Below, in pieces: positions 1-37,553 of a DNA stretch of 37,553 bases. The number at the start of each line of letters is the position of its first letter. Position 1 is the first letter of the stretch. The DNA is from Polyangiaceae bacterium (GTDB lineage Bacteria; Myxococcota_A; Polyangia; Polyangiales; Polyangiaceae). A program made the position numbers and the translations under genes. The stretch is from positions 1 to 37,553 of the forward strand of contig JADLAB010000084.1 in assembly GCA_020848455.1 (NCBI GenBank). Direction: 5' to 3'. Under the pieces are notes generated by a model. It worked only from the letters and a program-made list of their open reading frames with translations, did no database searches and was not told the DNA's origin.

Positions 1-869
1 ACGAGCGCCGGCACGGCGCGCGAGTGCAGGGCACGGCCGCGCAAGGACAGCGCCTCGAGCACGGCCGGCACGACGAGCCCGCCGAAGACGACCATGCCGA
101 GGAACACGGGGGCGTAGGGGCCGACGAGCATGCTCGCGGCCGCGTCGCGGTAGGCCGGGCCCTGCGAGGCGAGGCCCGCGAGCCACAGCACCATCACGAG
201 CACCTCGAGGAGGATGAGCGCGATGTCGGCGCGGGCGAAGCGGTCGCTCATGGCGCGGTCGCGCTCGCCGAGCATGAGCGCGGCGACGCCGGTGGAGGCG
301 CCCGAGGCGAGGAAGAGCACCCCGAGCGCGCCGCTCGACCAGAGCGGCCGCGCGACGGTGGTCGAGAGCAGGACGCCCGTGTAGACGCCGAGCGCGACGG
401 CGAGCACGAGCGCGACGAGCGCGAGCGCGCGGAGGTGCGCCGTCGCGAAGCGCTGCACGGCGGCGACGAAGCGCACGCGCACGAGACGCTTCTGCAAGGC
501 CTCGGGCGGGAGCGCGAGGATGAGCAGGAGCTGCACCGGGTACACGAAGAGCAGCACCCACGAGCCGAGCGACATCGGCGCGGAGGGCCGGAACGTCGTG
601 TAGAAGCGGAACACGTGGAGCTTCGCGGTGAGGTCCACGAACAGCGCCAGCATGCCGACCGACAGGAGGAGCGGCGCGGCGACGAGGCCCCAGCGCATGG
701 CGCGCGTGATGCGCTCGGGGCCGAGGAGGAGGAGCGACGCCGCGACGGCCAGCATCAGGCCCGCCACCAGGCCGCCGAAGAACAGGTAGGTCGGGATCTC
801 CCAGCCCCATACCCGTTCGGCGGCGCCGAGGGCGGCGCGGGTCGACTCGATCTCGATGGGAGGTTGCAT
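1..869 (-). CDS. NrfD/PsrC-type membrane anchor subunit of a molybdoenzyme complex (3' end cut by window edge)
   Basis: Membrane subunit expected to exchange electrons between the quinone pool and the ferredoxin and Mo subunits encoded just upstream. The visible 289 residues begin with MQPPIEIESTRA and hold about eight hydrophobic helices, for example near residues 27-48, 60-80, 100-120 and 148-168, separated by short Arg-rich loops. This is the NrfD/PsrC pattern rather than a haem-binding NarI pattern, as I see no conserved His pairs. The ATG at 869 lies 10 nt after the ferredoxin stop, with a weak GAGAG upstream, so translation is probably coupled. The 3' end is missing; the usual length is about 300-400 residues. 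The family is well supported by context, but the direction of electron flow cannot be read from sequence. Confidence 0.85.
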   Translation of the reverse strand, partial: MQPPIEIESTRAALGAAERVWGWEIPTYLFFGGLVAGLMLAVAASLLLLGPERITRAMRWGLVAAPLLLSVGMLALFVDLTAKLHVFRFYTTFRPSAPMSLGSWVLLFVYPVQLLLILALPPEALQKRLVRVRFVAAVQRFATAHLRALALVALVLAVALGVYTGVLLSTTVARPLWSSGALGVLFLASGASTGVAALMLGERDRAMSDRFARADIALILLEVLVMVLWLAGLASQGPAYRDAAASMLVGPYAPVFLGMVVFGGLVVPAVLEALSLRGRALHSRAVPAL

Positions 870-879
870 CGGGGTACTC

Positions 880-1413
880 TCAGTGCGTGTAGTAGACGTG
901 GGGCTCGGTGCCGGCCTCGCGGGTCACGACGCTCACGTCGCCGGTGCGCAGGCGCGCGGCGACGAGCGAGCTCGGGTCGTCGAGATCGCCCGTGAGGATG
1001 GCGCTCGTCGGGCACACCTCCTCGCAGGCCGTCGGGGAGCCGGTGTCGAGGCGGTGCACGCACAGCGTGCACTTGTCGACGAAGCCGTCGGGGTGGACGT
1101 AGCGCGCCTCGTAGGGACAGGCCGTCATGCAGGCGCGGCAGCCGGTGCACCTGTCGCGGTCGATCTGCACCGTGCCGTCCTCGCGGTGGAAGCTCGCGCC
1201 CGTCGGACAGTTCGTGACGCAGGGCGCGCTCGCGCAGTGGTTGCAGCGCTCGGAGCGGATGAGCAGCGACAGGTGCGGCAGCTCGCCGCGCGTCTCCTGC
1301 ACCACCCAGTCGCGGTACGCGCCCAGGGGCACGTCGTTCTCGGTCTTGCACGCGACGACGCACGCCTCGCAACCGACGCAGCGCCGCGTGTCGATCACCA
1401 TCACCCGTTGCAT
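880..1413 (-). CDS. 4Fe-4S ferredoxin-type electron transfer subunit (DmsB/PsrB/NrfC family)
   Basis: A 177-residue iron-sulfur protein that would wire the Mo subunit to the membrane anchor. All sixteen expected cysteines are present in four groups: C12-C15-C18-C22, C57-C60-C65-C69, C89-C92-C95-C99 and C115-C118-C130-C134. It should therefore carry four [4Fe-4S] clusters, as in DmsB, PsrB and TtrB. No signal peptide is visible, which fits export by hitch-hiking on the Tat signal of the catalytic subunit. Its ATG is 3 nt after the stop of the catalytic gene, and the anchor gene follows 10 nt after its own stop, so the three genes form one operon. The family assignment is secure; the substrate is set by the catalytic subunit. 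Confidence 0.93.
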   Translation of the reverse strand: MQRVMVIDTRRCVGCEACVVACKTENDVPLGAYRDWVVQETRGELPHLSLLIRSERCNHCASAPCVTNCPTGASFHREDGTVQIDRDRCTGCRACMTACPYEARYVHPDGFVDKCTLCVHRLDTGSPTACEEVCPTSAILTGDLDDPSSLVAARLRTGDVSVVTREAGTEPHVYYTH

Positions 1414-1416
1414 GGC

Positions 1417-3621
1417 TCAGGCCTCCCGCAGCGCGACGAAGTTCACGCGCATGCCCGTACCGCCCATCACCGGATCGACCTCGACCCGCGTCACGAGCTC
1501 GCCGTCGTCGGCACCGCGCCCGCGCGCGTACCGGAGCCCCTCGGCCGTGTGCCCCCAGCCGTGCACCATGTAGACGCAGTCGGCGCGGATGCGCTCGGTC
1601 GGCTTGACGCCGATGGGCTGGCTCTCCTTGCCGTCCTGGTTCACGAGGCGGACGACGCTGTCGCGGCCGAGCCCGAGATCGGCCGCCACCTTGGCGTTGA
1701 TCCACAGCTTGTCGTGGTGCGCGAGCTCGCCGAGCAGGCGGTTGTTCGCGGTGCGGCCGAAGGTGTGGGCCGGCGCGCGCCCGTAGAGCAGGCGAAAGTA
1801 ACCGGGCGGCGGATCGGCCGGGCGCCGGTACTCGGGCAGGGCCGAGAAGCCGGCCTTCTCGAGGCGCTCGGAGACGAGCTCGATCTTGCCGCTCTCGGTC
1901 TCGATGCCGAGCGCGAGGCCGTCCTCGACCACGGTCGGTGCCTCGGGCGCGAGCACGACGCCGTCCGCTGCGAGCGCGTCGAAGTCGAGCTTCGACAGGC
2001 GGCAGCGCTCGCGCAGGTAGCTCTCCGCATCTTGCCACGGGAAGTACGCGCCGAGGTCGAGGCGCAGGCCGAGCTCGCGCGCGATCCACCAGCCGGGCTT
2101 GGATTCGCCCAGGGGCTCGATCATCGGCTGGCGGAGCGCGACGCCGCTCCGCTTCCAGGCGACCGGCAAGAGATCGTCGTGGCGCTCGAGGTACGAGGCC
2201 TCGGGCAGCACCACGTCGGCGTAGCCCGCGATCTCGGCCGGCAGCACGTCGACCGCGACGAGCAGGTCGAGCGCATCGATGGCCTTGCGCGTGAGCTCGC
2301 GCTCGGGCAGCGCCTGGATGAGGTTCGTGCCGTACACGATCCAGCCCTTGATGGGGTAGGGCTTGCCGTCGAGCGTCGCGCGCCGCAGCCCCTGCGCGAG
2401 CGGCTCGAGCGCGAAGGGCGCCTCGCCGGGCAGTCGATCGGCCGGTGGCTTCGCCTTCGGGTACGCGGGCACCGGGTACTTCGCGAGCTTCATGCCGCTC
2501 GGGCGGAAGAAGCCACCGCGGTGGCCCCAGCTGCCGAGGATGGCGTTCAGGATCGCGACGGCGCGCGCGCGGTGGGTGTCGTCGGCGCCGTACCAGGTCG
2601 CGTGGCGTCCCGGGTGCACGAGGGTCGCGGGGGCGGCCGCCGCGATGCGCCGCGCCGTCGTGACGATGAGGCCCGCGTCGAGGCCGGTCTCCGCCGCGGC
2701 CCAGGCAGGTGTGTAGGTCTCGATACCCGCTGCGAGGCGCTCGAAGCCCTTCGTGTAGGCCGCGACGTAGTCGCGCTGGTAGCGGCCCTCCTTCACGATG
2801 ACGTGGAGCCACGCGAGCAGGAGCGCCGTGTCGGTGCCGGGGCGGATCGGCAGCCAGGTGCGCGCCTTGCTCGCCGCGGTCGAGAAGCGCGGATCGACCA
2901 CGATGAGATCCGCGCCGCGCGCCACGGCGTCGGCGAAGTCCTGCACCTGGGTGTTGTGCATGTTCTCGCCGAGGTGCGAGCCGATGAGCACGAGGCAGTC
3001 CGAGCGGCCGAGATCGAGCACCTCGGGCGAGCCGGGGTCGGAGCCGAAGGTGAGGTCGAAGGCGACGTCGCGCGGGCCGCGGCACTGCGCGAACGAGGGC
3101 GCGCCGAAGTTGGCGGTGCCGTAGGCCGACAGGAGGTGTTTCCACCACGAGGCCCCGGCCCCGTGGTTGAAGAGCGCGACCGCCTCGGGGCCGTGCTGCT
3201 TGCGGATCGTGTCGAGCTTGTCGGCCACGAAGCCGAGCGCCTCGTCCCACGACACGGGCTCGAAGCGCTCCTCACCCCGCGCGCCCGTGCGCAGGAGCGG
3301 GCGCACGAGCCGGTCGGGGTCGTACGCCTGGCCGATGCCGCCCACGCCGCGCGGGCAGAGCTTGCCGTTCGAGAGCGGGTGCAGCGGGCTGCCTTGTAGC
3401 TTCGTGACGACCCCGTCCTTGACGTGGCCCTGGATGCCGCACTTCCAGAAGCACACCTCGCAGACGGAGCGGACGACTTCGCCGTCCGTCGCGGGGTCGA
3501 CGGCGGGGTGCGCGGCCGCGGCGCGCGAGCCGAACGCGATGCGCGCGGCAGCGGCAGCGGCCAGGGTGCCGGCTCCGAGCCCGAGGAGGCGGCGACGGCT
3601 GAGGGTCGCGAGGCGAGGCAT
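1417..3621 (-). CDS. Tat-exported molybdopterin oxidoreductase catalytic subunit (PsrA/PhsA/TtrA-like CISM family)
   Basis: Catalytic subunit of a complex iron-sulfur molybdoenzyme with a Mo-bis-guanine-dinucleotide cofactor, 734 residues from the ATG at 3621, which is preceded by a good GGAAGG ribosome site. A longer frame back to 3702 has no support. The N-terminus has a twin-arginine signal (SRRRLLGLGAG, residues 8-18, then an Ala-rich stretch). A [4Fe-4S] motif C54-x2-C57-x3-C61-x27-C89 follows. A cysteine at about residue 180 (PSFAQCRGP) sits where the protein ligand to Mo is expected. The C-terminal 120 residues look like a molydopterin dinucleotide-binding domain. Polysulfide, thiosulfate or tetrathionate reduction are family possibilities, and arsenate is less likely. 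No dedicated chaperone gene is visible in the window; the 3' neighbourhood beyond position 1 is unseen. Confidence 0.92.
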   Translation of the reverse strand: MPRLATLSRRRLLGLGAGTLAAAAAARIAFGSRAAAAHPAVDPATDGEVVRSVCEVCFWKCGIQGHVKDGVVTKLQGSPLHPLSNGKLCPRGVGGIGQAYDPDRLVRPLLRTGARGEERFEPVSWDEALGFVADKLDTIRKQHGPEAVALFNHGAGASWWKHLLSAYGTANFGAPSFAQCRGPRDVAFDLTFGSDPGSPEVLDLGRSDCLVLIGSHLGENMHNTQVQDFADAVARGADLIVVDPRFSTAASKARTWLPIRPGTDTALLLAWLHVIVKEGRYQRDYVAAYTKGFERLAAGIETYTPAWAAAETGLDAGLIVTTARRIAAAAPATLVHPGRHATWYGADDTHRARAVAILNAILGSWGHRGGFFRPSGMKLAKYPVPAYPKAKPPADRLPGEAPFALEPLAQGLRRATLDGKPYPIKGWIVYGTNLIQALPERELTRKAIDALDLLVAVDVLPAEIAGYADVVLPEASYLERHDDLLPVAWKRSGVALRQPMIEPLGESKPGWWIARELGLRLDLGAYFPWQDAESYLRERCRLSKLDFDALAADGVVLAPEAPTVVEDGLALGIETESGKIELVSERLEKAGFSALPEYRRPADPPPGYFRLLYGRAPAHTFGRTANNRLLGELAHHDKLWINAKVAADLGLGRDSVVRLVNQDGKESQPIGVKPTERIRADCVYMVHGWGHTAEGLRYARGRGADDGELVTRVEVDPVMGGTGMRVNFVALREA

Positions 3622-3705
3622 ACGCCCTTCCCAACGCAAGCTCGGTGCCAACCCGCACATGGCCGTTTCGGGCCGGAAAGGGCTCGCGGACCCCTTCATC
3701 AAAGT

Positions 3706-3741
3706 GTTTCAGCGCGCCACGCTGTTCCAGATTTCTGAAAC
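3706..3741. promoter_or_regulatory. Inverted repeat in the divergent promoter region (candidate operator)
   Basis: Perfect 7-bp arms, GTTTCAG at 3706-3712 and CTGAAAC at 3735-3741, are separated by 22 bp. They sit between the molybdoenzyme operon (start 3621, minus) and the cupin gene (start 3808, plus). This is one of the least GC-rich spots nearby. The arm spacing of about three helical turns would suit a dimeric regulator. It does not match the Fnr consensus. Operator function is inference. Confidence 0.3.
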
Positions 3742-3807
3742 GGCTCGTTGCAGCGCACCGCCGCGATCGCGCGTTGACGCCCGGGCCGAGCGCGGGCAGC
3801 GAAGGGC

Positions 3808-4169
3808 ATGCCGACGAAGATCGAGGCGCCCGTGCGGGTGGCGGCGGCGGGCACGAAGCCGAAGGTCATCGACGAGTACGTGGGTCGCGTGCGCACCGGC
3901 AGCGGCGAGGTGAGCCTCGCGCACATGCGCAGCCCCTCGGGCTGGGTGGAGCCCGGCCAGCGACCCGAGTTCCGGGAGTACACGCTCGTGTTGCGCGGCA
4001 TGCTGCGCGTGGAGCACGAGGGCGGCGTGCTCGAGATCGCGGCGGGGCAGGCGGTCGTCACCGAGCCCGGCGAGTGGGTGCGCTACGGCACGCCCGGCCC
4101 CGAGGGAGCCGAGTACGTGGCCGTGTGCCTGCCGGCCTTCTCGCCCGCGACCGTGCACCGCGACCCGGC

Positions 4170-4173
<4 letters not shown>
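3808..4173 (+). CDS. Small cupin-domain protein
   Basis: A 121-residue single-domain cupin. The beta-barrel pattern is clear: EYTLVLRGMLRVEHEGGVLEI (part of cupin motif 1, G-x5-E type) and then AGQAVVTEPGEWVRY (motif 2, P-G-E-W). The usual metal-binding histidines are mostly absent from motif 1, so metal binding is uncertain. GAAGGGC directly before the ATG is a plausible ribosome site. The stop overlaps the start of the uracil-DNA glycosylase gene (ATGA), so the two are co-translated, although no functional link is obvious. Small cupins of this type are typically binding or sensing proteins, or isomerase-like. The fold is well supported; the function is not known. Confidence 0.85.
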
Positions 4174-4937
<764 letters not shown>

Positions 4938-4962
4938 CGCGCGGCCGGGCGCAGCCCAGGCG

Positions 4963-5922
4963 TCAGAAGCGCAGGCGCAACGTGGCGCCGCCCGGACCGG
5001 CCGTGACGGTCGCCTCGCCGTCACCGCCCCCGAAGGCGATCATCGCCGCCCCGACGGCGACGCCCGCGATCCCGATGCCGAGCCCGACGCCCGCGAGCGT
5101 CTCGGCGCGCTTGCCCTCGTCCACCACCGACCCGTACGCGGGGTCCGTGCACCGAACGCCGCCGCAGGCCGACTCGAGGGTCGCGAGCTTGTCGTTGGCC
5201 ATCGCGGTCCCGACCCCGAACGTGACGAAGCCGGCGACGCCGAGCAGAGCGACCCCGATGCCCGCGCCGCGAACGGCGCCGAAGCCCCCCGCCTCGCCGC
5301 CCGTGTCGGCCCCGGCGTTGCCCGGGGGCGGCGGCGTCGTGACGGCCGCCGCGGGCCCCGCGGCGCCCGACAGCAGCAGCGTCTCGAGCGCGCCCGGGGC
5401 GACGGTCTTCGATTGCTCGATGCGCGTCCCGTCCCGGCGCACGGCCGCGACGACGACACGGCCGGGCAGGACCGCGATCGGCACACCCAAGCGCTCGGCG
5501 GTGAGCGGCGCGCCGTCGAGCTCCACGGTCGCGCCCTGCAGGCTCGGATCGAGGGCGACGAGCACCTTGCCGACGCGTCCCTCGAGGACGGCGAGCTCGG
5601 CAGCCGCCTGGTCGCGGGTCTGGGCGTAGCGCTCCTCCTTCGGGGCGAGCTCGCGCGCGTCGCGCACCGTGCGGCTCATCTCCTCGTAGCCCTCGACGAG
5701 CTGACCGAGGTCGCGGAGGCAGCGGGCCACGTAGATGCGCGCGTTGGGGCTACCCGACGCGGCGAGGGCCTGTCGGAACAGGGGCAGCGCCCCCCGGAAG
5801 TCGCCCGCCTCGAAGCGGGTGCGGGCGTCGCGGAACGCGTCGTCGGCGTTCGGCGCCTGCGCGCTCGCCGGTGCGGCGAGCAAGAACGCACCGACGAACG
5901 CGAGCCAGAGCCAGTGTCGCAT
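4963..5922 (-). CDS. Secreted/membrane TPR protein with PEGA-like domain, partner of the upstream kinase
   Basis: A 319-residue envelope protein of unknown biochemical role. A signal peptide (MRHWLWLAFVGAFLLAAPASAQA, cleavage near residue 22) is followed by about two tetratricopeptide repeats (residues about 25-95, with DARTRFEAGDFRGALPLFRQ typical). A PEGA-like beta domain follows (about 115-185: GATVELDGAPL, VLPGRVVVAAVR), then two glycine-rich hydrophobic helices (about 218-245 and 280-305). The ATG shares one base with the kinase stop (TGATG), so it is translationally coupled to the kinase. Kinase plus TPR/PEGA membrane protein is a common Polyangia pairing. Domain calls are by eye; that it senses or scaffolds for the kinase is inference. 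Confidence 0.8.
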   Translation of the reverse strand: MRHWLWLAFVGAFLLAAPASAQAPNADDAFRDARTRFEAGDFRGALPLFRQALAASGSPNARIYVARCLRDLGQLVEGYEEMSRTVRDARELAPKEERYAQTRDQAAAELAVLEGRVGKVLVALDPSLQGATVELDGAPLTAERLGVPIAVLPGRVVVAAVRRDGTRIEQSKTVAPGALETLLLSGAAGPAAAVTTPPPPGNAGADTGGEAGGFGAVRGAGIGVALLGVAGFVTFGVGTAMANDKLATLESACGGVRCTDPAYGSVVDEGKRAETLAGVGLGIGIAGVAVGAAMIAFGGGDGEATVTAGPGGATLRLRF

Positions 5923-7412
5923 CAGAGTCGATCCGGGTTGTAGGTCTTGCTCTTCGAGGCGGCCGGCGGCGCGGCGCCGGTGCTCGGTGGCAGGGGCCGC
6001 GGCTTCGGCAAGCCGGCCGGCACGGCGGCTAGCTTGGCGCTCGCACTCGCACTCGCACTCGCACTCGCACTCGCGGCCGGTGCGGGCGCGCTCGTCGCCG
6101 CGCTCTCGAGCGCCGGCGTCGGCGACGCGGAGGCTGGCACCGCCGCCGCAGGGCTCGCCGACGCGTCCCCGGTCGCGTGCGCGGCCGCCGCCGCGTCGTC
6201 GCCGCCCCGCCCCGCGAGCACCGCGCCGCCGACGAGCCCGCCGACGGCGATGCACCCGCCGATCGCCATGGCGAGATACGGAAGGCGCCGCGCCGGCGCG
6301 TGCACGCCGCTCACCGACGCGGCCGTCGCGGTCACGCCCGAGCGCACGGAGGGTGCGGGCTCGGGGACGGAGCGCGTGGCCGAGCCGGGCTCCGACTCCG
6401 TCGCCGCGCTCTCCGTGCGCAGCGCGGGGGCCGACGGCGTCGGCGCCTGCGGCCTCGATTCGGGTGCCTGCTTGAGCTGGGCCAGGCGGCGTGGATCGAG
6501 CTTCTCGTGGGCGCCCGACTCCTCGACGAAGCGCGCGAGGGCGCGCGAGCTCGCGAGCGGTACCTTCGCCTCGGTGGCGGCGTGCTCCACGGCGTCGGCG
6601 AAGTCCGCGGCGGTCGCGAAGCGGTCGCCCGGCGCCCGCGCCAGGGCGCGCATGCAGGCCGCGTCGAGCGGGGCGGGCACCTCGGGGTTGGCCTGCCTCG
6701 GCGTCTCGCCGGGGCCCGCGAGCACCTTCTGCACGAGCGCCCCGTCGTTGTCCGCGTGGAAGAGCCGCTTGCCCGTCAGCATCTCCCAGAAGACGACCCC
6801 CGCCGCGTACACGTCGCAGCGCCGATCGACGGTCTCGCCCATCAGTTGCTCGGGGGGCATGTAGGGGACCTTGCCCTTCACCTGCGCGCCGCGGGTCGAG
6901 GACAGGCGCGCCTCGGCGCGCGCCACCCCGAAGTCGGTGATGCGCACCACGCCGTCGGCGCCGATGAGGATGTTCGCCGGCGACATGTCGCGGTGCACGA
7001 GGTTGAGCGGCGCGCCCGCGTCGTCGCAGAGCTCGTGCGCCGCGTGGAGGCCGGCGAGCGAGTCGACCAGGATCCGCGTCGCTACCTCGAACGGCACGAC
7101 CCGCTTCCGGAGCGCCTTGCGCAGCGCTTGCAGCGACGGCCCGTCGACGTACTCCATCACGATGAACAGGCCGTCGTCGGCCTGCACGTCGAGGGTGGCG
7201 ACGACGTTCGGGTGGCGGATGCGCGCCGCCAGCCGCGCCTCGTCGAGGAACATGTTGATGAAGTCGGCCTCGGCGGCGATGTGGGGATGCATCACCTTGA
7301 TCGCCACGAGCCGCTCGAAGCCTCCGACGCCGAGGGCGCGGCCGAGGTGCACGGTCGCCATGCCGCCCGAGGCGATGGGCGTGAGCACCTCGTAGCGACC
7401 CCCTAGCAGCAT
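5922..7412 (-). CDS. Membrane-bound Ser/Thr protein kinase (Hanks type, PknB-like)
   Basis: A 496-residue active-looking kinase. From the ATG at 7412 (GGAGAG ribosome site 3 nt upstream) it shows a glycine loop (IASGGMATVH, 13-22), catalytic Lys39 (VAIK), HRD at 140-142 followed by MSPANIL, DFG at 160-162 and the PPEQ activation-segment end (186-189). After a Pro/Ser-rich juxtamembrane stretch comes a single transmembrane helix at about 378-401. A Ser-Ala dipeptide repeat and a proline-rich tail follow, with no folded extracellular sensor domain. It directly precedes the TPR/PEGA gene, and the severed end of the glycine-rich lipoprotein frame lies 10 nt upstream. A longer start at 7463 is possible but would overlap that frame. 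Kinase identity is strong; substrates are unknown. Confidence 0.92.
   Translation of the reverse strand: MLLGGRYEVLTPIASGGMATVHLGRALGVGGFERLVAIKVMHPHIAAEADFINMFLDEARLAARIRHPNVVATLDVQADDGLFIVMEYVDGPSLQALRKALRKRVVPFEVATRILVDSLAGLHAAHELCDDAGAPLNLVHRDMSPANILIGADGVVRITDFGVARAEARLSSTRGAQVKGKVPYMPPEQLMGETVDRRCDVYAAGVVFWEMLTGKRLFHADNDGALVQKVLAGPGETPRQANPEVPAPLDAACMRALARAPGDRFATAADFADAVEHAATEAKVPLASSRALARFVEESGAHEKLDPRRLAQLKQAPESRPQAPTPSAPALRTESAATESEPGSATRSVPEPAPSVRSGVTATAASVSGVHAPARRLPYLAMAIGGCIAVGGLVGGAVLAGRGGDDAAAAAHATGDASASPAAAVPASASPTPALESAATSAPAPAASASASASASASAKLAAVPAGLPKPRPLPPSTGAAPPAASKSKTYNPDRL
6040..6075. repeat. CTCGCA hexanucleotide microsatellite encoding a Ser-Ala linker
   Basis: Six near-perfect 6-bp units inside the extracytoplasmic tail of the kinase at 5922-7412 encode alternating Ala and Ser on the minus strand. 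Hexamer slippage would change linker length without breaking the frame. Similar Ser-Ala tracts occur at about 11340-11378, 23655-23690 and 32490-32516. Confidence 0.8.
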
Positions 7413-7422
7413 GGTCTCTCCG

Positions 7423-7707
7423 TCAGCCGCCCGCGAGCGGCAGGCCTCCCAGAGTGTAGGCACCCGTCGCGAGCGAGGGGCTCACGAGGCCCTGCACCGA
7501 CGGCGCGTCGGCGTTGATCCGCACGCGGCCGACGGCTCCCCCGCCGCCGCCCGAGTCCGCGTAGGTCAGGCCGGCGCCGCCCGTCGGGGTGTCGCCAGCT
7601 CCGCCCGGACCCCCGTCGGCGGCCTCGCCACCCTCGGCGTTGCCACCCGCCGCGGGCTGGGAGCTCAGCTGTCCTGGCTGACCGGCCCGGCCAGCATCGC
7701 TGCCGCT
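7423..7707 (-). pseudogene. Severed C-terminal segment of the glycine-rich lipoprotein (after in-frame TGA)
   Basis: Directly beyond the TGA at 7708-7710 the same reading frame stays open for 94 codons and ends with TGA at 7423-7425, 10 nt before the kinase ATG. The translation begins SGSDAGRAGQPGQLSS, continues in the same Gly/Ala-rich style and ends with GGGGGAVGRVRINADA and SLATGAYTLGG. Glycine-rich beta proteins in this bacterial group typically end with a similar GxGRIRI strand. No start codon or ribosome site precedes it. It therefore looks like the original C-terminus, lost through a nonsense change, a sequencing error or an unrecognised recoding event. Confidence 0.7.
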
Positions 7708-8907
7708 TCACGTACAGTCTCCGGCGCCACCGCCGCCGCCGTTGGCCGCGAGAATGGCGCCCGTCGCCACCGTCACCGCGGGGGCCTCGAGCAGGATGGC
7801 ACCGCCGGCGCCACCGCCGGCGCCACCGCCGGTGACGGTCTCCCCACCCCCACCGCCGCCCGCGTCGATGCGGCCCGTCGCGCTCACGGTGAGGGTGCCG
7901 GTCGCGGTGATCTGCACGGCCCCGCCGCCGCCGCCGCCCGGACCCGCCTGGGAGCCGAAGTTGGGGATGACGACGCCGCCCCCGCCGCCGCTGCCGCCGA
8001 CGAGGGGGACGAGTGCCGGCGTGCCGCACGTGCCCGGCCCACCGAGCCCGCCGACGTGGCCATCGGGCGCGCTGCACGTGGATGCGCCGCCCGTGCCGCC
8101 TGCCGCCGGATGTCCCGCCCCGCCGCTGCCCGACGAGCAACCATTCGAGACGGGGGTCCCGGAGCCGAGGAGCCCACCGCACGCGCCGCCGCCCGGGGCG
8201 CCTGCCGCTCCACCCGCGTGACCGCCCGGCCCGGCCGACTGGCTCGAGGCGGCGACCGTCACGAGCCCGTGGATGGTGACGTCGCCGTCGACGAGCAGCA
8301 CGAGCGCGTTGGTGCCCGCGCCGCGCAGGGTCGTGCCCGCGGGGACGGTGAGGCCGGCCATCGAGAACACGCCGAGGCCGGGCTCGCTCCCGCCCTGGGC
8401 CTGGGTCGCGAACGCGATCCCGGTACCCGGATCGAGCCCGGCGACCGGCGGGCGAAGCTGGTTTCCCCCGCGCGTGATCTCGCCCGTGTCCGTGTCGAAG
8501 ACGGTGTCTGCGGCACCCGCGAGCACGAGCGGGCTGCTGCCCGCCAGGAGCTCCGCGGCGTCGACGTTGCTCGGCACCCCGCACGACCGGCTCCCGACGT
8601 CGCAGCCGAGCGGGCACGGCCCGAGCTCGACCCAGGCGTCGTTCACGCAGTGGTGCGCCGAGCCGTTCGGAAGGCACTCGAAGGTGTCGCCCGCGCACGG
8701 CTGCTGCGCGCCGCCCGCGCCGCCCGTGCCGCCGGTATCGTCGCCGCCCGCCCCACCGCCGCCGGTGCCCCCACCGCCGGTGCCCTGGCTGCCGCCGGTC
8801 CCCTCCGCGAGCCTCGGGTCGTACTGGTCCCAGTCGCGCCCGCAGGCCGTGGCGCCGACTGCGAGCGCGGCCCCCCACGAGAGCATGCGGAACGTCAGCG
8901 CGCGCAT
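7708..8907 (-). CDS. Glycine-rich surface lipoprotein, truncated by an in-frame TGA
   Basis: A 399-residue secreted protein with no catalytic motif that I recognise. The signal peptide MRALTFRMLSWGAALAVGATAC ends in a lipobox-like ATAC (Cys22), followed by a Gly/Thr-rich linker. A short Cys-containing domain then comes at about 60-110 (CAGDTFECLPNGSAHHCVN), and a long region of glycine-rich beta-helix-like repeats fills the rest. The frame stops at 7708 after GAGDCT but continues in frame for 94 further codons (7423-7707), so the full product would be about 494 codons. The ATG at 8907 is preceded by GAGG and by a TACGCT hexamer 8 nt upstream. The function is probably surface or extracellular-matrix related, by analogy only. 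Confidence 0.75.
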   Translation of the reverse strand: MRALTFRMLSWGAALAVGATACGRDWDQYDPRLAEGTGGSQGTGGGGTGGGGAGGDDTGGTGGAGGAQQPCAGDTFECLPNGSAHHCVNDAWVELGPCPLGCDVGSRSCGVPSNVDAAELLAGSSPLVLAGAADTVFDTDTGEITRGGNQLRPPVAGLDPGTGIAFATQAQGGSEPGLGVFSMAGLTVPAGTTLRGAGTNALVLLVDGDVTIHGLVTVAASSQSAGPGGHAGGAAGAPGGGACGGLLGSGTPVSNGCSSGSGGAGHPAAGGTGGASTCSAPDGHVGGLGGPGTCGTPALVPLVGGSGGGGGVVIPNFGSQAGPGGGGGGAVQITATGTLTVSATGRIDAGGGGGGETVTGGGAGGGAGGAILLEAPAVTVATGAILAANGGGGGAGDCT

Positions 8908-8915
8908 CGCCCTCG

Positions 8916-8942
8916 AGCGTATCACGAGATGTCGCGGCGCAA
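8916..8942 (-). promoter_or_regulatory. Candidate promoter of the glycine-rich lipoprotein
   Basis: Reading on the minus strand, TTGCGC (8937-8942) is followed after 15 nt by TACGCT (8916-8921), and the ATG starts 8 nt later. The same TACGCT at the same 8-nt distance precedes the FHA gene at 26451. The mRNA would have almost no leader. Confidence 0.4.
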
Positions 8943-8965
8943 GCGGCTCCGTGCGCGCCGGTCTC

Positions 8966-9934
8966 TCAGCCCGGCTCGTCGAGCAGCCGCTCGACGAGCG
9001 CGCCGAGCGCCGCCGTCTCGGCGGGCGAGTAGCCCGAGACGACCTCGCGCACGACGCCGCGCTTGTCGATGACGACGAGCGTGGGCAGGACGTCGATGTG
9101 GAAGGCGCCCTGCGTGCGCTGGGTCGGGTCGGCGGCGACCGGGTAGGGGATGGCCCAGTCGCGCGCCGCCGCCGCGGCTTCGGGCAGTGCGTCGTCCGCG
9201 ACCCCGAGGACGCGCAGGCCGCGCTCGCCGAAGCGCGTGTGGTAGCGCGCGAGCGCACCGACGCCGATGCGGCACGGCACGCACCAGCTCGCCCAGAAGT
9301 CGACGAGCACGACGTGGCCGCGCAGGCCCGCGAGCCCCGTCGGGAAGGCGTCGCCCACGGGCTCGAGCACGCCGAGCTCGGGGGCGAGCACGCCGACGAG
9401 CTCGAGGCGCGCGGTCTCGCCCGGGGCGGGTGCGCGGCCGAGCTCGGCCTCGAGCTCGAGGTCGGCGCCGGCGCGCCGCACCGTGAGCGGGCAGGTTTCG
9501 CCGGGCGCGTGGCTCCCCACCTCGCGCTGCAGCTCGCGCGGCGCGCGCACGGCGGTGCCGTCGACCGCGAGCACGAGATCGCCCGCGAGCACGCCTGCCT
9601 GCGCGGCGGGGGAGCCCCGGACCACCGCCTTGACGAGCACGCCCTCGCCCGGGGCGGGGCCGAGCTCGACGCCGAGCCACGTGCGGCCGGTGAACCGGAC
9701 GTCGCGCGCCCGCGCCTCGTCGGCACCCGAGGTGGCGTGGGCACCGGTCGCGTCCGGGGCGGCCTCGCCGGTGGGACTGCCCGCGGGGGCCGCAGCCGGC
9801 ATCCGGCCGAGCCAGCCGCCGTCGAGCGCGGGCTCCGACGCCGGCCGCACGGGTGCGCAGGCCACGAGCCCCACGAGCCCCACGAGCCCCACGAGCCCCG
9901 GCAGCCCCCAGGCGAATCGTCCCAGCGCTCGCAT
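8966..9934 (-). CDS. Lipoprotein with PDZ domain fused to a TlpA/ResA-like thioredoxin domain
   Basis: A 322-residue envelope protein combining a PDZ domain (about 85-150: GVELGPAPGEGVLVKAVV, AQAGVLAGDLVLAVDG) with a thioredoxin fold of TlpA type. The WCVPC active site is at 217-221 and a cis-Pro motif DVLPTL at about 281-286. The N-terminus is a lipoprotein signal (LVAC lipobox, Cys26) whose hydrophobic core is made of a 9-bp repeat. TlpA-type domains reduce disulfides in cytochrome c or copper-site maturation, or act in redox sensing; the PDZ part would recruit a partner. I chose the ATG at 9934 because it gives a compact signal peptide; 9955 is an alternative. A PDZ-thioredoxin fusion is an uncommon order, and its substrate is unknown. 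Confidence 0.85.
   Translation of the reverse strand: MRALGRFAWGLPGLVGLVGLVGLVACAPVRPASEPALDGGWLGRMPAAAPAGSPTGEAAPDATGAHATSGADEARARDVRFTGRTWLGVELGPAPGEGVLVKAVVRGSPAAQAGVLAGDLVLAVDGTAVRAPRELQREVGSHAPGETCPLTVRRAGADLELEAELGRAPAPGETARLELVGVLAPELGVLEPVGDAFPTGLAGLRGHVVLVDFWASWCVPCRIGVGALARYHTRFGERGLRVLGVADDALPEAAAAARDWAIPYPVAADPTQRTQGAFHIDVLPTLVVIDKRGVVREVVSGYSPAETAALGALVERLLDEPG
9862..9899. repeat. 9-bp tandem repeat inside a lipoprotein signal peptide
   Basis: Four copies of CCACGAGCC-type 9-mers encode GLV-GLV-GLV-GLV on the minus strand. They form the hydrophobic core of the signal peptide of the PDZ-thioredoxin lipoprotein. Gain or loss of units would change the core by three residues per step. 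Confidence 0.85.
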
Positions 9935-10146
9935 CCGCCGCTCATGATGCCGCATCGGCGGGGAGCGGTCGACCGACCGGACCCGCGGGGCGTTGTGCCA
10001 GGGTGCGCCAGGATGCGATCGGGCCGGGGGTTTCGGGCTCACGAATCGAACGCAAGTGACCGTAAATACGTCATGTCGCAGCGCCTGGGCGGCTGGTACG
10101 CCGCGTGCTTTGCAGGGGCGGCGGCGAACGACGAAGGCGGGTGATC

Positions 10147-11007
10147 ATGCGCGGTTTCGCAGTGTTCTCGGTGGTGGGGCTCGGCCTGTGCGGCGGGCTC
10201 GCGGCGTGCAGCGGGACGGTGACGCTCGGGACGGGAACCGGGGGCTCGGCCGGCACCACCTCGACGACGAGCTGGACGACGACCACGAGCTCGACGACGT
10301 GGACGACCACGACGAGCACGACGACCGGCACGGGCGGCAGTGCCTGCTACGAGACGCACGACGGCTTCGACCTCGAGCTCGACGGGCCCGACAACACCGT
10401 CTGGGGGTGCAACGTCGGCGGGACCCAGACCGGCGACTTCGTGTTCGACGCGGTGGTGCTCGACGCAGCCGAGAACTCGCTCGCGCTCGACGCCTGCCCG
10501 CCGAACGCCGACTGCACGAACACGGAGTACAAGCTCTCGTTCTCGGCGCCGGGGCTCTACAGCTACATCCCGGTCGGGACCTTCGTCGAGGTGAGCGTGC
10601 ACGTCTACCAGCCCTGGGGCTGCGAGCACGCGCTCCAGATCAAGAACCTGCCCTCGTGGGGCGGCGTCGCGAACCCGTACTACCCGGACGATCGCGTGTG
10701 GCTCGTCGCCGCCGACGGTGCCCTCACGACCTTCCCCGGCACGCCGTTCGCGATCGAGGCCGAGGCGCTCGGTTGCTATCCGAACGAGCCACCGGGCTGC
10801 GGCATCCACGACGACTACCGGCTCGTGTTCGTGCCGCCGGGCGCGCAGCCGGTCGCGCTCGGCATGGGCGAGACGGGGAGCCTGTGGTTCCCGTCGCAGT
10901 ACCCCCAGTACTTCGACGTGCGCAACCTCCGCTCCTACGAGACCGGCTGGTGCGACGACTACTGGAACTGGGCGTACTTCGCCGTCCAGAACATGATGGT
11001 CGACTGA
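10147..11007 (+). CDS. Lipoprotein with Thr/Ser-rich linker, unknown function
   Basis: A 286-residue predicted lipoprotein. The signal peptide ends with LAAC (Cys21). A Thr/Ser/Trp low-complexity linker at about 36-63 follows (STTSWTTTTSSTTWTTTTST), then a globular domain of about 220 residues rich in Tyr, Trp and Asp with eight or so cysteines (for example C66, C84, C116, C122), which suggests disulfide bonding outside the cytoplasm. I do not recognise the domain. AAGGCGGG upstream of the ATG at 10147 is a reasonable ribosome site. It is transcribed towards the pseudokinase gene, with 27 bp between the convergent ends. A surface or secreted location is inferred; no function can be given. Confidence 0.78.
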   Translation: MRGFAVFSVVGLGLCGGLAACSGTVTLGTGTGGSAGTTSTTSWTTTTSSTTWTTTTSTTTGTGGSACYETHDGFDLELDGPDNTVWGCNVGGTQTGDFVFDAVVLDAAENSLALDACPPNADCTNTEYKLSFSAPGLYSYIPVGTFVEVSVHVYQPWGCEHALQIKNLPSWGGVANPYYPDDRVWLVAADGALTTFPGTPFAIEAEALGCYPNEPPGCGIHDDYRLVFVPPGAQPVALGMGETGSLWFPSQYPQYFDVRNLRSYETGWCDDYWNWAYFAVQNMMVD

Positions 11008-11034
11008 GCGCCCGCGTCGGGCCGGGGCGCGCGG

Positions 11035-12750
11035 TCAGTTGCAGCGCTTGAGGAACTGGCCGCACTTCTTCTGCGGCGGCTGCGCGGGCGCCTGCACGAG
11101 CTTGTACTCCTTCTCGAAGGGGGTACTCGGCTCGATCGTGATGTTGTCCTCCTGCGGGAGGTAGCCGCCCTTGGCGACGCGGATCTTGTGCTTGCCGACC
11201 GTGAGCTCGAGGTCCTTCGAGAGGTCCTTGATCTGCGCGCCGTCGACGAACACGACGTCGCAGGGGCCCGGCACGCACACGAGCTTCGTCAGGAGCTTCT
11301 CCTCGTCGCCCGCGTCGGCGCCGGCGTCGGGCTCGTCGGCGCTGGCCGACGCGGAGGCGGAGGCGCTCGCGCTCTCGGACGCGCTCGGGGCAGGCTCGGA
11401 CGAGGTGGCCTCGCCCGTGCTGGTGCCCGACGCCGTGTCGGGCGGGGGCGTGCTCGTCGCGGCGGGGCTCGCCGCGGCGGTCGAGGTCGCGGTCGAGGCC
11501 GTCTGGCCGTCGGCGCTCGGCGTGCGGGTGAGCAAGAGCGCGAGGCCGACGCCACCCGCCACGACCGCGATCCCCACGCCGATGAGGATCGGCAGGAAGT
11601 TCTTCTTCTCCTTCTTGGCGGGCAGCGGGAAGGGCGGCAGGCCCGTCGCGCTCGCCTCGACGGCGCCCGGCGGGGGCTGGCCGCCACCCTCGGCCTGTGC
11701 CGCCGCATAGGCCCCCGCGCGGGGCGCGTTGGGGTAGCCCGGCGCGGGCGCGGCCCCGGCTGCACTCGGCGCGGCCTGGAAGCCGCTCCCGGCGGCGAGC
11801 GCCTGCGCGGCGGCGGCCGGGTTCTGCGGCGGGTTGTAGGGCGCGATCTCGCCGAAGGCCATCGTCTTGGCGCTCTCGCTCGCCTTCGGCGCGGCGCCGA
11901 GCGTGCCGAGCGCCGCCGCGAGCTCGCCCACGCTGCGCGGGCGCTCGGCCGGGTTGATGGCGAGCGCGCGCGCGAAGATGCCGTCGAGGCCGCCGTTGAC
12001 CGGCACCCGGAACTCCATCGAGCGGTGCGAGATGGGCGCGCGCGGCCCGAGCAGCTCGCGCTGCCACGCGGGCAGATCGGGGGGCGACTGCTGGAACGCG
12101 AGCCAGTAGGGCCGCGCCGTGAGGGCGTAGAAGAGCACGAGCGCCGCCGCGAACACGTCGGCCGTCGCGTCGAGCGGCGCGCCGGGCTGGATCTGCTCGG
12201 GCGCCCACCACGCGGCGCCGACGACGTAGCTCTCGTGCGAGGGCTGCGCGTTGCGCACGATGGCGGCGCCGAAGTCCGCGATCCGCACGGCGTAGGTCGG
12301 CGGCGGGCCGATGAAGACGTTGTTCGGCTTGAGCGCGTGGTGGAAGAGCCCGCGGTTGTGGGCGAGATCGAGGCAGCGCGCGAGCCCCGTGGCGATCGCG
12401 GCGGCGACGTCGGCCGCGACCGGCCCCTGCGCGCAGAGCTGCGTGAGCGACGGCACCGTCATGCGCTCGCAGGCGCTGAAGGGCGCGCCGGTCGCCTGGT
12501 CGTAGCCCGAGTCGAGCACCGGCACGACGACGTCGGCCGGGAGCTGGCGCGCGGCGGAGGTCGCACGCTCGAGCGCGCCCATGAGGTCGGCGCGCTGCGC
12601 CAGGGCTGGGTCGTAGAGCTTGACCACGAGCTCGCGCCCCTGGGCGTCCTGCGCGACGTAGGTCGCGACCGCCTGGGAGAGCGCGAGCTGGGCGCGCACG
12701 CTGTACTTGCCGGCGATGACCTGGCCGGGGCTCAGGAGCGGTGCCGTCAC
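11035..12750 (-). CDS. Membrane-anchored pseudokinase (Ser/Thr kinase fold, degenerate) with C-terminal PEGA domain
   Basis: A 571-residue kinase-like protein that probably cannot phosphorylate. The GTG start at 12750 overlaps the stop of the upstream lipoprotein (GTGA), with GGGGAG 11 nt before it. The VAIK-type lysine is present (VVKLY, K44), as are DFG (159-161) and an APEQ activation-segment end. However, the HRD motif reads HHALKPNN (137-144), so the catalytic Asp is Ala, and the glycine loop is replaced by LALSQAVATY. A proline-rich region follows, then a transmembrane helix (near residue 400, FLPILIGVGIAVVAGG), a Ser-Ala repeat, and a PEGA domain at the C-terminus (VVFVDGAQIKDL, LTVGKHKIRVAKGGY). 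A scaffold or sensor role is inference; the missing catalytic residues are seen directly. Confidence 0.88.
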   Translation of the reverse strand: MTAPLLSPGQVIAGKYSVRAQLALSQAVATYVAQDAQGRELVVKLYDPALAQRADLMGALERATSAARQLPADVVVPVLDSGYDQATGAPFSACERMTVPSLTQLCAQGPVAADVAAAIATGLARCLDLAHNRGLFHHALKPNNVFIGPPPTYAVRIADFGAAIVRNAQPSHESYVVGAAWWAPEQIQPGAPLDATADVFAAALVLFYALTARPYWLAFQQSPPDLPAWQRELLGPRAPISHRSMEFRVPVNGGLDGIFARALAINPAERPRSVGELAAALGTLGAAPKASESAKTMAFGEIAPYNPPQNPAAAAQALAAGSGFQAAPSAAGAAPAPGYPNAPRAGAYAAAQAEGGGQPPPGAVEASATGLPPFPLPAKKEKKNFLPILIGVGIAVVAGGVGLALLLTRTPSADGQTASTATSTAAASPAATSTPPPDTASGTSTGEATSSEPAPSASESASASASASASADEPDAGADAGDEEKLLTKLVCVPGPCDVVFVDGAQIKDLSKDLELTVGKHKIRVAKGGYLPQEDNITIEPSTPFEKEYKLVQAPAQPPQKKCGQFLKRCN

Positions 12751-13412
12751 TTCGAGCTGCTCCCCGCCTTCTTCTTCAGCGACCCGAGGGCCGCCATGAT
12801 AGCGGCGTCGGAGCCGCTCTTGTCGTTGGCGGGGGCGTAGCCGACGCCGAGGATCTCGCGCTCGCCCGCGAGCACCGCGAGCACCAGCAGGCCGCCGGCC
12901 TCGGTGCCGCGCTTGGCGTTGTCGACCTGCCAGTAGATCGCCTTGAGCTCGGTGCCCTCGAGCTTGTCGGGCGGCTTGGCGGCGAGCGCGAGCTTCTTGC
13001 CGCCGGGCGGCACGAGGCCGACGAGCTTCAGCAGGGCGTCGACCTTCTCCTCGCGGAGCTTGCGCGCCTGGCCCGCGTCGCTCGTGGCCTCGATGCTCCC
13101 GAGGGCCATGACGGGCCCCTTGTCGTCGACCTGCGCGATCGCGCCGTCCGGCGTCTGGGCGAAGATCCACTCCTCGGGCGGCGTGAACACGAACTGGGTC
13201 TCGGCGATCTTGGCGGCCGTGCTCGGCGCGGCGGCGCACTCCTCCTCGAGCTTCTCGCACTTCGGCTTCGGCTTGGGCGGCGGCGGCGGCGGGAGGGTCG
13301 GCTTCGGCTCGACGGGCTTGGGCGGCTCGGGGCAGCCTGCGACCGCGAACGAGAGGAGGAGAAATGGCGCTACCGCGAAGGTGCGCCGCAGGGTCTTCGA
13401 CATCGGCCTCAT
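12747..13412 (-). CDS. Proline-rich-linker lipoprotein, partner of the pseudokinase
   Basis: A 221-residue lipoprotein with signal MRPMSKTLRRTFAVAPFLLL and lipobox VAGC (Cys27). A Pro/Lys-rich spacer (about 28-52) follows, then a mixed alpha/beta domain of about 165 residues (ETQFVFTPPEEWIFAQ, VMALGSIEATSDAGQA, ILGVGYAPAND) that I do not recognise. The stop overlaps the GTG start of the pseudokinase gene, so both are made from one message and may act together across the membrane. An ATG at 13403 with GAGG just upstream is an alternative start; both retain the signal peptide. Upstream lies the repeat-filled region 13413-14110. Confidence 0.8.
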   Translation of the reverse strand: MRPMSKTLRRTFAVAPFLLLSFAVAGCPEPPKPVEPKPTLPPPPPPKPKPKCEKLEEECAAAPSTAAKIAETQFVFTPPEEWIFAQTPDGAIAQVDDKGPVMALGSIEATSDAGQARKLREEKVDALLKLVGLVPPGGKKLALAAKPPDKLEGTELKAIYWQVDNAKRGTEAGGLLVLAVLAGEREILGVGYAPANDKSGSDAAIMAALGSLKKKAGSSSK

Positions 13413-13458
13413 GGTCCCGGAGTACCCTAGCATCGATCGCCTCGGGACCGGAGTATCC

Positions 13459-13567
13459 AGCACGCCGCCGCCAGCGGCCCGCCCCCGGGGCACCGAGCAC
13501 GCCGCCGGCAGCGGCCCGCCCTCGGGTACCGAGCACGCCGCCGGCAGCGGCCCGCCCCCGGGGCCGG
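13459..13567. repeat. Three tandem copies of a 36-37 bp GC-rich repeat
   Basis: Units beginning AGCACGCCGCCG start at 13459, 13496 and 13532, with only a few differences between them. They lie about 50 bp upstream of the lipoprotein/pseudokinase operon start. No coding sense is convincing in any frame. Confidence 0.85.
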
Positions 13568-13570
13568 CAC

Positions 13571-14025
13571 GAGCGACGCGCGCGCGCCGCGATCCGGCCG
13601 CGCGGCGCGCACAACCAACGTGCGGGGCGTAACCAAGTACCGGGTTCGTTTCGGTCTACCCCGGGTTGGTTACGGCTCGCGTGCCCGGAGCGGGCTCGAG
13701 CGCGCGACGTGGGCCGCCGGGCGACGCCAAGTACGCGTGCGCTCGTCGAGGCGACGCGCGCGAGGCGCCATCCGGCCGTGGGGCACGTAACCAAGTACCG
13801 GGTTCGTTTCGGTCTACCCCGGGTTGGTTACGGCTCGCGTGCCCGGAGCGGGCTCGAGCGCGCGACGTGGGCCGCCAGGCGACGCCAAGTACGCGTGCGC
13901 TCGTCGAGGCAACGCGCGCGAGGCGCCATCCGGCCGTGGGGCACGTAACCAAGTACCGGGTTCGTTTCGGTCTACCCCGGGTTGGTTACGGCTCGCGTGC
14001 CCGGCGCGGGCTCGAGCGCGCGGCG
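13571..14025. repeat. 158-bp tandem repeat array with a conserved hairpin in each unit
   Basis: Two full 158-bp units (13631-13788 and 13789-13946) differ at only two positions. A third unit starts at 13947 and is intact for about 75 bp before diverging. A degraded end of a unit precedes the first (13571-13630). Each unit opens with a stem-loop: arms GTAACCAA and TTGGTTAC (13629-13636 with 13666-13673, and the same 158 and 316 bp later) plus an inner CCGGG/CCCGG pairing. The motif CCAAGTAC occurs twice per full unit. The array fills the gap between divergent lipoprotein genes. I see no gene in it. Confidence 0.9.
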
Positions 14026-14110
14026 CGCGGGCTCGAACCTTCGTATCGCGGAGCATGACGCTGGAACGCGAGTCTTGCGCTCCCGGCGTGTTTCGCGTTT
14101 TGTGGGCGCG

Positions 14111-14740
14111 ATGGCACCCGGCCGGCTCCTCGTCGCGTTCGCTGCGTGCGCCACGCTCGCCGCGCTCGGTCACGGCCTCGCCGGCTGCTCCAATGAGCCG
14201 GCCGGGCCGAGGCCCGACTCGCACGCCGGGAGCTCCACCTCGACCGCGGGTGGCGCGAGCGGGTCGGCGAAGAGCGCGGGGGTCGGCAGCGCGAGCGGCA
14301 GCCCGAGCGGGACCGCGAGCGGGACCGCGAGCGCCGAGGCGGTCGCGCCGGCCGTGCCCGAGGCCGGCGCATGGCACGGCACGTACCAGGCGGAGAAGGA
14401 CACGGTGTTCGTGCCGGAGAAGGTGCCCTACCACGGGGCCTGGGCGAAGGACGACGGCAAGCAGGCCGTGGGCCCCGGCAAGGTCGAGCTCACGGTCGCG
14501 CCCGACGGCCAGGTGACCGGCACCGCGAGCGGCGCGCTCGGCGACCAGGTGATCCGGGGCGTGGTCGAGGGCGGCGCGCTGCGCCTCGGGCTCACCGCCA
14601 AGGATCCCCGCGACCCGGCCGCCATGTCCGGCATCCTCACCGGCAGCCTGAAGGGCGACAAGCTCGTCGGGACCCTGCAGGTCGCGAGCGCCGACGCGAG
14701 CCTGGTCCGGCAGGCGCCGGTCGAGCTCGCGCGGCGTTGA
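14111..14740 (+). CDS. Small lipoprotein, unknown function
   Basis: A 209-residue lipoprotein: signal MAPGRLLVAFAACATLAALG with lipobox LAGC (Cys26), a Ser/Gly/Ala linker (about 35-75), and a domain of about 130 residues with alternating beta strands (GPGKVELTVAPDGQVTG, VIRGVVEGGALRLGL, LTGSLKGDKLVGTLQV). The strand pattern suggests a small beta-barrel or sandwich of the kind found in secreted ligand-binding lipoproteins. I do not recognise the family. No clear ribosome site precedes the ATG; instead TTGCGC at 14075 and a TTTTGT hexamer at 14098-14103 lie 7 nt before it, so a leaderless message is possible. Its upstream region is the 158-bp repeat array. Confidence 0.78.
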   Translation: MAPGRLLVAFAACATLAALGHGLAGCSNEPAGPRPDSHAGSSTSTAGGASGSAKSAGVGSASGSPSGTASGTASAEAVAPAVPEAGAWHGTYQAEKDTVFVPEKVPYHGAWAKDDGKQAVGPGKVELTVAPDGQVTGTASGALGDQVIRGVVEGGALRLGLTAKDPRDPAAMSGILTGSLKGDKLVGTLQVASADASLVRQAPVELARR

Positions 14741-14782
14741 CGCCCCCCGAAAAGTGGTGTGGAGGTTCTTCGCACCCTCAGG

Positions 14783-14790
14783 TATATATG
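14783..14790 (+). promoter_or_regulatory. AT-rich -10-like element upstream of the small RHH gene
   Basis: TATATATG stands out in very GC-rich surroundings, 28 nt before the ATG at 14818, with a strong GAGGGG ribosome site between them. I see no good -35 at the right distance. The extended -10 identification is inference. Confidence 0.4.
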
Positions 14791-14817
14791 TAGGCGGATG
14801 GGGGCAGCGAGGGGACC

Positions 14818-15036
14818 ATGGCTGACACGAACACCAACACTGCACCGCGAAGCGACAAGCGCAAGCAGAGCCTCTACTTCCCGGAGACGATGCTCCAGGA
14901 GATCAAGGAGGAAGCCGCCCGCCTCGATCGCTCGCTCTCGTGGGTCGTTCAGCGCGCCTGGAAGCTCGCACGCGCCGATATCCGCAAGATCCCGAGCGTG
15001 AACGACATCGCGGACGACGAAGGCGACGACATCTGA
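14818..15036 (+). CDS. Small ribbon-helix-helix-like protein (TIGR04563-like)
   Basis: A 72-residue protein whose centre, KQSLYFPETMLQEIKEEA, has the strand-helix-helix pattern of Arc/MetJ-type DNA-binding proteins. It continues with RLDRSLSWVVQRAWKLA and an acidic C-terminus. It resembles the short proteins annotated as TIGR04563 in myxobacterial genomes; this is from memory and not searched. GAGGGG lies 4 nt before the ATG and a TATATATG element further upstream, so expression may be high. No toxin gene follows. After the stop a GGCGGTCC/GGACCGCC inverted repeat (15049-15066) could act as an mRNA 3' stem. It is probably a small regulator or nucleoid-type protein; the target is unknown. Confidence 0.82.
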   Translation: MADTNTNTAPRSDKRKQSLYFPETMLQEIKEEAARLDRSLSWVVQRAWKLARADIRKIPSVNDIADDEGDDI

Positions 15037-15048
15037 GCCGCGGCCCGC

Positions 15049-15066
15049 GGCGGTCCGGGGACCGCC
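15049..15066. terminator. Possible stem-loop after the small RHH gene
   Basis: Perfect 8-bp arms GGCGGTCC and GGACCGCC surround a 2-nt centre, 13 nt after the stop at 15036. There is no T-tract, so intrinsic termination is uncertain; the stem could also protect the mRNA end. Confidence 0.3.
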
Positions 15067-15098
15067 CGCGACGGTGCGCGAGCTGGTGAGGGACGGGA

Positions 15099-16034
15099 TT
15101 GGGAGCTGTGCCCCAGGCGGCAGCGCGCGATGGCTCGGCCGGATCGGCCGGCAGCTGGAGCGAGCGCTACGTGATGGCGCCCGACGGCACGCGCCTGTAC
15201 GCGCGTCGCCGTGGGCCCGAGTCGGCGCCGCTCACGTCTGTGCTCTGCGACGGCATCGCGTGCGACGGCTTCATCTGGAAGTACCTCGTCGACGATCTGC
15301 TCGCCCACGGGGCGGTGCTCCACTGGAACTACCGCGGTCACGGGCGCAGCGCCGCGCCCACCGACCCGGACCGGATCGAGATGTCGGACCTCGTCTCCGA
15401 CCTCGACGCCGTGCGCGACGCCTGGGTGCCCGGGCCGGCGCTGCTGTTCGGCCACTCGCTCGGCTGCCAGGTGGCGCTCGAGGGCTACCGCAGTCGCCCG
15501 CGCGACGTCGCCGGTCTGGTGCTCATCTGCGGCGCACCGGGGCACGTGACGCACACCTTCAAGGGCACGGACGCCCTGGCGCAAGCGCTGCCCGGGCTCA
15601 TCGAGCGCGTGAAGCGCAACCCGCAGCTGTCCCGGGCGCTCTGGGGCAACCTGCCCCCGAGCGTTGCCACGCGCATCGCGCTCCGGACGGGCGAGGTCGC
15701 GTCGAACATCCGGGCCGAGGATCTGTTGCCCTACATGGAGCACATCGCGGACCTCGACCTGCTCATGTTCCTGCGCATGCTGCGGGCGGCGGGGGAGGTG
15801 ACCGCCGACGACGTGCTGCCCACGCTCCAGGTGCCGGTGCTCGTCGTCGCCGGCGAGCTCGACTCCTTCACGCCGCTGCACCTCGCCGAGCGCATGGCGG
15901 CACAGATCCCGAACAGCGAGCTCGCGGTCTTCCGCGGCGCCACGCACGTCGTGCCCATCGAGCGGCGCGAGGAGCTCCGCGAGCGCATCGCCAAGTTCGT
16001 GCGCGACCGCGTGTGCGGAGGGAACGCCCCATGA
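15099..16034 (+). CDS. Alpha/beta-fold hydrolase
   Basis: A 311-residue serine hydrolase of the alpha/beta family. The nucleophile elbow GHSLGCQ gives Ser120; Asp255 (AGELDSF) and His283 (ATHVVP) complete the triad. An oxyanion region (CDGIACDGFIWKYL) and the NYRGHGRS motif are typical of esterase, lipase or haloperoxidase-like members. A lid-like helical insert spans about 150-215. The start is uncertain: TTG at 15099 has GAGG 7 nt upstream, GTG at 15108 is an alternative, and the conserved fold begins near 15174. The stop overlaps the ATG of the histidine kinase gene, an unusual coupling that suggests the hydrolase product or substrate is linked to the signalling pathway. The substrate cannot be predicted. 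Confidence 0.9.
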   Translation: MGAVPQAAARDGSAGSAGSWSERYVMAPDGTRLYARRRGPESAPLTSVLCDGIACDGFIWKYLVDDLLAHGAVLHWNYRGHGRSAAPTDPDRIEMSDLVSDLDAVRDAWVPGPALLFGHSLGCQVALEGYRSRPRDVAGLVLICGAPGHVTHTFKGTDALAQALPGLIERVKRNPQLSRALWGNLPPSVATRIALRTGEVASNIRAEDLLPYMEHIADLDLLMFLRMLRAAGEVTADDVLPTLQVPVLVVAGELDSFTPLHLAERMAAQIPNSELAVFRGATHVVPIERREELRERIAKFVRDRVCGGNAP

Positions 16035-16726
16035 AGAACCTGGACCCGGCGCTGCTCGGCGAGATGATGGCGGCCTTCGCCCACGACCTCCGCAACCCGC
16101 TCTCGGCCGTGGTCACGAACGTCGAGTTCGCGCGGCGCCTGCTCGACCCGGCGACCGCCGACACCGACCTCATCGAGGCGCTCGACGACTGCGCCGTGGC
16201 CTGCGAGCTCTTGCGCCGGATCACCGCGAACCTCGACCTCTTGAGTCGCAACTCGGACGCGCTCGAGCCCGAGCGCATCGCCGTGGGCGAGGTGGTGTCG
16301 GAGCTCGTGCGGAGCTACGCGGGCGTGTGCGCGCAGGCCGGTCTCGGCGTCGACGTCGCGCCCATCGCGGCGGCGCTCGACCTCACGAGCGACCGCACGG
16401 TGCTGGCGCTCGGCTACGAGAACCTCTTCGCCGACGCCGTGCAGCACGCGCCGCGCGGCTCCACCGTGCGACTCACGGCGAAGATCGACGGCGACGCGCT
16501 GCGCTTCGAGGTGCGGGACGACGGCCCGGTGATCCCGGCCGAGCTGCGCGCGCTCGCCGTGAGCGCCGCGGGGCAGACGAGCCGCGGTCGCAAGACCGGC
16601 AGTCGCTACGGCCGTGGCCTCGCCTTGCTCTGCGCCGCCGATGCGGCGCGCCGGCTCGGCGGCCTGGTCGAGATCGACGGCGACGCCCACGGCAGTCGCT
16701 TCGCGTTCGTCGTGCCGCGACGCTGA
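16031..16726 (+). CDS. Small soluble sensor histidine kinase with degenerate ATP-binding boxes
   Basis: A 231-residue protein with only dimerisation and ATPase-like domains: H-box AFAHDLRNPLS (His18), then an N-box region YENLFADAVQHAP, G1 box DDGPVIP and G2 box GRGLALL. No transmembrane or input domain is present. The second N-box Asn, normally a Mg-ATP ligand, is Asp, and the G1 glycines are partly lost, so kinase activity may be weak or absent even though the phospho-accepting His is intact. It overlaps the hydrolase gene (ATGA). Its 3' end meets the convergent lipoprotein gene with only 3 bp between stops. No response regulator is next to it. Confidence 0.85.
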   Translation: MKNLDPALLGEMMAAFAHDLRNPLSAVVTNVEFARRLLDPATADTDLIEALDDCAVACELLRRITANLDLLSRNSDALEPERIAVGEVVSELVRSYAGVCAQAGLGVDVAPIAAALDLTSDRTVLALGYENLFADAVQHAPRGSTVRLTAKIDGDALRFEVRDDGPVIPAELRALAVSAAGQTSRGRKTGSRYGRGLALLCAADAARRLGGLVEIDGDAHGSRFAFVVPRR

Positions 16727-16735
16727 CCTTCAGCG
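16721..16735. terminator. Stem-loop containing both stop codons of two convergent genes
   Basis: CGCTGA (16721-16726) and TCAGCG (16730-16735) are perfect arms around CCT. The TGA of the histidine kinase gene and, on the other strand, the TGA of the lipoprotein gene both lie in the arms. The stem is short and has no T-tract; a bidirectional end signal is possible but unproven. Confidence 0.3.
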
Positions 16736-18034
16736 CTGGGTGATGACCACCCGGTTGTTCTCGCGGTAGGCGATGCCGCCGGTCTCGCCGTAGCAGCCGA
16801 GGCAGGTGGTCCACTCGAGCTTGCGCTTCACGTTCGGGTTGAAGACGAGCACGACGGGGCCGGGGTCGCCGGTCATGACGAAGGTCGCCGCCACGCGGAA
16901 GCGGTTCTCCGGCAGGCGGTGGAACGCGGCGATGAAGGCGTCCTTGCCGGACAGGCCGGTGACGAGCAGGAGCTCCTCGCCGGGCACGGGGCTCCAGGCG
17001 AGCGGCGCGGTCGTGAGCTCGGCCTGGGGGGGCAACGGCTCGCCCGCGTCGGCGCCGGCCGTGCTCGTGGCGCGGCGCTTGACCGAGTCGATCGCCTGCT
17101 CCTCGCGGAAGTACTTCACGTCGCCCGCGAGGCCCGCGAGCTGGGGCACGGCGGCGAACATGGCGGCGAGGCGCGCGGCCGGGAGCTCCGCCTTGCGGAA
17201 CACCGGTGCCGGCTGCGGCGCGGGGATGGTCGCGCTGCTCGGCGCGCCGTAGCAGCACCGGAAGCCGAGGTCGGCGGCGGCTGTCTCGGCGGCGACCGCG
17301 AGCCGGTGGGCGCAGCGGTGGTCGACGTCGGCCGCGTCGGCCCGGGCGCCGCGCACGGCCGCGGCCCGCGCCTGCACGCCCTCGACGGGCTCGACGTCGC
17401 TCGCGGTCCACTCGCGCATCGCGCCGCCCATGGCCAGCGCGCCGAAGCCCGAGGCGCAGGTCTCGGGCGCGGTCGCGCAGCTCGGGTCCCAGCGCTCGCC
17501 GCCCGCGAAGGCCTGCCCCTTCGGGCCGCGGCAGGCCCGCTCCCACTCGAGCTCGGTGCAGAGCCGCCCGCCGTCCTCGGCGCAGAGCTCGCCCGCCTTG
17601 GCGCGGCTCACGTTCGTCAGGGGTCGCTGGCGCGGGTCGTTCGGGTAGGGGAGGCGCGCGATGGCGAAATCGCCGAGCTCGACCGCGAGCAGCGCCGGCT
17701 CGAGCGTCGGGTCGCGACCGCGGTCGCCCGGCGTGCTGCCCGCGACGAAGGCGCCGGCCGGGACGTCGGCGCGCTCGCCGGCGCCGCGCGCGGACTCGTG
17801 CTGCTGCGCCGGGACGGCAGCGTCGGGCTCGTCGTCGTCGGCCGCCGCCAGGAGCGGCGCCGTCGTGTCGGCCGCGCCGGGGCCGCTCGTTCCCGCGTCC
17901 CTCGGCCCGCCGCAGGCCGACAGACCCGCCACGACGAGGGCGGCCCCGCCGGCGAGGCGGCGCGGACGCGCGCGCGCGCCCGCGCCCGCGCCCGCGCGTA
18001 GGGCGTCTGGTTCGAGCTCGGAGGCGGGCACCAT
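16730..18034 (-). CDS. Lipoprotein with formylglycine-generating-enzyme (FGE/SUMF1)-like domain
   Basis: A 434-residue predicted lipoprotein (lipobox LSAC, Cys41, after a long Arg-rich n-region). After an acidic linker comes an FGE-sulfatase-type domain at about 90-280: VPAGAFVAGSTPGD, ARLPYPNDPRQRPLTNVS, AGELCAEDGGRLCTELEWERAC (family motif for the cysteine-bearing core) and MREWTAS. A further domain of about 150 residues follows, ending near CLGCYGETGGIAYREN. True FGE converts a sulfatase Cys to formylglycine. Many bacterial relatives are non-catalytic and act as surface binding modules, which fits a lipoprotein better. No sulfatase gene is in the window. The ATG at 18034 has only a weak ribosome site. 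Confidence 0.82.
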   Translation of the reverse strand: MVPASELEPDALRAGAGAGARARPRRLAGGAALVVAGLSACGGPRDAGTSGPGAADTTAPLLAAADDDEPDAAVPAQQHESARGAGERADVPAGAFVAGSTPGDRGRDPTLEPALLAVELGDFAIARLPYPNDPRQRPLTNVSRAKAGELCAEDGGRLCTELEWERACRGPKGQAFAGGERWDPSCATAPETCASGFGALAMGGAMREWTASDVEPVEGVQARAAAVRGARADAADVDHRCAHRLAVAAETAAADLGFRCCYGAPSSATIPAPQPAPVFRKAELPAARLAAMFAAVPQLAGLAGDVKYFREEQAIDSVKRRATSTAGADAGEPLPPQAELTTAPLAWSPVPGEELLLVTGLSGKDAFIAAFHRLPENRFRVAATFVMTGDPGPVVLVFNPNVKRKLEWTTCLGCYGETGGIAYRENNRVVITQR

Positions 18035-18104
18035 CGGACCCCGGAGGCTTACAACGGCCGAGCGCGCCTGGCACGTCCGCGCTCCGCGGGCGCGCGCCAC
18101 GCGC

Positions 18105-18110
18105 TATGGT
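18105..18110 (+). promoter_or_regulatory. -10-like TATGGT 7 nt before a start codon
   Basis: TATGGT lies 7 nt upstream of the ATG at 18118, with no ribosome site in between. No convincing -35 is visible. It fits the leaderless pattern seen at other genes here. Confidence 0.3.
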
Positions 18111-18117
18111 CTGCGAC

Positions 18118-18399
18118 ATGGCGCTTGCCGACAGCCCCCCCGACCCGATGGCGGCCCAGATGGCGCGCCTGCTCAGCGCGAGCGACACCGCCGAGCTCGG
18201 CGAGATCGTGCGGCGCTGGGTGCTCGAGGCACCGGACCCGCGCACCGCGCACCAGTACGAGGTGTTCGGCGCGAAGCTGCTCGAGCTGCGGCGCGCGATG
18301 GAAGAGTCCGGCGTGGTGCCGCCCGAGGCGGAGCTCGCGCAGACGCTCACCCTGATGCTGCGCCTCGCGGCGCAGTCGGGCGGCGGCCCGATGCGCTAG
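18118..18399 (+). CDS. Small hypothetical protein
   Basis: A 93-residue protein, mostly helical by composition (ARLLSASDTAELGEIVRRWV, AHQYEVFGAKLLELRRAMEE), with no cysteine, signal peptide or recognised motif. The coding frame has clear G/C third positions and ends just before the prepilin peptidase gene. An ATG at 18106 would add four residues. TATGGT just upstream suggests a leaderless message. No function can be assigned; the downstream type IV pilus/secretion peptidase does not prove a link. Confidence 0.65.
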   Translation: MALADSPPDPMAAQMARLLSASDTAELGEIVRRWVLEAPDPRTAHQYEVFGAKLLELRRAMEESGVVPPEAELAQTLTLMLRLAAQSGGGPMR

Positions 18400-18437
18400 G
18401 CTCGCGCCACGCGGCCCCGCTCGCCCCGGAACACCCC

Positions 18438-19427
18438 TTGACCCCCGCCGACGTGCCCCCCCTCGTGCTCGGGGATCTGCCCCCCGACATGCTGCGCATC
18501 TTCGCCGTGGCCTTCGGGCTCGTGTGGGGGAGCTTCCTCAACGTCGTCATCTACCGGGTGCCGCGCGGCATGAGCGTCTCGCGCCCCGCGTCGCACTGTC
18601 CGGCGTGCGGCAGGCCGATCCGCGCCTGGAACAACATCCCGGTCGTGAGCTTCCTCCTCATGCGCGGCCGGGCGCGCTGCTGCGGGGCGCGCGTGTCGTG
18701 GCGCTACCCCGCGGTCGAGGTGCTCGGCGGCGTCCTGTCGTGGGCCGTGCTCGAGGTGATCGTGTTCGGGCTCGCGCAGCGGACGCCCTGGTACCACGCG
18801 CTCGCCGTCTACGGCGCGAGCTTCGCGCTGGCGCTCGGGCTCGTCGCCGCGGCGTTCATCGACCTCGAGCACATGATCGTGCCCGACTCGGTGAGCCTCG
18901 GCGGCACGGTGCTCGGCCTGGCGACCTTCAGCCTGCGCGACATGCGCTTCCTCGACTGCGCGCTCGGGGCGCTCGTGGGCTTCGTCGTCGTGTGGCTGCC
19001 CTTCGATTTTCTCTACAAGCGCGTGCGCGGCAAGGCGGGCATGGGGCTCGGCGACGCGAAGCTCCTCATGCTGGCGGGGGCCTGGTTCGGCTGGAGCGGG
19101 GCGCTGCTCGTGCTCGGGGCGGGCGCCGTGCAGGGCTCGCTCGCGACGCTCGCCGTCCTCATGGTGCGTGGCAAGCTCGAGGAGCCGGAGGCGGTGCGCG
19201 CCGAGCGCGCGGCCCTCCACGCCGAGCTCGAGACGCTGACCGGCGAGGACCAGCGCGAGGAGCGCGAGGCGCTCCTGCGCGAGCTCGCGGAGGATCCGCT
19301 CGGCGACGAGCCCGAGAGCGGCGCGGGGCGGGCCCGGGTGGCCTTCGGACCGTTCCTCATCCTGGCCACGCTCGAGCTCTTGCTGCTCGGGCGCGAGCGC
19401 GTGCTCGGCTGGCTCTCGGGCGAGTGA
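18438..19427 (+). CDS. pilD: Type IV prepilin leader peptidase / N-methyltransferase (PilD family)
   Basis: An integral membrane aspartyl protease that cleaves and N-methylates type IV pilin and type II secretion pseudopilins. With the TTG start at 18438 it has 329 residues. GSFLNVVIYRVPR (31-43) opens the methyltransferase domain. The zinc site has CPAC (54-57) and then CC (81-82) instead of a second CxxC. Catalytic aspartates are D142 (IDLEHMIVPD) and D206 (GMGLGDAK). An unusual charged insert of about 60 residues (about 230-300, rich in Glu/Arg) precedes the last transmembrane helix. GTG at 18453 and ATG at 18489 are alternative starts. The pilin genes it serves are not in the window. Confidence 0.93.
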   Translation: MTPADVPPLVLGDLPPDMLRIFAVAFGLVWGSFLNVVIYRVPRGMSVSRPASHCPACGRPIRAWNNIPVVSFLLMRGRARCCGARVSWRYPAVEVLGGVLSWAVLEVIVFGLAQRTPWYHALAVYGASFALALGLVAAAFIDLEHMIVPDSVSLGGTVLGLATFSLRDMRFLDCALGALVGFVVVWLPFDFLYKRVRGKAGMGLGDAKLLMLAGAWFGWSGALLVLGAGAVQGSLATLAVLMVRGKLEEPEAVRAERAALHAELETLTGEDQREEREALLRELAEDPLGDEPESGAGRARVAFGPFLILATLELLLLGRERVLGWLSGE

Positions 19428-19529
19428 GCGGAGCTTGCGCCGCGACAAAGGGCTTGCGGCCCCCGTCTTGCGCGAACAGATGAAGGCCCACGCCCGGCGG
19501 GTGCGCGTCCGGTCCGCGTGGAGGCCCCC

Positions 19530-20939
19530 ATGCCGTTCGAGATCCCCCGTCACGTGTTTCGCGAGTACGACATCCGCGGCGTCGCCGCGCGCGACCTCTC
19601 GGACGAGCTCGTCACGGCGCTCGGGGCGGCCTTCGCCGAGATCCTGAGCCGGGGCGGCTGGCAGGAGCGCGCCCGCGTGGCGGTGTGTCGCGATTGCCGG
19701 CTCTCGAGCGACCGGCTCTTCGCCGCGCTGACGAGCGGGCTCACGCGCGCCGGGGTCGATGTCGTCGACCTCGGTGTCGGTCCGACGCCGCTGCTCTACT
19801 TCGGGGCCCAGGCGCTCAAGACCGACGGCGCCGTCATGATCACCGGCAGCCACAACCCGCCCGACGAGAACGGCTTCAAGCTCCTGCACCGCACGGTCGC
19901 GCTGTCGGGCGCCGAGGTGCGCGAGGTCGCCGACGTCATCGAGGCACGCCAGGAGACGCCCGGACCGGAGGTGGAGGCCGCGGGCACGGTGAGCACGCGC
20001 GACCTCGCCACCGAGTACGTGGCCGCCGTGCGGCAGGGGCTGCGGCTCGACGGCTTCGTCAAGAAGCCGCGCGTCGTCGTCGACGCCGGCAACGGCGCGG
20101 CGGGGCCGCTCGGCGTCCGGACCCTGCGCGAGCTCGGCTTCGAGGTCGACGCCCTCTACTGCGACATGGACGGACGATTCCCGAACCACCACCCCGACCC
20201 GACCGAGGAGCACAACCTCGTGGCCCTGCGCGCCCGCGTCGCCGAGCTCGGGGCCGACCTCGGCATCGCATGGGACGGCGACGGCGACCGGCTCGGCGTC
20301 CTCGACCGCACGGGCGCGATCATCTGGGGCGACAAGCTCATGATCCTGTTCGCGCGCGCCCTGCTCGCCGAGCGGCCCGGCGCGACCATCCTCGGCGAGG
20401 TGAAGTGCTCCGAGACGCTGTACGCCGACATCCGCGCGCGCGGCGGGCGCGCGATCGTGGGGCAGACCGGGCACTCGCTCATCAAGAAGCGCATGAAGCA
20501 GGAGGGCGCCGCGCTCGCGGGCGAGATGAGCGGCCACCTCTTCTTCGCCGACCGCTACTTCGGCTACGACGACGCCATCTACGCCGCGGCGCGCCTGCTC
20601 GAGATCGTCGGGCGCGAGGGCAAGGGACCGGACGAGCTGCTCGCCGACGTGCCGCGCACGGCGAGCACCCCCGAGATCCGCGTCCCGTGCCCCGACGACC
20701 TCAAGTTCCGCGTCGTCGAGCGCGTGCTCGCGCACTACCGCTCGCGCTACCGCGTGCTCGAGGTGGACGGGGCGCGCATCGACTTCGGCGGCGGGGCGTG
20801 GGGCCTGTGCCGCGCCTCGAACACCCAGCCCGTGCTGGTCCTGCGCTTCGAGGCGCACGACGCCTCACGCTGCGATGCCGTGCGCGCCGACGTCGAGGCG
20901 GTCGTCGCAGAGGCGAAACGCGCGCTCGGAGCCGCTTGA
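19530..20939 (+). CDS. Phosphomannomutase/phosphoglucomutase (AlgC/ManB type)
   Basis: A 469-residue alpha-D-phosphohexomutase that interconverts hexose 1- and 6-phosphates for exopolysaccharide and LPS precursors. The phosphoserine loop TGSHNPPDENGFK gives Ser107, metal-binding DGDGDRLG is at about 249-256, and the sugar-specificity loop GEMSGHLFF is at about 331-339. The N-terminus FREYDIRG is typical of the bifunctional PMM/PGM subfamily. The ATG at 19530 is chosen because GGAGG lies 6 nt upstream; GTG at 19518 is less likely. The stop overlaps the TTG start of prmC. A second, distinct phosphoglucomutase is encoded at 29596. Confidence 0.94.
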   Translation: MPFEIPRHVFREYDIRGVAARDLSDELVTALGAAFAEILSRGGWQERARVAVCRDCRLSSDRLFAALTSGLTRAGVDVVDLGVGPTPLLYFGAQALKTDGAVMITGSHNPPDENGFKLLHRTVALSGAEVREVADVIEARQETPGPEVEAAGTVSTRDLATEYVAAVRQGLRLDGFVKKPRVVVDAGNGAAGPLGVRTLRELGFEVDALYCDMDGRFPNHHPDPTEEHNLVALRARVAELGADLGIAWDGDGDRLGVLDRTGAIIWGDKLMILFARALLAERPGATILGEVKCSETLYADIRARGGRAIVGQTGHSLIKKRMKQEGAALAGEMSGHLFFADRYFGYDDAIYAAARLLEIVGREGKGPDELLADVPRTASTPEIRVPCPDDLKFRVVERVLAHYRSRYRVLEVDGARIDFGGGAWGLCRASNTQPVLVLRFEAHDASRCDAVRADVEAVVAEAKRALGAA

Positions 20940-21859
20940 GCGCGGGGGCCGAGGACGCCGCGGGGGCCGCCGCGGGCGGCACCTGGACCGTGCGCCGCGT
21001 GGTCGCGTGGGCCACCGACGACTTCAGGCGGCGCGGCTCGACCTCGCCGCGGCTCGAGTGCGAGCTCTTGCTCTGCGAGGTGCTCGGCTGCGACCGGGTG
21101 AAGCTCGTCATCGACGCGGACCGCCCGCTCGAGCCGGGGGAGCTCGCCGCCTACCGCGCCCTGCACCAGCGCCGGCGGCGCGGCGAGCCCGTGGCCTACC
21201 TGCGCGGCGAGCGCGAGTTCTACGGCCTCCGTTTCGTGGTCGACCGGCGCGTGCTCGTGCCGCGCCCCGAGACCGAGCTGCTCGTCGAGGTCGGGCTGCG
21301 CCGGACGCAGGCGCTGTCCCTCTCGGCCCGGGTCCTCGACCTCTGCACGGGCTCCGGCTGCGTGGCCATCGCGCTGAAGAAGCAGCGCCCGACGACGCTG
21401 GTCGTCGGCAGCGACGTCTCGCGCGAGGCGCTCGAGGTCGCGCGCCTGAACGCGGAGCGGCTCGGGGCGCTCGTCGGCTGGCTCGAGAGCGACCTCTTCG
21501 CCGCCCTCACGCGCTGCCGGGGCAAGCTCGACCTCGTGACCGCCAACCCGCCCTACATCGCCGAGCCCGACGTGCCGGGGCTACCCGTGGACGTGCGCGA
21601 CTTCGAGCCGCGGCTCGCGCTCGTCGCCGGACCGGACGGGCTCGCGTTCTACCGCCGGCTCGCGGCCGAGGCCCCGGCGATGCTCGCCCCGGCCGGCGTG
21701 CTCGCGGTCGAGGTCGGTGCCGGGCAGGCGGGCGCCGTGGCCGGGCTCTTCGCCGCGGCGGGCCTCGGCGAGGTCGCGATCGACAAGGATTACGCGGGGA
21801 TCGAGCGAGTCGTCTCGGCGCGGCTCGCAACGGTTGAGCCCGGCGCCGCCGGGGGCTAG
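20936..21859 (+). CDS. prmC: Release-factor glutamine methyltransferase PrmC (HemK)
   Basis: N5-glutamine methyltransferase that modifies the GGQ glutamine of peptide-chain release factors, using SAM. It has 307 residues, with an N-terminal helical domain, the linker motif LVPRPETELLVE (about 102-113), SAM-binding VLDLCTGSGCVAIAL and the substrate motif NPPY (204-207) followed by IAEPD. I chose the TTG at 20936 because it overlaps the upstream TGA (TTGA) and has GGAG 7 nt before it. prmC is often next to prfA, which is not the case here. The assignment is strong. Confidence 0.93.
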   Translation: MSAGAEDAAGAAAGGTWTVRRVVAWATDDFRRRGSTSPRLECELLLCEVLGCDRVKLVIDADRPLEPGELAAYRALHQRRRRGEPVAYLRGEREFYGLRFVVDRRVLVPRPETELLVEVGLRRTQALSLSARVLDLCTGSGCVAIALKKQRPTTLVVGSDVSREALEVARLNAERLGALVGWLESDLFAALTRCRGKLDLVTANPPYIAEPDVPGLPVDVRDFEPRLALVAGPDGLAFYRRLAAEAPAMLAPAGVLAVEVGAGQAGAVAGLFAAAGLGEVAIDKDYAGIERVVSARLATVEPGAAGG

Positions 21860-21862
21860 CCT
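21834..21862 (+). promoter_or_regulatory. Candidate promoter of pssA
   Basis: TTGAGC (21834-21839), a 17-nt spacer and TAGCCT (21857-21862) are followed 7 nt later by the GTG start at 21870. The -35 lies inside the end of prmC. No ribosome site is visible, so the message would be leaderless. Confidence 0.45.
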
Positions 21863-21869
21863 ACGGGAC

Positions 21870-22817
21870 GTGCCAGATCCCGCTCGTTCCGCACCGGACG
21901 GGCGTCGCGGCGTACGACCCTCCGGGCCGGACGAGAGGCGCCATCGACGGCGCGTCAACCTGCGGCGCAGCCTCTTCCTCCTGCCGAACATGATCACGCT
22001 CTCGAGCGTGTTCTGCGGCTTCTACTCGATGGTGATCTCGAGCCGCGGCGAGACCGAGAACGACTACTACCGGGCCGCTCTGCTCATCATCTTCGCCATG
22101 TTCTTCGACACGCTCGACGGACGCGTGGCGCGCATGACGAAGACCGAGAGCGCCTTCGGGCTGCAGTTCGACTCCCTCGCCGACGTGCTCTGCTTCGGGG
22201 CCGCCCCCTCGCTCCTCATCTACCACTGGAGCCTGCACCAGCTCGGCGTCGGCGGCATGATCGCCGCCTTCGTGTTCACGGCCTGCGGCGCGATCCGCCT
22301 GGCGCGCTTCAACGTCCTGTCGACCGACACGAAGGGCAAGCCTTCGAAGCCGTCCAAGTACATGGTCGGCCTGCCCATTCCGGGGGCCGCGGGCATCCTC
22401 GTGTCGCTCGTGGTCGCGAACCACGCGGTCGGCGGGCAGATCGGCGCCGAGCCCTACGCCGGCGCCCTGCTCGCCGTCACGCTCCTCTTGAGCGGGCTCA
22501 TGGTCTCGACCGTGCGCTTCCGCAGCTTCAAGGACGTGCGGCTCGACTGGCGCACGCTCGGGCTCGTGACGTTCGTCGTCGGCTCGAGCATCTTCGTCGC
22601 GGCGCAGCTGAAGCCCGCCTTCGTGCTCGTGTGGCTGCTCGGCGCCTACGTGGCGCTCGCGCTCTTCGAGTGGATGTGGGGTCTGCCCCGGCGCATCCGC
22701 GAGCGCGGCACGCCGCGCGAGTCGAGCCCGCCCGTCCTGTTCGCCGAGCGCGCCGAGGTGCCCGTGACCGACGCGCCGGCCGAGCCCGCCGTCGCGCGCC
22801 GCGAGAGCCGTCCATGA
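21870..22817 (+). CDS. pssA: CDP-diacylglycerol--serine O-phosphatidyltransferase (phosphatidylserine synthase)
   Basis: A membrane enzyme making phosphatidylserine, the precursor of phosphatidylethanolamine. It has 315 residues with about seven hydrophobic helices. The CDP-alcohol phosphotransferase signature is complete: DGRVAR, 8 residues, G, 3 residues, D, 3 residues, D (DTLDGRVARM then GLQFDSLADVLC). The opening LRRSLFLLPNMITLSSVFCG is typical of the PssA subfamily found with Psd. A charged N-terminal extension of about 28 residues and a C-terminal tail of about 45 residues flank the core. GTG at 21870 is the only sensible start and has a promoter-like TTGAGC/TAGCCT pair. No psd gene is seen next to it. 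Confidence 0.92.
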   Translation: MPDPARSAPDGRRGVRPSGPDERRHRRRVNLRRSLFLLPNMITLSSVFCGFYSMVISSRGETENDYYRAALLIIFAMFFDTLDGRVARMTKTESAFGLQFDSLADVLCFGAAPSLLIYHWSLHQLGVGGMIAAFVFTACGAIRLARFNVLSTDTKGKPSKPSKYMVGLPIPGAAGILVSLVVANHAVGGQIGAEPYAGALLAVTLLLSGLMVSTVRFRSFKDVRLDWRTLGLVTFVVGSSIFVAAQLKPAFVLVWLLGAYVALALFEWMWGLPRRIRERGTPRESSPPVLFAERAEVPVTDAPAEPAVARRESRP

Positions 22818-22830
22818 GCAGGGGGTGCCC

Positions 22831-23208
22831 ATGGCGGTGGTGAGCCGACTCTTCTTCCCGCAGGCGGCGCTCGACGTGCTCGTCGCGGCCGGCTCGGTCG
22901 AGCTCGACGGCGAGGAGCTCGTCATCGTGGGCAAGGGCCTGCGCTACAAGATCGTCGAGGCGGTGCGCATCCTGCGCGAGGTCGCCGGCGGGGGCGATCC
23001 CGAGGAGCTCTGCGGCCGCGTGAAGAGCCGGCAGTACCTGAACGAGCTCGGCGCCGAGCTGCTCGGCGAGTCGCTCTTGCTCGGCGACAGCGCCTACGAC
23101 GTGAGCGCCGGCTTCGTCGGCGTCCCGGGCGGCGAGGTCGATGCGACGAAGCTCACCGGCGGCACCGAGGAGCTCGAGCTCGCCGAGCTCGTGAAGGCGC
23201 TCGGCTGA
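22831..23208 (+). CDS. Hypothetical protein, 125 residues
   Basis: A small soluble protein without signal peptide or membrane segment. It reads as a compact alpha/beta domain: VVSRLFFPQAALDVLVAAGS, VELDGEELVIVGKGLRYKIV, AVRILREVAGG, RVKSRQYLNELGAELLGE, then an acidic C-terminus. The family is not recognised. Strong third-position G/C bias and GGGGG 5 nt before the ATG support expression. It follows pssA by 13 nt, so it is likely in the same transcript. The ending EELELAELVKALG looks helical. GTG at 22825 is an alternative start. Confidence 0.75.
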   Translation: MAVVSRLFFPQAALDVLVAAGSVELDGEELVIVGKGLRYKIVEAVRILREVAGGGDPEELCGRVKSRQYLNELGAELLGESLLLGDSAYDVSAGFVGVPGGEVDATKLTGGTEELELAELVKALG

Positions 23209-23290
23209 GGAGCGGCTGCGCAGCGCCTGCGGCCTCGGCCTCGGCCGCGAGCCGCTCGCGCCCGCCCCGCTTGCTCACCACCCCCCGATC

Positions 23291-24196
23291 TCACCACCCC
23301 CCGATGTGGTGGGCGGTGACGAGCTCGAGCAGCGCCTGGAGCGCCGGATCGGAGGGCGCAGCGCCGGTGCGCCAGGCGCGCTCGACGGTCGTCCCGTCGG
23401 ACAGCCGGATCCACAGCGTCACGGTGTCGACGCCCGGGACCGACCCTCCCTCGGGTGCGGCGAGGACGGCGCGAGCGGCGGCCCATATCTCGTCCCGGAT
23501 CTCGGGCGCGAGCTCGCCCCGATCCTGGTGGACGAAGGGCGGGTCGTCGCCGCTCAGGTGAGCGCCGGTCATCGAGCCGTCCGCGTGGAGCTCCCACATC
23601 GCCATCCCTTTCTGGGGTCGCACGGTGATGCCGACCGCCGCGATGGTGGCGGACGCGGGTGCGGAGGCGGAGGCGGAGGCGGACGCGTTCGCGGTCGCGG
23701 CTGGCTGCGGGGTCGAGACGCCGGCAGAGGTCCGGGGCGCACCCGCGGGCGGTGGGTCGGCGGGCCGCCCGCGGAGGGCGGCAATCGTCCAAGTGGCCGA
23801 ATGTACGGGCCCCCTCGGTTCGATCGGGCGCACCCGCAGTTCGATCGGACGCACCCTCGGTTCGATGGGGCGCACCCGCAGTTCGATCGGACGCGCCCTC
23901 GGTTCGATCGGACGCGCCCGCGGTTCGATCGGACGCACCCGCGGTTCGATCGGACGCACCCGCGGTTCGGGCGGACGCACCCTTGGTTCGATCGGATGCG
24001 CCCGCGGCTCGATCGGATGTGCCCGCGGTTCGAGCGGACGCGCCCTCGGTTGGAGCGGACGCTCACCGGTTTCGATCGGACGCGCCCGCAGCTCGATCGA
24101 ACGCGCCCACCGACCGCTCGAACGCTCACCCTGCGCCTGCTGGCGCTCGGCATGCCGATCCCGCCGCCGCTGCCCGAGGGCGTCACCCTCGCCCAC
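23291..24196 (-). CDS. Hypothetical protein with a 7-residue repeat region and a C-terminal beta domain (start uncertain)
   Basis: The C-terminal 125 residues look like a genuine domain (ITVRPQKGMAMWELHADG, EIRDEIWAAARAVLAAP, VDTVTLWIRLSDGTTVERAW) preceded by a Ser-Ala linker like those in the kinases. Further upstream the frame runs through about 14 heptads of the form RPIEPRV encoded by 21-bp repeats, up to a possible GTG at 24196. No signal peptide or good ribosome site is visible, so the repeats may instead be untranslated. ATGs near 23600 (WELHADG region, with AAGGG just upstream) would give a protein of about 105 residues. The C-terminal part is fairly certain to be coding; the N-terminal part is not. 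Confidence 0.5.
   Translation of the reverse strand: MGEGDALGQRRRDRHAERQQAQGERSSGRWARSIELRARPIETGERPLQPRARPLEPRAHPIEPRAHPIEPRVRPPEPRVRPIEPRVRPIEPRARPIEPRARPIELRVRPIEPRVRPIELRVRPIEPRGPVHSATWTIAALRGRPADPPPAGAPRTSAGVSTPQPAATANASASASASAPASATIAAVGITVRPQKGMAMWELHADGSMTGAHLSGDDPPFVHQDRGELAPEIRDEIWAAARAVLAAPEGGSVPGVDTVTLWIRLSDGTTVERAWRTGAAPSDPALQALLELVTAHHIGGW
23819..24112. repeat. 21-bp tandem repeat array, about 14 copies
   Basis: Units of the form TTCGATCGGACGCRCCCKCGG follow each other without gaps from 23819; the last one or two (to about 24133) are degenerate. Copies differ at a few positions, mostly A/G or C/T changes. Because 21 is a multiple of 3, several frames stay open on both strands, so openness is not evidence of coding. 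On the minus strand the frame joined to the downstream domain gives RPIEPRV-type heptads. Confidence 0.95.
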
Positions 24197-24273
24197 GTGA
24201 GCGAGCTCACCGTGGCGGCCAAGGCCCGAGGCGCGCGCACGCGCCTTGCAGGTCGAGCGCGGAGGGTGATCCC

Positions 24274-25065
24274 ATGCGCATCATCGATCTCGACGACGAG
24301 CACCGTGCGCTCTTCGCGACGTGCCTCGAGGACTGGTCGGACGAGATGAAGGAGGCCGGCCCGCGGCGCGCGCGGTGGATCGAGCGAGAGCTCGGGCGCG
24401 GGCTGCGCGCCAAGCTCGCCCTCGATGACGCCGGTCGCGTCGGCGGGATGATCCAGTACCTGCCCATCGAGCGATCCATGGTGGACGGCTCGGGTCTTTA
24501 CTTCATCCCCTGCATCTGGGTGCACGGCCACCGGCAGGGTCGAGGCAACTTCCAGGGTCACGGCATGGGCACGGCCCTGCTCGCGGCCGCGGAGGACGAC
24601 GCGCGCGCGCTCGGCGCCGGCGGGATGGCCGCGTGGGGGCTGTGGCTCCCGGTGTGGATGAAGGCCTCGTGGTACCAGAAGCACGGCTACCGCAAGGCCG
24701 ACCGGCAGGGGATGAGCGTGCTCGTGTGGAAGCCCTTTCGCGACGACGCGCTCGCGCCGCGCTGGTTTCCGCGGCCGCGACCGGCGCCGGTGCTCGAGCG
24801 CGTGCCCGGCAAGGTGACCGTCACCGTGCTCACGAGCGGCTGGTGCAGCGGCTACAACCTGTGCGCGGCGCGCGCCGAGCGCGCCTGTCGCGAGCTCGGG
24901 GACGGGGTCGCGTACCGCGAGATCGACACCTCGGAGCGCCCCGTCGTCGCGCGCTTCGGTGACGCCGACGCCGTCTACGTCGACGGTCGGTCGGTGCGCA
25001 ACGGTCCGCCGCCGAGCTACGCGAAGCTCCGCGCGCGCATCGCGAGGCGGCTGCCGCGCGCGTAG
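24274..25065 (+). CDS. GNAT-family N-acetyltransferase fused to a C-terminal thioredoxin-like/YoaP-like domain
   Basis: A 263-residue two-domain protein. Residues 1-150 form a GNAT acetyltransferase: the acetyl-CoA loop is visible as RGNFQGHGMGTALLAAAEDD (about 89-108), followed by the WYQKHGYRKADR strand-turn. Residues about 185-260 form a small alpha/beta domain beginning VTVTVLTSGWCSGYNLC, with two cysteines spaced C-x5-C, and containing VAYREIDTSE, which resembles a thioredoxin or glutaredoxin fold. This arrangement recalls the YoaP-type acetyltransferases, from memory. GGAGGG lies 7 nt before the ATG. The acetyl acceptor is unknown. The gene starts just after the 21-bp repeat array. Confidence 0.86.
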   Translation: MRIIDLDDEHRALFATCLEDWSDEMKEAGPRRARWIERELGRGLRAKLALDDAGRVGGMIQYLPIERSMVDGSGLYFIPCIWVHGHRQGRGNFQGHGMGTALLAAAEDDARALGAGGMAAWGLWLPVWMKASWYQKHGYRKADRQGMSVLVWKPFRDDALAPRWFPRPRPAPVLERVPGKVTVTVLTSGWCSGYNLCAARAERACRELGDGVAYREIDTSERPVVARFGDADAVYVDGRSVRNGPPPSYAKLRARIARRLPRA

Positions 25066-25439
25066 CGCGGCGAGCGGCTTGCGCGTCGCCGGCAACTCGT
25101 GCGCCGGCGGTGGACTCCCGTTCCGGCGGGTCCGCGGCCGACCGGCCGGACTTTCTTCGACTGTGTGATTTCCCCCCCGCGTCGACGGCGTCGATCCCGG
25201 GTATTTCCCCGGTGGCGGTACGGGACTTGCTCGCGCATGGTTGGGGCAACATGACCTACGCACGCATTCGAGCGGTGGACGGCCGAGGGGAGGGACGGGA
25301 CTGCGTTCGCCCTCGGGACGCCGACGTACGGCGGGCCGAGGGCCTCGCGAGCGAGCGGCCGCCCCCGACCAACCAGCCCGGCCCGCACCATGCGGCGCCT
25401 GTGGACCGCGCGAGCTCCCGCCGCCGGATCACGGCGCCG
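25066..25439. other. 374-bp stretch without an assigned gene
   Basis: The plus-strand frame of the next gene remains open upstream through this stretch, with an ATG at 25251, but the translation is Arg/Pro-rich, has no recognisable structure and lacks third-position bias, so I treat it as upstream DNA. The least GC-rich part is near 25148-25215 and probably holds the promoter. A sigma-54-like TGGC/TTGC pair there has the wrong spacing. I see no riboswitch. Confidence 0.5.
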
Positions 25440-26393
25440 ATGCCCACGGTGGTCGTCGATGAGCGGAACCGGAGCTCGACCACCACCAAGGACACGATCC
25501 CGATCGGCCGCGACGAGTCGCACGAGCCCGCCGAGCGCGAGACCCCGCGGCTACGCGACCGCTGCCTCCTGACGCTCCTGTCCGGCGAGCACATCGGCGC
25601 CTTCTTCCACGTCGGCGAGGATGGGCTCGTCGTCGGTCGGGGCGACGACGCGGACGCGCGCATCGACGATCCGTACGTCTCGCGGCGCCACGCGCGGTTC
25701 TCGATGGTCGACGGCATTCCCTACGTCGCCGACCTCGGGAGCTGCAACGGCACCTACGTCGCGGGCCAGCGCATCGCCGAGCCCCAGATGCTGCGCCACG
25801 GCCAGCACGTGCGTCTCGGCCGCGACGTCATCCTGCGCTCGGGCCTCTACGACGCGGTCGAGGAGAAGGCGCTGCTCGAGCTCTACGAGTCGAGCTTCGA
25901 GGACCTGCTCACCGGCGCGCACAACCGCCGCTACTTCGAGACCCAGCTCGATGCCGAGCGGGCCTACGCCCGCCGCCACACGACGCCGCTCTCCGTCCTG
26001 CTCTTCGACGTCGACCACTTCAAGCACGTCAACGATGCCTTCGGGCACCAGGTGGGCGACGGCGTCCTGCGCGTGGTCGCGACCGCCGTACAGCGGGTGC
26101 TCCGGCCCGAGGACGTGCTGGCGCGCTACGGCGGCGACGAGTTCGCGGTCCTCTTGCGCGACACCTCGGAGCGCGAGGCCGAGATCCTGAGCGAGCGCAT
26201 CCGGCGCACCATCGAGCGGCTGCCGTTCCGGCCGCGCGGTCGCGATCTGCGCGTGAGCGTGAGCGTGGGCGTCGCCACCCTCGAGCCCGACGGCGAGAGC
26301 GACGGTCAGACGCTCATGACGGTCGCGGACGAGGCCATGTACGAGGCCAAGGCGCGCGGACGCAACTGCGTCGTGTCCCTGACCCGCCACTGA
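25440..26393 (+). CDS. FHA-domain diguanylate cyclase (GGDEF)
   Basis: A 317-residue enzyme expected to make the second messenger c-di-GMP. After a short tail comes an FHA phosphothreonine-binding domain (about 40-125; VVGRGDDADARIDD, SRRHARF, GSCNGTYVAG), so activity may respond to the kinases of this genome. The GGDEF domain (about 145-315) has the intact active site RYGGDEF (GGDEF at 231-235), the start motif LTGAHNRRYF and the product-inhibition I-site RPED five residues before GGDEF. No transmembrane segment is seen. I chose the ATG at 25440; a longer form from 25251 is possible. The assignment is strong. Confidence 0.93.
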   Translation: MPTVVVDERNRSSTTTKDTIPIGRDESHEPAERETPRLRDRCLLTLLSGEHIGAFFHVGEDGLVVGRGDDADARIDDPYVSRRHARFSMVDGIPYVADLGSCNGTYVAGQRIAEPQMLRHGQHVRLGRDVILRSGLYDAVEEKALLELYESSFEDLLTGAHNRRYFETQLDAERAYARRHTTPLSVLLFDVDHFKHVNDAFGHQVGDGVLRVVATAVQRVLRPEDVLARYGGDEFAVLLRDTSEREAEILSERIRRTIERLPFRPRGRDLRVSVSVGVATLEPDGESDGQTLMTVADEAMYEAKARGRNCVVSLTRH

Positions 26394-26436
26394 CGGGGCC
26401 CCCGTGCGCGCCGCCTCGATGCGGCGCCCCCCGTGG

Positions 26437-26442
26437 TACGCT
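26437..26442 (+). promoter_or_regulatory. -10-like TACGCT 8 nt before the FHA gene
   Basis: TACGCT, followed by CGAG and the ATG at 26451, repeats the arrangement seen upstream of the glycine-rich lipoprotein at 8907 (same hexamer, same CGAG, same 8-nt distance). No ribosome site is present. Confidence 0.4.
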
Positions 26443-26450
26443 CGAGCCTC

Positions 26451-26960
26451 ATGGCGTCGTCGAGCCTTGCCTCCTTCAAGGCGCAGGCCGAGGAGCTCGG
26501 GCGCACCGGGTTCGCGGAGCGCTACCCGCTCGGGCTCCTGGTGCGCTTCCCGACCCACGGCGTCGCCTCGGTGGAGGGGTCGGCCGAGGACGAGACGGCG
26601 GTGTTCTCGCGCGCCACGCTCGAGGCGCAGGGCGCGCAGGCCGACTGGATCCTCGCTCCGCTCGTCAAGCGCCCCGGCAATCCCTTCCCGACGCAGCTGT
26701 TCGTGGGGCGCGCGCGCCAGAGCGACATCTGCCTCGAGGATGCCTCGGTCACGCGCGTGCACGCGTACTTCAAGCTCGGCGACGGGGTCGTGGCGGGGCT
26801 GCGCGACTGCGGCTCGGGCAACGGCACCTTCGTCAACGGGGTGCGCCTGGGCCCGGACGAGCTGCGTCCCGTGCGACCGGGCGACAGCATCACCTTCGGC
26901 GTCGTGCAGCTACAGCTCGTGACGGCGCTCGTCGCCCACGGCTTCCTCTCGTGGGCCTGA
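26451..26960 (+). CDS. FHA-domain protein
   Basis: A 169-residue protein with one forkhead-associated domain in its C-terminal half (about 80-150): FVGRARQSDICLED, the SVTRVHAYF phosphopeptide-binding segment (S and H as in the family) and CGSGNGTFVNGVRL. The N-terminal 75 residues (ASFKAQAEELGRTGFAERYP, then a short beta region) are not a domain I recognise. FHA proteins bind phosphothreonine made by Hanks kinases. It lies 57 bp after the FHA-GGDEF gene but seems to have its own promoter-like TACGCT. The partner kinase is not identifiable from sequence. Confidence 0.88.
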   Translation: MASSSLASFKAQAEELGRTGFAERYPLGLLVRFPTHGVASVEGSAEDETAVFSRATLEAQGAQADWILAPLVKRPGNPFPTQLFVGRARQSDICLEDASVTRVHAYFKLGDGVVAGLRDCGSGNGTFVNGVRLGPDELRPVRPGDSITFGVVQLQLVTALVAHGFLSWA

Positions 26961-27089
26961 ATCGGCAGCGGGCCGGCAACCGGGGCCTTTGGCGCGCCAG
27001 TTGTTGATCGCCGTCAAGGCGGGGAGCGACGATCGGGAGGAGGGTACGCCCTTCGCGCTCGCACTTTGCCGGCGCGCGGGGAGTGCTCG

Positions 27090-28715
27090 ATGAAGATGCT
27101 CGGAGACGGACCGGTCCGCTGTCTGCTCGTGCGACCGGAGTTCCTGGAGAACACGTTCTACAACCCGCGCGACGTGTTCCGGCTGCTCGGCGGCGCGTCC
27201 GCGGCGCCGCCCCTCGGGCTGCTCACCATGGCGGCCCACCTGCCGGCCCACTGGCAGCTCCGCTTCGTCGACGGCGATCTCGAGCCCATCACCGACGCGC
27301 ACCTCGACTGGGCCGAGCTCCTGATGATCAGCGGCAAGGGACCGCAGGAGGTCCCAATTCACGACCTCGTCCGGCGCGCGCACGCCCGCGGTGTCCCCGT
27401 CGTCGTGGGGGGCGCCGGCCCGACCCTGCAGCCCGACAAGTACGTCGGGCGCGCGGACTACGTCGTGTCCGGCGAGGCCGAGACGGTGCTGCCGCGCCTG
27501 CTCGCCGACCTCGCGCGTGGCGAGTCGGCCGGCGTCTACGCCTCGCGCGAGCAGGCCGACATGTCGAATGCGCCGACGCCGCGCTACGACCTCGCGCCGC
27601 TCGACCGCTACATGTTCGTGGGGATGGGCTTCACCCGCGGCTGCCCGTTCGCCTGCGAGTTCTGCGCGCAGATCGAGATCTTCGGGCGCAAGCCGCGTGT
27701 GAAGACGACCGCGCAGATCCTGCGCGAGCACCAGACGCTCTACGACCTCGGTTTCCGCGGCATGGTCGACTTCGGCTACGACAACCTCATCGGCAACATC
27801 CCGAAGGCCGTGGAGGTGCTGACGGCGATGCGCGCGTGGAACCGCGAGCACGGCCATCCCTTCTGTTACAGCACCGAGGCGACGATGAACCTCGCGCGGC
27901 TGCCGAAGATCCTCGAGCTGATGCGCGACAACGACTTCCGCTACGTGTTCATGGGCATCGAGAGCGGCGACGCCGAGGTGCTCGCCAAGGCGAAGAAGGG
28001 GCAGAACAACGCGCTGCCGCCCGAAGAGGCGGTGCGCATCGTGAACGGCTACGGCATGGTGGTGAACACCGGCATCATCCTCGGCTTCGACGGCGAGGGG
28101 CCGCGCACGGCGCGCAACCTGCTCGACATGGTGCTGCGCACGGGGGCATTCCCGACGCTCGTCCTGCCGCTCCACGCGCTGCCCAACACCGATCTGTCGC
28201 GCCGCCTGGCGCGCGAGGGCCGGCTCTTCCAGGGCGGCGTCATCATGGACCGCGAGGACCGCACCGACACGGCGACGACCGGGCTCAACTTCGTGACCGA
28301 GCGCCCGCGCGCCGAGATCCTGGCCGACCTCGCCGGCGTGCTCGAGCAGCTCTACACGCCCGCGACCCACGAGGCGCGCGTGACGCGGACCATCCGGCAG
28401 CTCCGCCCGGCGCGCAAATTCCTGCCGCCCGTGCGCAAGATCCTCCGGATGGCGCGGGCCTTCGTCGACATCGCGCGCCTCATCGGCCTCGATCGCGAGT
28501 TCGGCCCGCCCTTCTGGCGCACGCTCGCGCGGGCGCTCGCCACGAATCCGGGCGCGTTCGAGATGGTCATCGGCCAGGCCGTGATGAACGTGAACTACGC
28601 GCGCCAGTCGCGCTCCTACGTCGCGGCGCTGCGCGACCAGATCGCGGAGGTCGAGGCCGTCGGCGAGCACGCCTACAACCGGAGGATGGGCGCCGAGCTG
28701 CAGCCGAGCGCGTGA
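27090..28715 (+). CDS. B12-binding-domain radical SAM protein (DUF4070-type)
   Basis: A 541-residue radical SAM enzyme. Residues about 10-150 form a Rossmann-like cobalamin-binding domain (VRCLLVRPEF, RGVPVVVGGAGPTLQPDKY, DYVVSGEAETVLPRLL) without the DxHxxG motif. The [4Fe-4S] motif C185-x3-C189-x2-C192 lies in TRGCPFACEFC and is followed by EIFGRKPRVKT and FRGMVDFGYDNLIGN, a pattern I associate with the DUF4070 group that includes the hopanoid methylase HpnP. A C-terminal helical region of about 150 residues follows. GGGAG lies 7 nt before the ATG at 27090. Methylation or another radical reaction on a lipid-like substrate is possible; no hopanoid genes are nearby, so the substrate is open. 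Confidence 0.9.
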   Translation: MKMLGDGPVRCLLVRPEFLENTFYNPRDVFRLLGGASAAPPLGLLTMAAHLPAHWQLRFVDGDLEPITDAHLDWAELLMISGKGPQEVPIHDLVRRAHARGVPVVVGGAGPTLQPDKYVGRADYVVSGEAETVLPRLLADLARGESAGVYASREQADMSNAPTPRYDLAPLDRYMFVGMGFTRGCPFACEFCAQIEIFGRKPRVKTTAQILREHQTLYDLGFRGMVDFGYDNLIGNIPKAVEVLTAMRAWNREHGHPFCYSTEATMNLARLPKILELMRDNDFRYVFMGIESGDAEVLAKAKKGQNNALPPEEAVRIVNGYGMVVNTGIILGFDGEGPRTARNLLDMVLRTGAFPTLVLPLHALPNTDLSRRLAREGRLFQGGVIMDREDRTDTATTGLNFVTERPRAEILADLAGVLEQLYTPATHEARVTRTIRQLRPARKFLPPVRKILRMARAFVDIARLIGLDREFGPPFWRTLARALATNPGAFEMVIGQAVMNVNYARQSRSYVAALRDQIAEVEAVGEHAYNRRMGAELQPSA

Positions 28716-28727
28716 CGGCCGGTCGCG

Positions 28728-28756
28728 CTGCACGCCTGGCTCGGGGGGGCTATCCT
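28728..28756 (+). promoter_or_regulatory. Candidate promoter of the thioesterase gene
   Basis: CTGCAC (28728-28733), a 17-nt spacer and TATCCT (28751-28756) are followed 6 nt later by the GTG start at 28763. No ribosome site is present between them. Confidence 0.4.
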
Positions 28757-28762
28757 CGGGGC

Positions 28763-29545
28763 GTGTCGGTCGATGCCTACTACCTCGAGCTCGGCGCCGG
28801 GCGCGTGCGTGCCACGGACGCCACGGTCGGTCCGTGGGACCCACGCCTGCAGCACGGCAGCCCTCCGGTCGCCCTGCTCGCCCGGACGATCGAGCGTTCC
28901 CTGCCGCGCGACGACGCGCGCATCGCGCGGCTCACCTGCGACTTCGCGGGGCCGGTGCCGGTCGGCGAGCTCGCGCTCACCGCCAGCGTCGAGCGCGCGG
29001 GCGCACGCATCGAGCGCTCGCGCGCGCGCCTGCTCGCCGGCGAGCGTACCGTCCTCGAGGTGAGCGCCTGGCGCATCGCCGTCGGCCCCGAGCGCTCGCC
29101 CGCCGTCCCCTGGCCCGGCGCAGTGCCGCGCCTGCCGGGTCCGCAGGCCCCGCAGCGCTTCGTCGACGTCGCTCCCTTCGGCTATGGCGACTCGCTCGAG
29201 TGGCGCTTTGCCGAGGGGTCCTTCTCCGAGCTCGGGCCGGCGGCGGTGTGGACCCGTCCGCGGCTGCCGCTGTTCGCCGGCGAGCCCCTCTCGGCGCTCT
29301 GCCGGCTGCTGCTCATGGTGGACTCCGCGAACGGCGTGAGCGCGGAGCTCCCGCCCGCCCGCTACGTCTTCGTGCCGGTCGAGCTCACCGTGAGCGTGGC
29401 GCGCCACCCGCGCACCGAGTGGGTCGGCATGCGCGCGCGCACGAGCCTCGAGCCCGACGGCATCGGCCTCACGCACGCCGAGCTCTACGACGAAGAGGGC
29501 CCGCTCGGCTTCGCCGTCCAGACCCTGTTCGTCGCGCCGCGCTGA
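28763..29545 (+). CDS. Acyl-CoA thioesterase family protein (double hot-dog, TesB-like)
   Basis: A 260-residue protein with two hot-dog folds in tandem. The first (about 1-115) has DPRLQHGSPPVALLARTIER, corresponding to the long central helix of the family, and FAGPVPVGELALTASVERAG. The second (about 145-258) contains LSALCRLLLMVDSANGVSAE and FVPVELTVSVARHPRTEWVG. Such proteins hydrolyse acyl-CoA or close analogues. The Asp of the second domain (MVDSANG) matches the usual active-site position. GTG at 28763 follows a TATCCT hexamer by 6 nt and has no ribosome site. No fatty-acid operon surrounds it. The fold is well supported, the substrate is not. Confidence 0.88.
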   Translation: MSVDAYYLELGAGRVRATDATVGPWDPRLQHGSPPVALLARTIERSLPRDDARIARLTCDFAGPVPVGELALTASVERAGARIERSRARLLAGERTVLEVSAWRIAVGPERSPAVPWPGAVPRLPGPQAPQRFVDVAPFGYGDSLEWRFAEGSFSELGPAAVWTRPRLPLFAGEPLSALCRLLLMVDSANGVSAELPPARYVFVPVELTVSVARHPRTEWVGMRARTSLEPDGIGLTHAELYDEEGPLGFAVQTLFVAPR

Positions 29546-29595
29546 GCGCGACGGCTGCCCTTTTGGCCGCGGCGCCGCCGGGATAGGTAGCGGGC

Positions 29596-31245
<1,650 letters not shown>

Positions 31246-31301
31246 GCCCGGCGTCGACCAAGAGGCGCCCGCGAAATCCGCGGTCCGCGGCGTGTCCCGT
31301 C

Positions 31302-31718
31302 TCAGCCGATGTCGACGATCTGGACGTTGCGGTAGGGTGCGGCAAGCCGGCCGAGGTCGGTCGGGTCGCACGTGAGGACGATGCCGCCCCCGGCCTCCAC
31401 GGCTGCGGCGACGGCGTGCGCGTCGACGATGTGCTCGGACCCAGCGGCGGCGGCAGCAAGAACGCTGCCGACCAGGCGGGCGAACGCGCGGTCCGTGACG
31501 CGGACGTAGAGGCCGGTCTCTCGCGACAGGCACGCGTCGACCATGCTGGCGCGCGGACGCCCACGGTAGAGCTCGGCGAGCACGAGCGCAGGGACGATGA
31601 CCTCTCGGCCGAGGCGCGCGGCGGCTGCGAGGGCCGCTTGGACCTCCCGCTGGCGTCGCGACGCTGAGGAGCCGAGCGCCGCCAGCGCCTCGGCGTCGAG
31701 TACCACACAGCGACTCAT
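31302..31718 (-). CDS. PIN-domain ribonuclease toxin (VapC-like)
   Basis: A 138-residue PIN-domain protein, the expected RNase toxin of a type II toxin-antitoxin pair. Acidic active-site residues are at the usual places: Asp in VVLDAEALAAL near the N-terminus, Glu in LVLAELYRG, Asp in HIVDAHAVAAA, and a late Asp in TCDPTDL. Its ATG overlaps the antitoxin stop (ATGA), the standard arrangement with the antitoxin first. It ends 56 bp from the convergent pgm stop. The target RNA is unknown. The assignment is strong at family level. Confidence 0.9.
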   Translation of the reverse strand: MSRCVVLDAEALAALGSSASRRQREVQAALAAAARLGREVIVPALVLAELYRGRPRASMVDACLSRETGLYVRVTDRAFARLVGSVLAAAAAGSEHIVDAHAVAAAVEAGGGIVLTCDPTDLGRLAAPYRNVQIVDIG

Positions 31719-31942
31719 GTGAGGAGCGACTCGTATTTGGCGAGCAGCTTCTTCGACACGGGACCATGCCGCGCTTCCAGCTCCGCGCAGAGCTCCGCGA
31801 GCAGCCGGAGGCGCCGTCGCCGCTCGAGCGTGTCGCGCACGGCGTCGTTGACCTGTCGCGACAGCGTCTCGTCTGCCTCTCCGAGCTCGGCCACGAGGTC
31901 CGCATCCAGAGTCACGGACACTTTGAGCTTGGCGGCAGTCAT
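31715..31942 (-). CDS. Ribbon-helix-helix antitoxin partner of the PIN toxin
   Basis: A 75-residue protein. The N-terminal strand KLKVSVTLDADLV and the following helix (DETLSRQVNDAVRDTLERRR) form a ribbon-helix-helix DNA-binding fold. The C-terminal stretch RLLAELCAELEARHGPVS would wrap the toxin. It overlaps the PIN gene by 4 nt and would autoregulate the operon. A good TTGCGC/TATGCT promoter lies immediately upstream, with the -10 only 6 nt from the ATG, so translation is likely leaderless. Confidence 0.88.
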   Translation of the reverse strand: MTAAKLKVSVTLDADLVAELGEADETLSRQVNDAVRDTLERRRRLRLLAELCAELEARHGPVSKKLLAKYESLLT

Positions 31943-31948
31943 ACCGGA

Positions 31949-31976
31949 AGCATAACAAGGTAGGATGTCTGCGCAA
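31949..31976 (-). promoter_or_regulatory. Promoter of the toxin-antitoxin operon
   Basis: On the minus strand TTGCGC (31971-31976), a 16-nt spacer and TATGCT (31949-31954) precede the antitoxin ATG by 6 nt. This is the best sigma-70-like match in the window and lies in a locally AT-richer stretch. Confidence 0.55.
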
Positions 31977-32044
31977 GACGCCGTCTGGTGCCCGCGCCCC
32001 CGAGCCGGCGTGCCGGGGTGCTGTGGCGGCGCCGCCGCGCGCTG

Positions 32045-33718
<1,674 letters not shown>

Positions 33719-33724
33719 GGGCGC

Positions 33725-33730
33725 AGTGTA
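33725..33730 (-). promoter_or_regulatory. -10-like TACACT 6 nt before the kinase start
   Basis: TACACT on the minus strand precedes the GTG at 33718 by 6 nt; a weak -35 (TGACGC) lies about 19 nt further upstream. It agrees with the leaderless pattern seen elsewhere in the window. Confidence 0.4.
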
Positions 33731-33890
33731 CACGGGCGCCACCCAGCGTGCGTCATGACGCACGAGCCTGCGCGCCCCTCACCGTGGGTCGCGCGCCTCG
33801 GGGGGCGCGGCGCGCCCGTCAGAACGCGCCAGAAAGAAGCTCGGCTCGAACGGTGCAGGGCCGGCGCGGGCCGTATTTCGGAGAGATCTC

Positions 33891-33932
33891 GCGCAAAGGC
33901 GCAAAGGCGCAAAGGCGCAAAGACGCAAAGCG
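33891..33932. repeat. 9-bp tandem repeat GCGCAAAGG
   Basis: About four and a half contiguous copies with one or two changes. It is AT-richer than its surroundings because of the AAAG cores. No coding context is visible. Confidence 0.85.
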
Positions 33933-34123
33933 GAGACGCTCACCCGGTTCGGCGCCGCGCGCGAGCTCGTCGAGCGCGTCGGCGACGGTCTGCGTCGGCA
34001 CCAGCGGATCCGGATACGAACTTCCGACCGCGTGTACTAGCCTGACGCCCACGGCCTCACGGCGGCCCGAGCGCCTCGCGGGGACGTCGAGTCGAACCCT
34101 CGGTCAGAGCGGAGCTTGCGGCC

Positions 34124-34807
34124 ATGAAGTACGTCATCGGGCTCGTCTTCTGCCTTTTCATGGGCATCACGGCGATCTCCCTCGGCGTGGGTGCCGCCTA
34201 TCCGCCGATCAACCGCATTGCCGCGCCGCTCGTCTGCCCGGGCGGCGAGATGACTCATAAGACGAACGTCAGCCACCCCATGCCGGGAAGGACCTACATC
34301 CAGACCGCCTGGACTTGCGTGCAGCCGTCGGGGACCACGACACCCATCAGCTCGTTCACTGTCGCGCTCTATGCCGGCACCTTCTATGGGCTGGCGCTGT
34401 TCGCGCTCGTCGCCGTCATTCTCTTACTGCGGAGGGCGGGTGGCAGGAGCACCTCTCCACGCTACGGGCTGCCGCCGCAGCTCGGCTACGGGGCGCCGCC
34501 GCAGCTGGGCTACGGGCCGCCGCCGCCGCCGGCCTACGGACCGCCGCCGCAATCCGGTTACGGGCCGCCCCAGGGGGCGCCGGCCTACGGACCGCCGCCG
34601 CAATCCGGTCACGGGCCGCCCCAAGGGGCGCCGGCCCCCGCGGCGGCGTCGCCGCCCCCGGCCGGCGCGGCCCAGCTCGCGCCCCAGGGGGCCGGAGGGG
34701 TCGATGTCGCCGCGAGGGTGAAGGCGCTGTACGACCTGAAGGTCCAGGGTGCCCTCACCGAGGAAGAGTTCCTGGCAGAGAAGCGAAAGCTGCTCGGCCA
34801 GGGCTGA
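34124..34807 (+). CDS. Membrane protein with proline/tyrosine-rich repeat and C-terminal SHOCT domain
   Basis: A 227-residue protein. There are two transmembrane helices (about 2-25 and 84-102). Between them lies an extracytoplasmic loop of about 60 residues with two cysteines (C38, C65). A cytoplasmic tail follows, made of imperfect YGPPPQSG/QLGYG-type repeats (about 110-170), and a SHOCT motif at the C-terminus (VKALYDLKVQGALTEEEFLA). SHOCT is a short helical hairpin often linked to oligomerisation. The Pro/Tyr/Gly repeat is low-complexity and would be disordered. No function can be given. The next gene is convergent, with 85 bp between stops. Confidence 0.82.
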   Translation: MKYVIGLVFCLFMGITAISLGVGAAYPPINRIAAPLVCPGGEMTHKTNVSHPMPGRTYIQTAWTCVQPSGTTTPISSFTVALYAGTFYGLALFALVAVILLLRRAGGRSTSPRYGLPPQLGYGAPPQLGYGPPPPPAYGPPPQSGYGPPQGAPAYGPPPQSGHGPPQGAPAPAAASPPPAGAAQLAPQGAGGVDVAARVKALYDLKVQGALTEEEFLAEKRKLLGQG

Positions 34808-34892
34808 TCGAATACCCCGCGACCTCATGGCGCTGCGGCATTGAAGCTCCGCTGGCGCCGGGCCCGCGCCGGCGCGCCCGGCGCCCCGAGCG

Positions 34893-35414
34893 CTACTTCG
34901 GGCCGAACACCTCGATGACGCCCGTGTCGTTCGCCGCGAGCACGAGCTTGTCGGCGTCGAGCTGCCGGATCGTGTAGACGCGGTCCTTGCCCTTGTTGCT
35001 GCCCGCTCCGCGCAGGGTGAGCCTGGCCCCGTCGGCGTCGAGCTCCCACCAGCCGGTCGTGGCGGTCGAGAGCAGACCCTCGCCGTAGCTCTCCTCGTAC
35101 ACGGTCTTGAGCGAGGTCTTTTCGAACCCGAAGAAGTACGACTTGGCCGCGAACTGCGCGAGCTTGCCGACGTCGCCGCCGAGCTTCACGTCGCTCTTGA
35201 TGCCGCTCGCCTTCTCGACGGCCTGCGAGTTCGCGGCGGCCGAGGCGTTGACGTCGAGCTTCCAGCTGCGCGCGAGGCGCTTGCCCTGCTCGGAGAGCGT
35301 CGCGACCTTCTCCTCGTGGCTCATGCTGGCAGGGTTCTTCTTGCAGGCCGTGGCGGTGAATGCGGTGGCGAAGACGAGCAGAGCGACCGCGAGCATCGAG
35401 GACCGTTGGCGCAT
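34893..35414 (-). CDS. Lipoprotein, unknown function
   Basis: A 173-residue lipoprotein. The signal peptide MRQRSSMLAVALLVFATAFT ends with the lipobox-like ATAC (Cys24), followed by KKNPASMSHEEK. The mature part has two segments: a helical one (about 35-95, VATLSEQGKRLARSWKLDVN) and a beta-rich one (about 110-170, WWELDADGARLTLRGAG and DRVYTIRQLDADKLVLAAND). The latter resembles a short lipocalin-like or stability domain that reports ligand content. I do not recognise the family. The ATG at 35414 is chosen because GGAGG lies 8 nt upstream; an ATG at 35420 is too close to it. It follows the AAA+ regulator gene on the same strand, with a 178-bp gap. Confidence 0.8.
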   Translation of the reverse strand: MRQRSSMLAVALLVFATAFTATACKKNPASMSHEEKVATLSEQGKRLARSWKLDVNASAAANSQAVEKASGIKSDVKLGGDVGKLAQFAAKSYFFGFEKTSLKTVYEESYGEGLLSTATTGWWELDADGARLTLRGAGSNKGKDRVYTIRQLDADKLVLAANDTGVIEVFGPK

Positions 35415-35592
35415 GTTCATGACCTCCGCCGGGACGCCAAGCAGCCGCCGTGCCAGCGCGCGCCAGCCGTGCCAGCGCCCGCAAGTGCGCGTGCTGGCGT
35501 CACTCGTCTGCTTCCCGGCGCCCGCACTCGCCGTGCGGCGGCTGTGCGCGCACGCACGCGGCCGTGCGGCCGCCGTGCGCGCACGGGCTCGC
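35415..35592. other. Gap between regulator and lipoprotein genes, with a 14-bp palindrome
   Basis: No gene is seen. CCGTGCGCGCACGG (35573-35586) is a perfect palindrome 6 nt after the regulator stop and could form a hairpin. It lacks a T-tract, so a terminator role is weak. A CGTGCCAGCGC sequence is repeated near 35450-35475. The promoter of the lipoprotein gene should lie in this stretch, but I see no strong hexamers. Confidence 0.4.
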
Positions 35593-37050
35593 TCAGGCGT
35601 CCCGGTCGCCACCGAGGCCGAAGCGGCGCATCAGGCGGTAGAGGGCGTAGCGGCTCGGCAGGCCGAGCTCCCGGGCGGCGTCCGCGACCCGGCCGCCGGC
35701 CCGCTCGAGCGCTGCCGCGACGGTCGCGCGATCGGGCGCCTCGCGTTCGGCCGGTGGCGACGAGCTGGGGGCAGTGGCGGGCGCCCGGGGCGTCGGCGCA
35801 GGCGCGGCGCTCGATGCCTGGGGCGGCTCCAGGTACGTGCCGCGGCTCTGCTGGATCGCGCGCCACAGCAGCGCCTCGAGCTCGCGCACGTGGTGCGTGT
35901 AGGAGTGGCGCACCAGCGTGTCGACCAGCGCCGGGTGCAGCCGCGCGTGGTCGCCGCTCCCGGCGTCGAAGAACCGGGCGACGACGGAGGCGTTCGCGGC
36001 ACGCGCGCGGCGCAGGAGCTCGCGCACGATGAGGGGCACGTCCTCGGGCCGCTCGTCGAGGCCCGGCACCGCGATGCGCAGCGTCAGGCGCGCGGCGAGA
36101 TCGTGCTTGAGTGTCTCCGGCGGACGGTTGGTGGCACCGATGAGGCGTAGATCGGCGCGGCGCGCGCGCGCCTCGCCGAGCCGGTGGTACTCCCCGCCCG
36201 CGTCGAGCACGCGCAAGAGGTGGGCCTGGACGGCGAGCGGCAGCTCGGCGATCTCGTCGAGGAACAGCGTCGCGCCGTCCGCCTCGCCGATGAGCCCGGC
36301 GCGCTCGGGCATTCCCGGGTTCGGGTAGTTCCTGAGGTTGCCGAAGAGCTCCGCGTCGACGATCGACTCGGGCAGGGTCGCGGCGCTGCGGCTGACGAGC
36401 GGTCGCCCGCCGCGCGCCGACAGCCGATGAATCGCCTGCGCCACGAGCTCCTTGCCCGCGCCGCTCGGGCCGAGCACGAGCACGTGGGCGGTGGCGGCCG
36501 CGGTGAAGCCGATCTGCTGGCGCAGGGTCCACGCCGCCGGGCTCTCACCGACCATGCCGAGCGCGTCCGGCGCACCGAACTCCGGGGCGGAGGCGTCGAG
36601 GTCGAAGTACCGCGGCGGCGGCAGGGCGGCGGGCCGCCGGGTGCACAGGAGCAGCAGCTGGTTCTGGAGCGCGAGCGTGTCGCCCACGCGGAGCACGCCG
36701 CTGTCGGCGAGGCGGCCGTTGTGCTCGAGTGCCGCTCGACCGACGCGCGCGAAGTGGATGCCGTCCTCGCGCGCGGCGAGCTCCACGTGGTCGCGCGAGA
36801 TGCCCCGACCCCCGAGCGGCGGGCAGCGGGGCATGCTCCCCGGACGCTGCCGTCGGAACACGAGGTGGCGCGCACTGTCGCCGCGGCCGAGCAGCCGCGG
36901 CGCGGCGTCCCAGAGCGCGGCGCACTCGCCGACGCGGTCTGCCTCCGAGAGCGACCACACGATGACGAGGGCGTGGCGCTGCGTGGTGTCGTCACCGCGG
37001 ATCGCCTGCCGAATCCAGCCGAGGTCCTCGGTCGTCGTGTCTCCGCCCAT
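35593..37050 (-). CDS. FHA-domain AAA+ regulator of the sigma-54-activator family, lacking GAFTGA
   Basis: A 485-residue regulator. An FHA-like domain sits at about 60-140 (PLGGRGISRDHVEL, NGRLADSGVLRVGD). The AAA+ domain spans about 165-390 with Walker A GPSGAGKE (194-201) and Walker B LFLDEI. A Fis-type helix-turn-helix forms the end (AALERAGGRVADAARELGLP, YALYRLMRRFGL). The loop that carries GAFTGA in true sigma-54 activators reads ELFGNLRNYPNPGMPERAGL (235-254 region), so contact with sigma-54 is unlikely in the usual way. Input is probably a phosphothreonine made by a Ser/Thr kinase. The ATG at 37050 has no strong ribosome site; an apparent TACCCT is 15 nt upstream. The family is clear, the mechanism is not. 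Confidence 0.9.
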   Translation of the reverse strand: MGGDTTTEDLGWIRQAIRGDDTTQRHALVIVWSLSEADRVGECAALWDAAPRLLGRGDSARHLVFRRQRPGSMPRCPPLGGRGISRDHVELAAREDGIHFARVGRAALEHNGRLADSGVLRVGDTLALQNQLLLLCTRRPAALPPPRYFDLDASAPEFGAPDALGMVGESPAAWTLRQQIGFTAAATAHVLVLGPSGAGKELVAQAIHRLSARGGRPLVSRSAATLPESIVDAELFGNLRNYPNPGMPERAGLIGEADGATLFLDEIAELPLAVQAHLLRVLDAGGEYHRLGEARARRADLRLIGATNRPPETLKHDLAARLTLRIAVPGLDERPEDVPLIVRELLRRARAANASVVARFFDAGSGDHARLHPALVDTLVRHSYTHHVRELEALLWRAIQQSRGTYLEPPQASSAAPAPTPRAPATAPSSSPPAEREAPDRATVAAALERAGGRVADAARELGLPSRYALYRLMRRFGLGGDRDA

Positions 37051-37199
37051 GGTGCCGCGCGGTCGAGGGTAGCTCGCGCCCGCTCTCCGCGGCAATCGCG
37101 GCCCGGGCCCGAGGTCTGGACGGCGGTGCTCGGCGCGCGGGCCCGTCGCGTACCGAGGGGAGCACCACGCATGGCCCGGGAGACCCACCTGCGATCGCG

Positions 37200-37553
37200 T
37201 CAGCCGAGCGTCATCGCCAGCTCGTCGAGCTGCGTGATGCAGGTGCCCCAACCCTCGAAGAAGCCCATTTCCTCGTGCTTGTCGCGGGTCGCCCGATCGG
37301 GGTGCATGACGCGCGCGACGTAGCGCGTGCTGCCCGGCTCGTCGGCCATCGTGATGACGGCGGTGAAGGGCAGCCATGGCGTGCCGGGGCGGTAGCCACC
37401 GACGAGGCACGAGGTGAACACGAGGCGCTCGGCCGGGACGACCTCGAGGAAGCTGCCGGGGTTGTCGCTCTCGCCGCCCTCGGGGCCGCGCATGAAGGTG
37501 TAGAAGGCGCCGCCCGGTCGGAGATCGAAGGCGCGCACCTCGGTGGTCCACGG
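37200..37553 (-). CDS. SRPBCC/AHSA1-like protein (5' end cut by window edge)
   Basis: The last 117 codons of a START-like fold protein are visible. The first codons at the edge read PWTTEVRAFDLRPGG, followed by GGAFYTFMRGPEGGES, PGSFLEVVPAERLVFTSC (typical of the family: G-x-F-L-E-V-x-P-x-x-R-L-V-F-T), ITMADEPGSTRYVARVMH and FFEGWGTCITQLDELA. AHSA1-like proteins bind hydrophobic ligands or act as chaperone co-factors. In bacteria many are uncharacterised, and some are coupled to ArsR-type regulators. The start lies beyond the window. A 149-bp gap separates it from the regulator gene. Confidence 0.88.
   Translation of the reverse strand, partial: PWTTEVRAFDLRPGGAFYTFMRGPEGGESDNPGSFLEVVPAERLVFTSCLVGGYRPGTPWLPFTAVITMADEPGSTRYVARVMHPDRATRDKHEEMGFFEGWGTCITQLDELAMTLG

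Follow-up and report, generated by a model that had tools for sequence, protein, structure and literature searches.

A glycine-rich lipoprotein gene of Polyangia with a conserved in-frame UGA that very probably encodes selenocysteine

Here we describe a 37,553-nucleotide stretch of DNA (the window) from a Polyangiaceae bacterium (genome G000), in which a gene for a glycine-rich lipoprotein is split by an in-frame TGA (Table 1). On the minus strand, the lipoprotein frame starts with an ATG at 8907 (MRALTFRMLSWGAALAVGATACGRDW...) and meets this TGA at 7710-7708, which is codon 400. The frame then runs on for 94 further codons (SGSDAGRAGQPGQL...GRVRINADAPSVQG...LAGG) until it is closed by a second TGA at 7425-7423, and a gap of 10 nt (CGGAGAGACC) separates this stop from the ATG of a kinase gene (7412-7410). 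Re-reading of the minus strand confirmed what a preliminary description of the locus had reported about the position of the internal TGA and the open frame that ends just before the kinase start. That description took a nonsense mutation or sequencing error to be the simplest explanation and only mentioned selenocysteine (Sec) decoding, with a downstream stem as SECIS; the first view does not hold, given that the TGA and the downstream frame are conserved in independent genomes, and it is the second that our analysis favors.

Table 1. Features of the lipoprotein locus and its neighbors in the window
Feature	Position	Strand	Remarks
Glycine-rich lipoprotein coding frame through internal TGA	7426..8907	-	494 aa, with predicted Sec400; stop TGA 7423-7425; from sequence and homologues
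Predicted lipoprotein signal peptide, residues 1-22	8842..8907	-	Lipobox-like GATA-Cys22, read by eye
N-terminal six-Cys domain, Cys71-Cys109	8581..8697	-	Common to TGA-less homologues
Cys398 codon TGT	7714..7716	-	Candidate resolving Cys in Cys-x-Sec; present in every TGA-clade member
In-frame TGA, predicted to be read as Sec400	7708..7710	-	One alignment column in 9/9 TGA-form genes
Putative bacterial SECIS	7677..7695	-	5' arm 7688-7695 GCUGGCCG, loop 7685-7687 GGC, 3' arm 7677-7684 CGGUCAGC; UGA-to-loop 20 nt
Post-Sec segment, 94 codons	7426..7707	-	Purifying selection, dN/dS 0.123
Ser/Thr protein kinase gene	5922..7412	-	ATG 7412, 10 nt downstream of the lipoprotein frame
PDZ + AhpC/TSA-Redoxin-like protein with WCxxC	8966..10042	-	Upstream of the lipoprotein gene; possible redox partner (inferred)

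The TGA occupies a single column in all nine aligned homologous genes that carry it, which come from seven genomes and five families of the class, and its surroundings take the form ANGGGG...GDC[TSN]-TGA, the last part being present in every case. This set consists of genes from the window genome, G001, G083 (two paralogues), G219, G207, G187 and G221 (two genes); two genera belong to the window's own family, and the remaining genomes come from four further families of the class. In the congener G001 (94% identity), the TGA stands at the identical codon, two paralogues of G083, a second genus of the family, have it as well (60 and 57%), and so do the genes of G219, G207, G187 and G221 from elsewhere in the class. 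The TGA is thereby shared down to ~40% protein identity, and across independent assemblies, since G001 is NC_groundwater_1660_Pr3_B-0.1um_73_17 and G083 is CSMAG_262. The TGA form is monophyletic (support 93/87). The alignment with relatives that had been proposed earlier thus finds the TGA itself in relatives, and the motif is absent in other clades. In-frame TGAs first assigned to two further loci, L078 and L089, proved on inspection to be terminal stops.

Conservation extends past the TGA. In most pairs, protein identity is alike on its two sides (60.3/59.1% for the window gene and the G083a paralogue, 45.6/44.6% for the window gene and G207, and 55.3/56.4% in another pair), the clearest exception being the window gene and G219 (51.6/37.6%). 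Between the congeners, dN/dS is 0.12 past the TGA vs 0.35-0.40 before it, the tail having 15 synonymous changes against 5 non-synonymous ones, and not one substitution of any kind lies between 20 codons before and 14 codons after the TGA. Judged from these comparisons, the tail past the TGA is translated.

As the preliminary description had claimed, a stem (GCTGGCC/GGTCAGC, loop GGGCC) begins 12 nt after the TGA; it can alternatively be drawn as 8 bp with a GGC loop (GCUGGCCG-GGC-CGGUCAGC) at a spacing of 20 nt, and the 42-nt stretch folds at -14.2 kcal/mol. This hairpin satisfies the published constraints on bacterial SECIS (bSECIS) elements, namely 16-37 nt to the loop and a loop with G[G/U] (PMC13188914). 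Across the TGA-form genes the hairpin starts 9-13 nt after the TGA, as in G083a (GCUGGCCA-GUC-UGGCCAGC) and G207 (UUGGCCA-GGC-UGGCCAA), and that of G187 is imperfect. Over the nine sequences, 93% of cells are paired and four of the eight pairs show double (compensatory) changes; the covariation score of 0.354, vs 0.210 for shuffled and at most 0.128 for slid controls, was reached in 1 of 500 shuffles and in none of the slid controls. Consensus structure prediction returned this helix as well. When a covariance model was built from seven sequences, leaving out those of the window and G001, its best match in the window was at 7672-7710 (35 bits, E 1e-7; next match 11.8 bits, E 0.37), a score to which coding-sequence homology contributes. 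The same model gave no significant match of the hairpin in TGA-less homologues, and an Rfam search gave no SECIS match in the hairpin region.

Counting both strands, the window has 487 TGAs; under a strict stem rule (at least 7 bp, a loop of 3-5 nt starting with G[GT], SECIS spacing of 16-24 nt), only that at 7708-7710 qualifies, compared with 0.4% of random positions. Looser rules admit 7-14 of the 487, so taken alone the hairpin would count for little; it is conservation together with covariation that carries the case for Sec. Codons ending in A or T are enriched in the hairpin stretch of the window gene (6/16 vs 43/477 in the rest, p 0.003), as expected if RNA structure constrains codons; such enrichment reaches p below 0.05 in two other members and falls short of it in four. 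At the TGA, local folding is energetically unexceptional for so GC-rich a gene, and this measure was set aside as uninformative. Conservation of the hairpin sequence could in part be due to the AGQ(A/S)GQPG peptide that it encodes.

A search of the genome for selA, selB and selC, proposed at the outset, found all of them, and with selD the four genes are present in G000. The tRNA-Sec gene (selC, anticodon UCA) adjoins selB on C410, a contig of a fragmented assembly whose place in the window genome is an assumption; selA lies on C326, and selD contains an in-frame TGA (L111, G000:C11). G083 has selB beside tRNA-Sec and a TGA-containing selD, and G001 has selA and a TGA-containing selD, while selB and selC were not detected in this 86% complete assembly. 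The tRNA-Sec and selB genes are divergently adjacent, ~50 nt apart, at L049 465-2557 (G000:C410) and L095 5249-7303 (G083:C780). In all three genomes the selD TGA (L111; L112, G001:C342; L110, G083:C307) stands in the motif GGG-U-A[RA]K, and SelD is itself probably a selenoprotein by this sequence signature; in the window genome, a hairpin with a GUC loop follows the selD TGA. Overall, six of seven TGA-form genomes have a tRNA-Sec gene, vs one of 14 checked genomes with only TGA-less homologues (G305; Fisher p 0.0009). A tRNA-Sec match in G039 was rejected, as ARAGORN calls it tRNA-Ser(tga). On one contig, G221:C21, a TGA paralogue (L127 6653-6691) lies ~18 kb from a tRNA-Sec gene (L129).

Sequencing error, or a recent nonsense mutation behind which the tail decays, is what most often produces a lone in-frame stop in a draft genome, yet the identical TGA recurs in independent assemblies to ~40% protein identity and the sequence beyond it is under purifying selection; we give this explanation practically no credence, and the internal TGA is very probably, on the comparative evidence, a conserved Sec signal rather than a mutation. 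A conserved UGA and frame would also be expected from SECIS-independent programmed readthrough, in which a near-cognate tRNA (e.g. Trp or Cys) reads the UGA and the hairpin only slows termination, and hairpins 3' of stop codons can indeed promote readthrough. However, this would leave aside the occurrence of tRNA-Sec in TGA-form genomes and its rarity in TGA-less ones, the match of the hairpin to bSECIS spacing and loop rules, the invariant Cys two residues ahead of the UGA, and the use of UGA in the selD genes of the same genomes, and we regard it as unlikely.

It is very unlikely, in our estimate, that the UGA is a true stop, the C-terminal part being a gene of its own or the truncated form having a role in a dual-product arrangement. 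A truncated product is likely, since Sec decoding of UGA is usually incomplete (PMC4513850 puts UGA-to-Sec recoding in vivo at 30-40%), but the frame is unbroken, there is no start codon near the TGA, and TGA-less homologues are continuous across the site, with the tail aligning to them. Whole-genome reassignment of UGA is unsupported, as ordinary stops terminate the lipoprotein gene and its relatives, and in the window that stop is itself a UGA.

We hold with high confidence that the lipoprotein gene encodes a selenoprotein in which UGA 7708-7710 is read as Sec, a reading that draws on the conserved UGA, the conserved downstream coding, the covarying SECIS-like hairpin and the Sec machinery. 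In our model, the ribosome would read this UGA as Sec via the SelB, tRNA-Sec, SelA and SelD encoded in the same genome, directed by the bSECIS hairpin 12 nt downstream, and the second UGA (7423-7425) would terminate the protein. The product would be secreted as a lipoprotein, its N-terminal domain holding six cysteines and its body rich in glycine and beta strands. Sec400 sits in a glycine-rich loop, within the motif G-D-C-[TSN]-U, and is probably joined to Cys398 by a selenenylsulfide. Cys398 and Sec400 would together act as a thiol/selenol redox centre at the surface or in the periplasm, and the remaining clade-specific cysteines would fall into two pairs, 243/294 and 257/278. Sec insertion itself, lipidation, the selenenylsulfide, redox function and the substrate are what we infer from these features, as is a biochemical role outside the cytoplasm, where the centre would do thiol/selenol redox chemistry or react with metal(loid)s.

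Cys243, Cys294 and Cys398 occur in all nine TGA-form proteins and Cys257 and Cys278 in most, both being missing from L109; L106, a near TGA-less relative, keeps Cys243 and Cys294 and is without Cys257, Cys278, Cys398 and Sec. This co-occurrence in the TGA clade and L106 suggests that 243 pairs with 294 and 257 with 278 as disulfides, and that 398 and 400 form a selenenylsulfide. By eye, the lipobox (GATA-C in the window) is clearer in the homologues L061 (LVLGC) and L099 (LLAGC). A close Cys-for-Sec orthologue was not found, the remote hints being L064 (HSCGC), L088 (Cys/Cys) and L079. The first of these, a third G083 paralogue (L064 2158-2172, G083:C869), has Cys-x-Cys where the other two have Cys-x-Sec and branches far away; it is either convergent or a Cys form. 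An AlphaFold prediction from four sequences had a mean pLDDT of 46, with only beta strands credible, and is too weak for cysteine proximity; Foldseek with this low-confidence model gave no significant match in the PDB, and a sequence search of solved structures found nothing.

The kinase gene is probably co-transcribed with the lipoprotein gene. A kinase neighbor occurs only at the window, G001 and G083a copies and near none of the distant TGA-form members; at G083a, a kinase resembling that of the window (L097 2-1498, G083:C434) lies divergently upstream, so the link survives rearrangement within the family. Directly upstream of the lipoprotein gene, 8966-10042 encodes a PDZ + redoxin/ResA-like protein with WASWCVPC, to which the NCBIfam Trx7/PDZ (seleno)protein model matches weakly and over the PDZ part only. 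This protein could be the reductant of the lipoprotein, a pairing that is not conserved in distant members.

In its in-frame UGA, G[G/U]-loop hairpin and genomic Sec machinery, the gene resembles those of SelB/SECIS-decoded selenoproteins such as formate dehydrogenase FdhA and Sec-containing SelD; the lipoprotein, however, is related to none of the 119 families or subfamilies of prokaryotic selenoproteins listed in a 2026 review (PMC13188914, Table 1), a catalogue with no glycine-rich lipoprotein and no GDC[TSN]U-type motif. Neither Pfam nor NCBIfam gave a match to the protein at E up to 1, and by these it is neither thioredoxin-like nor a metal-cofactor enzyme. It shares Cys-x-Sec spacing with CxU selenoproteins (rhodanese-like form 3 NF041203, UshA-like NF041198, thioredoxin-like Sec.1) but differs from those catalogued in its glycine-rich repeat scaffold. 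With TGA-less glycine-rich lipoproteins of Polyangia (e.g. L102-L108, L070-L094) it has in common the six-Cys N-terminal domain, the PSN motif, the glycine-rich beta-repeat body and a C-terminal GRIRxN strand, whereas these lack the GDC[TSN]U motif, the hairpin and most of the Cys243/257/278/294 set. A full-text literature search on selenoproteins or selenocysteine in myxobacteria, Myxococcota, Sorangium or Polyangi found nothing relevant. The decoding system is thus known, and the protein family appears to be new.

Altogether, we lean towards the view that this lipoprotein represents a new class of selenoprotein at the cell surface, in which glycine-rich beta-repeats carry a Cys-x-Sec centre and further paired cysteines; such a protein would give uncultured Polyangia a redox or metal(loid)-handling site outside the inner membrane, built on a scaffold other than thioredoxin. 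Gene callers usually cut selenoproteins at UGA, so the C-terminal fifth of the protein is probably absent from public annotations; GDC[TSN]U together with the SECIS offers a testable signature. The family would add a selenoprotein scaffold unlike those catalogued, and it raises the question of why selenium sits in a glycine-rich lipoprotein.
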